Shown piece after piece: positions 1 to 58,691 of a stretch of DNA of 58,691 nucleotides; position 1 is the first letter of the stretch, and each line of letters starts with the position of its first letter. The stretch is from contig QHYM01000325.1 in NCBI GenBank assembly GCA_003223295.1, positions 1 to 58,691 of the forward strand, in the 5' to 3' direction. Under the pieces are notes generated by a model. It was given only the letters and a program-made list of their open reading frames with translations. It was not told where the DNA came from and did not search any database. The position numbers were made by a program, and so were the translations under genes. The stretch is from Acidobacteriota bacterium. Lineage in GTDB: Bacteria > Acidobacteriota > Terriglobia > Acidiferrales > UBA7541.

Positions 1-90
1 CCCGTGGCCTTGGAGAAGGGCCTGCGCTTCGCCATTCGCGAAGGCGGCCACACCGTCGGCGCAGGCGCCGTCACCGATATCATCGAGTAG
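1..90 (+). CDS. tuf: Elongation factor Tu, C-terminal end (partial)
   Basis: The window opens inside a gene whose last 29 codons read in frame 1 and end in TAG. The visible residues include EKGLRFAIREGG and end GAGAVTDIIE, which matches the C-terminus of EF-Tu domain 3. EF-Tu delivers aminoacyl-tRNA to the ribosome as a GTP complex. The stop lies 14 bases before rpsJ, so tuf heads the same operon as S10, a common arrangement. The GTPase domain lies outside the window. Confidence 0.9.
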   Translation, partial: PVALEKGLRFAIREGGHTVGAGAVTDIIE

Positions 91-104
91 GATTGGAAAG
101 CTAA

Positions 105-434
105 ATGAGACAAGGCGACAAAATTCGCATTCGATTGAAGGCTTACGACCACCGCATCCTGGACCAGTCCACGCGGGAAATCGTGGAGACCGCCAAGCGC
201 ACGGGAGCGGACGTGGCCGGGCCGATTCCTCTGCCGACCACCATCAACCGTTGGACGGTGCTGCGGTCGCCGCACGTGGACAAGAAATCGCGCGAGCAGT
301 TTGAAATGCGCACGCACAAACGGCTGATCGACATTCTGGAGCCCACGTCGGATACGGTGGACGCGCTGATGAAGCTGGATCTGCCGCCGGGCGTGGACGT
401 GGAAATCAAGGCTTTCGGGCACGCTGCGAAGTGA
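105..434 (+). CDS. rpsJ: 30S ribosomal protein S10
   Basis: This is a 109-residue S10, slightly longer than the usual 100-105. It carries the family landmarks [13 protein letters not shown] near the N-terminus and GPIPLPT in the loop that contacts 16S rRNA in the head of the small subunit. In other bacteria S10 (NusE) also works in transcription antitermination with NusB. The ATG follows tuf by 14 bases. The gene is first in the S10 segment of the operon. Identity is certain. Confidence 0.98.
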
Positions 435-450
435 CGATCCGATGAGGATC

Positions 451-520
451 ATCATCCTGAGGAGCGTAGCGACGAAGGATCTCTCAGGGGTAGTTGTAGG
501 GGCCGGGCTTTAGCCCGGCG
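451..520. repeat. Palindromic repeat pair in the rpsJ-rplC spacer
   Basis: The 147-base spacer holds two inverted-repeat motifs. Around 451-490, CATCCTGAGGAGCG is followed at a distance by AAGGATCTCTCAGG. At 494-520 there is TTGTAGGGGCCGGGCTTTAG followed by CCCGGCG. The second motif belongs to a family seen again at 8669, 13428, 14363, 16731 and 16871. These look like REP-type dispersed elements and not terminators, because no T-run follows and the operon continues. Confidence 0.7.
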
Positions 521-581
521 AATTTAGCAAGGCGCAGCCAATACCCGCTGAGGAACGCTGCGAAAAAGAAAGAAGAGAGCG

Positions 582-1235
582 ATGGCAGTCAACGGAATTA
601 TCGGAATCAAGCTGGGCATGACCCAGGTGTTCGCCGAAGACGGCAGCCTTGTGGGCTGCACCGTTTTGCAGGCCGGGCCGTGCGTGGTGGTCCAGCGCCG
701 CACCAAAGACAAGGACGGCTACGAAGCCGCACAACTGGGGCTCGTGGAATTCGTCAAGCCGCAGCGCGTGAACAAGGCCATGACGGGGCACTTCAAAAAG
801 GCCAGCGTCGCGCCGATGAAAGTTCTGCACGAAGTGCACTTGCCGGAATCGAAGGACGAAACCAAAGTTGGCGACCGCGTCTTGGTGGAAAGCTTCAAGG
901 CCGGCGAACTGGTGGACGTAAGCGGCGTCAGCAAGGGAAAAGGTTTTCAGGGCGGCGTGAAGCGCTGGCACTACGCGGGAGGCGATGCGACGCACGGTTC
1001 GATGTTTCACCGCGCTCCGGGCGGCATCGGCGGCAGTTCGTTTCCGTCGCGCGTTTGGAAGAACCAGCATTTTCCCGGTCACATGGGAAACCAGAAGGTA
1101 ACGGCAAAGAATTTGAAAGTCGTGAAAGTGGACACCGACGAAAACCTGCTAGTGGTGCGGGGATCGGTGCCGGGGCCGAGCGGGCAGTACATTTTCATCC
1201 GCAAGGCCCTAGCTGGAGCGAAGAGCGCGAAGTAA
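582..1235 (+). CDS. rplC: 50S ribosomal protein L3
   Basis: This is a 217-residue L3, an early-assembly protein whose long loop reaches the peptidyl transferase centre. Visible landmarks are GIIGIKLGMTQVF at the N-terminus, the KGKGFQGGVKRW segment and the conserved HGS-x-FHRAPG region, then GHMG-x-QKVTAKNL. ATG 582 is preceded by a purine-rich AAGAGAG stretch. It lies 34 bases before rplD in the usual order. Nothing unusual is seen. Confidence 0.98.
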   Translation: MAVNGIIGIKLGMTQVFAEDGSLVGCTVLQAGPCVVVQRRTKDKDGYEAAQLGLVEFVKPQRVNKAMTGHFKKASVAPMKVLHEVHLPESKDETKVGDRVLVESFKAGELVDVSGVSKGKGFQGGVKRWHYAGGDATHGSMFHRAPGGIGGSSFPSRVWKNQHFPGHMGNQKVTAKNLKVVKVDTDENLLVVRGSVPGPSGQYIFIRKALAGAKSAK

Positions 1236-1269
1236 GCGGTTTCTGAGATCGAGAGAAGGGCGAGAGATC

Positions 1270-2040
1270 ATGCCGGTAGTGGACGTCGTCAATCTGGATG
1301 GCAAGAAGGTTGGCCAGGTGGAACTGGCGGAAGCGGTCTTTGGCGCGAAGGTGAATCAGCACCTGCTGCACGAGGCTTCGCGTTGGTATCTGCGCGGGCT
1401 GCGCGCGGGCACGCACAAGACCAAGGACAAGAGCGAGGTCAGCGGCGCGGGCCGCAAGCTCTGGCGGCAGAAGGGCACGGGCCGCGCGCGTATCGGCTCG
1501 ATTCGCTCGCCGCTCTGGCGGCATGGCGGCACGGTCCACGGGCCGGAACCGCGCGATTACAGCTACGCGCTGCCGAAGAAAATGTTGGTGGGCGCGCTGC
1601 GTTCGGCGCTTTCCGCAAAATTGGCAGAGCAAAAGCTGACCGTCGTGGATGGCTGGACGCTCGAATCGCACAAGACGCAGAACCTGGTTTCAGCGCTCGA
1701 AAAACTGAACCGTACGAAGTCGGCGCTTTTGGTTTCTCACGGTGATAACCGCAACCTGGAGCTGGCGAGCCGCAACATCGAAGGCGTGAAGCTGGCTGCG
1801 CCCAACGTTTTGCAGCCCTACGACGTGCTGAAGCATGACTTGGTGCTGCTCTCGAAAGATGCGGCGGCGCGTTTGAATCATTCACTCGATCCGGAGAGGA
1901 AGCCGATGGTTGTGCCTGATGTGGCCACGATTGCGCCAGCGGCCAAACCGGCGAAGAAAGAAGCGGCGCCAAAAGCAGCGGCCAAGAAGCTGACGGCCAA
2001 GAAAGCGGCAAAGCCGAAAACCAAGAAGGGGAAGGAATAA
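1270..2040 (+). CDS. rplD: 50S ribosomal protein L4 with basic C-terminal tail
   Basis: The protein is 256 residues long; L4 is usually about 205. The core shows VSGAGRKLWRQKGTGRARIG, the extended loop that lines the exit tunnel. The extra length is an Ala/Lys-rich tail of about 50 residues (from about residue 208, AKPAKKEAAPKAAAKK and similar), likely disordered and rRNA-binding. In E. coli L4 also represses its own operon; whether it does so here cannot be seen. rplW starts 3 bases after its stop. Confidence 0.97.
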   Translation: MPVVDVVNLDGKKVGQVELAEAVFGAKVNQHLLHEASRWYLRGLRAGTHKTKDKSEVSGAGRKLWRQKGTGRARIGSIRSPLWRHGGTVHGPEPRDYSYALPKKMLVGALRSALSAKLAEQKLTVVDGWTLESHKTQNLVSALEKLNRTKSALLVSHGDNRNLELASRNIEGVKLAAPNVLQPYDVLKHDLVLLSKDAAARLNHSLDPERKPMVVPDVATIAPAAKPAKKEAAPKAAAKKLTAKKAAKPKTKKGKE

Positions 2041-2043
2041 GCC

Positions 2044-2340
2044 ATGGCGGCCCCTCACTATCAAATCATTCGGCGGCCCATCATCACAGAAAAGGGCCTG
2101 GGCGTGAAAGAGACGCAGCACACGGTGGTCTTTGAAGTTTCCTCGGCGGCCACGAAAACGGAAATCAAGGAAGCCGTGCAGCAGATTTTCAAGGTCAAGG
2201 TGGACAACGTGCGCACGGCGAACTTTGTCGGCAAGATGCGCCGTCGTGGCCAGAACGAAGGCTACCGGCGCGACTGGAAAAAAGCTTACGTGAAGCTCGC
2301 CGAAGGCGAAAAAATGATCGAGTACGCGGAGAACCTGTAA
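2044..2340 (+). CDS. rplW: 50S ribosomal protein L23
   Basis: This is a 98-residue L23, which sits at the tunnel exit and docks trigger factor and SRP. Landmarks are IIRRPIITEKG at the N-terminus, VFEVSSAATKTEIKEAVQ, and VDNVRTANFVGKMRRRG. The trigger factor gene that would dock on it lies in this window at 27370. The start is 3 bases after the rplD stop, so translational coupling is likely. Confidence 0.97.
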   Translation: MAAPHYQIIRRPIITEKGLGVKETQHTVVFEVSSAATKTEIKEAVQQIFKVKVDNVRTANFVGKMRRRGQNEGYRRDWKKAYVKLAEGEKMIEYAENL

Positions 2341-2383
2341 GCACGGGGGCCCTGGGAAGAGATTCGGAAGGTAAGAGGCAGCG

Positions 2384-3202
2384 ATGGGACTGAAGAGCTT
2401 TAATCCATACACGGCGTCGCGGCGGTTTATCACCGTCGTGGACAAGAGCCATATCACCAAGCAGGAGCCGGAGAAGGCGCTGCTCGAGCCGAAAAAGCGT
2501 TCGGGCGGGCGCAACAATCAGGGCGAAGTGGTGATCTGGCACCGCGGCGGCGGCCACAAGAAACAGTACCGCAAGGTAGACTTCCGGCGCGACAAGGCTG
2601 GCGTGCCCGCGAAAGTGGCGGCCATTGAATACGACCCGAACCGCAGCGCGAACTTGGCGCTGCTGCACTACGCTGATGGCGACAAGCGCTACATCCTTCA
2701 TCCCATCGGCCTCGAAGTCGGGGCCACCGTTTCCACCGGCGAAGGCGCGGACATTCTTCCGGGCAATGCGCTGCAGTTTAAGCACATTCCTCCGGGGACG
2801 ATGGTGCACAACCTCGAGCTGTATCCCGGGCGCGGCGGGCAAGTGGTTCGCTCCGCGGGCGCCTCGGCACAGTTGTTGAGCAAGGAAGGCGAAATCGCGC
2901 TGGTGAAGTTGCCTTCCGGCGAAGTACGCAAATTTTCCGTGGATTGCATGGCCACGATTGGCCAGGTGGGCAATCTGGACCATGAGAACGAAACCTTCGG
3001 AAAAGCGGGACGCACGCGCTGGCACGGCATCCGGCCCACGGTTCGCGGCGTCGCCATGAACCCGGTGGATCACCCGCACGGTGGCGGTGAAGGCCGCGTC
3101 AAGGGCAATCATCCGCAGACGCCCTGGGCTTTCCCGACGCTGGGCAAGAAGACCCGGCACAACAAGCGCACCGACAAGCACATTGTCGAGCGCCGGAAGT
3201 AA
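2384..3202 (+). CDS. rplB: 50S ribosomal protein L2
   Basis: This is a 272-residue, full-length L2, which is needed for subunit joining and peptidyl transferase assembly. It starts [14 protein letters not shown] and carries [18 protein letters not shown]. Near the C-terminus the hallmark [15 protein letters not shown] includes the conserved His of the active region. The following spacer to rpsS is unusually long (395 bases) and contains an additional small gene. Confidence 0.98.
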
Positions 3203-3269
3203 AGGGCAGCAGTGCACTGAGGCGAAAGACCGGGCGGCGAAGGAAGAGCGGCCCGGTGAGGCAGAGACG

Positions 3270-3590
3270 ATGCGAGCGACACGAACGACACGAACACGAT
3301 CAACGGGACGGCGAAGCCGGCCGGTAAAGCGCGCGGTGAAGCGCCGCGTTGCCAAGCTGGCAAAGCCAGCGCGTCCGGCGGTGCGAGTGGCAGTGGCTCC
3401 CCCGGAGCCGGTACTGTACAAGCTGTGCAAACCGGGCTGGGCGGTGATCGTCGAGCACATCCCGAACGCGCAGGGCACGCGGTTTGTTTGCCCGTTCTGC
3501 CCCAGGTCGCACCGCGTTCCCGGACCCGTGCGCGGTTTCAAGAAAGTGCGGCGGCCCCAGTGGGGCCGCTTGCGGCGAGTGGAGGAATAA
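3270..3590 (+). CDS. Unrecognised basic small protein with CPFC motif, inserted in the S10 operon
   Basis: This 106-residue frame fills the spacer between rplB and rpsS, where most bacteria have no gene. The first 45 residues are almost all Arg/Lys/Thr/Ala/Pro. The C-terminal half is more ordered and holds Cys53, His63, Cys74 and Cys77 ([10 protein letters not shown]) and His81, a possible zinc site. The ATG at 3270 was chosen because GAGGCAGAG precedes it and earlier in-frame starts overlap rplB. It ends 7 bases before rpsS, so it should be co-transcribed with ribosomal proteins. Ribosome or RNA association is inference from charge and position; I do not recognise the family. Confidence 0.6.
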
Positions 3591-3597
3591 GGAAGCA

Positions 3598-3945
3598 ATG
3601 GCACGCTCATTGAAAAAAGGGCCGTTCGTCGACGGCCATTTGCGCGAGAAGGTCGAGGCGCTGAACACGCGCAACGAGAAAAAAGTGGTGAAGACCTGGT
3701 CGCGGCGTTCGACGATCGTGCCGGAAATGATCGGGCACACCATCGCCGTGCACAACGGCAAGAAATTTATTCCGGTGTATGTGACCGAGCAGATGATCGG
3801 GCACAAGCTGGGCGAGTTTTCGCCGACGCGCTCCTTCAAGGGGCACGGCGTGAAAGCGGCGCTCGAAAAGGCCGCGGGCGTGGCGCCCGCAGGAGGCGGC
3901 GCACCTGGAGCAGCGGCACCCGCAGCTCCGGCGCCGAAGGCATAA
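3598..3945 (+). CDS. rpsS: 30S ribosomal protein S19 with Ala/Pro tail
   Basis: This is a 115-residue S19; the usual length is about 92. The N-terminus [14 protein letters not shown] and the segment [19 protein letters not shown] are diagnostic. S19 sits in the head of the small subunit near the A-site finger bridge. The extra 20-odd residues ([20 protein letters not shown]) are a low-complexity tail. ATG 3598 was chosen over upstream in-frame codons because it gives the standard MARSLKKG start. Confidence 0.97.
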
Positions 3946-3948
3946 CGA

Positions 3949-4458
3949 ATGGCACAAGCGCAAATCGTTCCGGGATCAATTGAAGCGCACGCGCTGGCTC
4001 GGCATGTGCGCATGTCTCCGCAGAAGGCGCGGCTGGTGATGGACCTGATTCGCGGGCAAAAGGCGCAGAGTGCGCTGCAAACGCTGCAGTACACGCAAAA
4101 GCGCGCCGCCAAGCACATTGAAAAAGTGCTGCGCAGCGCCATCGCCAACGCCGAGCGCAAAGCTGATGAAGCTGGAGCGCCGCTGGACGTGGATGAATTG
4201 TACGTCTCGAACTGTTTTGTGAATGAAGGTCCGCGCTGGAAGCGGCTGCGGCCGGCTCCGATGGGCCGCGCGTTCCGCTACCAGAAGCGCACTTCGCATC
4301 TTTGGGTGGGTGTGGCCGAACACCACGTGGCCGCCGCGGAACGTGTGGCCGCAATTGAAGCGGAAGCCCAGGCACAAAAAGGCGTCCGAGGCACGGCGCG
4401 GCGTGTTCGCAAGGCGTTGACCGGCAAGCAAGCGCCGCCGAAGAAGGGAAAGAAGTAG
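3949..4458 (+). CDS. rplV: 50S ribosomal protein L22 with basic C-terminal extension
   Basis: This is a 169-residue L22; the family norm is about 110-120. The core has [18 protein letters not shown] and the tunnel-lining hairpin around [20 protein letters not shown]. About 45 extra residues rich in Ala, Lys and Arg follow, ending [11 protein letters not shown]22 reaches the exit-tunnel constriction where macrolides bind. It starts 3 bases after rpsS. Confidence 0.97.
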
Positions 4459-4490
4459 TCGGCCCGGTTAGGGCCGCGCTAAGGAACGCT

Positions 4491-5159
4491 ATGGGACAAA
4501 AAACGCATCCGTACGGATTCCGGCTGGGCTACAACAAGCCGTTCAAGTCGCGCTGGTATGCCGACAAGGAATACGCCGACCTGCTCCACGAAGACGTGAA
4601 GCTGCGCCGCGAGCTGAAGGACAAGCTGAAGAGCGCGGGCATCAGCTCGATCGACATCGAGCGCGCGGCCAATAAACTGGTCGTGCGCATTTACACCGCG
4701 CGGCCCGGCATCATCATCGGGCGCAAAGGCGCGGAGATCGACAAGCTCAAGCAGGACGTGCAGAAGCGCACCAAGCGCGAAGTGCACATCGACATCCAGG
4801 AAGTGCACCGCCCCGAATTGGATGCGCAGCTCGTGGCCGAATCGATTGCCCTGCAGCTTGAAAAGCGTGTGGCATTCCGCCGCGCGATGCGGAAAGCGGT
4901 GGATTCCGCGCTGCGTTTCGGCTGCAAAGGCATCAAGGTGCGCGTGGCGGGCCGGTTGAACGGCGCGGAAATCGCCCGCAAGGAATGGTATTTGCAAGGG
5001 CGGCTGCCGCTGCAAACGTTGCGCGCGGAAATCGATTTCGGCTTCGCGCAAGCCTACACGACTTACGGCGTGATTGGCGTGAAGTGCTGGATCTACCAGG
5101 GCGAAAATATTCCGCGGCGCAAGCAGCAGGAAGATAAACCTGTTGCCGCTGTTGCGTAG
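4491..5159 (+). CDS. rpsC: 30S ribosomal protein S3
   Basis: This is a 222-residue S3 with an N-terminal [20 protein letters not shown], a KH RNA-binding domain containing [14 protein letters not shown], and the C-terminal [20 protein letters not shown] segment. S3 lies at the mRNA entry channel and helps unwind mRNA. An A/T-richer 51-base spacer separates it from rplP. Confidence 0.98.
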
Positions 5160-5210
5160 ACTGAAACTTAAAACCTAGAACTTACGACGGGAAGAAGTGA
5201 GAACAGAACG

Positions 5211-5627
5211 ATGTTGATGCCGAAAAAAGTGAAGTACCGGAAGCAGATGCGCGGGCGGCGCAAGGGCAAGGCCTGGCGCGGCGGGGATTTGTCGTTTGGC
5301 GAATACGGCTTGAAGGCTCTCGAAAACGCCTGGATCACCGACCGTCAGATTGAAGCCTCGCGCGTGGCCATCACCCGCTTTATCAAGCGCGGCGGCAAAT
5401 TGTGGATTCGCATTTTTCCGGACAAGCCGTTCACCAAGAAGCCCGCGGAAACCCGCATGGGCAAGGGTAAAGGCGCTCCGGAGCGCTGGGTTTCAGTGGT
5501 GAAGCCGGGACGTATCTTGTTTGAAATGGCGGGAATTGACGAAGCAACGGCCAGGGAAGCGCTCGGGCTGGCGGCGCACAAGCTGCCCATCCCGACGCGA
5601 TTCGTCTCCCGCGCGGGAGGATTCTAG
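5211..5627 (+). CDS. rplP: 50S ribosomal protein L16
   Basis: This is a 138-residue L16 with the standard [20 protein letters not shown] start and [20 protein letters not shown], the loop that contacts A-site tRNA. The start MLMP is typical, so ATG 5211 is used rather than the second Met. The stop is 2 bases before rpmC, indicating tight coupling. Confidence 0.98.
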
Positions 5628-5629
5628 TC

Positions 5630-5833
5630 ATGCCGCGGCGCATTGAAAAAATACGCGAAGCGGGCAGGGAAGAGCTCGAAGCGCAGCACAAGGACTTGAC
5701 GGAGCAGATTTTCCGGCTCCGTTTTCAGCTGACTACCGGGCAGGCGGAAGCGCTGAAGCGGCTGCGCGAAGCGAAGAAGGATTTGGCGCGGGTGAAGACG
5801 TTGTTGCGCGCGCAGGAATTGAGGAAGGCATAA
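5630..5833 (+). CDS. rpmC: 50S ribosomal protein L29
   Basis: This is a 67-residue helical-hairpin protein near the tunnel exit beside L23. It shows the typical [16 protein letters not shown] segment and a second helix [18 protein letters not shown]. The rpsQ start codon follows its stop with no gap. Length and position fit L29. Confidence 0.96.
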
Positions 5834-6130
5834 ATGGCAACTGAAACACAGGCTGCGGCGGCGGACACGCGCGGCGACCGCACGGTGCTCACCGGCAAAG
5901 TCACAAGCGCAAAGATGGAAAAGACCATCGTCGTGGAAATCATCCGGCTGGTGCAGCATCCGAAATACCGCCGCGTGGTGCGTATCGCCAAGAGGTTTTA
6001 TGCCCATGACGAAAAGCGCCAGGCCAAGGCCGGCGACACGGTGCGCATTGTGGCTTCGCGGCCGCTGTCGAAGCTGAAGCGGTGGCGTTTGAAGGAAGTG
6101 CTGGCGTCGAGTGCGTCGGCCAAGCAATAG
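5834..6130 (+). CDS. rpsQ: 30S ribosomal protein S17
   Basis: This is a 98-residue S17 with an N-terminal lead of about 15 Ala/Thr-rich residues ahead of the conserved LTGKVTSAKMEKTIVVEI. The central HPKYRRVVRIAKRFYAHDE is diagnostic of this OB-fold 16S-binding assembly protein. ATG 5834 directly abuts the rpmC stop. A start inside the lead cannot be excluded, but the zero-gap spacing favours the first ATG. Confidence 0.97.
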   Translation: MATETQAAAADTRGDRTVLTGKVTSAKMEKTIVVEIIRLVQHPKYRRVVRIAKRFYAHDEKRQAKAGDTVRIVASRPLSKLKRWRLKEVLASSASAKQ

Positions 6131-6148
6131 GGACAGGGGAGCGGACCA

Positions 6149-6517
6149 ATGATTCAGATGCGAACCTGGCTGACGGTGGCGGACAATTCCGGCGCGCGCA
6201 AGCTGACCTGCATCATGCCGGTGGGTGGCGACGCGGGGTTGCAAGCCGGCCTCGGCGATGTCGTAACTGCCGCGGTGAAAGAAGCTACACCGGAAAGCCA
6301 GATCAAAAAGGGGAGCGTGGTGAAAGCAGTGGTGGTGCGCATGCGCAAAGAGCGTCGGCGCAAGGACGGTACGTACATCCGGTTTGACGACAATGCCGCG
6401 GTGCTCATCAACGATGCCGGCGAGCCCATTGGCACGCGCGTGTTCGGCCCGGTGGCGCGCGAACTGCGCGAGAAGAAATTCACGAAGATTGTTTCGCTGG
6501 CTCCGGAGGTTTGGTAA
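6149..6517 (+). CDS. rplN: 50S ribosomal protein L14
   Basis: This is a 122-residue L14 of exactly the usual length. It starts [19 protein letters not shown] and ends in [21 protein letters not shown]14 forms an intersubunit bridge and is the docking site of RsfS in other bacteria. GACAGGGGAG supplies a ribosome binding site. The rplX start follows after 3 bases. Confidence 0.98.
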
Positions 6518-6520
6518 GCA

Positions 6521-6874
6521 ATGGCACTGACACACGAAAGAGCGGAACGGTACAGTATTCAGGTCCGCAAGGGTGACAACGTCAAGGTTTTGGCGGGCAA
6601 AGACGCGGGCAAGAGCGGCCGCGTGCTTTCGATCAACGCCACGAAGAACACCGTGGTCGTCGAGCATGTGGGCATCATCAAGCGCCACACGCGTCCCAAC
6701 CCTTCGAAGAACATCAAGGGCGGAATCGTGGAAAAGGAAGCGGGAATCAACGTTTCCAACGTGATGGTCATTTGCCCGAGCTGCGGCAAGCACACGCGCA
6801 TCGGCCACACGATTTTGCCGGACGGTACGAAAATGCGCAGTTGCCGGCATTGCAAGTCGACATTGGACAAGTAA
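6521..6874 (+). CDS. rplX: 50S ribosomal protein L24 with C-terminal zinc-ribbon Cys pairs
   Basis: This is a 117-residue L24, an assembly initiator that binds 23S rRNA. The KOW motif is visible as VRKGDNVKVLAGKDAGKSG, followed by VEHVGIIKRHTRPNP. The C-terminus has two Cys pairs, CPSC and CRHC, about 20 residues apart, the zinc-ribbon form found in many L24 proteins. Spacing to rplE is 28 bases. Confidence 0.97.
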   Translation: MALTHERAERYSIQVRKGDNVKVLAGKDAGKSGRVLSINATKNTVVVEHVGIIKRHTRPNPSKNIKGGIVEKEAGINVSNVMVICPSCGKHTRIGHTILPDGTKMRSCRHCKSTLDK

Positions 6875-6902
6875 CCAGTAAAGGACGGGACGGAAGAGGG
6901 CG

Positions 6903-7457
6903 ATGAAAAGCCGATTGCAGGAAAAATACCGGGGAGAAACCGTGGCCGCGCTGATGAAGCGCTTTGGCTGGAAGAACCGTATGGCCGTGCCGAAACTGCA
7001 GAAGATCACCCTCAACATCGGCCTCGGCGAAGCCAGCCAGAACGCCAAGCTGTTGGATACAGCGGCGGTGGAACTGGGCCAGATCACCGGGCAGAAAGCG
7101 GTCATCACGCGGGCCAAGAAGTCCATCGCGAACTTCAAGATTCGCAAGGGCATGCCCATCGGCTGCGCGGTCACGCTCCGCGGCGACCGCATGTACGAAT
7201 TTCTCGACCGTCTCTGCAACGTGGTGCTGCCGCGCGTGCGCGACTTCCGCGGCTTGCCCTCGAACGCTTTCGATGGCCGCGGGAATTACACCCTGGGGCT
7301 CAAGGACCAGCTTGTCTTCCCGGAAATCGATTACACCCGCGTGGACAAGATCAAGGGCATGAACATCACGCTGACCACGTCGGCGAAGAACGATGAGCAG
7401 GGCCGCGAGCTGCTGAAGGGCCTCGGGGTTCCCCTGCGCGAAAGAGGGGCGGCTTAA
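6903..7457 (+). CDS. rplE: 50S ribosomal protein L5
   Basis: This is a 184-residue L5 of normal length, which contacts 5S rRNA and P-site tRNA. Visible signatures are [37 protein letters not shown] and the C-terminal [19 protein letters not shown]. The AGAGGGCG upstream of ATG 6903 supports this start. rpsN begins 3 bases after the stop. Confidence 0.98.
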
Positions 7458-7460
7458 TCC

Positions 7461-7646
7461 ATGGCAAGAACCGCAAAGATCGCCAAGACCCGCAAGAAGC
7501 CGAAGTTCAAGGTGCGCGTGCGCAACCGCTGCCGCTGCTGCGGCCGCGCGCGCGGCTATATTCGCAAGTTCCAGATGTGCCGCATCTGTTTTCGCGGCAT
7601 GGCGCTGCGCGGAGAAATCCCCGGCGTCGTGAAAGCCAGCTGGTAG
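7461..7646 (+). CDS. rpsN: 30S ribosomal protein S14, zinc-binding type Z
   Basis: This is a 61-residue short S14 with four Cys in two pairs (CRCC and CRIC) around [12 protein letters not shown]. That is the zinc-containing form found in many Gram-positive and deep-branching lineages, and differs from the about 100-residue zinc-free form. It sits in the 30S head. A paralogous zinc-free copy may exist elsewhere but is not in this window. Confidence 0.98.
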
Positions 7647-7681
7647 GAGTCGCCGCGGTAAGCGGCGCAAGGATAGGAGAT

Positions 7682-8080
7682 ATGCAGACCGATCCCATTG
7701 CCGATTTTCTGACGCGCCTCCGCAACGCGGCGGCCGCCAAGCACCAGCGCGTCGACGTTCCGGTCTCCAAGCTTAAGACGGAAATCGCGCGCATCTTGAA
7801 GGAAGAGGGCTACATTTCGACCTACAAGCTGGTCGATGAAAATAAGACTCGCAAAGTGTTGCGCGTCTTTCTGAAGTACACGCCCGACCGCCGCAGCGTC
7901 ATCAGCGGCATGAAGCGCATTTCCCGGCCCGGCGCGCGCGCTTACCACGGCGCGATTGGGATTCGCCCGGTGGTGGGTGGTCTGGGCATCAGCATCCTGA
8001 CGACGCCCAAAGGCGTGATGAGCGGCCGTGCCGCGCGCAAGAACAACGTCGGCGGCGAGATTCTTTGTGAAGTGTGGTAG
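7682..8080 (+). CDS. rpsH: 30S ribosomal protein S8
   Basis: This is a 132-residue S8, a primary 16S binder and in E. coli the translational repressor of the spc operon. The start MQTDPIADFLTRLRNA is typical, so ATG 7682, with AAGGATAGGAG upstream, is chosen over longer in-frame options. The C-terminal GGLGISILTTPKGVMSGRAA and GGEILCEVW are standard. Confidence 0.98.
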   Translation: MQTDPIADFLTRLRNAAAAKHQRVDVPVSKLKTEIARILKEEGYISTYKLVDENKTRKVLRVFLKYTPDRRSVISGMKRISRPGARAYHGAIGIRPVVGGLGISILTTPKGVMSGRAARKNNVGGEILCEVW

Positions 8081-8111
8081 GCGGAATTCTTAGGCGAGGA
8101 AGAGACAGAAG

Positions 8112-8663
8112 ATGTCACGCATCGGACACAAACCAATTCCCGTGCCCTCGGGCGTAAAGATCGCGCTGCAGGATGGCCAGGTCGAAGTGCAGGGCCCCAA
8201 GGGGAAACTTTCGATCGCCGTGCCGCGTGGGATTACCTTCGAGCAGAAGGACGGGATCCTGACGGCGAAGCGCGCTACGGAAGAGCACCGGGCGCTTCAC
8301 GGCCTGGCTCGCGCGCTGGTCGCCAACGCGGTGCACGGCGTCACTTCGGGCTTCAAGAAGGAGCTCGACATTGTCGGCGTCGGTTACCGCGCGGAACTGA
8401 AGGGCAAAATCGTCGCTTTCGCGCTTGGCAAGTCGCATCCGATTCAATTTCCGATTCCGGAAGGCATTCAAGTCGCGGTCGACAAGCAGACGCACATCGT
8501 CGTGAGCGGCGCGGATAAAGGTCAAGTCGGCCAGGTAGCTGCGGATATGCGCGCTCTCCGTCCGCCCGACCCGTACAAGCAGAAGGGCGTGCGCATCACC
8601 GGCGAGCGGCTGAAGAAGAAGGCCGGCAAAGCGGGCGCAAAGGCTGGCGGCGCAGCGGCATAA
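8112..8663 (+). CDS. rplF: 50S ribosomal protein L6
   Basis: This is a 183-residue L6 containing [14 protein letters not shown] at the N-terminus and the conserved [13 protein letters not shown] near the C-terminus. L6 lies near the factor-binding centre. A short Lys/Ala/Gly tail ([11 protein letters not shown]) follows the standard end. A REP-type palindrome immediately follows the stop. Confidence 0.98.
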
Positions 8664-8668
8664 CCGGG

Positions 8669-8694
8669 TTTGTAGGGGCGGGGCGTGCCCCGCC
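8669..8694. repeat. REP-type palindrome after rplF
   Basis: TTTGTAGGGGCGGGGCGTGC followed by CCCGCC forms a GC-rich inverted repeat (GGCGGGGC against GCCCCGCC) headed by TTTGTAG. It has the same layout as the elements at 494, 13428, 14363, 16731 and 16871. No T-tract follows, so termination is unlikely. Confidence 0.75.
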
Positions 8695-8736
8695 GCATAA
8701 AGTTTGCAAGGTTTTGGTTTCTTAGGAGAAACACAA

Positions 8737-9117
8737 GTGGCATCGGCACGAGTCAGAAAGCTATCCCGGGATTTGCACCGCCAGCGCGTGCATCAGCGCG
8801 TGCGCACGCGCGTTGAGGGCACTCCCGAGCGTCCACGCCTTTGCGTGTACCGCTCGCTCGGGCATATCTACGCGCAGGTCATCGATGACCGCTCCGGCAA
8901 GACCTTGGCCGCCGCGAGCTCCATCGATGGTGAAACAAAAAAGAATTTGAAAGGCGGCGGCAACGTCGCGGCTGCCAAAGTCATCGGCAAAACCATTGCC
9001 GAGCGCGCCAAAGCCGCGGGAGTGAGTAAGGTGGTGTTCGACCGCGGCGGGTACAAGTATCACGGCCGCGTCAAGGCGCTCGCGGATGCGGCGCGGGAAG
9101 CGGGGTTACAGTTCTAA
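8737..9117 (+). CDS. rplR: 50S ribosomal protein L18
   Basis: This is a 126-residue L18, which binds 5S rRNA with L5. The fold signatures [20 protein letters not shown] and [20 protein letters not shown] are clear. The GTG at 8737 is taken as start because TTAGGAG lies 10 bases upstream and the resulting length matches the family. An upstream TTG would add 11 residues with no ribosome binding site. Confidence 0.97.
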
Positions 9118-9121
9118 GCCT

Positions 9122-9700
9122 ATGTCTAAGCAAATTTTGCGAGACAGTTTAGCGGTTCGCCGGCTTCTCGAGGTGAATCCTTCGGATTTGAAGGACGACG
9201 TGGTTGCCATCAACCGCGTCACCAAGGTCGTCAAGGGCGGCAAGAACCTCAGTTTTTCCGCGCTCGTCGTCGTCGGCGACAGCCGTGGCCATGCGGGGTT
9301 TGGCATGGGCAAAGCGCGTGAAGTGCCCATGGCCATCAAGAAGGGCATCGAACAGGCCAAGAAAAACCTGATCAAGATGAACCTCAAGGGTTCCACGATT
9401 CCCCATCAGGTTCTGGGACGTTACGGTTCGGCGCAGGTGCTGTTGAAGCCTGCTTCCGAAGGAACGGGCGTGATTGCGGGCGGCCCGGTGCGCAAGGTGA
9501 TGCAGGTGGCCGGAATTACCAACGTGCTGACGAAATCCATCGGCACATCCAACCCGCACAACGTCATCAAGGCGACGTTTGCGGCGCTGCTGGGCTTGAA
9601 GGACGCTGCTCAGGTAGCCGAGACGCGCTCGAAGACTGTGGAAGAGATTAGCGGCAAGCCTGCCAAAGAAAAGGCTGCCGTCGGTGAGAGCAACGCATGA
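9122..9700 (+). CDS. rpsE: 30S ribosomal protein S5
   Basis: This is a 192-residue S5, involved in decoding accuracy and mRNA unwinding. It shows [19 protein letters not shown], the double-stranded RNA-binding fold [14 protein letters not shown], and the C-terminal [21 protein letters not shown] 9122 is 4 bases after the rplR stop. The stop overlaps the rpmD start as ATGA. Confidence 0.98.
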
Positions 9701-9906
9701 CCGCGCAAAAGAAAACTGCCGCGAAAAGTTCCGGCAACGTGAAGATCAAGTGGGTGGTCAGCTTCATTGGCTGCACCGATGACATGCGTCAAACCATCCG
9801 CGGCCTGGGCCTGCGGAGATTGCACCAGGTGGTGGAGCGCCAGGACACGCCGGCGGTGCGCGGCATGATTCACAAGGTGCGCCACCTCGTGGAAGTGGTG
9901 GAGTAG
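9697..9906 (+). CDS. rpmD: 50S ribosomal protein L30
   Basis: This is a 69-residue L30; the extra 10 or so residues over the usual 58-60 are an N-terminal Lys/Ala lead. The core shows [20 protein letters not shown] and ends [16 protein letters not shown]. It overlaps rpsE by 4 bases. L30 is absent from several bacterial lineages, so its presence is mildly informative. Confidence 0.96.
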
Positions 9907-9910
9907 ACCG

Positions 9911-10438
9911 ATGGCGAAGAAAACTGCAAGCCGCCCGCGCAGGCGCGGTCAGCACAAGCCGGCGACTCCGGCATCGAAAGGGCGCCGCTCTTTCACGCTT
10001 GCGAATTTGCATCCGCCTGCGGGCTCGCGTATCCGCAAGGTCCGCGTGGGCCGCGGCATGGGTTCCAAGCTCGGCAAAACCGCGGGCGCCGGCAACAAAG
10101 GGCAGAAATCCCGCCGCGGCTATTCACGCCGCCGTGGGTTTGAAGGCGGCCAGATGCCGCTGCATCGCCGCATTCCGAAGCGCGGCTTTCACAATCCGTT
10201 TGGCGTCACCTATTCGGTGGTGAACTTGGAAGAGCTCAACGTTTTTCCCGCCGGGGAAACGGTCACTCCCGATTTGCTTCGCGCGCATGGTTTTGTCCGC
10301 CGCGTCACCGGCCCCGTCAAGGTCCTGGGTGACGGCGAATTGAAGGCCAAGCTGGCGATTCACGCGCACGCTTTCAGCGCGTCGGCCAAGGAGAAAATTG
10401 CCAAGGCGGGCGGCACGTTTGAGGTGCTGGCCTCTTAG
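9911..10438 (+). CDS. rplO: 50S ribosomal protein L15
   Basis: This is a 175-residue L15, about 30 longer than usual because of a basic N-terminus ([15 protein letters not shown] and onward). The family core starts at [20 protein letters not shown] and includes [20 protein letters not shown] and [19 protein letters not shown]. It is a late-assembly protein near the central protuberance. secY follows after 19 bases. Confidence 0.97.
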
Positions 10439-10457
10439 CGAGTTTTAAGGAACGAAG

Positions 10458-11852
10458 ATGAACCGGTTCGTCGAAGCCGTCCGAAACATGTTCCGCATCG
10501 AAGACTTGCGGAACCGCGTCCTGTTCACGCTAGCCTTGCTGGCGGTCTACCGTATTGGTGCGCACATTCCCACGCCCGGCATCAACGTCACCGAGTTGGA
10601 GCGCATCTTCAGCCAGGCGCAGGGTTCAGCGCTGGGCCTCTTCGATCTTTTCAGCGGCGGGAACTTCCGCCAGCTCACCATTTTCGCGCTGGGCATCATG
10701 CCCTACATCACCGCTTCCATCATCCTTCAGTTGATGCAGGTGGTCTTCCCTTACCTCGAGCGGTTGCAGAAGGAAGGCGAGCTTGGCCGGCAGAAGATTA
10801 CCCAGTACACGCGCTACCTGACCATCGTCCTGAGTATCATCCAGTCCCTGACCATCGCCGGCACACTGCAGTCGCAGCCCAATCTGGTCTACCACCACGG
10901 CCCATCGTTCGTGTTGATGACCATTCTCACCTTGACCACCGGTTCCGCTTTCATCATGTGGCTGGGCGAACAGATTAGCGAACGCGGCATTGGCAACGGC
11001 ATGTCGTTGATCATCTTCGTCGGCATCGTTGTCGGTTTGCCGCGCGCCATCAACGACCTTTACGAGAAAGCCTTCGTCACTCACCAGTGGGGTGGCTTCA
11101 CTCCCATCTACATCATCCTTCTCGTGGTCTTGATGATTGCCGTGGTGGCTTTCATCGTTTTCGTCGAGGGTGGCCAGCGCCGCATCCCGGTGCAGTATGC
11201 CAAGCGCGTGGTCGGGCGCCGAGTGATGGGCGGACAATCTTCTTACCTGCCGCTGCGTGTTAATTCCGGCGGCGTGATTCCGCCGATTTTTGCCAGTTCC
11301 TTGCTGGCATTTCCGGCAACCATTGCGCTGGCCCTGAATCACAAATACGCCTTTGTGGACACCATCCAGTCCTACGTCAAATGGGGTGAGCCGCTCTACA
11401 CGCTCCTCTACGTGACCCTTATTCTGGTCTTCGCGTTTTTTTACATCGGCATCGTTTTTAATCCCACGGAGCTTGCCGACAACATGCGCAAGAATGGCGG
11501 CTTCATTCCGGGAATTCGCCCGGGCCGCACCACCTCCGACCATGTCAGCAAGATTCTGAAGCGCCTTACGCTGATTGGCGCCGTTTACCTGGCGGCTGTT
11601 TGCTTGCTCCCCGAGTGGATGATCGCCGGGATTCACCTCGACCATCTGGGCTGGGGCATCGGCGCTTGGTTTGACCGCCACTTCCCGACCTCGTTCTTGA
11701 AGGGCCTGGGCGTGAATTTCTACTTTGGCGGTACCTCGCTGCTGATTGTCGTCGGCGTGGCCATGGACACGGTGCAGCAACTTGAAGCTCAGTTGGTAAT
11801 GAGGAATTACGAAGGGTTTGCCCGGAAGGGCCGGTTGCGCGGTCGGCGCTAG
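10458..11852 (+). CDS. secY: Protein translocase channel subunit SecY
   Basis: This is a 464-residue inner-membrane channel with about ten transmembrane segments. Landmarks are RIGAHIPTPGIN after the first helix, the plug-region FDLFSGGNFRQLTIFALGIM, and the cytoplasmic loop QRRIPVQYAKRVVGRRVMGG. The C-terminal IPGIRPGRTTSDHVSKILKR carries loop contacts for SecA and the ribosome. SecA is in this window at 44843. The gene sits in its standard spc position before adk. Confidence 0.98.
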   Translation: MNRFVEAVRNMFRIEDLRNRVLFTLALLAVYRIGAHIPTPGINVTELERIFSQAQGSALGLFDLFSGGNFRQLTIFALGIMPYITASIILQLMQVVFPYLERLQKEGELGRQKITQYTRYLTIVLSIIQSLTIAGTLQSQPNLVYHHGPSFVLMTILTLTTGSAFIMWLGEQISERGIGNGMSLIIFVGIVVGLPRAINDLYEKAFVTHQWGGFTPIYIILLVVLMIAVVAFIVFVEGGQRRIPVQYAKRVVGRRVMGGQSSYLPLRVNSGGVIPPIFASSLLAFPATIALALNHKYAFVDTIQSYVKWGEPLYTLLYVTLILVFAFFYIGIVFNPTELADNMRKNGGFIPGIRPGRTTSDHVSKILKRLTLIGAVYLAAVCLLPEWMIAGIHLDHLGWGIGAWFDRHFPTSFLKGLGVNFYFGGTSLLIVVGVAMDTVQQLEAQLVMRNYEGFARKGRLRGRR

Positions 11853-11866
11853 GGGAGACAAGCGGA

Positions 11867-12553
11867 GTGGCTCCGGAGACTCGGGCCCCGGAAAGATTGG
11901 ACCGCGCTGTCATTTTTCTTGGGCCTCCGGGCGCGGGAAAAGGCACGCAAGCGAAGGAGCTGGCAAAGCTATATCGCGTGCCGCATCTTTCTACGGGCGA
12001 CATGTTTCGCGAGCATGTCAGCATGGGCTCTCCGCTGGGCATGCAAGTCAAGCCCATTATGGAGCGCGGTGACCTGGTTCCGGACTCTCTGGTGCTGAAA
12101 ATGGTCCGGGAGCGCATCGAGCGGCCGGATTGTTCGCACGGTTTTGTGTTTGACGGTTTCCCCCGGACCGTCGCGCAGGCGCAGTACTTGAGCGTCTTGC
12201 TGCGGCAGAACGGTTACCGGCCGGCGCTGGTTGTGCACTTTGCGCTGGATCCGGCTCTGGTGCTGAAGCGCATCACCGGCAGGCGCATGTGCAAGGTGGG
12301 CGGCGAGATTTATAATATTTACGAGCGCCCGCCCAAATCGGATATGCGCTGCGATAACGATGGCGGTGAGCTCGTGCAGCGGCCGGACGACCGGGAAGAG
12401 ATTGTAGCGCCCCGTCTGCAGGCCTACGAGAAACTGACCGAGCCGCTGGTGTCGTATTACCGGAGGCTGGGGCGCTTGCACGACGTGGATGCTTCGAAGA
12501 GCATCGACGAAGTGAGGAAGTGCGTGCTTGAGATTGTGCGCAACTCACGCTAG
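11867..12553 (+). CDS. adk: Adenylate kinase
   Basis: This 228-residue enzyme interconverts ATP plus AMP and two ADP. The P-loop GPPGAGKGTQAKELAKLY starts near residue 19, followed by HLSTGDMFR (AMP binding) and DGFPRTVAQAQ. The LID region has RRMCKVGGEIYN with only isolated Cys, so no zinc site. The GTG at 11867 with GCGGAG-like purines upstream gives a short N-terminal lead; an internal start is possible but would leave little ahead of the P-loop. It follows secY, as in many bacteria. Confidence 0.96.
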   Translation: MAPETRAPERLDRAVIFLGPPGAGKGTQAKELAKLYRVPHLSTGDMFREHVSMGSPLGMQVKPIMERGDLVPDSLVLKMVRERIERPDCSHGFVFDGFPRTVAQAQYLSVLLRQNGYRPALVVHFALDPALVLKRITGRRMCKVGGEIYNIYERPPKSDMRCDNDGGELVQRPDDREEIVAPRLQAYEKLTEPLVSYYRRLGRLHDVDASKSIDEVRKCVLEIVRNSR

Positions 12554-12650
12554 GCGGACGCGCAGACTAAGGACGCGAAGGGCCGCTGATAGTCGGTGCG
12601 GTCAGGGCTGCGAAGCATTGGCGCGGTAAGCGCCGCTAGCAAAAGGATCG

Positions 12651-13424
12651 ATGGCGATTCACCTGCGAAGTGCCGAAGAGCTGCAAAAGATGCACCGCGC
12701 AGGGCTGATCGTTTACGAAGTCTTGACCGCGCTGCGAAGCGCCGTCAAGCCTGGCATGACCACGATGGACCTCGAGAAGCTCGCCGAGGGAAAAATCGCG
12801 GGAAAGCCGGGACATGCAGCGTTCAAGGGCTACCGCGGATATCCGTGCCTGCTGTGTACTTCGGTGAACAGCGAGATCGTTCACGGGATTCCGTCGCCCA
12901 AGCGCAAATTGCGCGAGGGCGACATCGTCTCGATTGATTTCGGGATGGAAGTGGACGGCTATTACGCGGATTCTGCGGTGACGGTTCCTTTGGGCGCGAT
13001 TCGGCCGGAAGTGCAGAAGCTGCTGGACGTGACCAGGGAATCGCTGGACCGCGCCATTGATAAGATGCGCGCCGGTAACCGCCTCGGCGACGTCGGCCAC
13101 GCGGTGCAGAGCTGGGTCGAGCAGCACGGTTTTTCGGTGGTGCGGGAATTCGTTGGGCATGGCATCGGCACCAGAATGCATGACGAGCCCAACCTGCCGA
13201 ACTACGGGGAAGAAGGCCGCGGCGCGCGTTTGCAGGAAGGCATGGTCATCGCGGTCGAACCGATGGTCAATGCCGGCCGCCCGGAAGTGCGGATGCGCGA
13301 TGAGTGGGTTGCGGAAACTGCGGATGGCAGCCCCTCGGCGCACTTCGAGCATACCGTGGCGGTCACCGCCAACGGGCCGTGGATTTTAACGCGCCCGAAA
13401 GAAGTGACCGGGCCATCGTGGTAA
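12651..13424 (+). CDS. map: Methionine aminopeptidase, type I
   Basis: This 257-residue metalloprotease removes the initiator Met. The five metal ligands of the pita-bread fold can be placed: Asp in SIDFGMEVDGYYAD (two), His in GHGIGTRMHDEPN, and Glu in VAVEPMVNAG and in the C-terminal region before the end. HFEHTVAVTANG is the usual closing segment. AAAAGGATCG precedes ATG 12651. The adk-map-infA order is typical. Confidence 0.97.
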   Translation: MAIHLRSAEELQKMHRAGLIVYEVLTALRSAVKPGMTTMDLEKLAEGKIAGKPGHAAFKGYRGYPCLLCTSVNSEIVHGIPSPKRKLREGDIVSIDFGMEVDGYYADSAVTVPLGAIRPEVQKLLDVTRESLDRAIDKMRAGNRLGDVGHAVQSWVEQHGFSVVREFVGHGIGTRMHDEPNLPNYGEEGRGARLQEGMVIAVEPMVNAGRPEVRMRDEWVAETADGSPSAHFEHTVAVTANGPWILTRPKEVTGPSW

Positions 13425-13427
13425 GGC

Positions 13428-13452
13428 TTGTAGAGGCCGGGCTTTAGCCCGG
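13428..13452. repeat. REP-type palindrome after map
   Basis: TTGTAGAGGCCGGGCTTTAG followed by CCCGG forms an inverted repeat (CCGGGCT against AGCCCGG) in the 49-base map-infA spacer. It shares the TTGTAGAGGC head and the GGGCTTTAGCCC centre with the elements at 494 and 16871. Confidence 0.75.
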
Positions 13453-13473
13453 GTCTCGTAAACACAGGAGAAT

Positions 13474-13734
13474 ATGGCGAAGGGGTTTGAAGAAAAGAAG
13501 AAGGGCGACTCGGGAAATCCGAAAGAGGACGCCATTGAAGTGATGGCCACGGTCATCGAGCCGCTGCCCAACGCCATGTTCCGCGTCGAGCTGGAGAACA
13601 AGCACCAGGTCCTCGCGCACGTCTCCGGCAAGATGCGCAAGAATTTTATCCGCATTCTCGCGGGAGACAAGGTTGCGGTCGAGCTCTCGCCTTATGATTT
13701 GACGCGCGGCCGCATTGTGTATCGCTATAAATAG
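13474..13734 (+). CDS. infA: Translation initiation factor IF-1
   Basis: This is an 86-residue S1-type OB-fold protein that blocks the ribosomal A site during initiation. The core is nearly consensus: [36 protein letters not shown] and [17 protein letters not shown]. The N-terminus ([18 protein letters not shown]) is about 14 residues longer than usual. An ACAGGAG ribosome binding site precedes ATG 13474, supporting the longer start. Confidence 0.97.
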
Positions 13735-13773
13735 TGGATGCGAGCTGATTTTTGCGGTCGGATTGAGGAGCAC

Positions 13774-13887
13774 ATGAAAGTAAGAGCATCGGTGAAAAAA
13801 ATTTGTGACAAGTGCAAGGTGATCCACCGGCGCGGAGTGGTGCGGGTGATTTGCGTCAACCCCAAGCACAAGCAGCGCCAGGGATAG
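13774..13887 (+). CDS. rpmJ: 50S ribosomal protein L36, zinc-binding form
   Basis: This is a 37-residue protein. It starts [20 protein letters not shown] and contains a second Cys/His pair (VICVNPKH), the C-C-C-H zinc site of L36. GATTGAGGAG lies just upstream of ATG 13774. It stands in its usual place between infA and rpsM. Confidence 0.97.
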
Positions 13888-13963
13888 TATTGGTACTTCT
13901 AACTGAAATCTTTTTGCCTTTGTTCTAAGAGAAAGGTTTTAGAGAAGCTGAACAGGAGAAATT

Positions 13964-14353
13964 ATGGCACGCATCGCAGGTGTTGATCTTCCCGTGCAGA
14001 AGCGCCTTTGGGTCGGCCTGACGTCGATCTATGGCATCGGGCAGGAGCGCGCGCGCAAGCTCGCCGCCAAGGCTGGTGTCGATCACACGAAAAAGATTCG
14101 CGACCTGACCGAAGATGAAATCAATCATCTTCGCCAGGCCATCGAGCAGGAAGGCCGCGTCGAAGGCGATCTCCGCAAGGAGATTCAGATGAACATCCGC
14201 CGGCTGATTGAAATTCAGGCCTATCGCGGCATTCGCCATCGGCGCAATTTGCCGGTTCGCGGCCAGCGTACACATACCAACGCGCGCACCCGCAAGGGTC
14301 CGCGTCGTGGCGCCGTTGCGGCGAAGAAGAAGACCGTCGGCAAGAAGGGCTAA
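13964..14353 (+). CDS. rpsM: 30S ribosomal protein S13
   Basis: This is a 129-residue S13 at the top of the 30S head, contacting P-site tRNA. Landmarks are [32 protein letters not shown] and the C-terminal [21 protein letters not shown] strong AACAGGAG precedes ATG 13964. The 76-base AT-rich spacer after rpmJ might hold a secondary promoter, but none is convincing. Confidence 0.98.
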
Positions 14354-14362
14354 GCAGATTCG

Positions 14363-14387
14363 TTGTAGGGGCGGGGCTTGCCCCGTC
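14363..14387. repeat. REP-type palindrome after rpsM
   Basis: TTGTAGGGGCGGGGCTTGCC followed by CCGTC pairs GGGGC with GCCCC. It is the same family as the palindromes at 8669 and 16871 and lies in the spacer before rpsK. Confidence 0.75.
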
Positions 14388-14425
14388 CGGGTTTGGCAAG
14401 ATCGAGTTCAGGAACGGAGTGCATC

Positions 14426-14884
14426 GTGGCCAAGGAACCAAAGAGCACAGCAACAACGCCGGAAGGCGCAGCAGGGGCAAAACCGGCCGGGGCCAAGCGC
14501 AAGAAGGAATTCAAGAAGAAGCGCGAGCGCCGCGTGGTGCCGCACGGCGTCGTGTACGTGGCTGCGTCGTTCAACAACACGCAGATCACCATCACCGACC
14601 CCGACGGCCGCACCATGTGCTGGTCTTCGTCCGGCGCCATCGGCTTCAAGGGCTCGCGTAAGGGCACGCCTTACGCCGCGCAGCAGGCCTCGCTGGCTGC
14701 CGCGGGCGTCGCGCGCGACCAATACGGCATGAAGAGCGTGGAAGTGCGCGTGAAGGGCCCGGGCTCGGGACGCGAGTCCGCCGTCCGCGCGCTGTCCGCC
14801 GCCGGACTGCACATTGTGCTGATCCGCGACGTCACGCCGATTCCGCACAACGGCTGCCGTCCGCCCAAGCGCCGCCGCGTGTGA
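14426..14884 (+). CDS. rpsK: 30S ribosomal protein S11
   Basis: This is a 152-residue S11 with a basic N-terminal lead of about 35 residues before the core [20 protein letters not shown]. The core also has [19 protein letters not shown], and the C-terminal [18 protein letters not shown] is invariant-like. GTG 14426 is the likely start, preceded by AGGAACGGAG; longer in-frame reading would run through the upstream palindrome. S11 forms the mRNA exit platform with S7 and S18. Confidence 0.96.
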
Positions 14885-14948
14885 CGCCGTTTGAATTTGA
14901 CTGAAAACTGACGACTGAAAACGTTTTTTCGTGAAGGGAGAATAGAAG

Positions 14949-15581
14949 TTGGCAAGACACCGAGATGCAGTCTGCCGCCTGTGCCGCAGGGAAGGGCAGA
15001 AGCTGTTTTTGAAGGGGCTCCGCTGCTTTACCGAGAAGTGCGCCATTGAAAAGCGCAACTTCGTTCCGGGGCAGCACGGCCAATCGCGGCGCCCCAAGGT
15101 CGCGGGTTACGGCCTCCAGTTGCGCGAAAAGCAGAAAGTGAAGCGCACCTACGGCCTGCTCGAACGGCAGTTCCGCAATTACTTTGAGAGGGCTGCGCGG
15201 ACCAAGGGCCACACGGGCGAAAATCTGATCATCACGCTCGAGCGCCGTCTCGATAACGTTGTGTGGCGCGCGGGTCTGGCGTCTTCGCGTTCGCAGGCGC
15301 GGCAGCTTGTGCTGCACGGCCACGTGCGCGTGAACGGGAAGAAGGTCAACATCCCTTCCTACCTCGTCACTGTGGGAGAGGAAATCGCCATCAAGGAAAA
15401 GATGCACCAGAACGCCATGGTGCTCGAAGCGCGCAACGTCGCCCAGAGCCAGAACGCTGTGCCCTGGCTCGAACAGCAGCGTGAACAATTCAAAGCCAGG
15501 GTCGTGGCTCTGCCCAAGCGTGAAGACGTGCAGACGCCCCCGATCAACGAGCAGCTCATCGTCGAGTTGTACTCGAAATAG
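14949..15581 (+). CDS. rpsD: 30S ribosomal protein S4, zinc-binding type
   Basis: This is a 210-residue S4, a primary 16S binder. It starts at TTG 14949 with GAAGGGAG upstream and gives ARHRDAVCRLCRREG. Four Cys near the N-terminus (CRLC, then Cys at about 26 and 31) form the zinc site of the C-plus S4 class. The S4 RNA-binding domain is seen as RLDNVVWRAGLASSRSQARQ and VLHGHVRVNGKKVNIPSYLV. Confidence 0.97.
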   Translation: MARHRDAVCRLCRREGQKLFLKGLRCFTEKCAIEKRNFVPGQHGQSRRPKVAGYGLQLREKQKVKRTYGLLERQFRNYFERAARTKGHTGENLIITLERRLDNVVWRAGLASSRSQARQLVLHGHVRVNGKKVNIPSYLVTVGEEIAIKEKMHQNAMVLEARNVAQSQNAVPWLEQQREQFKARVVALPKREDVQTPPINEQLIVELYSK

Positions 15582-15686
15582 TTTTCAGTTCTTAGGTTCT
15601 TAAGGTTTTGCTGATTAATAGCTGACAACTGAGAACTCTCAAAAGTTTGGTGGTCAACCGCGTTGGCCACGGAAAGAAGGAACAAG

Positions 15687-16721
<1,035 letters not shown>

Positions 16722-16730
16722 CCAGGTTCG

Positions 16731-16898
16731 TTTGTAGGGGCACAGCATGCTGTGCCCTCCTCTTGGTTTGTAGTGGCGGGCTTTCGCGGTGTGTGCGTCC
16801 CGCCCTTAACCGGGAAGCCCGTCCCCGCAGTTCGGCTTTTTGGTGCGCTCTGGATCGGCGCGCCATGGTTTTTGTAGAGGCGGGGCTTTAGCCCCGCT
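16731..16898. repeat. Cluster of REP-type palindromes in the rpoA-rplQ spacer
   Basis: The 322-base spacer between rpoA and rplQ contains TTTGTAGGGGCACAGCATGC with TGTGCCC at 16731-16757, a degenerate copy starting TTTGTAGTGGCGGGCTTT near 16768, and TTTGTAGAGGCGGGGCTTTA with GCCCCGC at 16871-16898. The rest of the spacer (to 17043) shows a GTCATCCCGAACCC / GAGGGATCTG pair but no coding frame I can support. Confidence 0.75.
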
Positions 16899-17043
16899 CT
16901 GAAGCTTTCCTGGCCGTCATCCCGAACCCAGCCGTGCCTTTTGCGAATGGGGGTGAGGGATCTGCTTTTGAGCCAAGAGCGTCGGAACAAACTTGAGACT
17001 GAGAACTAAAACTAGAAACTAAGAACTAGGAAGCGAATAAACC

Positions 17044-17463
17044 ATGCGACATCTCAACTCCGGATCGAAACTCGGCAAGCAGCCCGACCATCGCCGCGCC
17101 GTGCTGCGCAGCCTGGTCACTAGCCTGTTGGAGCACGGGCGCATCACCACCACGCTCACCCGCGCCAAGGCCGCCCGCCCCGTGGTCGAAAAAATGATCA
17201 CCCTCGGCAAGCGCGACACGCTGCAGTCGCGCCGCCAGGCTGCTTCCTTCATTTTGCTGCCTGCCGTCACGCAAAAGCTTTTCAGCGAGATCGCGCCTAA
17301 GTTCGGTGACCGCGCCGGCGGCTACACCCGCATCATCCGTGCCGGCAACCGCGTCGGCGACAACGCCAAAGTGGCCATCCTCGAACTCCTCGGCTACGAG
17401 TACAAGGAAAAAGAAAAGAAGGAAAAGCCCAAGAAGGAAGAGCCCGCCGAAGCCGCCAGCTAG
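17044..17463 (+). CDS. rplQ: 50S ribosomal protein L17
   Basis: This is a 139-residue L17, last gene of the superoperon. It starts [20 protein letters not shown] and contains [19 protein letters not shown] and [21 protein letters not shown] Lys/Glu-rich tail ends the protein. L17 lies near the tunnel exit. An intrinsic terminator follows 64 bases after the stop. Confidence 0.98.
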
Positions 17464-17526
17464 CAGGTTGGTGAAGCTTCTCGCTCAGGCCTTTGGGACT
17501 GAGGAACCTTGTCTCCAGACATTTAT

Positions 17527-17560
17527 AGCCCGCTCCGTTTTCCCGGAGCGGGCTTTTTTC
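17527..17560 (+). terminator. Intrinsic terminator of the ribosomal superoperon
   Basis: An 11-bp perfect stem (AGCCCGCTCCG with CGGAGCGGGCT) and a 6-base loop are followed by TTTTTTC. It ends the + strand operon and also separates it from the convergent gene at 17698-20139. Confidence 0.93.
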
Positions 17561-17697
17561 TGTGACTGATCAAATGATGTTGTCGCCTGTTCCTCCGAGC
17601 CTCGGTCGTCAAACAGCAACCAAGCCTACTCGATTATAGGAGTCGGTCCCTCTTCTTCTAATCAGCCTTAGTTGGCCCGATCTAACTCTTCTGTACT

Positions 17698-20139
17698 TCA
17701 CAACAACGGGACGAGCGGAAGCGGGAGTGGTGCGTTTACGGCAAGATTCGCCTGCTTCGTTGCGCCGTTGTAAGAAGCGGAGATGGTTACATTCATGGAG
17801 GAGAACACGATACTTGTGCTCACGGTAAAGCTGGCCTTAATGGAGCCGGCCGGAACAGTCACGCTGGACGGCACGCTGGCCACACCTTTGTTGCTGGAAA
17901 GCGCGATTTGCGCTCCACCGGAAGGAGCCGGGCCGCTCAAAGTCACGGTGCCCGTGGAGGATCCGATGAGCGGTCCGCCAATCACGCTCGGCGGGTTTAG
18001 CGTGAGCGAGGCCAGTGTAGGGAGTTGCGGCGGCTTCACAGTAAGAGAAGCCGTCTTCGTCACGCCACCGAAGGACGCAGAGATGGTGACAGAGGTTGAT
18101 GCCGCTACCGCGCTGGTTGTCACCGTGAATGTTGCGGAAGTAGCCCCGGCCGGAACGGTGACGCTAGAAGGCACTTGCGCCGCAGTCGTGTCGCTGCTGG
18201 AAAGCCAAACTTGTGCCCCACCCGAAGGAGCCGCAGCGCTTAAGGTCACGGTGCCCGTGGAAGACTGCGAGCCGCCGACAACCGTTGCCGGATTCGTTGT
18301 CAGAGACGCGAGTATCGGAGAAGGTGGCGGCTTCACAGTAAGAGAAGCCGTCTTCGTCACGCCACCGAAGGACGCAGAGATGGTGACAGAGGTTGATGCC
18401 GCTACCGCGCTGGTTGTCACCGTGAATGTTGCGGAAGTAGCCCCGGCCGGAACGGTGACGCTAGAAGGCACTTGCGCCACAGTCGTGTCGCTGCTGGACA
18501 GCGAAACTTGTGCCCCACTCGAAGGAGCCGCAGCGCTTAAGGTCACGGTGCCCGTGGAAGACTGCGAGCCGCCGACAACCGTCGTAGGATTCAACGTCAG
18601 CGAAGAAAGAGAGACGGTCGGCGGAGTGGTAGAAGTTGGAGATTGCTCGAAAAGCCAAACCGAAGGGTTTGGATCGCTCGTTGGAAGTACGACGAACTTT
18701 GAGGGAGAAATGACATACGCGAGGGCGCTTCCTCCTGACCCCGAAGAGATCGTCACGGTTCCTCTTCCGTTGGTCGGCGAAGAGGATATCGAGTATGTGG
18801 CGCTGAACGCCTGATCAGACGCAAGTCCGGTTGGGTCACTGATGTCTCTGGTGCCGCTAAGATTGCCAGTGGGACTTGCACCGTCCGCGGTAAATTCGCG
18901 GGAAAAGGTCGTGACGCCAAACGTCGCCGGGGTGGTCGCGAAGCCGGCATAGTTACCGCTCACCGAACCGTTGCTGAATGCCCCTGCAGCTTGAGCGTCG
19001 CCAGGCCCGAAGAAGACAGAAGAATCCGTCCCTAGAAACAGAATCTGATTCGAGCTAACGAGGTAGGCGATTTGAGTGAATGTTCCGATGGAGAGCACGA
19101 CCCGGCCATTAGCAGCGACAGTGGATGTCCCCGGCACACCAGTGTTCGTGCTTGCTGAGCCGCCGCAGTTCTCGTCGAAGGACAGCGAGAAGCCGCCATT
19201 GCCGTCGCCGGTGAGCAGGCCTACGATGACGTCAGGAGCGGTTCCACTGCCGCACGAAGCACGTCCCGTAAGAGAAAGCACCATACCGCCGTTCAACGAC
19301 GCATTGGAGAAACCACCCGAAGGCGTTTGCTGACGGATTACGGTACCGTTTAGCAAAGGAAGGGAGCCCGCGAGCGCGTCCGTTTCCATAGCGAACAGTT
19401 TTCCTGAATTCACGATGTAAAAAACAAAATTGAGCGTAAAGGATGCTCCGTCGAAGGAGAACGACAGGCTCATTGTGCCGCGTCCACTGGTCGGCTCGGA
19501 TACGGTGTAGCTCGAAGCGGCAAAGGCCGTAGAGCCAACGGTGCCCGACGCATTGAGGTCACCGGCTTCGTTCGTGAAATTGCCCGCGCCGTCCGCGGTA
19601 AAACGGCCTGCGAATGCCAAACGATTGTTTGAAGCGTCGAAACCGGATAGCCCAAACGCATAGTCCCCTGTTATTCCGGCGGTGCTGAAGGCCGTCGTGT
19701 CGGACTTTTCCATGGTCCCCGAACCAATCGTGCCGGTTCCTCCCGCGGCATCGAATTCGATAAATTGGGCGTTGCCGTTGGCTGTCATCGCAAACGTCAG
19801 CTTCGCTGCGCTACCAGCAATGTTCAATGTCATCGTGCCTCGGTTGTCCGCGCCGATCGTATAAGTACCGGTGAACGGTTGAGCGGTAAGCACAGCTCCC
19901 GCGCCGACGCCATTCGTGTCCAATTCACCGTTTGTTACGTTTCCGGCGCCGTCGGCAGTGAATCTGCCCACCGCGGCAAAAACAGCGGAGTTTCCGCCGC
20001 TCCCTGTGAATCCGCTAAATGTAAACGCGTAGTTGCCATTCAACGCGGCGTTGTTTGCACCACTAGCGTTCTGGGCTTGTGCCGTGGAAGCAAGAAGCGT
20101 TACGAGACACACGATCAGCAGAGCATTGCGTTTTCTCAT
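17698..20139 (-). CDS. Secreted protein with Ig-like tandem repeats
   Basis: This is an 813-residue exported protein. It starts with a clear signal peptide (RKRNALLIVCLVTLLAST, then AQAQ). The N-terminal two-thirds has repeated beta-rich units around FTADGAGN, with GRGTM nearby, a type frequent in Acidobacteriota surface proteins. The C-terminal third consists of at least three Ig-like units of about 99 residues with the pattern VVGGSQSSTGTVTLSAAAP and VPSSVTVPAGATSATFTVTT. A GGGAGAG site precedes ATG 20139. No enzyme domain or anchor is seen. Adhesin or surface-structural role is inference. Confidence 0.85.
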   Translation of the reverse strand: MRKRNALLIVCLVTLLASTAQAQNASGANNAALNGNYAFTFSGFTGSGGNSAVFAAVGRFTADGAGNVTNGELDTNGVGAGAVLTAQPFTGTYTIGADNRGTMTLNIAGSAAKLTFAMTANGNAQFIEFDAAGGTGTIGSGTMEKSDTTAFSTAGITGDYAFGLSGFDASNNRLAFAGRFTADGAGNFTNEAGDLNASGTVGSTAFAASSYTVSEPTSGRGTMSLSFSFDGASFTLNFVFYIVNSGKLFAMETDALAGSLPLLNGTVIRQQTPSGGFSNASLNGGMVLSLTGRASCGSGTAPDVIVGLLTGDGNGGFSLSFDENCGGSASTNTGVPGTSTVAANGRVVLSIGTFTQIAYLVSSNQILFLGTDSSVFFGPGDAQAAGAFSNGSVSGNYAGFATTPATFGVTTFSREFTADGASPTGNLSGTRDISDPTGLASDQAFSATYSISSSPTNGRGTVTISSGSGGSALAYVISPSKFVVLPTSDPNPSVWLFEQSPTSTTPPTVSLSSLTLNPTTVVGGSQSSTGTVTLSAAAPSSGAQVSLSSSDTTVAQVPSSVTVPAGATSATFTVTTSAVAASTSVTISASFGGVTKTASLTVKPPPSPILASLTTNPATVVGGSQSSTGTVTLSAAAPSGGAQVWLSSSDTTAAQVPSSVTVPAGATSATFTVTTSAVAASTSVTISASFGGVTKTASLTVKPPQLPTLASLTLNPPSVIGGPLIGSSTGTVTLSGPAPSGGAQIALSSNKGVASVPSSVTVPAGSIKASFTVSTSIVFSSMNVTISASYNGATKQANLAVNAPLPLPLVPLL
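18029..18622. repeat. Two near-identical 297-bp tandem repeats inside the Ig-like gene
   Basis: The block starting GGCGGCTTCACAGTAAGAG at 18029 recurs at 18326 with only scattered differences; each unit encodes one 99-residue Ig-like module. A third, more diverged unit lies at about 17734-18028. The high DNA identity implies recent duplication or ongoing gene conversion. Confidence 0.85.
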
Positions 20140-20648
20140 CTCTCCCTCATTTGCCGGCTGGGCCGTTGTGGTTAGAGCGGTTCGCCTGGCAGAACATCGA
20201 ATGGGCCGCCCCTTGCAGGACGGCAGTCTGAGTTGGAAGTTGTGTTACCGTGGCACGAAGCACCCTAGGACACGGAAGTAGCTGGACTTACTTTCACAAG
20301 TTCCCCTCTTCAAAGACACTTTCTACAAAACTAGCTAAGCCTGAAACGTGGCGAAGGGGCAATCCGGTAGAGGCAGCAAATTGACTGCGAAAAACATTGA
20401 ATCGGTGCGTGGGCAACCCTCAAACAACGAGATGGGGTGACGCATCCCTGTGGGTTCAGGGTGCGGTTTTTGACTTTTCTTCGTTCCTGTGTTCGTCCGG
20501 GTTTAGAAGTCAGCCTCATTCCAGAATTGCCCCTTAAAACATACAAGGAAAGGGCGAGCGGGCGCAGGGGACCGGAGGCCTCCACGGCCACGAAGTGATA
20601 GCCCAACCGCGCAGGATGCGCTATTGTGGCGCGGCACGAGGCAGCGCC
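20140..20648. other. 509-base intergenic region between divergent genes
   Basis: This region separates the start of the - strand secreted protein from the + strand CPBP gene. It should hold promoters for both, but I see no convincing -35/-10 pair, no RNA gene and no supportable coding frame. Confidence 0.5.
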
Positions 20649-21560
20649 ATGCGCGCGAAAGACATTTTCTTGGGACCAGCCGGTTTGCGCTCAGGGTGGC
20701 GCTTGCTGATCTTTCTCGCCATCACCATCGCCTTGCAGGCCGGGCTTCAGGAAATTGTGCTGCTGGTCTTGAGGGCGCGCGGCCTCGTTGCGCCGGAAGG
20801 CTTGTACTCTCTTGTGTTTCTGGCTTCAGATACGATCACCCTCATTGCCGTGGTGGTCGCCAACTGGGTCATGGCCAAGTGGGAACGCCGCAGGCTCACC
20901 GACTACGGCCTGCCGGGAAAGAACGCCTTTGGCTGGAAATTCTGGGAAGGCGCCGCGTTGGGGTACGCCGGCGTCTCTCTTTTGATTCTGCTGATTTTTC
21001 TGGCGGGGGGATATTCACCCGGTTCGTTGGCGCTTCATGGCGCGGCTCTCGTGCGAGCCGCTCTGCTTTGGCTGCTGGCCTCCCTGGCCATCGGGTTCGC
21101 GGAGGAGTACCTTTTCCGTGGCTACTCGCAATTCATCTTGACGCAAGGCATCGGCTTCTGGCCCGCCGCATATCTGATTTCATTCCTCTTCGGCGCGCTT
21201 CACTATTTCACGAAACCTTACGAGCGCTGGCCGGACTGGGCCTCGACTGGCCTGATCGCCTTGCTGCTTTGCCTGACGCTGCGGCGTACGGGCGATCTGC
21301 GCTTCGCCATTGGATTCCATGCGGCGTTTGATTTTGGAGCAATCTTCGTCTACTCCGGACCAAACGGCGGACAGCTCGCCCCAGACCGCTTGCTGACAGC
21401 AACATTTCATGGCAGCGACTGGCTCACCGGTGGAAGGCTTGGGCCTGAGGCAAGCCTCCTCGTGTTTCCGGTGATCGGCGCGATGTTCCTGGTATTCCAC
21501 CTCCTCTATCGCTCCCCTGCGGAAGCCTCCAAAACCGTCCCGATATCCCGAAGCATCTAA
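20649..21560 (+). CDS. CPBP family intramembrane metalloprotease
   Basis: This is a 303-residue polytopic membrane protein with about eight hydrophobic segments. The CPBP/Abi active-site motifs are present: FAEEYLFRGY (EExxxR) near residue 155, FGALHYFTKP (conserved His) and GFHAAFDFG (second His). The family includes CaaX-type proteases and uncharacterised bacterial homologues. ATG 20649 follows GAGGCAGCG and skips a poorly conserved upstream stretch. It stands alone, so its substrate is unknown. Confidence 0.88.
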   Translation: MRAKDIFLGPAGLRSGWRLLIFLAITIALQAGLQEIVLLVLRARGLVAPEGLYSLVFLASDTITLIAVVVANWVMAKWERRRLTDYGLPGKNAFGWKFWEGAALGYAGVSLLILLIFLAGGYSPGSLALHGAALVRAALLWLLASLAIGFAEEYLFRGYSQFILTQGIGFWPAAYLISFLFGALHYFTKPYERWPDWASTGLIALLLCLTLRRTGDLRFAIGFHAAFDFGAIFVYSGPNGGQLAPDRLLTATFHGSDWLTGGRLGPEASLLVFPVIGAMFLVFHLLYRSPAEASKTVPISRSI

Positions 21561-21896
21561 ACGACTTATCTACTCTTTGATAAATACTTAAGGGTAGGTG
21601 TTCTTGGGTTTGTAGGACAGCAGTAAGCGCAAACCCGACAAGGCGGCGCGGCGACATCTGACGGAGGAATAGGGCGCCGTCCGGCTGCCTCCAGGCACTC
21701 TTGCGGTTACCCTCCGGAACGTAGAAATGGCCAAGCGTAGAGCTGGGGTTTAGAAAATCTCGCGGCGGCCCACTCGAGTATCTTCAGGCATGCCGTGACG
21801 CCGCTTCAGCGCGAACAGCAATAAACCCCGCCTCACCCAGCCGCAGCAAAGCTCACCGTTTCGATTGGCCCAACAACAAAATTTGGAGGTGTACTC
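21561..21896. other. 336-base intergenic region upstream of the phosphoesterase gene
   Basis: At 21610-21640 GGGTTTG and CAAACCC flank about 17 bases, a possible weak hairpin without a T-run. The remainder is moderately structured and GC-rich but matches no riboswitch I recognise. GGAGGT at 21885-21890 is the ribosome binding site of the next gene. Confidence 0.4.
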
Positions 21897-23678
21897 TTGC
21901 AAATCAAGAGTTCCTATTTCGCGAGATTTTTCGTAACCGCGGCGGCTTTGGTAGTGACTCTGGCCATTAGCGGAGTGAGCGGTGCTCGCGTGCGCCGCGT
22001 GGCTCCATCCATCACTTCGCAACCCGTCAGCCAGAGCGTGACGGTTGGACAGACCGCGACATTCGCGGCGATAGCTAATGGTTCTGCCCCTTTGCGATAT
22101 CAGTGGCGGAAAAATGGGGCAGACATCGCAGGAGCGACCGCGTCTACCTACACCACGCCAGCCACAGCATCTTCAGACAACGGGGCGCAATTCGTTGTAG
22201 TCGTGAGGAACCACGTGGGAAGCACGACGAGCAACGCCGCAACACTCACGGTTACTTCCGCAGGTTCGCCGGGTGTGACAGTTACGCCGAGTTCGCTGAC
22301 TTTTGGGAATCAAGATATCGTCACAACCAGCGCACCGCTGATGGTGGCGCTACAGAACTCGGGAACCAGCAATTTGAATGTCAGCGGCATCACCGCCAGT
22401 CCGTCGCAGTTTGCGGTGGCGGCGGCTCCGGTGCTTCCGCTCACGCTCGGCCCCGGCAAGTCGGTAAATATCGGCGTGACGTTCGCGCCCACAGCGCAAG
22501 GTGCGGTCAGCGGGACACTGACCATTGCTACCAACGCGTCGGCAACGCCCACGACAGTTTCGCTGTCCGGGACAGGTGTGCAGCCAGCGCCAAACCCCGT
22601 CTCTATTACGACTTCTTCTTTGCCTGGGGGAACGCAGCAGCAGGCGTATTCCGCGACGCTGACGGCCACGGGAGGTGCAGCGCCGTATGGCTGGAGCGTG
22701 ATTTCGAGCACCCTGCCTTCGGGGCTGAGCTTGGGGGCCGTGTCGGGAAACATTACAGGGACGCCCACGGTATCAGGGTCGTTTTCGTTCACAGCCCAAG
22801 TGAAGGACGCGGGTGGCCAGACCGCCCAGAAAGCTTTCTCTTTAGCGATCTCTCCGGCTTCTACGTCGAACTTGCCAAACTTTGGCCACGTCGTTGTAGT
22901 GGTGGAGGAAAATACAAACTACGCCAGCGTAGTAGGCAATTCGTCGATGGCCTACCTGAACAGCCTCATAAATCAATATGGTTTGGCGACGCAATACTAC
23001 GCGAACACGCACCCCTCAATTGGGAACTACTTCATGCTGACCACGGGCCAAATCCTCACCAACAGCGACAGCCAGACGCCGTCGAGCTTCCCGGTGTCCG
23101 CCGACAACGTCGTCCGGGAACTGATCAATGCGGGAAAGACTTGGAAGGCGTACGCGGAGAGTCTGCCTTCGGTTGGCTATCTCGGCGGCAATACGACGAG
23201 CGGTGGAGGACAGTATTACGTCCGGCACGTTCCGATCGCGTACCTTACTGACGTGCAGAGCAGCTCGACGCAACGGCAAAATCTGGTCCCCTTCACGCAA
23301 TTCGCGCAGGATCTTGCGGCCGGTAATCTTCCGAACTTTTCGTTCATCACACCGAACGGATGCAATGATGCGCACGATTGCAGCCTCAGCACGGCGGACA
23401 ACTGGCTCAAGAACAACATCGATCCGCTGCTCAAAGACGCCGCGTTTCAAAAAGACGGCCTGCTGGTGGTGGTCTTCGACGAAGCGGGCAACGACAACAC
23501 CAACGGCGGAGGGCGCGTCGGGTGCGTGTTGATCAGTCCGGCGTTCTCCAAGAAGGGATATCAATCCACCACGATCTATCAGCACGAGGACTTGCTGCGA
23601 CTCATGCTGGAAGGCATGGGAGTCACGGTATTTCCCGGGGTCTCCTCGAACGCATCGGACATGAAAGAGTTCTTCTAG
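21897..23678 (+). CDS. Secreted phosphoesterase (acid phosphatase/phospholipase C-like) with Ig-type domains
   Basis: This is a 593-residue exported protein starting at TTG 21897, 6 bases after a perfect GGAGGT. A signal-type segment (FFVTAAALVVTLAISGVSGA) is followed by an Ig-like domain (about 37-125), an abnormal-spindle/choice-of-anchor-type domain (about 130-225, LTFGNQDIVTTSAPL) and a putative Ig domain (about 228-320). The catalytic domain (about 325-590) is of the phosphoesterase family PF04185: HVVVVVEENTNYASV, ANTHPSIGNYFMLTTG, and near the end VVVFDEAGNDN. Likely acts outside the cytoplasm on phosphate esters; the substrate is unknown. Confidence 0.85.
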   Translation: MQIKSSYFARFFVTAAALVVTLAISGVSGARVRRVAPSITSQPVSQSVTVGQTATFAAIANGSAPLRYQWRKNGADIAGATASTYTTPATASSDNGAQFVVVVRNHVGSTTSNAATLTVTSAGSPGVTVTPSSLTFGNQDIVTTSAPLMVALQNSGTSNLNVSGITASPSQFAVAAAPVLPLTLGPGKSVNIGVTFAPTAQGAVSGTLTIATNASATPTTVSLSGTGVQPAPNPVSITTSSLPGGTQQQAYSATLTATGGAAPYGWSVISSTLPSGLSLGAVSGNITGTPTVSGSFSFTAQVKDAGGQTAQKAFSLAISPASTSNLPNFGHVVVVVEENTNYASVVGNSSMAYLNSLINQYGLATQYYANTHPSIGNYFMLTTGQILTNSDSQTPSSFPVSADNVVRELINAGKTWKAYAESLPSVGYLGGNTTSGGGQYYVRHVPIAYLTDVQSSSTQRQNLVPFTQFAQDLAAGNLPNFSFITPNGCNDAHDCSLSTADNWLKNNIDPLLKDAAFQKDGLLVVVFDEAGNDNTNGGGRVGCVLISPAFSKKGYQSTTIYQHEDLLRLMLEGMGVTVFPGVSSNASDMKEFF

Positions 23679-23705
23679 TCCGCTCCGCAGCGGCAAAGAA
23701 AGAGC

Positions 23706-23738
23706 AAACGGGCGCTGGTTCATGCCAGCGCCCGTTTG
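23706..23738. terminator. Hairpin terminator between convergent genes
   Basis: A 13-bp stem AAACGGGCGCTGG with CCAGCGCCCGTTT and a 6-base loop TTCATG, ending in T-rich sequence on one strand and flanked by A on the other. It lies 28 bases after the phosphoesterase stop and 80 bases from the convergent SpoIIE-type gene, so it may serve both. Confidence 0.85.
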
Positions 23739-23817
23739 TGTAACAAGACCACAAAAAGCACAGGCAGCCAGGCGCTGGAAACGCCGGGAGAGAGAAACAC
23801 GGTGCTAGAGACGGGCC

Positions 23818-25128
23818 CTAAAAAGCGCATTTGGCAACGATGAGCGTAATGTCGTCGTGCTGCTCGCGCGGGCTGAACCGCTGCACTTCATCGACGACTG
23901 CGGTGAGCAGATCGCTGGAGGAAAGGGTTCGGTGGCGGCACAAGGCCGTGACGAGACGCTCTTCCGCAAATTCTTCGCCCGCTTCGTTGAAAGATTCCGT
24001 GATGCCGTCGGTATACAGAGCGAGGACGTCGCCCGCGGAGATTTGGGTTTCGCTGATGTCGCAATCCCATTTCTTGAAGACGCCCAGAACCGTCGCGGTC
24101 GATTCCAGCCGCTCGAGCGAATCATCCGAGCGCAGCAGCAAAGCGGGCAGGTGGCCGCAGTTGGCGTAGCGCAAGCGGCGCGTCCCGTCATCGTATTCAG
24201 CGAAGAAGAGCGTAGCGAAGGCGCCGTCGGTGGTGTTGTCGCAAAAAAGCTGGTTCACGGAACGCAACAGCCGCTGCGGCTGGTCCACGGCAATGGCGCA
24301 TTGACTGCGGAGATTGGCTTGAAGATTGGCCATCAGTAGAGCCGCGGCGATTCCTTTTCCGGAAATGTCACCGATGACAAAGCCGAGGCGCTCGCTCCCC
24401 AAATCGAGGAAGTCGTAATAATCCCCGCCGACTTGGCGAGCCTGCCGGCAAATTCCCGCGTACTCCAAGGTTTTGAGGGGCGGCCGGGTCTGCGGAAAAA
24501 GTCGCGCCTGCACCTGTTTGGCGATATCGAGTTCCTGTGCGGCGCGCCGCTCGGTTTCAAGCCGTTCGGCGATGGCGCGGCGCTGGGCTTCGACGGCGTG
24601 AGTGACTTCGTCGAAACTGACAAGCGAGAACGCATTCCCGTCGGGATCCTTGAAACGGGCGAACACGCCGCCCCAAATCGGCGAGTGCTCACCGGTGGCG
24701 GGCAAGGAGTCCGCCGAAGTTGAAGCGCGTACACTCACCGGGTATTTGAGGCGCTTGAGCCGGGGGTTAACAACAAAGCGCACGCCGCGCGCGCTCCATT
24801 CGCGGAACTTGGCAAGCACATCCTCCGTGACAAACGTGACTTGCGTGGCCCGGCCAATGAGCTTGAATTGCTCTGACTCGCGCTCTGGGGCCACAAGCGT
24901 GAGGTTGGCTGTGCCGTCGGGCGGTGAGACCGTTACAAAACGGCGCCCAGCAAATTGTTGCGAGCGCGCATCGAAGACGAGTTGAAAGCCCAAAAGGTTC
25001 ACGTAAAAGTCGAGGCTGCGATCCAGATTGCGCACATAGATGGTGACCGACTGAAGCCGCAGATAAGGGTCCCGCCGATCCAGCCGTACCGTCGGGCCAT
25101 CAACCCATTCGTGAGGCGAGCCAGCCAT
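23818..25128 (-). CDS. VOC domain-SpoIIE phosphatase fusion protein
   Basis: This 436-residue protein joins two domains. Residues about 22-172 form a VOC (glyoxalase/bleomycin resistance fold) domain: VTIYVRNLDRSLDFYVNLLG, LTLVAPERE and FKDPDGNAFSLVS. Residues about 185-436 form a PPM/SpoIIE Ser/Thr phosphatase: QVGGDYYDFL, IGDISGKGIAAALLM, YANCGHLPALLL, LALYTDGITESF and HDDITLIV, with the metal-binding Asp residues intact. A helix between them (about 172-205) could transmit a signal. The VOC end lacks the Glu that metal-dependent enzymes have at DPDGNxxxLxE, so it may sense a ligand and not catalyse (inference). Such phosphatases usually act in partner-switching with anti-sigma antagonists; none is adjacent. 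Confidence 0.88.
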   Translation of the reverse strand: MAGSPHEWVDGPTVRLDRRDPYLRLQSVTIYVRNLDRSLDFYVNLLGFQLVFDARSQQFAGRRFVTVSPPDGTANLTLVAPERESEQFKLIGRATQVTFVTEDVLAKFREWSARGVRFVVNPRLKRLKYPVSVRASTSADSLPATGEHSPIWGGVFARFKDPDGNAFSLVSFDEVTHAVEAQRRAIAERLETERRAAQELDIAKQVQARLFPQTRPPLKTLEYAGICRQARQVGGDYYDFLDLGSERLGFVIGDISGKGIAAALLMANLQANLRSQCAIAVDQPQRLLRSVNQLFCDNTTDGAFATLFFAEYDDGTRRLRYANCGHLPALLLRSDDSLERLESTATVLGVFKKWDCDISETQISAGDVLALYTDGITESFNEAGEEFAEERLVTALCRHRTLSSSDLLTAVVDEVQRFSPREQHDDITLIVAKCAF

Positions 25129-25338
25129 GGGCTAGCATTATATGACGGAGCAAGTGCAGAGCGGCGAGACGCACGGTTTTTACTTTTCCCGGAATGCGTT
25201 TCGGAGTATCAAGGATGCAAGGTTTTTGCCTTGACTCGGCGGGAAGACAGGCGAGCAAAAGCAGAAGCCGGCAAAGATGTTCTTACAGCGTAAACGGGCT
25301 GCTGCACCTGCAAAGGTACGCCTGCCGTGGAGCGCTTC

Positions 25339-26469
25339 ATGGAACGAAATGTTCGCGACCTTTTGAATTTGTATAATCCGCAGAATCCACTGGATCACGC
25401 GTGGACGATTCCATCGCCGTGGTATTTCGACCGGCAGATCGAGGAACTGGAACAACAAAGTGTGTTTGCCAGGACGTGGCAGGTGGTTGGCCGAGCGGAC
25501 CAGGTGCGGAACAAAGGAGACTTTTTCACCGCGGACCTTGCGGGAGAGCCAATCGTGGTGGCGCGCGGAGAGGATGGCGTGCTGCGCGCGCTTTACAACG
25601 TGTGCCGGCATCACGCAGCCGCGGTGGTAACGGAGACGGAAGGCTGCGCGAAGCAGTTCCGCTGTCCGTATCATGGCTGGACGTATGGAATCGATGGGGC
25701 ACTCAAGGGCATGGTGGAGTTCGAAGGCGTGTGCAATTTTGACCGCGCGAAAAACGGACTGGTACCGGTGCAGGTGGACACCTGGGAAAACTTCGTTTTC
25801 GTGAACCTGGACCGGCAGGCGGCGCCGCTCAAAGACTTTCTCGGCACAGTTCCGAAAATTGTTGCGCCGCTGCAACTTTCGAAGAAACTGAAGTTTTTCG
25901 ACCGGCGCGTTTACACGCTGCACTGCAACTGGAAGGTGTACGTGGACAATTATCTGGACGGGGGCTATCACGTACCGCACGCACACAAAGGCCTGAGTTC
26001 CGTCATCGAATATACCAAATACACGATTGAAAACCTGGAGCGGGCGTGTTTGCAGTCGAGCCCGCTCTCTTCGGGAAAGAAATCGGAAGGCGGCGTGGCG
26101 GCCACACGGCAAGGCCGGGCGTTTTATTTGTGGATCTATCCGAACTTTATGATGAACGCGTACGAAGGCGTGATGGACACGAACCTGGTGCTGCCGCTGG
26201 CCGTGGACAAGTGCGCCGTGGTGTTTGACTACTACTTCGCGGACACCAGCAAGAAGGCCGCTGCGCACCATCGCGCGAGCATCAAAGTCAGCGAAAAAGT
26301 GCAGGACGAGGATATGGCCATCTGCGATGCCGTGCAGCGCGGGCTGGCATCGCGGGCGTACGTGGCGGGACGGCTTTCTGTGCGGCGCGAAGCCGGGGAG
26401 CATTTATTTCACCGCTTGCTGCACGCAGACTTAATGCGGACGCTGGACCGGCCGGCTGCGGCAGATTAG
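25339..26469 (+). CDS. Rieske [2Fe-2S] ring-hydroxylating-type oxygenase, large subunit
   Basis: This is a 376-residue protein. The Rieske cluster motif is CRHH and then CPYHGWTYG about 18 residues later. The catalytic domain has the mononuclear iron motif NYLDGGYHVPHAH, and a distal acidic DEDMAICDAVQRGL that resembles the choline monooxygenase branch. ATG 25339 is preferred over GTG 25327 because GGAG sits 6 bases before it. No reductase or ferredoxin gene is adjacent. Substrate is unknown: quaternary amines or an aromatic ring are both possible. Confidence 0.88.
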   Translation: MERNVRDLLNLYNPQNPLDHAWTIPSPWYFDRQIEELEQQSVFARTWQVVGRADQVRNKGDFFTADLAGEPIVVARGEDGVLRALYNVCRHHAAAVVTETEGCAKQFRCPYHGWTYGIDGALKGMVEFEGVCNFDRAKNGLVPVQVDTWENFVFVNLDRQAAPLKDFLGTVPKIVAPLQLSKKLKFFDRRVYTLHCNWKVYVDNYLDGGYHVPHAHKGLSSVIEYTKYTIENLERACLQSSPLSSGKKSEGGVAATRQGRAFYLWIYPNFMMNAYEGVMDTNLVLPLAVDKCAVVFDYYFADTSKKAAAHHRASIKVSEKVQDEDMAICDAVQRGLASRAYVAGRLSVRREAGEHLFHRLLHADLMRTLDRPAAAD

Positions 26470-26512
26470 TTTGTAGTACGCGGTCTGGTTTCATGATGTT
26501 GTCCAGAAGTGT

Positions 26513-26529
26513 GGTAAGATTGTCTTACC
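26513..26529 (+). promoter_or_regulatory. Palindromic operator abutting the antitoxin start codon
   Basis: GGTAAGA, spacer TTG and TCTTACC form a perfect 7-bp inverted repeat whose last base immediately precedes the GTG start of the AbrB-like antitoxin. Antitoxins of this type commonly bind palindromes at their own promoters. No ribosome binding site is visible between the palindrome and the GTG. Confidence 0.6.
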
Positions 26530-26787
26530 GTGAATACACGAGTTTCTACCAAGGGACAGGTGGTGCTGCCGCAGGCGATTCGCAAGAAGATGAACTTGCG
26601 GGCTGGTGACGACTTGGAAGCACGCGTCGAAGGTGAGCGCATCGTGCTGATTCCGAAAAAGGAGCGATCGCGCAAAGGGCGAATCATCAAAGACCCACTG
26701 ACGGGCCTTCCTGTTTTGACTGCTGGCCCGGGCGCTCCAAAACTCACAAGCGAACAAGTGGCGGAGATTCTTGCCGATTTTCCATGA
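26530..26787 (+). CDS. AbrB/MazE-type antitoxin
   Basis: This is an 85-residue protein. The N-terminal swapped-hairpin DNA-binding fold is visible as VSTKGQVVLPQAIRKKMNL and then RAGDDLEARVEGERIVLIPK. The C-terminal 35 residues would wrap the toxin. It starts at GTG 26530; no other in-frame start keeps the fold. Its stop overlaps the toxin start (ATGA), the classic antitoxin-first arrangement. Confidence 0.88.
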   Translation: MNTRVSTKGQVVLPQAIRKKMNLRAGDDLEARVEGERIVLIPKKERSRKGRIIKDPLTGLPVLTAGPGAPKLTSEQVAEILADFP

Positions 26788-27194
26788 AATATCTATTGGA
26801 CGTGAACGTGTTAATCGCCCTGTGTGTGAGAGAGCACGTGTTTCACGAACGAGTCGGGTCGTGGATGAACGAATCTGCACGGGCCGACCGCGCAGAGCTT
26901 ATGACGTGCGCACTCACGGAACTTGGGTTTCTACGAATATTAGTCCAGGCGCCGTGGTACTCCTTCACAATCGAGCAAGGCGTTCAACTGCTATCCCGGT
27001 TGAAGTCCAGTGGTGATTTCCGTTTTGGATTTTTGACGGATGGACTTGGGATTGCACAACTCCCTCGCTCGGTGAAAGGAGCAAAGCAGATTGCAGACGG
27101 ACACTTGGTGGAGCTCGCAAAGAGTCACGGAGCAACATTAGCGACTTTGGATGAAAATATCCAAAGTGCGATGGTAATCCCTAACAGTCGGTGA
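26784..27194 (+). CDS. vapC: VapC-family PIN-domain toxin (ribonuclease)
   Basis: This is a 136-residue PIN domain. The acidic catalytic set can be placed: Asp6 in YLLDVNVLIAL, Glu46 in CALTELGF, Asp105 in QIADGHLVELA and Asp123 in LATLDENI. PIN toxins are Mg-dependent RNases that cut tRNA or rRNA. It is translationally coupled to the antitoxin by a 4-base overlap. All acidic residues are present, so it should be active. Confidence 0.9.
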   Translation: MKYLLDVNVLIALCVREHVFHERVGSWMNESARADRAELMTCALTELGFLRILVQAPWYSFTIEQGVQLLSRLKSSGDFRFGFLTDGLGIAQLPRSVKGAKQIADGHLVELAKSHGATLATLDENIQSAMVIPNSR

Positions 27195-27229
27195 GCGCTT
27201 CGGGTTGTGACCTAGGGGATGCGGTCAAA

Positions 27230-27258
27230 TTGACGATACGTTACGCGTTCTCTATACT
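27230..27258 (+). promoter_or_regulatory. Sigma-70 type promoter for tig-clpP
   Basis: TTGACG at 27230-27235, a 17-base spacer and TATACT at 27253-27258 form a near-consensus promoter. Transcription would begin near 27266, about 105 bases before the trigger factor start. Confidence 0.8.
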
Positions 27259-27369
27259 CAAGAATTGCGTTGCAGGATAGTTTCCACCTTGAAGTTCTGA
27301 GAAGCGATTCGACGACCAGACGGACGCTACTCCCCGAAGCGTATCCAGCAAGAGAAAGAGGGAAACAGC

Positions 27370-28662
27370 ATGGCAGAGGCAAGCTGCCGCCGCGAGCTGG
27401 AACTGGAAATTCCCGCGGACGAAGTGTCGAAGAAGATGGAGAGCGTGGCGAAGGAGTTCGCGCGCCTGGCAATCGTTCCAGGATTCCGGCGTGGCAAGGC
27501 ACCCGTCTCGCTGATCCGGCGGAGATTCGCGGACGACATCAAGGGAGAAGTGCTGCAGACGCTGGTGCCGGAACGCGTGGAAAAAGCCGTGGCGGAGCAA
27601 AAGCTGACCCCCGTTTCACAGCCGAAAGTGGACAAGCTGGACTTCAATGAGGGGCAGCCGCTGAAGTTTCGCGCGGTTTTCGACGTGATGCCGGAATTCG
27701 AACTGGGAAGTTACAAAGGGCTGGAATTGGAAATGCCCACGATGGACATCACCGACGAAGACATCACGAAAGCTCTGGAAGAAATGCGGGAGCGGGCAGC
27801 GGCATTTGCGCCCGTGGAAGGCCGGGCGATCCAGGACGGCGACTTCGCGCAAGTGAAATTGCTGGGCACGCCGGAGGGCGGCGGCGATCCGCTGCAGGCC
27901 GACAGCGTGCTGTGCCACATCGGCGCGGAAGAGACGATGGAGCCTTTCAATACGAACCTGAAAGGCGCGAATGTGGGCGACCACAAGAATTTTGACGTGG
28001 AGTATCCCGCGGATTATCCCGACCCAAAGCTTGCGGGAAAGAAATATCACTATGCCGTGGAAGTGCTGGGAATCAAGACCAAGAAGCTGCCGGAGCTGAA
28101 CGACGATTTTGCGAAGGACGTGAGCGACGCAAAAACGCTGGAGGAATTGAAGAAGAAGGTTCGCGAAGGATTGGAGCACCAGCGCGATCACAAACACAAG
28201 GAATTGCTGAACGAAAAAGTTCTGGCGGAATTGGTGAAGAAGCACGACTTCCCGGTGCCGGAATCCCTGGTGGAGCATCAAATGGATGTGCGGCTGGAGC
28301 GCGTGGTGCGGTCGCTGGCCGCGCAAGGCGTTGATCCTCGGGCGGTGAACGTGGACTGGGTGGCTCTGCGCCGCCGGCAGGAAGAGCGGGCGAGGGACGA
28401 CGTAAAGGCGGAATTGATCATCGACCGCATCGCCACGGCAGAAAACATTGACGTGAACGAAGACGACGTTACCCGCGAGCTGGAACACATGGGCGGGCAT
28501 AGTGGCGAATCGGCCGAAGCACTTCGCGCTCGTTTGACAAAGCAAGGAGCGCTCGATAGGATGAAAGCTAAGTTGCGAAGCGACAAAACACTCGAGTGGA
28601 TGGAGCAAAACGCCAAAATCAAGACCGTCGCGGCGGCAAATGTGGCGACGGATGCAAAGTGA
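27370..28662 (+). CDS. tig: Trigger factor (ribosome-associated chaperone, PPIase)
   Basis: This is a 430-residue protein. The N-terminal ribosome-binding domain has [15 protein letters not shown], the signature that docks on L23. The central FKBP-like domain (about 150-240) includes [10 protein letters not shown], and the C-terminal helical arms form the chaperone cradle. The tip of the N-terminus is short compared with typical homologues, starting [19 protein letters not shown]. Its order with clpP, clpX and lon is widely conserved. Confidence 0.96.
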
Positions 28663-28696
28663 AACATTCCGGCCGGGTACAAGCGGCTCTAATCCC

Positions 28697-29317
28697 ATGA
28701 GAAAATTCGACGAACCTGACTACCACGCAACGACTCTCGTACCCATGGTGGTCGAACAGACCAGCCGCGGCGAGCGGGCGTACGACATTTATTCGCGGCT
28801 GCTGAAAGAGCACATTATTTTTATCGGGACGCCGATTGACGACCACGTGGCTAATCTGGCGACCGCGCAAATGCTGTTCCTGCAGGCGGAAGATCCGGAA
28901 AAAGACATTCAGCTGTACATTAACTCGCCGGGAGGCTCGATCACCGCGGGCTTTGCGATTTACGACACCATGCAATTCGTGAAGCCGGACGTGGTGACAA
29001 CGTGCGTGGGACAAGCGGCTTCGATTGCCGCGGTGCTGCTGGTTGGTGGCGCTCACAAAAAGCGTTTTGCGCTGCCCAACGCACGGATCCTGATTCACCA
29101 GCCGTGGTTGTCTGGGCTCGGCGGGCAGGCAACGGACATCGACATTCACGCAAAAGAAATCCTGCGCATGCGCACGACGATCAATGGACTGCTGGCGAAG
29201 CATACCGGCCAGTCCGTGGACCGCATCGAAAAAGACGTCGAGCGCGATTACATCATGAATGCGGAGCAGGCCAAGGAATACGGGATGATCGATGAGATCA
29301 TCTACAAGCATCGTTAG
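28697..29317 (+). CDS. clpP: ATP-dependent Clp protease proteolytic subunit
   Basis: This is a 206-residue serine peptidase forming the double-heptamer chamber. The catalytic Ser is in [12 protein letters not shown], the His in ARILIHQPW, and the Asp in the [13 protein letters not shown] region. [20 protein letters not shown] is the oxyanion-loop region. ATG 28697 gives a normal-length protein and avoids the overlap with tig that the 28640 start would cause. The usual Met after the active Ser is Ile here, a mild change. Confidence 0.96.
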
Positions 29318-29401
29318 TTTTTGAGGCGCGAAGTGCTTTGCCGTTCGAAGCGTGTGCGGGAGGCTCGTTCCCGATAGTCCGCACCGCCACGACTTTCTCT
29401 C

Positions 29402-29429
29402 TTGCTCCGGGGATAAATCGGCCTAGAAT
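29402..29429 (+). promoter_or_regulatory. Possible internal promoter for clpX
   Basis: TTGCTC, a 16-base spacer and TAGAAT lie 50 bases before the clpX start in the 161-base clpP-clpX spacer. The -10 is good and the -35 is weak, so it is a candidate only. Confidence 0.35.
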
Positions 29430-29478
29430 ATGAATAGAGACTCCGAAGAAGCCCAGCGGAGCTGAGGCCTCCATACCA

Positions 29479-30729
29479 GTGAAAAAATTTAACCCAGATG
29501 AGCCATTGCGCTGCTCCTTTTGCCACAAGACACAGGAGCAGGTCGAAAAGCTGATCAGTTCGCCTTCGGACTATCCGCGCGCGTACATCTGCAACGAGTG
29601 CGTGGGAGTTTGCCAGACGATTCTGGAAGACGAGAAGCGCGAACAGGCGACCGCGCCCGCGCGGCAGCTTCCGCGGCCTCCGGAAATCAAGCGGTTTCTC
29701 GACGGCTACGTCATCGGGCAGGACCGCACGAAGAAAAAGCTCGCGGTGGCTGTCTATAACCACTACAAACGGATTTTCCTGAACAAGCAGCCGGGCGAAG
29801 TGGAGCTGAGCAAGTCCAATATTTTGCTAATCGGGCCAACGGGCACGGGCAAGACGCTGCTGGCGCAAACGCTTTCACGCATGCTGGAAGTGCCGTTTGC
29901 CATTGTGGATGCAACGACGCTGACGGAAGCGGGCTACGTCGGAGAAGACGTCGAGAACATTATTTTGAAGCTCCTGCAGGCCGCCGATGGCGACGTGCAG
30001 AAGGCGCAGCAAGGCATCATTTATATCGATGAGATCGACAAGATTGCCAAGAAGGATGAGAATCCGTCGATCACGCGTGATGTTTCCGGCGAAGGCGTGC
30101 AACAAGCGTTGCTGAAGATTCTGGAAGGCACGGTGGCCAATGTGCCTCCGCAAGGCGGGCGCAAGCATCCGCACCAGGAATTTACGCCGGTGGACACGAC
30201 CAATATCCTGTTCGTCTGCGGCGGAGCGTTTGTGGGCCTGGAGAAGATTATCGAGAAGCGCACAGGCCGCCGGTCGCTCGGTTTCCACACGGATGCACTG
30301 CCGTCGACGCCGCAGCGGCGGAACACCGAGTTGCTCGAGCAGGTGCAACCCGGCGATTTGATCCGCTACGGGCTGATTCCGGAATTCGTGGGACGCCTGC
30401 CGGTTGCGGGCGTGATGAACGATCTGGACAAGGCGGCGCTGGTCAAGATTCTGACGGAGCCGAAGAACGCCCTGCTGAAGCAGTATCAGCGGCTGTTTGA
30501 GTTTGAGAACGTGCGCTTGCGATTTACCGAGGAAGCGCTGGAAACTGTGGCAGAGTTAGCACTTCAGCGCAAAGTGGGCGCGCGCGGCTTGCGCATGATT
30601 CTCGAAGACCTCATGCTGGAGCTCATGTACCACCTTCCCATGCAGCGGAAGGTACGCGAGTTCGTGGTAAGCGCGGAAATGGTGCGCACGCGCGAAATCA
30701 ACTGGAGCTTGCTCGAAAAAGCCGGATGA
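29479..30729 (+). CDS. clpX: Clp protease ATP-binding unfoldase ClpX
   Basis: This is a 416-residue AAA+ protein. The N-terminal zinc-binding domain has CSFCHKTQ and CNECVGVC, which bind substrates and adaptors. The Walker A is [12 protein letters not shown] and the Walker B is [13 protein letters not shown], with [20 protein letters not shown] following. [12 protein letters not shown] and the sensor-2 segment are conserved. It starts at GTG 29479. Partner ClpP lies directly upstream. Confidence 0.97.
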
Positions 30730-30813
30730 GCCGGCTTACGCATCAAATTCAGGGTGCGGCCAATCTTCGGCCGCATGGAACCAAGAGGCGGAAGTAGAAG
30801 TTCAGGGGCCCCC

Positions 30814-33222
30814 ATGTTCACACGAGAAAAACAAGAGATGAGGCGCGTGCCGATGATGCCGGTGCGCGACATGGTCATCTTCCCGCAGCAGATGACGCCG
30901 TTTATCGTCGGCCGCGAAGCGAGCGTAAGAGCGCTCGAAGAGGCACTGGCCAGCGACAAAAAGATTTTCCTGTCCACGCAGCATGACGCTTCGGTGGATG
31001 ACCCCAAGCCGGAAGAGATTTACGCTGTCGGGACGCTGGCCAATATTGTGCAGAGCGTGAAGCTGCCGGATGGCAACATCAAAGTTTTGGTGGAAGGCGT
31101 GGAACGCGCGAGGGCGCTCTCGATCGCCACGGAAGAGGGCTTCTTCCGTGCCACGATCCGCCTGCTGGGCCAGCGCATCGAGGATTCGCCGCAGGTCAAG
31201 CAGACCGTGGAGAAGGTGACGGGGCTTTATGAGCAGTTCATCAAGCTGTCACAAAGTCTGAATTACGACACCATGATCGCGGCCGCGCGCGGGGATGATC
31301 CTTCGCGCCTGTCGGACACGATTGCCGCGAACCTGCAGCTTCCCGTGGATGAAAAACAGGATTTGCTGGAAACCGTGGATCCGATGGAGCGGCTGAACCG
31401 CATCGGAGAAATCCTGGAAATCGAGCTGGAGAAGCTAAACGTCGACCGGAACATCAATACGCGCGTGAAGCGGCAGATGGAGCGCGCGCAAAAAGAGTAC
31501 TACCTCAACGAAAAGCTGAAGGCTATCCAGAAAGAGCTTGGGCGCGGCGAGAAAAGCGAAACTGACGAGCTGAAGAAAAAGATCGATGCCGCGGGCATGC
31601 CCAAGGATGTTCACGAGAAGGCTGTCCAGGAACTGAAGCGCCTGGAGTTGATGCCGCCCATGTCGGCGGAATCGACCGTCAGCCGGAATTACCTGGACTG
31701 GCTGATTGCCGTGCCGTGGAAGAAGCGGTCCAAAGAAATCCGCGACATCAAAGCGGCGGAGAAGGTGCTCAACGAAGAGCACTATGGGCTGGAGAAGATC
31801 AAGGACCGCATCCTGGAATTCCTTGCCGTGCGGCAGTTGGTAAAAAACCCGAAGGGGTCGATCCTCTGCTTTGTCGGTCCTCCGGGCGTCGGCAAGACCT
31901 CGCTGGCGATGTCCATCGGCCATGCTACTGGCCGCAAGTTCGTGCGCGTTTCGCTTGGCGGCGTGCGCGATGAGGCGGAAATTCGCGGCCACCGCCGGAC
32001 GTACATTGGAGCCTTGCCTGGGCAGATCATCCAGATGATGAAAAAGGCCGCGACGGTGAACCCGATTTTCGTGCTGGATGAAGTGGACAAGATGTCCACG
32101 GATTTTCGCGGCGACCCATCGGCGGCGTTGATGGAAGTGCTGGATCCGGAACTCAACCATGCGTTCACGGACCATTATCTGGACGTGGAGTACGATCTTT
32201 CGAAAGTAATGTTCGTGTGCACCGCCAACGTGTTGCACACTATTCCCCAGCCACTGCAAGACCGCATGGAAATCCTGCGGCTGCCCGGTTACACCGAGCA
32301 GGAAAAAATGGAAATTGCGACGCGCTTCCTGGTGAAGCGGGCGCTGGAAGTCACCGGGCTGACGGAAAAGAACCTCAAGTTCACCGAAGAGGGGCTGCTG
32401 CACATTATCCGGCACTACACGCATGAAGCCGGCGTGCGCAACCTGGAGCGGGAAATCCAGAACATCGCGCGCAAGATGGCGCGCAAAGTGGTGACCGACG
32501 GTGCGGATTCGACCGCCGAGATTAGCGCGGAGAACGTCAAGGATTTCCTGGGCGTGCTGAAGTACCGCGAATTCTGGCTGGAGAAACAAAACGAGATCGG
32601 ATTGACGACGGGCCTGGCGTGGACGGAAGTGGGCGGGTCGGTGCTTGCGACGGAAGCGACGTTGATGGAAGGCAAGGGCCGTCTGACATTGACCGGAAAA
32701 CTGGGCGACGTGATGCAGGAGTCCGCGCAAGCGGCCATGAGCTACGTGCGTTCGCGTTCGAATCTGCTGGGCCTGCCGAGGGACTTCTACCGCACCATCG
32801 ATATTCACGTGCACGTGCCAGAAGGGGCGATCCCCAAGGATGGGCCGTCCGCCGGTATCACGATTTGCACATCGATTGTGAGCGCGTTGACCAAAAATCC
32901 CGTGCGTTGCGACGTGACCATGACCGGGGAAATCACGCTGCGCGGCAAGGTTCTGCCCATCGGCGGGGTCAAGGAGAAGCTCCTGGCGGCCCACAGAATG
33001 GGCTTGCGTACGGTAGTGCTTCCGAAGGACAATGAGAAGGACCTAGCGGATATCCCGCAAGAGATTCTCTCCAGTCTCACGATCCATTTTGTCGAGACCA
33101 TGGATGAAGTGCTGCAGATTGCGCTGGAGCGGCCCATCGTGCCGCTTGAGCATGCCGCGGTAGCGCCCGTTGCGGAATCGTTCGTGGCCGGCGCCGAGAA
33201 AGACAAGAGTTTGACCAACTAA
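30814..33222 (+). CDS. lon: ATP-dependent protease La (Lon)
   Basis: This is an 802-residue protease. The N-terminal substrate-binding domain starts [20 protein letters not shown]. The AAA+ module has [15 protein letters not shown] and [13 protein letters not shown], and the C-terminal Ser-Lys dyad is in [11 protein letters not shown] and [17 protein letters not shown] 30814 follows AGGGGCC; an earlier in-frame GTG at 30754 would add 20 unconserved residues. It closes the tig-clpP-clpX-lon block. Confidence 0.96.
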
Positions 33223-33465
33223 GCAGCGATATTCCGGACAAGGCTCATCCCCGCGGGTCTGCTCACAATTGCAGGCACGCGAGGGGGGAGTGTGAGCTTC
33301 GGGGTGGACCGGGAACCGCCGCGGTTGGGGAAAAGTCCGGTCTGTCCCTTTCGGCTGGTTTCGCGTCTTCGGTTCATGGCCTTAGAGCGGTCAACCGCCA
33401 GTTGGTGCGTCACCTCAAGAACAATCCGGATTCTCAGGGTCAATTCACAATCACATTAGGAAACT
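33223..33465 (+). other. 243-base leader upstream of rho
   Basis: The spacer holds several C-rich and G-rich tracts (for example GGGAACCGCCGCGGTTGGGG, able to fold) and no supportable coding frame. In other bacteria rho is autoregulated through its leader; whether that applies here is inference. TTAGGAAACT just before 33466 is the ribosome binding site. Confidence 0.4.
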
Positions 33466-34761
33466 ATGCCAAAAGAAACACACGTTGAAGGAAACAATCA
33501 GATGAGTATCAGCCTTGCCGAGTTAAAGGAAAAGAACATCACCGACCTCGCCAAGATCGCCAAGGAATTGAACATTCCCGGCGCGAGCGGGATGCGCAAG
33601 CAGGAGTTGATTTTTCAGATTCTGCGCGCGCAGACCGAAAAGAACGGTTTGATCTTTTCCGAAGGCGTCTTGGAATGCCTCCCTGACGGATTCGGATTCC
33701 TCCGCGCACCGGAATACAACTACCTCCCCGGCCCGGACGACATCTACGTTTCTCCGTCGCAAATCCGCAAGTTCGACCTCCGCACCGGCGACACCGTGTC
33801 CGGTCAAGTGCGCCCACCCAAGGATGGCGAACGCTACTTCGCGCTGATCAAAGTGGAAGCGGTAAATTTTGAAGACCCGGAAGTGGCGAGGAACAAGATT
33901 TTCTTCGATAACCTGACGCCGCTTTACCCGCAGGGCCGTTTGAAGATGGAAACGACCAAGGAAAACATGACCGGGCGCGTGCTGGACCTACTTTGCCCCG
34001 TAGGCAAGGGCCAGCGTGGATTGATCAACGCGCCGCCGCGCACCGGAAAAACCATGATGCTGCAGGCTATCGCCAATGCCGTCGCCACCAATCATCCGGA
34101 AGTCGCGCTCATCGTTCTGCTGATTGACGAGCGCCCGGAAGAAGTCACCGACATGCAGCGCACGGTGAAAGGTGAAGTCATCAGTTCGACGTTTGACGAG
34201 CCGCCGCAGCGCCACATCCAGGTTGCGGAAATGGTTTTGGAAAAAGCCAAGCGCCTGGTGGAACACAAGCGCGACGTGGTGGTGCTGCTGGATTCCATCA
34301 CACGCCTCGCGCGCGCCTATAACGCGGTGACCCCACCCTCCGGCAAAGTGCTTTCCGGCGGTATTGACGCCAATGCGTTGCAGCGGCCGCGGCGATTCTT
34401 CGCGGCGGCTCGCAACGTCGAAGAAGGCGGCTCGCTCACTATCGTCGCTACCGCCCTCATCGATACCGGCAGCCGCATGGACGACGTGATTTTTGAAGAG
34501 TTCAAGGGCACCGGTAACATGGAAATCTACCTCGACCGGCGCCTAGCCGATAAGCGCGTCTTCCCCGCGATCGACATTCAGCGTTCGGGTACCCGCAAGG
34601 ACGAATTGCTGCTTCCGCCGGAAGAACTCAGCCGCGTGTGGGTGCTGCGGAAGGTGTTGAGCCCGCTCTCGACGGTTGAAGCGATGGAGCTTTTGCTCAG
34701 CCGGTTGACCAAAACCAAGTCGAACATGGAATTCCTCGGCTCGATGTCCGCGCCGGCCTGA
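33466..34761 (+). CDS. rho: Transcription termination factor Rho
   Basis: This is a 431-residue hexameric RNA helicase. The N-terminal part has [20 protein letters not shown] and the primary RNA-binding cold-shock fold around [20 protein letters not shown]. The ATPase core shows [32 protein letters not shown] and [15 protein letters not shown]. The C-terminal R-loop region has [20 protein letters not shown]. It is complete and ordinary, without the long basic insertion seen in Actinobacteria. An antisense frame of a broken TROVE gene overlaps its last 65 bases. Confidence 0.97.
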
Positions 34762-35267
34762 CACAATTCACAATTTCTGTTTCCAGTGCCGCGATGTAAT
34801 CAACGATGCGCTCCGACCAACCGTCGATGTGCGTCCATCCATTGCCATAGCTGACGCCGTGCTTGTTCGGAGCAACATTCACCACGTACGCGCGTGGCGT
34901 CCACGCGGCAAGGATGCCCTCGTGCGACTGCTCGTCGGTAATGACGATCAGCCGGTCGAGTTCGCGCCACTCCCGCTTCTGGTGGAGCTGCGTCAGCGCG
35001 CTTCAGGTACGTCCCCGAGTGCGCCTGAGAACCCACGATCGCGTCCTGCAGCGCGCCGCCCTTGTCCAGCCGCTCGCGGATGAGCTTCGGGTCGACGCCC
35101 GATGCCAGCATCAGGCGGAGGTTACGCAGGACGGCCAGGCCGCCAAGCTGTCCCTCGCGCCGGAGCCTCTCGAAGTTCTCGTGCTTGTCCTTCCCTGCGG
35201 ACAGAGCAACCTCCCAGGTATCGGGAGATTCGAGCGTGTTCTCAACGAGTTTCTTCCAGGGCGCAGC
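34697..35267 (-). pseudogene. Broken TROVE/vWA (Ro60/Rsr-type) RNA-binding protein gene
   Basis: Reading the - strand, the frame after a TAA at 35268-35270 gives PWKKLVENTLESPDTWEVAL, then SAGKDKHENFERLRREGQLG and GLAVLRNLRLMLASGVDPKL, a typical TROVE-domain segment. It jumps directly to ALQDAIVGSQAHSGTYLKR, the late vWA region, so the end of TROVE and the start of vWA are deleted. Near 34990 one extra base shifts the frame; the next frame continues ALTQLHQKREWRELDRLIVI, TDEQSHEGILAAWTPRAYVV and NVAPNKHGVSYGNGWTHIDG, then runs antisense into rho. The N-terminal half is missing. Intact homologues (about 500 residues) bind misfolded RNA and Y RNA. Confidence 0.85.
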
Positions 35268-35283
35268 TTACGAAGCAAGCGGG

Positions 35284-35336
35284 CTTCGAGACCACAACCT
35301 CTCCGGTTCGCACCGGAGCGCTCTCTTGTGTCGAAG
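35284..35336 (-). other. Long RNA-like hairpin with GNRA loop between Y RNA and the TROVE remnant
   Basis: On the - strand CTTCGA, then a 5-bp helix TTGTG/CACAA after a 3-base bulge, enclose a perfect 7-bp stem CTCCGGT/ACCGGAG closed by GCGA, a GNRA tetraloop in this orientation. The loop is not GNRA on the + strand. No T-run follows, so it is not an intrinsic terminator. It may be a part of a structured RNA or a processing element. Confidence 0.5.
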
Positions 35337-35343
35337 TAACGCG

Positions 35344-35508
35344 CGCCTTCACCACACCGGAGACTCTTGTGCTGGGAACAAGCGGCTGGAGGTTTTCAGT
35401 GCGCTGCGTAAAAACGCCCGCTTGCTGTCTCCGAAGGAACTCCGCCTTCACCACGGCACAACTTCTTGCGGCGGGAATAAACGGCACGAGTATTTTCCAA
35501 TGCTCTGC
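35344..35508. repeat. Imperfect direct repeat of the Y RNA 3' segment
   Basis: The segments 35344-35407 and 35443-35508 align over about 64 bases. Both begin CGCCTTCACCAC on the + strand and end TTTTC-x-TGC-x-CTGC. The second contains the 3' arm that follows the tRNA-like D-arm; the first lacks the tRNA-like module. This looks like a partial duplication of the RNA gene. Confidence 0.55.
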
Positions 35509-35600
35509 CACTGAGCTACGACGGCTTTCGCCACCGGTGGGAATCGAACCCACGACCGTTGGTTTAGCGATGTAACCTTGAATCGAAACGACTTAGGCGG
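35442..35600 (-). ncRNA. Y RNA-like small RNA with a permuted tRNA-like module
   Basis: On the - strand, in order: CCAA (62-59 of 355xx, anticodon-stem 3' strand), 5-base variable region CGGTC, T-arm GTGGG-TTCGATT-CCCAC at 35553-35537, acceptor 3' strand CGGTGGC, tetraloop GAAA at 35529-35526, acceptor 5' strand GCCGTCG, TA (tRNA positions 8-9), D-arm GCTC-AGTGGCA-GAGC at 35516-35502, A, and TTGG pairing with CCAA. All stem lengths match a tRNA, but T-arm precedes D-arm and the acceptor end is closed. This is the topology of the tRNA mimic in bacterial YrlA Y RNAs. Outer ends CCGCCT (35600-35595) and AGGCGG (35447-35442) could pair as the terminal stem; these boundaries are estimates. It lies just upstream of the TROVE remnant, on the same strand. 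Confidence 0.82.
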
Positions 35601-35746
35601 TTGATTTAGAGTCGCGCGAACAAGCAGACCGCGAGACCCGATCGCCTTGGTGCATATCCGTCTTGGCTTTTATCTTCGTGTCTCATATCTGCTCTCACGC
35701 TCAGCGAGGATCTCGGCGAACCGGGACGTACGACTGAGGTATCTGG

Positions 35747-35775
35747 AAGGTAAACGAATCCCGAAAATCTGTCAA
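35747..35775 (-). promoter_or_regulatory. Near-consensus promoter reading toward the Y RNA
   Basis: On the - strand TTGACA (35775-35770), a 17-base spacer and TACCTT (35752-35747) lie in an AT-rich stretch. Transcription would begin near 35740, about 140 bases before the Y RNA-like element. The rest of 35601-35882 shows no gene beyond a possible 26-codon frame starting MRHEDKSQDGYAPRR, which I do not call. Confidence 0.8.
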
Positions 35776-35882
35776 TTCTTTTTTCAAAAAACTGGAAGTT
35801 TTGCCCATTTTTTGCATAACTGATTAATTCCAAAGTACCTACCTGGAATTGGGCGCTGAAATCGCCGCTGGCGTGCCTGAAG

Positions 35883-36617
35883 TCAACTGGCCCGGTGCCT
35901 GCCGGCGGCCGTGCCTGCGAGTTCATCCTGCCTTTCGCGTGCCAGCATGACGATGAGCCGAGCAGTCTCTTCAATACCCATCGCCGTGTTGTCGACAAGG
36001 ACCGCATCGGCAGCGCGCACGAGCGGGGAGACCTTTCTTTCGCGGTCGCGGCGGTCGCGCTCACGTACCTCGTCAAGAACTTCGGCGAGAGTGAACTTCT
36101 CGTCCTTTTCCTGATGTTCCTTCCAGCGGCGCTCCGCGCGCACTTCCGGCGATGCGTCCAGAAAGATCTTCAGCTCTGCGTTGGGAAAAACGACCGTGCC
36201 GATATCGCGCCCTTCCATCACCACGCTGCCACCGGCTCCGGCACGCTGCTGCTCGGCAACGAGTACACGTCGCACGCCCGCGACGGTTGCCAGCCGCGAA
36301 GCTGCCTGCGCTACCTCGGGAGCGCGAATTCCATGCGTCACTTCCCTCCCATCGAGGAACACGCGGTTTTTTGCGCCAGCTACTTCGAGCTCCGGTGTGG
36401 GCGGTTTCAGCTCGATGTGAGTTTCTTTTGCCAGCGCTTCAAGGCGGGCTTCGTCGCTGAGAGCCACTTTTCGCTCGAGAGCTTTCAGCGCCAGTGCGCG
36501 GTACATCGCGCCGCTGTCGAGATAGGAATATCCCAGGAGCGCCGCAATGCGCCGCGCCACGCTGCTCTTGCCGGAGCCTGCCGGACCGTCGATAGAGATT
36601 GTCAGTTGTCTGGGCAT
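35883..36617 (-). CDS. cmk: Cytidylate kinase
   Basis: This is a 244-residue kinase phosphorylating CMP and dCMP. The P-loop is ISIDGPAGSGKSSVARRIA, followed by YLDSGAMYRALALKA and VVMEGRDIGTVVFPNAELKI, all typical of Cmk. It is the last gene of the - strand housekeeping run, 21 bases after fabI, and its C-terminus has about 20 extra low-conservation residues. Confidence 0.96.
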   Translation of the reverse strand: MPRQLTISIDGPAGSGKSSVARRIAALLGYSYLDSGAMYRALALKALERKVALSDEARLEALAKETHIELKPPTPELEVAGAKNRVFLDGREVTHGIRAPEVAQAASRLATVAGVRRVLVAEQQRAGAGGSVVMEGRDIGTVVFPNAELKIFLDASPEVRAERRWKEHQEKDEKFTLAEVLDEVRERDRRDRERKVSPLVRAADAVLVDNTAMGIEETARLIVMLARERQDELAGTAAGRHRAS

Positions 36618-36638
36618 TCGAAGAATGGGTTTCAGCTT

Positions 36639-37403
36639 TCAGAATCCCATAATGTTGTAGCCGCAATCGACGTAAATGGTTTCTCCGGTAATGCCAGAGC
36701 CCGCTTCGGAAAGCAGAAACGCGGCCGTGCTGCCAACTTCGCCGGGGTCGACGTTGCGCTTCAGTGGGGCGCGCTCAGCGTGCGATTTCAGCATGTCACT
36801 GAGTCCGGAAATCCCGCGCGCGGCAAGTGTTTTGATCGGGCCCGCGGAAATAGCGTTTACGCGAACTCCCTTCGGACCAAGATCGTTGGCCAAGTAGCGG
36901 ACGCTCGCCTCCAAAGCGGCCTTGGCGACGCCCATGACGTTGTATCGAGGCACCACTTTTTCCGCGCCGTAATAGGTGAGCGTAACGATGCCTCCGCCGG
37001 AGGTCATCAACGGAGCAGCAGCGCGTGTGACGGCGATCAGCGAGTAAACACTGATGTCGTGCGCGATGCGGAAGCCTTCCCGTGTGGTGTTCACAAAGTC
37101 GCCCTTCAATTCATCGGCGGGAGCAAACGCGACGCTGTGTACGATTCCGTTCAGCACGCCGTAGCGCGCTTTCAATTCTTCGAAGAGCTTTGCAATTTGA
37201 TCGTCGAACGAGACGTCGCACATGAATCCCGAAGCGCCGGGAAGATCGGCGATCAAATCTTTGGCTTCCTGCTCGAGCCGTTCATTCTGATAGGTGATGG
37301 CGAGCTGCCAGCCGGCTGCATGCAGCTTCTGCGCGATGGCCCAGGCGATGCTGCGCTTGTTGGCCAGCCCAAAAACTACCGCCGTTTTTTGCGTTTCGGA
37401 CAT
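36639..37403 (-). CDS. fabI: Enoyl-[acyl-carrier-protein] reductase, NADH type
   Basis: This is a 254-residue short-chain dehydrogenase catalysing the last step of each fatty-acid elongation round. The cofactor site starts AVVFGLANKRSIAWAIA. The FabI active site is LTYYGAEKVVPRYNVMGVAK, with the catalytic Tyr and Lys in the Y-x6-K spacing. ISAGPIKTLAARGI is also standard. AAAGGGGGAGC precedes ATG 37403. This is the triclosan and isoniazid-type target class. Confidence 0.96.
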   Translation of the reverse strand: MSETQKTAVVFGLANKRSIAWAIAQKLHAAGWQLAITYQNERLEQEAKDLIADLPGASGFMCDVSFDDQIAKLFEELKARYGVLNGIVHSVAFAPADELKGDFVNTTREGFRIAHDISVYSLIAVTRAAAPLMTSGGGIVTLTYYGAEKVVPRYNVMGVAKAALEASVRYLANDLGPKGVRVNAISAGPIKTLAARGISGLSDMLKSHAERAPLKRNVDPGEVGSTAAFLLSEAGSGITGETIYVDCGYNIMGF

Positions 37404-37442
37404 GCTCCCCCTTTAACGAGCGCTCGCCACTCGTCACTTCGT

Positions 37443-39413
37443 CTAAATGCGGTGAAACGCTTTCTCAATTTCTCTCGTAGAATAGCGCAGCACTACTGGG
37501 CGCCCGTGCGGACAGCTCATCGGGCAGTCCGTTTTTGCCAGCGCGTCCAGGAGCCATTCCATTTTGGATGGCTCAAGCGGCATGTTCACTTTAATGGCCG
37601 CATGGCAGGCGGTCGATGCAGCAATTTTCGCTTGCAGCGTTTCGATGGAAATCGCGGCGTTCTCGCGTTCGATGCCATCGAGAATTTCACGCAGCAGCTT
37701 TTCGGCGTCTGGCGCCACCACGCCCGCGGGAACCGCCTGAATTGCCACGCTCTTCGGTCCCATCAGCTCGACTTCGAAGCCGTTCGCGGCAAGCTCTTCG
37801 GCGATTTGTTCAAACGTGACGATCTGCCGCGGCGAAAGTTCAATCACCAGCGGCATGAGCATGCGCTGCGCTTCGATTTTCCCGGTGCGGCGTGCCTCCA
37901 GGTGTTGTTCGAAAAGCACGCGCTCGTGCGCTACGTGCTGGTCCACGATCCACAAACCTTCGCCATTCACCGCGACGATGAAGCTGGAGTTAACCTGCCC
38001 GAGCGGCTTTAGGTCGGCAATTTGTTCCGGGCGCGGAAGCGTTGCAGGAGCGTCCGCGTTTGGAGCTGCGAGATTTCCGGCCCAAGTCGAGGCCGCGGAA
38101 ATTTGTGCGGGAGCGATGGCCGTTCCGAAGGCGCCGCCCGAGCGGAAGGGAATGCGCTGCTCGACCGGTTGCATCGGCGCGCTGCTGAGGTCGAATCCGC
38201 CGTCGGGGCCAACACCTGAGCCCAGGCCCATTTCCTCCATGGGCGGGATTATCGCGCGAGGAACCCCTGATTCCGCAGGCGTGGGCGTGATTCCGCCAGG
38301 AAGCGCTCCATTTCCGAAGCCGGATGCTTGTGGCGTCGCGGTTGCTGCAGCTGCGAAACTGGCGATCGGTCGCACGCTCATAAGAGCCTGGCGAATGGTG
38401 TCGCGCGTGAAATCGTGCACAAAATTCGAACGCCGGAAGCGCACTTCGATTTTTGCCGGGTGCACGTTGACGTCCACTTCCTCGTAGGGCATCTCGAGAA
38501 ATAGCAGCGTCGCGGGGAAAACTGTCGGCGGCAAAATATTGCGGTAGGCTTCGTGGATCGCGTGGAGGATTAGCCGGTCGCGCACCAGGCGGCGGTTCAC
38601 AAAAATGTAAATGCCGTTGCGATTCAGCCGCTGCACTTCGGGACCTGACGTGAAGCCGGTTACGGTGAGCGACGCCATTTCCTCTTCCGGATCGAGTTGT
38701 GGTTCGGTGATGGCCGCGCGGAACGGCGCGGATACGGAAGGAATTTCCACCAGTTCATCGAGCGCTTGCCGGCCAAAAAGCTGATAAACGCGGTCGGCCA
38801 GTTTTTCGGCGGGCGCGCAGTTGATGATCTCCTGCGTCGGCGTCGAGAGAATGAATTGTCTGCCAGGGTTTGCGAGTGCGTAGTGCGTGACGAGCGATGC
38901 GATGTGGCCGAGTTCCGTGGTGTCCGACTTCAGGAATTTGCGGCGCGCGGGGACGCAATAAAAGATGTCGGCGATGCTGACCGTTGTTCCGGCGGGGAGT
39001 CCCGCGGGCTTCACGCCGATGAGTTTTCCGCCAGCGAATTCCACGCGCGTGCCTTCGCCTTCGGTTTCGTCGCGCGTTTCGAGCAGCAGCCGCGAGACAG
39101 CGGCAATCGACGGCAAAGCTTCTCCGCGAAAGCCAAGCGTGGCGATGGAAAGCAGGTCATCGGCGGTTTTGAGCTTGCTGGTGGCGTGGCGTTCGAAGGC
39201 CAGCAGCGCATCGTCGTGCGTCATCCCATGGCCGTCGTCGGTCACGCGGATCATGTGTTTGCCGCCCTGCTCGACTTCGATGCGAACGGTTTTCGCGCCG
39301 GCATCGAGCGCGTTTTCGAGCAGTTCCTTCACCACCGACGCGGGCCGCTCGACAACTTCGCCCGCCGCAATTTTGTTCGCAACGGATTCGGGAAGTATGC
39401 GAATGCGGCTCAT
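37443..39413 (-). CDS. mutL: DNA mismatch repair protein MutL, endonuclease type
   Basis: This is a 656-residue protein. The GHKL ATPase domain shows IAAGEVVERPASVVKELLEN, DDGHGM and GFRGEALPSIAAVS. A Pro/Ala-rich linker spans about 340-460. The C-terminal domain carries VDQHVAHERVLFEQHLE, matching the DQHA-x2-E-x4-E endonuclease motif with Val for Ala, and CPHGRPVVLRYS. It should therefore nick DNA itself, as expected in bacteria without MutH. It overlaps the upstream gene by 4 bases (ATGA). Confidence 0.96.
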   Translation of the reverse strand: MSRIRILPESVANKIAAGEVVERPASVVKELLENALDAGAKTVRIEVEQGGKHMIRVTDDGHGMTHDDALLAFERHATSKLKTADDLLSIATLGFRGEALPSIAAVSRLLLETRDETEGEGTRVEFAGGKLIGVKPAGLPAGTTVSIADIFYCVPARRKFLKSDTTELGHIASLVTHYALANPGRQFILSTPTQEIINCAPAEKLADRVYQLFGRQALDELVEIPSVSAPFRAAITEPQLDPEEEMASLTVTGFTSGPEVQRLNRNGIYIFVNRRLVRDRLILHAIHEAYRNILPPTVFPATLLFLEMPYEEVDVNVHPAKIEVRFRRSNFVHDFTRDTIRQALMSVRPIASFAAAATATPQASGFGNGALPGGITPTPAESGVPRAIIPPMEEMGLGSGVGPDGGFDLSSAPMQPVEQRIPFRSGGAFGTAIAPAQISAASTWAGNLAAPNADAPATLPRPEQIADLKPLGQVNSSFIVAVNGEGLWIVDQHVAHERVLFEQHLEARRTGKIEAQRMLMPLVIELSPRQIVTFEQIAEELAANGFEVELMGPKSVAIQAVPAGVVAPDAEKLLREILDGIERENAAISIETLQAKIAASTACHAAIKVNMPLEPSKMEWLLDALAKTDCPMSCPHGRPVVLRYSTREIEKAFHRI

Positions 39414-39901
39414 TTAGCTCCAGGCTTTCCGCGTTCATTATAGCGGCGTACAGAACGAATCACCTGCACGGAACGAAAAGCGAACCATACCAGAAGTGGC
39501 AAGACCAGGGCTATGGCGACGCTGAGATCAACACGATTCGCAGGCATTTTAAAATACAAGAGGTCGTAAACGACGAGCCCAGCAATCACCAGGACGGCAG
39601 CCAAGTACCCGCCGATTGTAATCGGCAGAACGAACGAATAGCGGTCTTCGCTTGACATTTCAGGCCAACCGTTCGAGCCATCCCAAAACACCTGCTTGCA
39701 GTGCCAGCAAGCTCGCTCTCCCGTGCCCGGCAAACTGTTGAAAGGCCCCCAAGTGATTTTGAAGATCCATCGACAGTAGGGACATGGGTACACTGTGCAT
39801 CGGAAAATGGACCATTGCGAACCCCATCGGAGGGTACTCCATCGGAGCCCTTTGCCTCCGAGCAGAGCGTAGTCATTCCCGATCGCGCGAAGACCATCCA
39901 T
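39410..39901 (-). CDS. Small zinc-ribbon membrane protein of unknown function
   Basis: The frame is 163 residues. Around residues 38-75 there are two Cys pairs, CPYC and CWHC, about 28 residues apart, likely a zinc ribbon. Two transmembrane helices follow (YLAAVLVIAGLVVYDLLYF and VDLSVAIALVLPLLVWFAF) and a basic tail. The start is uncertain: ATG 39901 lies 6 bases after aspS, but the first 35 residues look unconserved and a GTG just before the first Cys pair is possible. It overlaps mutL by 4 bases, so the two are probably co-translated. I do not recognise the family. Confidence 0.65.
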   Translation of the reverse strand: MDGLRAIGNDYALLGGKGLRWSTLRWGSQWSIFRCTVYPCPYCRWIFKITWGPFNSLPGTGERACWHCKQVFWDGSNGWPEMSSEDRYSFVLPITIGGYLAAVLVIAGLVVYDLLYFKMPANRVDLSVAIALVLPLLVWFAFRSVQVIRSVRRYNERGKPGAK

Positions 39902-39906
39902 CTCAT

Positions 39907-41700
39907 CTACTCGGCGGCTTTCTTGACTTCAGGCTTGGTGGCAAGGCCGAGTTCGTCGAGTTGGGGGGGGTCCACTTCACTGGGCGAATCGGCCATGAGG
40001 TCCTGCGCGGCCGTGGTTTTGGCGAAGGCGACGACTTCGCGAATGGATTTTTCGCCGGAGAGGAGCATGGCGATGCGGTCGACGCCGAGGGCGATGCCCC
40101 CGTGCGGCGGCGTGCCATAAGTGAGCGCGTCGAGGAAAAAGCCGAAGCGGCGGCGAAGCTGCTCCTCGGTCAGGCCGAGGGCTTTGAACAAGCGCTCCTG
40201 AATATCCTGGCGGTGGATACGGATGCTGCCGGAGCCGAGCTCGTAGCCGTTCAGAACGAGGTCGTAGCCCTTCGAACGCACTTCCCAGGGCGTGGATTCG
40301 AGCTTTTCCATGTCTTCGTCGACGATGCCGGTGAAGGGATGCTGCGCGCTGACCCAGGTTTTATCGGTTTCGCTCCACTCGAACAGGGGAAAGCCGGTGA
40401 TCCAGAGAAATTTCCATTGCGACTTGTCGATCAGGTTGAGCGCTTCGCCAAGCTGCAGGCGTAATTGTCCCGCGATGAGCGCAGCGCCCTCGGTGCCTTT
40501 GATTTGTTCTTTTGCGGAAACCGCGACGACGAGGTCGCCGGGTTTCGCGCCGCACGCTTCGGCGAGTTTCTTCACATTTTCGGCGCCAATCAGTTTTTCG
40601 ACCGTCGACGCCAAACCCTCCGGCGCCACTTTCACAAAATATGCGCCGCGTGCTTTCAGCGATTTGGCTTTTTCGGTCAAGTCGTCGAGCTGTTTGCGCG
40701 AATAACCCGCCGCGCCCGGCGCGGCCAACGCGAAAACGTGGCCTTCGATTTGCAGCTTCTGCTTGGCTTCCTCGGGAAAGCATTGCGTGACTTCATGCAG
40801 TTCCATGCCGAAGCGCAGGTCGGGTTTGTCGCTGCCATATTTGCGAATCACTTCCTTGTAGAGCATGTGCGGAAACGGTGCGCTTACTTTAACGTCCGCG
40901 ACGGCGCACGCGCGCACCATCACCGTTTCGATGACGTGAAAAATATCTTCCTGGCGCGGGAAGGACATCTCCAGGTCGAGCTGCGTGAACTCGAGCTGGC
41001 GGTCGGCGCGCAAATCCTCGTCGCGGAAGCACTTCACGATCTGGAAGTATTTGTCCAGCCCGGCGATCATTAATATCTGCTTGAAAATTTGCGGCGATTG
41101 CGGCAGCGCGTAAAACTGTCCGTGATGGATGCGGCTCGGCACCAGAAAATCGCGCGCGCCCTCCGGCGTCGAGCGCGTGAGCATGGGCGTTTCCACTTCG
41201 ATAAAGCCCAGCTCGTCCATGACCTTGCGCATTTCCAGAATGATTTTGTGGCGCAGCGCCAGATTGCGGTGCGGCTTGGGGCGGCGCAAGTCGAGGTAGC
41301 GGAAACGCAGGCGCGTCTCTTCTGCGGCGTTGATTTCGTCTTCGATGGGAAACGGCGGCGTTTTGGCGTTGTTCAGGATGTGCAGCTTGGTAGCGACGAG
41401 TTCGATGTCGCCGCTGGCCAGGTCGGGATTGGCTTTTTGGCGCTTGACCACCTTGCCTTCGACGGCGACGACGAATTCACTGCGTGCCTGTTCGGCTTTA
41501 GCGTGGGCCGCGGGCTGCGTTTCTTTGTTGAAGACCACTTGGACGAGGCCGGTGCGGTCGCGCACGTCGAGAAAGAGCAAATTGCCTAGGTCGCGGCGGC
41601 GATGCACCCAGCCCATGACGATGGCGTCGCGGCCTTCGTCCTTGGCGCGCAGTTCGCCGCAGTAGTGTGTGCGCTTCAGATTGCCGAGAAAATCGAGCAC
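39907..41700 (-). CDS. aspS: Aspartate-tRNA ligase
   Basis: This is a 597-residue bacterial-type AspRS. The N-terminal anticodon-binding OB fold has GWVHRRRDLGNLLFLDVRDR. The class II motifs are present: LPQSPQIFKQILMIAGLDKY, CFRDEDLRADRQLEFTQLDLE (motif 2) and GIALGVDRIAMLLSG (motif 3), with a GAD insertion domain between. Leu in RRRDLG, where non-discriminating enzymes such as that of Pseudomonas have His, suggests the form specific for tRNA-Asp (inference). Confidence 0.97.
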   Translation of the reverse strand: MLDFLGNLKRTHYCGELRAKDEGRDAIVMGWVHRRRDLGNLLFLDVRDRTGLVQVVFNKETQPAAHAKAEQARSEFVVAVEGKVVKRQKANPDLASGDIELVATKLHILNNAKTPPFPIEDEINAAEETRLRFRYLDLRRPKPHRNLALRHKIILEMRKVMDELGFIEVETPMLTRSTPEGARDFLVPSRIHHGQFYALPQSPQIFKQILMIAGLDKYFQIVKCFRDEDLRADRQLEFTQLDLEMSFPRQEDIFHVIETVMVRACAVADVKVSAPFPHMLYKEVIRKYGSDKPDLRFGMELHEVTQCFPEEAKQKLQIEGHVFALAAPGAAGYSRKQLDDLTEKAKSLKARGAYFVKVAPEGLASTVEKLIGAENVKKLAEACGAKPGDLVVAVSAKEQIKGTEGAALIAGQLRLQLGEALNLIDKSQWKFLWITGFPLFEWSETDKTWVSAQHPFTGIVDEDMEKLESTPWEVRSKGYDLVLNGYELGSGSIRIHRQDIQERLFKALGLTEEQLRRRFGFFLDALTYGTPPHGGIALGVDRIAMLLSGEKSIREVVAFAKTTAAQDLMADSPSEVDPPQLDELGLATKPEVKKAAE

Positions 41701-41850
41701 GCTTCTATCCCTTCCACAATTTCAAATCGCCGACTGTAGCACCGGCATTCTTGCCTGTCTCAACTCAATTTCAAATCGCTGTCATGCTGAGCGAAGCGAA
41801 GCATCGCAACTGACGATTACACCTCGGCGTCGCTTAAGTTGAGATCCCGC

Positions 41851-41871
41851 GGGTCCGACAGCGTCGGACCC
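41851..41871. repeat. Perfect 9-bp hairpin after hisS
   Basis: GGGTCCGAC-AGC-GTCGGACCC directly follows the hisS stop on the - strand. Nearby GCTGAGCGAAGCGAAGCAT and CTCAGGATGACA are typical flanks of dispersed REP-like units. No T-run follows on the - strand, so an intrinsic terminator is not supported. The rest of the 171-base hisS-aspS spacer holds nothing else. Confidence 0.65.
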
Positions 41872-43275
41872 TCAGGATGACAAGCCTCTTGCTTTTCGCA
41901 GGTGGTCGAGCAAGTCGGCTTCTTTGAATTTGGCTTGTTCGCCGGTCGCCAAAGTCTTTAGCGTCCACTCGCCGCTCGAGACTTCATTATCGCCGAGAAT
42001 GAGCGCGTAACGAGCGCCCAATTTGTCCGCCTGGCCGAGTGCTTTGCCGAACTTTTGCTCGACGGGAGGAAGCTCCACGCTGAGCCCCGCGGCTCGTAAA
42101 TTCTTCGCGACACGAACGGCCGTGGCATACGCTTTCTCGCCCATCCAAGCGATGTAAACGTCGCGCCCTTGAGGCGCAGGCGTTTTGCCAGCCTCTTGCA
42201 AGGACAGGATCAGGCGGTCCTCACCGATAGCGAAGCCTGTGGCGCGGGTCGGCGGTCCGCCGAGCAGTTCCATCAGGCCGTCGTAACGCCCGCCGCCACA
42301 AACGGCGTTCTGTGAGCCCAGTCCTTTCGCCGTGATCTCGAAAGTGGTGCGCGAGTAGTAGTCGAGACCGCGAACGAGCCGCCAATTCTCGCGATAATTC
42401 ACGCCGCGCAGTTCGAGCTCCTTCTTCACGCCGCGATAATTTTCCGCGCATTCCTCGCACAGGTGGTCGGCGATGTGCGGCATGCCTTCGATGAGTTTTT
42501 GCTCGCTTTCGAGTTTCGAGTCGAGGACGCGCAGCGGATTCGTCTCGATGCGCCGCTGGCTGTCCGGCCCGAGCTTGTCTTTCACTTTGGAAAGCTCCGC
42601 TCGAAGCAATTCCGCGTATTTCGGGCGGCACTTCTTGTCCCCGATGCAGTTGATATCGAGTTGAACGCCTTCCAGCCCCAGTCGATCGAAAAACGTCATC
42701 ACCATTTCAATCAATTCGGCATCGATGCCGGGAGCATCGCTTCCGCCCAATACTTCCGCGTCGACCTGGTAGAACTGGCGGTAACGCCCCTTCTGCGGCC
42801 TCTCACGCCGAAACATCGGGCCGAAGGTGTACAGCTTCACCGGCTGCGGCAGTTGCTGCATGTTGTTTTCGATGTAGGCGCGACAGACAGATGCGGTGGC
42901 TTCGGGACGGAGACTTATGAATTGTACTTTCTCTTCGATCGAAGATTGGAATGCCTGCTCGAAATTCTTCAGATCAACGCCAAGGCCAGCCTGCAATGCA
43001 TCCTGCACCAAACTTTTAATCACGTTAGCGGGGTCAGTGAACGAAAACATTTCTTTCGAGACCACATCCGTGTCGAGGCCAATAGAACGGGCGAAGAGCT
43101 CCGTCGGCTCGAAGATTGGCAAACGAATTTCGCTGAAGCCGTAGGAGGCGAAGACTTTTTGCGCAATTTGTTCAACGCGATTCCAGAGAGCGGTCTCTGG
43201 AGGCAATAGATCGCGTGTGCCTTTGATGGCCTGAAATTTACGCCGTTCTTCTTTCTTGGCTGTGCCTTCGCTCAC
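41872..43275 (-). CDS. hisS: Histidine-tRNA ligase
   Basis: This is a 467-residue class II synthetase. It shows AIKGTRDLLPPETALWNRVE (N-terminal strand), RPEATASVCRAYIENNM (motif 2 region), FRRERPQKGRYRQFYQVDAE and VCGGGRYDGLMELLGGPPTR (motif 3, His-binding). The anticodon-binding domain follows. The start is GTG 43275, overlapping the upstream gene as GTGA, so the pair is translationally coupled. Confidence 0.96.
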   Translation of the reverse strand: MSEGTAKKEERRKFQAIKGTRDLLPPETALWNRVEQIAQKVFASYGFSEIRLPIFEPTELFARSIGLDTDVVSKEMFSFTDPANVIKSLVQDALQAGLGVDLKNFEQAFQSSIEEKVQFISLRPEATASVCRAYIENNMQQLPQPVKLYTFGPMFRRERPQKGRYRQFYQVDAEVLGGSDAPGIDAELIEMVMTFFDRLGLEGVQLDINCIGDKKCRPKYAELLRAELSKVKDKLGPDSQRRIETNPLRVLDSKLESEQKLIEGMPHIADHLCEECAENYRGVKKELELRGVNYRENWRLVRGLDYYSRTTFEITAKGLGSQNAVCGGGRYDGLMELLGGPPTRATGFAIGEDRLILSLQEAGKTPAPQGRDVYIAWMGEKAYATAVRVAKNLRAAGLSVELPPVEQKFGKALGQADKLGARYALILGDNEVSSGEWTLKTLATGEQAKFKEADLLDHLRKARGLSS

Positions 43276-43817
43276 GGGGTGGGTTCCTCGCGATAGATAT
43301 TTTTGTAGCCGACGTAGCGCTTGGCGTAGGCGTCGATGGTGGCTTTGTCGATTTCCCGCAACGGGCGCTTCACTTTGCCGGGCGAGCCCATCACCAGGCT
43401 GCCCTGCGGAATCACGGTGCGTTCGGTAAGCAGCGTGCCCGCAGCGACGATGCTGCCGCTGCCCACCAGCACGCCATTCAGAATGACCGCACCCATGCCG
43501 ACCAGGCAGCGCGACTCGATGGTGCAGCCGTGCAGCGTGACGGAATGGCCGATGGTGACGTCATCGCCGAGAATCAGCGGATACTCGTCGCGCATCACGT
43601 GACAGATCGAACCGTCCTGAATGTTTGTTCGCGCGCCAATGCGAATGTAGTGCACGTCGCCGCGAATCACCGAGCATGGCCACACGCTCGAATCCTCACC
43701 AATCACCACGTCGCCGATAATCACCGCCGCCGGGTCAATGTAAGCCGAAGCCGCGATTTGCGGGTGCTTGCCGCGATAGGACCGGATGTCGGGCTGGCGC
43801 GTCATACTCGTTTTCAA
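43272..43817 (-). CDS. Gamma carbonic anhydrase-like hexapeptide protein
   Basis: This is a 181-residue left-handed beta-helix protein of the YrdA/PaaY-like gamma-CA family. Repeated hexapeptides run from about residue 25 to 150, and the three zinc His ligands can be seen in SICHVM, TIGHSVTLHG (two). The trimer would bind metals at subunit interfaces. Carbonic anhydrase activity is plausible but unproven for this branch. An internal ATG at 43805 is an alternative start. It overlaps hisS by 4 bases. Confidence 0.88.
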   Translation of the reverse strand: MKTSMTRQPDIRSYRGKHPQIAASAYIDPAAVIIGDVVIGEDSSVWPCSVIRGDVHYIRIGARTNIQDGSICHVMRDEYPLILGDDVTIGHSVTLHGCTIESRCLVGMGAVILNGVLVGSGSIVAAGTLLTERTVIPQGSLVMGSPGKVKRPLREIDKATIDAYAKRYVGYKNIYREEPTP

Positions 43818-43826
43818 TTCTGGCTC

Positions 43827-44669
43827 TCAGTCGATCTGGAACGAAGGTCCGCCGATGGCGCCGGCAACTTCCTGGAGGCGATTCGCAACCGCGTGCGCCA
43901 CTTTGTAGAGGCTTTGCGCGGCAGGCGTGGACTCGCCGAGCGCAGCGACGGGTTGACCGGTATCGCCACCGACTCGAATGCGCGGATCGATTTCAACTTC
44001 GCCGAGGAGGGGCACGCCATAGGCGGCGGCCGTCTTTGCGCCTTCGCCGTGGCCAAAAATATCCACGGGCTTGCCGCAATGCGGGCACGCGAAGGTGCTC
44101 ATGTTCTCGACGACGCCGAGCACTTCCACGTTGACCTGGCGAAACATTTCGATGGCTTTGCGCACATCGGCCAGCGCCACGATGGATGGCGTGGTGACCA
44201 CGACGGCGCCAGTCACGGCAACGGTTTGGATGAGCGTCAACTGCACATCGCCGGTGCCCGGCGGCAGGTCGATGATCAGGTAATCGAGCTCGCCCCACTC
44301 CACGCTGCGGAGGAACTGCGTGATCACGCTATGCAGCATCGGCCCGCGCCAGATCATGGGCTTGTCGCCGGGATTCAGCAGGCCCATGGAAATCATTTTC
44401 AAGCCCTGTGATTGCACGGGAATGATGCGCTTCTCGTGGGTGGCCTGCGGCTCCTGCGTGGTGCCGAGCATGATGGGCACGTTGGGGCCGTAGACGTCGG
44501 CATCGAGCAAGCCGACTTTGTGGCCTAGCTTTGCCAAAGCGAGCGCGAGATTCACGGCGACAGTGGTTTTGCCCACGCCGCCCTTGCCGCTTGCGACGGC
44601 GACAAGATTTTTTACGCCAGGAATCGGCTGGCGTTCGGGCATCTGCTGGGGTGTTGGGCCTGGTGGCAT
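43827..44669 (-). CDS. Mrp/ApbC-type iron-sulfur cluster carrier ATPase
   Basis: This is a 280-residue P-loop protein. It carries the deviant Walker A SGKGGVGKTTVAVNLALAL, YGPNVPIMLG and LIIDLPPGTGDVQLTL. Two Cys in STFACPHCGKPVDIFGHG form the CxxC that bridges an Fe-S cluster in the dimer. The N-terminal DUF59 domain of some homologues is absent. ATG 44669 with AGGAGAAAACGTAAAGGT upstream is preferred over 44711. A role in Fe-S cluster transfer is known for the family. Confidence 0.92.
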   Translation of the reverse strand: MPPGPTPQQMPERQPIPGVKNLVAVASGKGGVGKTTVAVNLALALAKLGHKVGLLDADVYGPNVPIMLGTTQEPQATHEKRIIPVQSQGLKMISMGLLNPGDKPMIWRGPMLHSVITQFLRSVEWGELDYLIIDLPPGTGDVQLTLIQTVAVTGAVVVTTPSIVALADVRKAIEMFRQVNVEVLGVVENMSTFACPHCGKPVDIFGHGEGAKTAAAYGVPLLGEVEIDPRIRVGGDTGQPVAALGESTPAAQSLYKVAHAVANRLQEVAGAIGGPSFQID

Positions 44670-44842
44670 ACCTTTACGTTTTCTCCTTGCAGAAGCGGAA
44701 GAGAGATTCATCGTGCAGAATGCGCACGATGGCGCAGGGTTCCTCGACTACGCGGTCCGACGCTTCGCGAGAGCGAAGCGCAAGAAAAAATCGGCCTGCT
44801 TCGCTCGGAATGACACTTTTACAGTTGTCCTGCATCAGACTC

Positions 44843-47812
44843 CTACGCGCCGTGGCATTTCTTGTATTTTTTGCCTGACCCGCACGGGCAAGGATCGTTC
44901 CTGCCGACCTTTGCTCCCGCGCGCACCGGTTTGGGCGCTTCCGCCTGCGCCGGTCCTGTTTGGTATTGTAGTTCGCGTTGTTGCCGTTGTTGGCGGCGTT
45001 CCATTTCGCGCGCGAATCCCGGCAAATTTGCGGGTGGCTCTTCGCTCGCTCGCGCGGCGGCGCTGGCAACGGCCGCGGCAGCGCTGGGTGGTTGGCGGGG
45101 CGGCTCCGGCCGCGGCTCGCGCGCCTGCGGCGGTTCGCCTTGCTGCAATTGAATATGGAAGAGATAGCGGATCGTCTCATTGTCGATGCGCGCCATCATG
45201 TCTTCGAAAAGGATGAACGCTTCCTTCTTGAACTCAACCAGCGGATCCTTCTGTCCATAACCGCGCAGGCCGATGCCCTCTTTCAAATGGTCGAGCGAGA
45301 GCAGGTGGTCTTTCCATTGCGAATCGACCACGTCGAGAATGATGCGGCGCTCGAGCCAGCGCATCAGGTCGGCGCCAAACTGTTTTTCCTTTTCCTCGTA
45401 GCGCTTGGTGACGGCCGTGACCGCAGCTTCAACGAGCGCGTCGTGGCCCAGAGAGCCGGGATCGGCGCCAGCCGCTTTCATGTCGACGCCAAACTGTGCG
45501 TTGGCTTCGGCGAGGAACTGCGCGACGTTCCACTGATCGGGATGCTGCTCGCGCGGGCAGTAGGTCTCGACCAGTTCGCGCGCAACGTCTTCCGCGATTC
45601 CCAGCACGTAATCGCGCTGATCTTTTCCTTCGAGCGCGGAGCGGCGAATCGCGTAGATCGTCTCGCGCTGCTTGTTCATCACATCGTCGTACTCGAGCAA
45701 ATGTTTACGGGCATCAAAGTTCTGCGCTTCGACGCCTTTTTGCGCTTCCTCGATACGTTTCGAAACCATTCTGGATTCGATGGGCACGCCTTCCGTCATG
45801 CCCAAGCGGAACATCAGTTGCTTCACGCGTTCGCCGCCAAAAATACGCGCCAAATCGTCTTCGAGCGAAATGAAGAAGCGCGACGAGCCGGGGTCACCCT
45901 GGCGGCCGGCGCGTCCGCGCAACTGATTGTCAATGCGGCGCGCCTCGTGACGTTCAGTGCCGAGAATATGCAATCCGCCGAGCGCGACTACTTCATCGTG
46001 TTCCGCTTTGCACTGCTCGGCAAATTGGTCGTACACGGGCTTCCACTGGTCGGAGGGAACCTGAAAAATCTTGCCTTCGTGCTGGAACAACACCATTTGC
46101 ACGCCGGGTTGCGCGCCATTGCCGTCAGCGGGATCGGCCCCAATCACAGCGGGCGCCGCCGCGTACGGCATGGCCAACTTGTTTTTCAGAAAATGGTCGC
46201 GGGTCATCTGCTCGGGATTGCCGCCGAGCAAAATATCCGTGCCGCGCCCGGCCATGTTCGTCGCAACTGTAACCGCCCCTTTGCGTCCGGCCTGGGCCAC
46301 GACGCGCGACTCGCGCTCGTGCTGCTTGGCGTTCAACACTTGGTGCGGAATTCCAGCCTTCTTCAGCAACTCCGAAACTTTTTCCGATTTTTCGATGGAG
46401 ATCGTGCCCACCAGCACGGGCTGGCCGCGTTCGTGATAGTGGCGGATGCCGTTCGCCAGCGAATTGTCTTCCTGCAAGATGCCGTTGACGACCGCTTCCT
46501 GCTTTTCCTTTTCGGTGCGGTAAATCACGTCGGAAGCTTCGATGCGGATGAGCGTGCGGTTCGTGGGGACGACGGTCACGTCGAGCTTGTAAATCTTGGA
46601 GAATTCGGCCGCCTCGGTCTCGGCCGTTCCGGTCATGCCGGAAAGTTTCTTGTACATACGGAAGTAGTTTTGGAAGGTGATGGTCGCGAGCGTCTGATTT
46701 TCGCGCTCGATTTTCACGTTTTCCTTGGCTTCCACAGCCTGGTTCAAACCGTCCGACCAGCGGCGGCCGGGCATCTGGCGGCCCGTGAATTCGTCGACGA
46801 TGATGACTTCGCCGTCTTTCACGACGTAATCCACATCTCTTTTGTAAAGCGTGTGCGCACGCAAGGCCTGATAGACGTGGTGAATCGTCTCCATGTGCGC
46901 GGGGTCGTACAAATTACCGAGGCCCAGCATGCGCTCGCATTTGCTCACGCCTTCTTCGGTGAGCGTGGCGGTACGGTGCTTTTCGTCGAGGGTGTAGTCA
47001 ATATCTTGAATCAGTTTGGGGATGATTTTGTCGATCTTGGCGTATTTGTCAGTGGATTCTTCCGACGGACCGGAAATGATCAGTGGGGTGCGCGCCTCGT
47101 CGATCAAAATGGAGTCGACTTCGTCAACGATGGCGAAGTGGTGCCCGCGCTGGACGCAGTGCGCCAGGTCGTACTTCATGTTGTCGCGCAGGTAGTCGAA
47201 GCCAAATTCGTTGTTGGTGCCGTAGGTAATGTCTGCGCCGTAAGCCGCGCGGCGCTGATCGTCATCCAAATCGTGCACGATCACGCCGACCGTCAATCCG
47301 AGTGATTTGTAAAGCGGGCTCATCCATTCCGCGTCGCGGCGCGCCAGGTAATCATTCACCGTGACGATATGCACGCCGCGCCCAGCAAGGGCGTTCAACA
47401 CCGCGGGCAGCGTGGCGACGAGCGTTTTGCCTTCGCCCGTCTTCATTTCCGCGATCTTTCCTTCGTGCAGAACGATGCCGCCGATGAGCTGCACATCAAA
47501 ATGCCGCATGTTCAGGAAGCGGCGCCCAGCCTCCCGCGTAAGGGCAAACGTGGGCACGATGACCGACTCCAGCACAGCTTGCAATGTTTCCTTGTACGAT
47601 TTGTCGTCGGGGTCCGCGTCTTTGAGCTGTTCCTGGACCTGCTTGCGCAGCTCCGCAAAACGCGTTTTGAGGGCTTCGTCGCTGAGGGATCGCACTTCCG
47701 GTTCGCGAGCATTGATGGCCGCGATGACCGGCTGCAGTTTCTTGATGTCGCGCTCGTGCTTGGTGCCGATAAACCGAGCAATCAAATTGTCGACAAACTT
47801 GGCTACGTCCAT
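44843..47812 (-). CDS. secA: Preprotein translocase ATPase SecA
   Basis: This is a 989-residue motor that pushes preproteins through SecYEG. The DEAD motor has [40 protein letters not shown] and the second half [13 protein letters not shown]. The C-terminus carries [19 protein letters not shown], the SEC-C zinc motif that binds SecB or ribosomes. ATG 47812 gives the standard [20 protein letters not shown] start; the 58 residues upstream in frame look non-coding. Confidence 0.97.
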
Positions 47813-48144
47813 GAATGGCTTCGCAATTCTCTGACGGTCTTGGCGAACCCGACTCGACAGGCCGCTGCAACACCACAAGCGTAAACAACCTATTCTAACT
47901 GGTTGGGCGCAGAAGCGCCAAAGGGCAGTGGAGCAAAAGGAGTGGCGGCGGGTGTTTGCCCAGGAAACGCTTTCCCTTCTTTTCAAGAATTACAGATGTC
48001 GAGCAGTTGTACGCCCGCGCGGTGTTGTAAAGATAGCTGATTACCGTAACGAGTCCCTGGAAAGTATTCGCGTTGCCCTTGCCGCTCGTTCTGCCTAGGA
48101 TGGAACTTAAGACTAAAGTGCGGCAAGCCGAAGAGGGAATCGTC
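47813..48144. other. 332-base divergent intergenic region
   Basis: This region lies between secA (-) and the gene at 48145 (+), and must hold promoters for both. A weak TTGTAC at 48007 with AAAGAT at 48029 is the only candidate seen. No RNA gene or coding frame is supportable. Confidence 0.4.
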
Positions 48145-49347
48145 GTGACATGGTTGGGATGGAAGCGGCTCATCAGCTGCTGGCTGCTCGGGGTGAGCGC
48201 CATGCCGCTGACCGCGCAACGGCGCAGCGCGGTCGAGGAGCCAGGCCAGCTCAAGGTCATTCAAGTAAGAGAGCCCGATGGCCAAATCTTGACCTACAGT
48301 GATCTATCGCGACCGACCGAGGTATCGCTGGTGGGAACGAGTCTTGCGCGCGAGGCCCGCATCAAGCTGAAGATCCAAAGCGCCTCAGGTTCGTCCTCGC
48401 TGCTGCCCTTTATCCGGAAGCGTCGACCAGGGTTTTTGGAGATTGACATCAACCGCGGAAATATCGCCGGCCTACAACCCGCGCAGCGATTCGGCAAGGA
48501 TTTTCTGACCTACGTCCTTTGGGCGGTGTCGGGGGATGGGAAAGCGTCGAACCTCGGCGAAATCAGTTCGACGGGCCAAAGACCCATCAGCATCAACGCA
48601 AGGACGCCCTACCAGGCTTTCTGGCTCATGGTGACTGCGGAACCAGACTTCGCCGTGGTCGATCCGAGCCCGCAGGTGGTGCTCTATAGCATAGACGAGG
48701 GGGCGCGCAAGGAGGGGACCGAGAAAAAAGTCCGGCACAAAAAAGCAAACCTGTCCTTCTCCACCCACTACACCGATTATGATTCGGTTCCAACTGCCGT
48801 GGAGGCTTCGCCAAGCGAACTGCTGCAGGCAAGAAAGGCCGTGGAACTGGCGTCCCGGTCAGGCATCCTGGGACTTGAGCGTTCCTCGGGAGCCCCGGAG
48901 GTCGAAGAAGAGAAACATACTCGCGAAACCCTTACGCGCGCGAAAGGTTTCCTGGTCCAGGCGGAGAGCGCCTACAAGAAGCATTCCAAAAGCAACAATG
49001 TTGTGCAGCCTGCGCGCACGGCGGCGCAGATTGCCGAAAACGCGCGCGCCCTTGCCCTTGGCGTCGTAGGGGGCAACTTGATTCGCCAACTGGAGGACGA
49101 GCTGGCAAGGGTTCGCGCTGAACTTGAAGAGACCCGAGCGGAACTGTCCAAGGCAAATGCGAAGTCGTCAGAGGATCCCAAGACCTCGGGTACGCAAGCC
49201 TCGGAACCGCAGGCCGAAAGTTGGTCTTTGGCTCAGACCAGTCCGGCGAGCCGGCTGGCAAGAATTGTCTCGCGCCCGAGCGTCTGGTTTGGCCTAATCG
49301 GTTGGGGCCTGGCAGTCTTACTTCTACTTCGCCGGCGATCCGCTTGA
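48145..49347 (+). CDS. Exported, membrane-anchored protein of unknown function
   Basis: This is a 400-residue protein. It starts at GTG 48145 after AGAGGG, giving a signal peptide (TWLGWKRLISCWLLGVSAMP, then TAQ). Residues about 30-190 form a beta-rich domain without a recognised motif. Residues about 215-345 are helical and charged (ELARVRAELEETRAELSKAN), probably coiled coil. A single C-terminal transmembrane helix (VWFGLIGWGLAVLLLL) ends in RRRSA. The topology puts most of it in the periplasm. It precedes the membrane GGDEF gene by 109 bases on the same strand. Confidence 0.75.
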   Translation: MTWLGWKRLISCWLLGVSAMPLTAQRRSAVEEPGQLKVIQVREPDGQILTYSDLSRPTEVSLVGTSLAREARIKLKIQSASGSSSLLPFIRKRRPGFLEIDINRGNIAGLQPAQRFGKDFLTYVLWAVSGDGKASNLGEISSTGQRPISINARTPYQAFWLMVTAEPDFAVVDPSPQVVLYSIDEGARKEGTEKKVRHKKANLSFSTHYTDYDSVPTAVEASPSELLQARKAVELASRSGILGLERSSGAPEVEEEKHTRETLTRAKGFLVQAESAYKKHSKSNNVVQPARTAAQIAENARALALGVVGGNLIRQLEDELARVRAELEETRAELSKANAKSSEDPKTSGTQASEPQAESWSLAQTSPASRLARIVSRPSVWFGLIGWGLAVLLLLRRRSA

Positions 49348-49456
49348 GCCGGTTCCTCCGCGCCGCGACCAGGATATCGCTGGCATTATCAGGAACTATA
49401 AACCTCATGACTTGGTGTCTCGGCCCTGACGAGAAAACTGCTATTGTGAGAAAAAG

Positions 49457-50692
49457 ATGCCGCGCCACGTCGCCACAGTTCGGTGGCTAGCCCGCTTGAT
49501 TACGCCGGGCGCCTGGCTGCTGCTTGCGACCTGGGGGCTGACGCAGGTAGAGCCAGCCCGCCTGACGGTTGCTCCCTACGCTCGTTTCTTCTGCTTTGCG
49601 GCCCTGGCGGCAGCCGGGCTGCTCAGTTGGTATTACAGCCAAGGTCGCGTGTTGTTTTCTGCCCTGGTACTCGGCCTGGCCATTTGGGGCTTAGGGACGC
49701 TACCAGCCTCCGCGGACGTTTCGAAATTGGCGACAGCTTTTCTTCTCCCTCTAAACATCGCTCTCTTTGCGTCTCTCAGCGAGCGCGGCACAGTGACGCC
49801 CAGCGGCCTCTTAAAGATAGCTTTGATCGCGGTCGAGAGTGCCGGCGTGGTTATGCTGGGGGAGGTACGAGGGGGCCCACTGGAGGCTTTCCTGCGCTGG
49901 GGCCAGGACGCTACCGGCCCGAGCTGGATTCCACTTGGCCAACAGCTTTCGTTCGCAGCCGCATCGCTCACGCTGCTGGGTCTGGCGATGTTCCGGCGCA
50001 CGAGAGTTGAGGCGGGACTGCTCTTGGCTCTGGTAGCCGCATTGGCGGGGTTGAGGGGGACAGGAAAGAATGAGGAGACATTGTTTTACTTCGGCGCTGC
50101 GGGCCTGATCCTGTTCTACGAGGCGCTTGAGCACGGCTATGAGGTGGCCCACCGCGATGAACTGACAGGACTGCCCGGGCGGCGAACTCTCAAAGAGCTC
50201 ATGTCGCACCTTGGCGGCCGCTATGCCGTCGCCATGTGCGACGTGGACCGCTTCAAAGCTTTCAACGACACCTATGGGCACGATGCGGGCGACCAGGTGC
50301 TCAAGTTCGTCGCCTCGATGCTTTCCCGGGTGCGAGGCGGAGCACGCGCCTTCCGCTACGGTGGGGAAGAGTTCACCATCGTGTTTCCCGGGTGCTCCGC
50401 GATGGAAGCGCGGCCCTTTGTGGAGTCGCTGCGTGAGGCGATTGCTGCGAGCGGCTTTCGTCTGCGAGGACCCAGGGATCCTGACAAAAAACCTGAGCAC
50501 AAGCCGGAGCCGGGGCCGGACAAGTCCGTAACCATCACCATGAGCACCGGCGTTGCTGAGAGCGCCAAGAAGCTTTCCACACCCGAGCTGGTACTCGAAG
50601 CCGCACCGAGAGCACCCCTGCTTGAAAGTCTGCAGGAGCACTTAGAATGTAATGACGGATTTGGGGTGGTCTGGTGTTCCGTGGGGTTCTAA
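49457..50692 (+). CDS. Membrane diguanylate cyclase (GGDEF domain)
   Basis: This is a 411-residue protein. Seven or eight transmembrane helices fill residues about 10-230. The GGDEF domain starts at RDELTGLPGRRTLKEL, contains CDVDRFKAFNDTYGHDAGDQ and the active site YGGEEF, so it should make c-di-GMP. The inhibitory RxxD site is absent (RGGA in its place). A Lys/Pro-rich insert (DPDKKPEHKPEPGPDK) interrupts the domain before ITMSTGVA. The usual ADxALYxAKxxGRN end is replaced by AAPRAPLLESLQEHLE and an odd tail. Two PilZ proteins, possible c-di-GMP receptors, lie next door. Confidence 0.85.
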   Translation: MPRHVATVRWLARLITPGAWLLLATWGLTQVEPARLTVAPYARFFCFAALAAAGLLSWYYSQGRVLFSALVLGLAIWGLGTLPASADVSKLATAFLLPLNIALFASLSERGTVTPSGLLKIALIAVESAGVVMLGEVRGGPLEAFLRWGQDATGPSWIPLGQQLSFAAASLTLLGLAMFRRTRVEAGLLLALVAALAGLRGTGKNEETLFYFGAAGLILFYEALEHGYEVAHRDELTGLPGRRTLKELMSHLGGRYAVAMCDVDRFKAFNDTYGHDAGDQVLKFVASMLSRVRGGARAFRYGGEEFTIVFPGCSAMEARPFVESLREAIAASGFRLRGPRDPDKKPEHKPEPGPDKSVTITMSTGVAESAKKLSTPELVLEAAPRAPLLESLQEHLECNDGFGVVWCSVGF

Positions 50693-50927
50693 GCGTCTCG
50701 CGAGAAATTGTGGAAGACTCTAAAGAAGTCGTCGTCCCGATCCACAGCAGTAAATTCGTCCACGGCTTGGGCTCGGGCGGAGAAACGATCTTTGCGTGCC
50801 GGTCACGCCACACTTCATACAGGGCGTTCACTCCTTCTATGCTATTGAGATTGAGCCAGATCACGACCGGTCCGCCATTCTTGTACCCCTCTCGAAAACG
50901 ACGACTGGTGAGAAAACTTCCGTGCAC
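50689..50927 (-). pseudogene. Truncated, frameshifted VOC (glyoxalase-fold) gene
   Basis: On the - strand the frame reads GGPVVIWLNLNSIEGVNALY, then EVWRDRHAKIVSPPEPKPW, a typical VOC C-terminal half. It then leaves the frame; a shift of two gives VDEFTAVDRDDDFFRVFHNF, then SRDA and a stop at 50689, the expected end. The N-terminal half is missing. It overlaps the end of the GGDEF gene by 4 bases. Confidence 0.75.
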
Positions 50928-50966
50928 CGGAGCGTGTTAGGGAAGGTTGGATCTTCGCGGTTCGAC

Positions 50967-53723
50967 TTACTTGGCGGCGACTACGTCCGCACGCGCCGCG
51001 GGCACTTCACTGTCGAGGGTATCGTGCGAAAGATTGCCGGCCAGCAGGCGGCGGTATTTGCTGCGTTCTTCGAGGTTCATATCCACGATTTCGAAAGCCA
51101 TGTCCTGCGCGCGATAGTCGCGCATCATGGCCGTAGCGAGCATGTGGCGCATACCGATTTGCAGGCGGAGTTGGACCGGAGTGCCAGGGGCCAGGTGACG
51201 GCTTATGGTCGCGAGGCCACCGCTTAGGCTGGCCGTCTTGATTTCCAGCCAGCAGCTCTCCTTGAGGTTCATGCTGATGGCCCGGACCGGCTTTTGTAAC
51301 CGAACGCGCTGGTGTCGCCTCTGGCGCACGAATCGCGAGCGGACGGGAACATCCAGCGGGGCCAGCATCAAGTCTTCTCGGCTGATACCGCTCTTGGGCC
51401 AGAAGTCGCGCACCCATTCCGGGTCCAGCTTTTCGAGGGCTTGCATGGCGGCGATGCGCAGCTCGTGGGGATAGCTCCAACTGAACATTTTCTTGGTTTC
51501 GACAATGCGCTTCAGGGTCGTCAACGTTTCCGGCGCATTGATTCGGCCCAGGGCTTCGATGGCCTTCACGCGCAGAAATTCCGCGGCGCCATTCGGCAAG
51601 TCGCCGTCGGCGATGGTCAGCAGTCTGCCGAGGGCTTCACGGTCGCCGGTCACTCCGATTTCGTCGATGACCAAGGGCATGACGAGCGGGTCCACGTGAT
51701 CGAGCAATTCCATCAGGATGTGGCACCTTCGTACCGCGCCGCTTGCGGAAACCTGCCGGGCCACACGATCTTGCGATGCGGCGGGAAAGTCTTTCATCCG
51801 GCTGGGGAGAAAGACCATTAAGGATTGCGGATCGAGCCTACTCAGCAGGCCGACCATTTCCGCAGCCTCTCGGACCGGCCCGCCGCGTACGGTGCTCCGC
51901 AAGAATTGCACGGCTTCCTCGCCGAGATCAGCGGCGAGATTCGCCACGTGCTCGGATTCGTCGCGCAGACTGCAGCGGTTGAAGCGTATCGCCAGCTGCT
52001 CCATGGTTGTCTGCGGCAGCATTTTCAGCACTCTGGTCAGCCCGGCGGCCACCTGGCGGGCGCGCAACGCTTCGTCCACAAATTCCGGTATGCGCTCCTC
52101 AATTCCCATCTTGGTGCGCAGGCTGTTGGCGATGCCGGGCCGTTGCGCCTCGACACCGGTGAGCAGGTCAAGCGCCTGCTCCATCGCCGGGAAATGCCGA
52201 CTCGTCGCCGCTTGCTGGCTTAACCGGACGAAGGCTGCACTCACAAGTCCTTGAATTTCCCCGTCCTGCTCGATGCTCAGCCGCAGTCCAACGTGCCGTA
52301 GCGCCACGTTGAGCAGCTTAGGATCGGCCTTCACATAGAGCTCGGATAGCTCGGCAAGTCCCACCGCTGTTTTCTTGCGCGCCTCGGGATCTTCGCTGCC
52401 GACACAAGCGGCGTAATTCTTCAGGATGCTGGTGGCGTCTGCGACATTTCCTTTTCGAACCAACTCCCTCACATACGACCGCACGTTGTGCGGTGGAATG
52501 CACCAGGCTTCGCTGGAAAGCAAGATTTGATGCTTTCCGCGCTCCGGAACGGCTGCCCAGAACTGGCGATCCAGGATTTCGCGGTGCGACTCGAAGAGCA
52601 TTCCCCCCTCGGCCATTTGGTCTTCATGCGCGCCGAGGATGTTGCGCAGGTTCGAGATTTCCTGGTGCATGTGGTCCAGCATCTGCCGAACGGCATTGAC
52701 TTTCACTTCTCCGCGTTCGAAGCGCTCCAGCGCAAAGCGAATCGCCAGGTGCTCGGCGAGCTGCACCAGGACGGATTCATCCGGCTTCGCGTTGGGAGAT
52801 CGCGCCGCCAGCGTGGTGAGCGCCTGCCGCAGCAGGTCTTGGGCGCTGCCCGACATTTGCGCCACCTGCTCTTGAAGGCCTCCTGGGCCCGCGCCCAGTC
52901 CACCTTCGCCTGCTCCCATCCGTCCGAAATTTGTAAGCGCTCCGAGTATTTTCAGGGTTTCGTCTTCGGATGGCCCCGTGGCGTGCCCATGACCATGGAA
53001 TTGCCCGCCCCCTCCGCCTTTCAAGCCCAGAAAAACTCCGTCCGTCTCGCCCCCGACGCCGCATCCCGTCGTAGCCATGCCGCCACCCGCCCCACTCGGG
53101 TCGGCTGTTCCCGAGGCACTTGCTCCCGTTCCGGCCCCACCTGAACCTCTCGACCCTTGCGCTGCGGCGATCAATTCCAGGAGCTTTTTCGGATCATTGA
53201 GCCATTCCTTCACGTGCTCTTGATCGCTTCCCAGAGAGGCGGTGGCCAGTTGTGCCGCTATGGTGGATTGTTTCAGGCGGGAGTCTGTGGCTACGAAGCA
53301 AATCTCATTGGTGCGGATTCCCTGAGCTCCCGCCAGAGAAACTTTCAATTGTTGGGCGAGCTCCGACGGCTTGGCTTTTCCGGTGGGAAACGCCAGAGCG
53401 AATCGCGCGAGTTCTTCCTGGGTCACCGTGGTGAAGAACTGAACGCTAGCCAGCCCTGCCGCAGACAGCAACTGCGCGAATTGCTTTTCAGCGGGGGCGC
53501 CTTCCAGGGGCACGCCGTCCAGCAAGAGTTGGGAACCCGTGGCTCCCAAGAGGAGGCCGCCATCCGACCCCGGAGGGATAGCAGTATGCAGCTCGTCAAA
53601 AGCAATCCGAAGCTGTTCGACGGTACGGGCATGTCCGTAGCCGTACAGGCGGGCGTACTTCAGCAGGATGTTGAGGCTTCTTACGAAGGCGCGTCCGGCC
53701 GCTGTTTTTGGATCTGATTTCAT
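50967..53723 (-). CDS. Large HEAT-like/PilZ protein (paralogue 1)
   Basis: This is a 918-residue protein without signal peptide or transmembrane helix. Residues 1-185 form a conserved N-terminal domain (FVRSLNILLKYARLYGYGH; LLLGATGSQLLLDGVPLEGA). A Gly-rich linker follows (about 190-260). Residues about 290-790 are helical, with HEAT-like units at the end (VKAIEALGRINAPETLTTLK). Residues about 800-905 are a PilZ domain: RRHQRVRL for the RxxxR arm and TASLSGGLA where D/NxSxxG is expected; the first polar residue is Ala, so c-di-GMP binding may be weakened. Its tandem paralogue lies 211 bases upstream. Confidence 0.82.
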   Translation of the reverse strand: MKSDPKTAAGRAFVRSLNILLKYARLYGYGHARTVEQLRIAFDELHTAIPPGSDGGLLLGATGSQLLLDGVPLEGAPAEKQFAQLLSAAGLASVQFFTTVTQEELARFALAFPTGKAKPSELAQQLKVSLAGAQGIRTNEICFVATDSRLKQSTIAAQLATASLGSDQEHVKEWLNDPKKLLELIAAAQGSRGSGGAGTGASASGTADPSGAGGGMATTGCGVGGETDGVFLGLKGGGGGQFHGHGHATGPSEDETLKILGALTNFGRMGAGEGGLGAGPGGLQEQVAQMSGSAQDLLRQALTTLAARSPNAKPDESVLVQLAEHLAIRFALERFERGEVKVNAVRQMLDHMHQEISNLRNILGAHEDQMAEGGMLFESHREILDRQFWAAVPERGKHQILLSSEAWCIPPHNVRSYVRELVRKGNVADATSILKNYAACVGSEDPEARKKTAVGLAELSELYVKADPKLLNVALRHVGLRLSIEQDGEIQGLVSAAFVRLSQQAATSRHFPAMEQALDLLTGVEAQRPGIANSLRTKMGIEERIPEFVDEALRARQVAAGLTRVLKMLPQTTMEQLAIRFNRCSLRDESEHVANLAADLGEEAVQFLRSTVRGGPVREAAEMVGLLSRLDPQSLMVFLPSRMKDFPAASQDRVARQVSASGAVRRCHILMELLDHVDPLVMPLVIDEIGVTGDREALGRLLTIADGDLPNGAAEFLRVKAIEALGRINAPETLTTLKRIVETKKMFSWSYPHELRIAAMQALEKLDPEWVRDFWPKSGISREDLMLAPLDVPVRSRFVRQRRHQRVRLQKPVRAISMNLKESCWLEIKTASLSGGLATISRHLAPGTPVQLRLQIGMRHMLATAMMRDYRAQDMAFEIVDMNLEERSKYRRLLAGNLSHDTLDSEVPAARADVVAAK

Positions 53724-53934
53724 CCTTCGCCGCGGTTCTTCTGAAATAGGACTCCCTCTCTAGTACCGTAGGTGCAGCACCCGTTCGTCGCAATGGTACA
53801 GCGGTGCCTTGTGCCTCAGGGGTCACGAAGCCCTTCGGACGGGCAGTTGTACTGACCGAACGAACGGGTTCACTTTGGAGTGGGACAGGTGGGAAGGGAA
53901 GGTCCCTGTCGGAAAGTTTATCTGCGCCGGGCGA

Positions 53935-56900
53935 TCAGGCTTTGGAAACCGCCATGCGCCCGCGGCGCCGGCTGCGATTCGTGACTTGCGCAATCATGGG
54001 CAAACCGCCCAGTTCCAGCAACAATTTACGGAGGCGGTAGCGTTCTTCCAGATCCATATCCACGAATTCAAAAGCCATCGCCTGAGGGCGCGCCCCGCGC
54101 ACCATCGCCTGTGCCTTGATGTGACGCACGCCATGCGAGAACTTCAAACTCAGGAGCGACCCCGGTGCCAAGTGACGTTCTCCCGCGCCGATTCCGCCGC
54201 CCAGGTTCATTTCGGGGATGGTTAGCCTGAAATTCTCCCGCAAATTGGTGGTTACCGCGACGAGATTGCGCGAAAGCTTTACCCGCGCATAGCGCCTTTG
54301 CCGGATCACCGAGGCATTCGTTTCCGGATCCGTCGGTTCCAGCGTCATCTCCCTGCGGTCTATGCCGCTAGAGGCTACGATTTGCATGCCAACGACTTTA
54401 TCCACGTGGGAGAGCGCTTGCGCGGCGGCAATTCTCATTTCGTTGGGATACACCCAGCGCCATACCTGTTTGGTTTCCAGAATGTGCTGCAGCAGCGGGC
54501 TTGAGGCAGAAGCACGCAACCGTCCAAGAGCTTCGATGGCCTTCACTCGCGCAAAACCGGTGGTCTCGTCGTCCTGCAGCAGCCCAATCAATTTGGGAAT
54601 GCACTCGGCCTGTCCGCTCATCCCCATCTCATCGATGGCCAGCGGACGGATTAGAGTGTCTAGCGAATCGTAAATCGCGACCAGCAGCTGCGCGCGTTGT
54701 TCTGCTGGAGCCGCGGAAAGCTGCCGGATGGTTCGGTCATGAGAGGAGCGCGGCCACTGCGAGAGCCGCACGGGCAAAACCTTTTCCACCGCATCTGGAG
54801 AGAGTTGGCTCAGCAACCCAATAGTTTCGGACGCTTCACCGGCGGGGGCCGTCTGCAGCGTTTCGATCAGCCGTTGTGTGGCATCCTCCCCCAGATTGCG
54901 GATGACCGTGCAAAGCAGCTCGCAATCTTCGCGGAATCCGCAATGCCCAAAGCGGTTGGTCACGTAATGAATCGTGGCCTTGGGCATCAAGCCGAGAATA
55001 TCCATCATGCCGTCGGCGATCTGCCCGCTGCGCATCGCCTCTTCGACGAATTCCGGCAACCGCTCTTCCGCGCCGATGCGCGGACGCAGGCTCTGCGTGG
55101 ATCCTGGCCGCTGCGCCTCCACATTTTCCAACGAAGCCAGCGCCTGTTGCATCGCCGGGTAGCAGCGCTTTGAAGCTGCTTCCTGGCTCAAACGCACAAA
55201 TGCCGCGCCCACGAGCGTTTGCAATTCCGGCTCGCGCTCGATCGCCAGCTGGTTGCCCACCCGGCGGATAGCTTCCATCAGCGCGCTGCCGTCTCCGCTG
55301 CCATAGATCTCGCCCAAATCGGAAAGTCCAATGGCCGTGGTGCGCCGCGCTTCCGGCGCCTCCAGCCCCACGCAGGACGCGTATTTCATCAGAATCTCGT
55401 TTGCTGTTTTCAGCTCGCCTCGCCGCAGCATTTCTTCCAGGAACGCGCGCACGTTCCGCGGCGGCACGCACCACGCCTCGTCCGAGGTCAGTACTTCCTT
55501 CTTGTTTTCTTCCGGCACCTGCTCCCAGAATTCCTGGTCTAACAACTCGGTGTACGACTGCACCGAGAGCCCCGCCTGGGCCATCATCTGTTCCTGAGTC
55601 GAGAGAATTTTCCGCAGCGCTTCGATTTCCGTGTTCATGCGGTCCAGCATTTGCTTCACCGCATTCACGCGCAGCTCGCCCTTCTCGTAGCTATCCAGCG
55701 CGAACCGGATGGCGACGTGCTCCGCCAGCTTCAGCAGCATCGGTTTGTCCGGCTTGGCGTCTGGAGCTTGCGCTGCCAGCCCCGCCAGCGCCTGTTGCAG
55801 CGTGTATTGCGCGCGCACGGGCATCGCGCTCAGTCGCGATTGGAACGTGGGCACATCCATGCGCGAGTCTGGGTCCTTCCGCGCCTTTCCTAATTGCGCA
55901 AACAATCCCAGCATTGCGCGGACGTCTTCTTCCTCAACCCGGTACCCGCCTTCGCCAGTTCCCGGCCCACCGGGACCGCCGACCTTCTCGCCTCGCAACG
56001 ATGCCGAAGCCGTCAGCCATTTCCCGGGAGTGCCCGTTCCGGTGCCTCCACCTCCGCCACCCGCTCCACCAACACCTGTGCCGCCGGAGCCACCCGTACC
56101 ACCGGGCCCTCCTCCACTGCCACCATACCCACTACCTGTGCCACCTCCGGCACCGCCTGATCCTCCGGTTCCTCCCCCCCAACCACCGCCAGGTCCGCCA
56201 CCAGTTCCACCGCTGCCCCCGCCGGGGGCACCACCGCTCCCTGATCCTCCACCCGAACCACCACCCGGCCCGCCGCCGGGCCCTGATCCTGCGCCTGAGC
56301 CTCCGCTTCCCGGGCCGCCTGTACCGGTTCCGCCCCCTCCTCCAGTCCCCCACAAACCTTCGCCGCTGGCACCGCTTCCGCTTCCGGAGCCTCCTGCGCC
56401 GGTTCCCGTACCTCCTCCGCCAGTGCCTGTGCCCCCGCCACCACTACCGCCCATACCACCGCCGCCCAGACCGAATCCGGGTCCTGCCCCACCCGGACCG
56501 TGCCCCGGTCCGCCCGCTCCACCACCACCACCGCCTCCTCGGGCGCTCTCGGCCGCGAGGATCATCTGCAGCATCTTGTTCGGATCTTCAAAAAACTCCC
56601 TGAATTTGTCCCCCTGCGCTCCCAGCGCTTTGGCCGTCAACTGTGCGGCCACTTTGATTCCCGCCACCGACGAGTCTTCCGCCACGTAACGGATCTCGTT
56701 CACCTTAATACTGGTATCGCCACCCAGCGCCGTCTTCAGCTGCTCGGCCAGTGCGGAAGGCTTTGCGTTTCCGCTGGGAAATGCGCGCACGAATCTCGCA
56801 AATTGTGGCTGCGACAGCCCGGTGGAAAAGTGGATGCTCGCGATACCTGAGGAGGTCAGCAGTTGCGCGAAACTCCTTTCTCCCGCCGACGATCCCATCG

Positions 56901-57111
56901 GCACGCCGTCGAGCAAAATCTGATTTCCCGAAGCGCCCAGCAGCACGCCGCTTCCGCCGCTATCCTCAAGCGCCTGGCGCAGCTCCCTCCACGCCGTTTC
57001 AAACTGCGCCGTGGTCTTCGCATGGCCAAACTCATAGAGCCGCGCAAACTTCAACAGAATGTTCAGGCTGCGGACGAATGCCCGCGCCCCGCCTGGTATT
57101 TCAGGACTCAT
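53935..57111 (-). CDS. Large HEAT-like/PilZ protein with very long Gly-rich linker (paralogue 2)
   Basis: This is a 1058-residue protein with the same architecture as its downstream neighbour: N-terminal domain (FVRSLNILLKFARLYEFGH; LLGASGNQILLDGVPMGSSA), linker, helical region (about 440-930) and PilZ domain (about 937-1035). The linker at about 190-375 is nearly pure Gly with Ser, Thr, Pro and Ala. The PilZ arm is RRYARVKL and the second motif is EMNLGGG. The two genes share order and many identical residues, so they arose by duplication. A role as c-di-GMP effector is inference from the PilZ fold and the nearby GGDEF gene. Confidence 0.82.
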   Translation of the reverse strand: MSPEIPGGARAFVRSLNILLKFARLYEFGHAKTTAQFETAWRELRQALEDSGGSGVLLGASGNQILLDGVPMGSSAGERSFAQLLTSSGIASIHFSTGLSQPQFARFVRAFPSGNAKPSALAEQLKTALGGDTSIKVNEIRYVAEDSSVAGIKVAAQLTAKALGAQGDKFREFFEDPNKMLQMILAAESARGGGGGGGAGGPGHGPGGAGPGFGLGGGGMGGSGGGGTGTGGGGTGTGAGGSGSGSGASGEGLWGTGGGGGTGTGGPGSGGSGAGSGPGGGPGGGSGGGSGSGGAPGGGSGGTGGGPGGGWGGGTGGSGGAGGGTGSGYGGSGGGPGGTGGSGGTGVGGAGGGGGGTGTGTPGKWLTASASLRGEKVGGPGGPGTGEGGYRVEEEDVRAMLGLFAQLGKARKDPDSRMDVPTFQSRLSAMPVRAQYTLQQALAGLAAQAPDAKPDKPMLLKLAEHVAIRFALDSYEKGELRVNAVKQMLDRMNTEIEALRKILSTQEQMMAQAGLSVQSYTELLDQEFWEQVPEENKKEVLTSDEAWCVPPRNVRAFLEEMLRRGELKTANEILMKYASCVGLEAPEARRTTAIGLSDLGEIYGSGDGSALMEAIRRVGNQLAIEREPELQTLVGAAFVRLSQEAASKRCYPAMQQALASLENVEAQRPGSTQSLRPRIGAEERLPEFVEEAMRSGQIADGMMDILGLMPKATIHYVTNRFGHCGFREDCELLCTVIRNLGEDATQRLIETLQTAPAGEASETIGLLSQLSPDAVEKVLPVRLSQWPRSSHDRTIRQLSAAPAEQRAQLLVAIYDSLDTLIRPLAIDEMGMSGQAECIPKLIGLLQDDETTGFARVKAIEALGRLRASASSPLLQHILETKQVWRWVYPNEMRIAAAQALSHVDKVVGMQIVASSGIDRREMTLEPTDPETNASVIRQRRYARVKLSRNLVAVTTNLRENFRLTIPEMNLGGGIGAGERHLAPGSLLSLKFSHGVRHIKAQAMVRGARPQAMAFEFVDMDLEERYRLRKLLLELGGLPMIAQVTNRSRRRGRMAVSKA

Positions 57112-57447
57112 GCCGGTCGCCCTGGAATTTCACCGCTCCTTCGCGTTGTCGAATTCTTATAATTCCTTCCACAATTCTCAGCTCTGCCTGCCCCGCCGCA
57201 GTGCCGGCGGTCGCGTCTCTGCACGGTGCTCTTCGCAGAATTTACAGCAAATCCCTAACAATCTCTTGCCTTCCTTTCGTCTACATTAGTTTCCTAATGC
57301 CTCCGGCACAAGCCTCCCCAAATCCCCTGTACTCATCTCAATAACAGATTTTGTTGTCCATTTGGAGACATATCGCCCGCCCTCGGTGCCGGACACTCCT
57401 TTGTGAGGCAGATTTCCTTGCCGATCGAAATGGATAACTCTTTACTT

Positions 57448-57476
57448 TTGAATATGTCCTGCGTTTCCAGTATAAA
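57448..57476 (+). promoter_or_regulatory. Promoter very close to the start of the next gene
   Basis: TTGAAT, a 17-base spacer and TATAAA at 57471-57476. Transcription would start near 57483, about 10 bases before ATG 57493, leaving little or no leader. The rest of the 381-base region 57112-57492 shows no RNA gene; it must also hold the promoter of the divergent PilZ gene. Confidence 0.5.
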
Positions 57477-57492
57477 ATCAGTGCGAAGCCTT

Positions 57493-58185
57493 ATGCCCGA
57501 CCAGCCCCCATCGGACCGATTCAAGGCGGAAATGCCGCAAATCCCAGGCGTTACCACGCCTGGTGCGCGGCCGGCCACTTCCAATACTGCCAGCGTAAAA
57601 CTCGGGATTGGGCTTCTCGCCGTTCTGCTCGCCGTTTTCCTGGGAGCGCGCTGGGCGCTTCGCCCCAGGCACGTGGAGCCCAGGGCCGATAAACAGCCGC
57701 AAATCGAAGTTCCTTCGCCGGCCCCCGACCCCAGCACTTTGGTGCCGCACGCCACTGACGCCTCGCCCGGCATCGCCGACGTCGAGGAAATGGCCAAGCC
57801 CTGGTCGTCAAAAGTGTTTTTCATTCGCAGCAACCTCAGCGGTGAAAGCATTCCTGCTTTGCTCATCCGCCTGCCGTCCGGCTCCGCATCGCAAGCCAGC
57901 GGCTACTGGGCTTTTTCTGTGAATTCCCCGTATGGGAACTGCAAGCTGGAGTACGTCACGGATCTGGCCAAGCTGAGAGGCGACTACGGCTTTCCTGCAG
58001 CGAAACATCCCATGGTCGGCAATCCCTGCAACCGCACGCTTTTCGATCCGCTCAAAATGACCACTCTTCCGGGAACCGACGCGTTTGTGCGCGGCGGCAT
58101 CGTTCAGGGCTCGGACTTGCGCCCGCCGCTCGGCATCGAAGTCCGCGTTCGCGGCCGGGATATCCTCGCCATCCGTACCGAGTAA
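57493..58185 (+). CDS. Single-pass membrane protein of unknown function
   Basis: This is a 230-residue protein: about 35 cytoplasmic residues, one transmembrane helix (VKLGIGLLAVLLAVFLGARW), a Pro-rich stretch and a C-terminal domain of about 130 residues with Cys pairs (GNCKLEYV and GNPCNRTLF) that could form a disulfide. ATG 57493 is chosen; longer in-frame starts run through the promoter. No family is recognised. Confidence 0.7.
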   Translation: MPDQPPSDRFKAEMPQIPGVTTPGARPATSNTASVKLGIGLLAVLLAVFLGARWALRPRHVEPRADKQPQIEVPSPAPDPSTLVPHATDASPGIADVEEMAKPWSSKVFFIRSNLSGESIPALLIRLPSGSASQASGYWAFSVNSPYGNCKLEYVTDLAKLRGDYGFPAAKHPMVGNPCNRTLFDPLKMTTLPGTDAFVRGGIVQGSDLRPPLGIEVRVRGRDILAIRTE

Positions 58186-58345
58186 TATTCAGTTCTCAGT
58201 TATGAGTTCTTTAGTTTTCGACTTTTCATGTTTGCAAGGGGACAAAATCAAAGAAATATGGCTTAAGAAGACTGCTTGCTTTTGAGTTTCTATCTTCGAA
58301 CTGCGATTTTCGATGTTCCAATTTCCATTTTCTAACTTCCGCTTT

Positions 58346-58676
58346 CTAATTCCCATCTGCGCAGCGCCGCGCTTCGTCGCCCGTTTTCCCGGTGAGCATC
58401 AGCGCCACCATCTTCTGATCCGCCCACCATGACCACAACGCGTGTTTGAACGTGGCTGGCCGGTTGTGCTCGACAAAAAAAGTGGGAAATCCACGCCAGT
58501 GCGTAGGAAACGACGAGTGCCAGCGCGATGCACCACCAGCGTTGAAGCGTCACCGATGCAACCAGTAGCATCGAACCCGCCAGCGTTCCTGCCAGGTGAA
58601 TTGCACGAGTGCCGGGCCGGCTGTGTGCGCGCACATACACCGGCCAGAAATTTGCAAAATTGGTTTCAACGTTCAT
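58346..58676 (-). pseudogene. DUF962/Mpo1-like membrane protein, frameshifted
   Basis: From ATG 58676 the frame reads NFANFWPVYVRAHSRPGTRA, then IHLAGTLAGSMLLV and two hydrophobic helices to AWISHFF. There a run of seven A on the + strand (58474-58480) shifts the frame. With six, it continues VEHNRPATFKHALWSWWADQ and ends with a stop at 58346, matching DUF962. Either a true mutation or a homopolymer sequencing error; I cannot tell which. Family members act in the membrane on sphingolipid-related fatty acids in yeast. Confidence 0.75.
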
Positions 58677-58691
58677 GGCGCGGAGACTATC

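Follow-up and report, generated by a model that had tools for sequence, protein, structure and literature searches.

How do the parts of a tRNA come to stand in the wrong order beside the remains of a Ro60 gene in a soil acidobacterium, and what kind of RNA do they belong to? The window, i.e., the whole stretch of 58,691 nucleotides analysed here, carries on the minus strand at 35502-35553 a tRNA mimic in which the T-arm comes first, followed by the acceptor and the D-arm. The initial annotation had described these arms and taken them for an intact gene of a YrlA-like Y RNA next to a TROVE remnant. Reading of the sequence bears out each arm that it named (the 7-bp acceptor stem closed by GAAA, the TA dinucleotide, the 4-bp D-stem with its 7-base loop and the 5-bp T-stem with its TTCGATT loop), the strand and the permuted order; the claim of intactness is lost, as described further below. 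The parts of this unit, Y RNA B, are as follows:

35553-35537, minus strand: T-arm, GTGGG TTCGATT CCCAC, read in the sequence
35536-35519, minus strand: acceptor hairpin, CGGTGGC / GCCGTCG, with 7/7 pairs when G-U is counted
35529-35526, minus strand: loop GAAA, capping the 7-bp acceptor stem
35518-35517, minus strand: TA dinucleotide, read in the sequence
35516-35502, minus strand: D-arm, GCTC AGTGGCA GAGC, read in the sequence
35502-35553, minus strand: the permuted tRNA mimic as a whole (sequence, strict descriptor, RF02553 at 35.8 bits, R1 at 65.9 bits)
35464-35577, minus strand: remnant of Y RNA B, comprising the inner 5' side, the tRNA mimic and the 3' stem strand (alignment A1, R1, junction alignments)

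The flanking CCAA upstream and TTGG (35500-35497) downstream are able to pair as an anticodon stem, and once they do so five bases, CGGTC, are left ahead of the T-arm, in agreement with the short variable region described before. Anatomy, covariation, synteny and lesions, all read from the sequence, lead us to the view that the element is very probably the head, a tRNA mimic, of a Y RNA of the YrlA class whose Ro60-Y RNA locus has decayed.

Standard searches recognize little of it. ARAGORN calls no tRNA anywhere in the window, as had been anticipated for a tRNA finder, and Rfam at gathering scores gives zero matches in the window. At a relaxed threshold, the proposed check with the YrlA model RF02553 returns 35496-35561 on the minus strand with 35.8 bits (E 8e-6), below the gathering score of 69, and none of the 151 genomes examined reaches that score (best 44.7 bits). 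Over the 6.03-Mb genome, Y RNA B alone matches YrlA at E<=1 (E 8.8e-6); since 13 of 14 control genomes also give matches at E<=1 (9/14 at E<=0.01), the weight rests on this low E-value and not on the presence of a match. A loose structural descriptor was dropped because of its many chance matches (48 anticodon-open and 33 D-open in 1.216 Mb of shuffles) and replaced by a strict one for the order T-arm, acceptor, D-arm, scored against dinucleotide shuffles of TROVE loci. This permuted-order search finds a single site on both strands of the whole window, 35502-35553 on the minus strand, compared with 1 in 2.73 Mb of shuffles. R1, a covariance model made from seven relatives alone with the window left out, matches 35483-35577 (minus strand) with 65.9 bits (E 2.9e-11 for the genome). 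A sigma-70 scan of 34700-35900 found 0 sites versus 0.4 expected.

Among 151 genomes (the own genome and its relatives), TROVE was detected in 9 and a YrlA match at E<=0.01 in 16. The eight best RF02553 genomes of the 151, all at E <1e-4, belong to the nine with TROVE; in the remaining one, G026, TROVE lies on a 3-kb contig. In taxonomic terms, the TROVE gene is present in 9/89 family members (the own remnant counted) and 8/36 genus members. Weak YrlA matches occur in eight genomes that lack TROVE (G044, G078, G081, G089, G094, G112, G126, G129; best E 3.4e-4 to 0.0094), near the level of the control matches (9/14 at E<=0.01). Over the genus, R1 at E<=0.1 recognizes 8/36 genomes, namely G006 and all but one of the eight that have a Ro60 match; the former was rejected as an orphan Y RNA without Ro60, its match ending at the contig's last base.

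In the window, genes read as cmk and rho flank the locus, both pointing towards the TROVE remnant; the names cmk, rho, fabI, mutL, lon and clpX are those that we assume from the translations. The order mutL-fabI-cmk, Ro60, rho is present in G016, G011 and G004, and with one end cut off in G032, G029 and G017. As to the nearest relative, fabI and the mutL fragment favour G029, and cmk favours G011. Six congeners and G064, of the same family, possess Y arrays next to an open Ro60 gene. In the congeners, patterns, reading and R1 place the tandem Y RNAs between cmk and Ro60, at the same cmk-rho site as in the window, and the same-locus comparison detects the permuted order at this place in all six, and also in G064. 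The units of the arrays are of several types:

Type A: T-arm preceded by a short hairpin
Types B and D: anticodon-loop-opened tRNA mimics
Type C: without a tRNA-like head
Type E: variable

They have in common a 5' strand like GGTGAAGG, followed by a GTTACTTCG-like stretch, and a 3' strand with TTCC. R1 at E<0.01 counts 2-4 units in each of the seven family loci (L036-L042) and as many as 5 in the class relative L081, and it misses some units visible by eye, e.g., type C in L038-L040. Directly before the Y array and Ro60 of G064 lie RtcB and RtcA (L036 7012-9334, minus strand). Other loci have an open reading frame between the Y RNAs and Ro60: that of L037 (5045-5878) has no Pfam or NCBIfam match at E<=1, and the 111-aa one of L082 (4949-5284), which reads as a short cysteine-containing protein, has no Pfam match at E<=0.01.

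Covariance across homologues was assessed with RNAalifold on B of the seven relatives plus the window: 15 of 37 pairs show two-sided changes, against a shuffle mean of 4.6 (0/500 as high) and at most 5 with slid partners. These changes fall in the T-stem, the anticodon-like stem and the acceptor, and there are none in the D-stem of the same alignment. The closing stem of Y RNA B was found in the seven relatives. Synteny, covariation and the relatives-only model R1 thus back the assignment of a YrlA-like Y RNA beside a TROVE remnant.

What the window retains of this arrangement is broken at several points, the main lesions being:

34772-35267, minus strand: Ro60 (TROVE) pseudogene, matching residues 178-247 (35267-35058) and 365-441 (35002-34772)
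35577-35578, minus strand: deletion junction J1, with ~220-350 bp of congener sequence missing

The TROVE remnant lies downstream of B on the same strand and is the genome's only TROVE match (21.4 bits, 35094-35237); the TROVE piece alone reaches 24.4 bits versus a cut-off of 23. Its N-terminus is gone, ~290 bp are deleted internally and a 2-nt frameshift is found near 34995 (two bases short versus L040), while the remaining pieces are 75-87% identical to a relative's query protein. J1 was defined by DNA alignments with five congeners (L037-L040, L042), to which 35841-35578 is collinear up to the junction; the window then jumps inside B at 35577. In congener coordinates, the missing stretch runs from 4043 to 4397 in L037 and from 5994 to 6216 in L038, and its loss takes a type A Y RNA and the 5' docking strand of B. 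R1 accordingly covers model positions 20-112 of 133 on B, i.e., the head is present and the outer stem absent. The second junction, at ~35267, fuses the remnant of a further unit, E2, to Ro60 from residue 178 on; compared with the congeners, C, D, an ORF without family match and the Ro60 N-terminus are missing there. At the third (J3, ~35055), ~290 bp of Ro60 are missing, and L040 has GCGCTGC at both ends of this stretch. The gene is therefore not intact, as the J1 deletion took the 5' strand of the Ro60-binding stem and Ro60 itself is a multiply broken pseudogene.

In the intact loci, the array would be transcribed and each Y RNA would dock on Ro60 through its closing stem; its head, folded as a tRNA imitation, would either be presented to a partner (PNPase or tRNA-modifying enzymes) or act as a gate of the ring. 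In the window genome, three deletions and a frameshift have broken Ro60, taken the docking strand from B and truncated a neighbour. With its 5' strand missing and no Ro60 left, B cannot dock as its relatives would. That the head retains its pairs would be explained most simply by recent loss, and the decay does appear recent from pN/pS and from the 75-87% identity of the Ro60 pieces. For the 66 in-frame codons left, pN/pS is 0.10-0.21 in window pairs and 0.04-0.17 in intact pairs; since the window values are not set apart, relaxed constraint is not demonstrated.

Three more elements were recognized around B:

35369-35459, minus strand: second Y-like unit, E1, with both stem strands and a short head without tRNA mimic
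35268-35360, minus strand: third Y-like unit, E2, truncated; D-loop-opened-like to one acceptor strand, then Ro60 sequence
35605-35704, minus strand: conserved leader hairpin of ~100 nt with a putatively Y-like stem (alignment and MFE stems)

E1 matches R1 over its full length (1-133) with 26.8 bits (E 0.0017 in 321 kb, E 0.031 for the genome), and E2 with 18.5 bits (E 0.15) at 35242-35360. The leader hairpin shows 87% mean column identity across the window and five congeners, with similar MFE stems, and zero Rfam matches at E<=5; by our reading, its stem has UGAA opposite UGUU, like Y stems, and it may itself be a Y RNA.

The head, E1 or the leader might act without Ro60, e.g., as a tRNA decoy or as a substrate of tRNA-modifying enzymes. 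Such free function would accord with the pairs of the head, which are all kept, one of them through a two-sided change unique to the window (A-U in alignment columns 37-99), a change that would fit continued constraint too, as well as with the two stem strands retained by E1 and the conserved leader. However, the remaining Ro60 pieces are likewise well conserved though no longer useful, and conservation may therefore mean recency. Moreover, the units of the window fold no better than shuffles (B region, z -0.01, second estimate +0.40; E1, z -0.17; E2, z -0.94), in contrast to B of L037 (z -2.33) and L040 (z -2.19). We therefore consider free function unlikely, and the Y RNA remnant is probably without function at present.

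Less probable still is that the deletions are assembler joins and the true locus is whole. The assembly is a draft of 481 contigs, the array consists of similar units, and the 7-nt repeat of L040 lies at the ends of J3, all of which could favour such an artefact; but there are three separate junctions, one inside the single-copy Ro60 coding sequence, plus the 2-nt frameshift, and no further TROVE piece occurs in the genome, whose stated completeness is 95.2%. A chance juxtaposition of the T half and the D half of two decayed ordinary tRNA genes, the outcome that the initial annotation itself had set against its reading, is very improbable: the arm sequences are all tRNA-like and no tRNA is called, but the acceptor strands pair 7/7 across GAAA and covary in relatives (4/7 pairs two-sided), and six congeners as well as G064 show this order at the corresponding place. 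Circularly permuted tRNA genes are tRNA precursors, and such a gene processed to tRNA can hardly be credited here: the order of parts is that of permuted genes opened in the anticodon loop, but the acceptor ends are joined here by a tetraloop, and in intact relatives the open ends enter a long covarying Y stem beside Ro60, with no anticodon loop. The preferred reading thus remains that B is a decayed member of an already known kind of Y RNA.

The related loci also hold a mimic of a different, proposed design, with the order GAGC, hairpin, 4-7 bases, T-arm, acceptor hairpin, TA/TG and GCTC, the following 45 bases being free of GAGC. It was found in six loci (L036, L041, L042, L083, L089, L093), which together with L091 makes 7 examples; L083 has GCTG for GCTC, with 3/4 D pairs, and L091, recognized by R2 (62.5 bits) plus sequence reading, has a bulged acceptor. 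Because this mimic is opened in the D loop, an anticodon-arm-like hairpin is retained, its stem 4-6 bp and its loop 4-8 bases long, at the position of the tRNA anticodon arm (in L089, 5 bp and the 7-base loop TTAAAAA). Sealed acceptor, T-arm and a stem to Ro60-type motifs are shared with the anticodon-opened mimics, unlike the D-loop opening and the kept hairpin. In two distant Acidobacteriota genomes (L087 2812-7779, L089 2357-4821), Ro60-like genes lie in or beside tRNA arrays with 20 and 17 tRNAs, respectively, by ARAGORN.

The strict descriptor was applied to 30 TROVE loci plus a 7-kb window piece (272,791 bases, 31 sources). On the Ro60 strand it gives 29 anticodon-open matches in 22/31 sources and 4 D-open ones (one ambiguous), and zero matches on the opposite strand over the 272,791 bases; the chance level in 2.73 Mb of shuffles is 1 anticodon-open and 0 D-open. 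The strict D-open match at L039 4714 was not counted, as it overlaps a better anticodon-open RNA. An intermediate descriptor yielded 14 candidates, of which five were counted (L036, L041, L042, L083 5592, L089). As D-open candidates, L083 5087, L085 4763 and L091 5124 overlap anticodon-open RNAs, and L038 11758, L039 306, L087 3584, L098 5365 and L098 7453 were judged by eye to be coding, tRNA-array or AT-rich; the candidate L092 7856 has T-arm and acceptor and is not among the counted examples.

An alignment of 4 D-loop-opened sequences has two-sided changes in 12/21 pairs (shuffle mean 5.7, 0/500; slid partners <=6), but the GAGC/GCTC helix, which is diagnostic of D-loop opening, is invariant in those 4 sequences, so that covariation does not decide on the opening itself. 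In MFE folds this helix forms in L036, L042 and L091 and in part in L083, and not in L089 or L093; the fold of L091 retains just 2 bp of the acceptor. Fold z-scores are -1.52 (L036), -0.87 (L042), -1.28 (L091), -1.62 (L083), -2.22 (L089) and -1.29 (L093). The D-loop-opened covariance model R2, in whose source alignment L036 is partly out of register, also matches anticodon-open Y RNAs and ordinary tRNAs, most of its blocks being common to tRNAs, and at E<=0.001 gives matches in 353/396 phylum genomes. Three matches only exceed 60 bits (G447, G534, G323; next 48.3 bits); all are in Ro60 loci, and they alone are read as real, G447 and G534 having been part of R2. In 120 stretches of viral contigs (L102 onward), at least 86 of the 121 matches listed are anticodon-open; of the others listed, 1 fits both designs, 2 neither, 31 lack an acceptor and 1 a T-stem. 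With a pattern that required GAAA and TAGCTCAG, no clear D-loop-opened mimic was seen among the viral matches listed.

E2 of the window shows pieces of this second design: GAGC, a CTCCGG/CCGGAG hairpin, AGGTT, a T-stem with 4/5 pairs, and one acceptor strand plus loop, after which it stops short of the full order. It matches R2 with 16.3 bits (E 0.29) at 35267-35328, and as B itself scores 36.6 bits with R2 via the shared arms, R2 alone cannot separate the designs. From its place and alignment A2, we tentatively assign E2 to a broken unit of the D-loop-opened type, of which it would be the window's member.

On balance, we lean towards the view that Acidobacteriota Ro60 loci carry two mimic topologies, anticodon-loop-opened and D-loop-opened, the latter serving as a decoy by way of its free anticodon arm; of these two claims the topology is the more likely one, and the decoy role is a guess. 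In the D-loop-opened mimic, the acceptor ends would be sealed by a loop, with a short variable-like region and the anticodon-arm-like hairpin kept. Ro60 would thus hold a sealed imitation of tRNA that cannot be charged and whose free anticodon arm would lend itself to baiting or blocking anticodon nucleases or enzymes acting on that arm. No description of a D-loop-opened Y RNA was found in the literature excerpts searched, those from PMC7790460, PMC8394870 and PMC9569102 included, which is a weak negative; judging from the sequences, these mimics may be a variant perhaps undescribed and unexpected to specialists.

As far as the portions of two papers considered here go, in described bacterial systems the basal stem of the Y RNA tethers the ring protein Rsr, and the tRNA-like domain is a substrate of the modifying enzymes DusA and TruB and is said to bind PNPase (PMC8394870, which also cites the Salmonella YrlA structure 6CU1); in D. 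radiodurans, a Y RNA tethers Rsr to PNPase (PMC7790460). An rsr-yrlBA-rtcBA operon is described in the same paper. Similar to YrlA (RF02553), window B has T-arm, acceptor hairpin and D-arm in that order, and its relatives have the closing stem and an adjacent Ro60 gene; RtcB and RtcA beside the array of G064 resemble the operon as outlined in those portions of PMC7790460. Unlike YrlA, window B is without the 5' stem strand and its Ro60 is broken, and the relatives carry arrays with unlike heads that score below the Rfam gathering threshold. By analogy, the intact acidobacterial loci would do the same kind of work as the described Rsr systems.

The window represents a natural loss of Ro60, in which the head remains while Ro60 and the docking strand are gone, and its congeners keep the whole array, which makes it possible to test what becomes of Y RNAs once Ro60 is lost. 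The intact arrays, in turn, present several Y RNAs with unlike heads in one locus, including the D-loop-opened mimic. If true, the latter would point to partners recognizing the anticodon arm, and would bear on the suggestion, made in the portion of PMC7790460 considered, of an anticodon nuclease being possibly inhibited by the tRNA-like domain.
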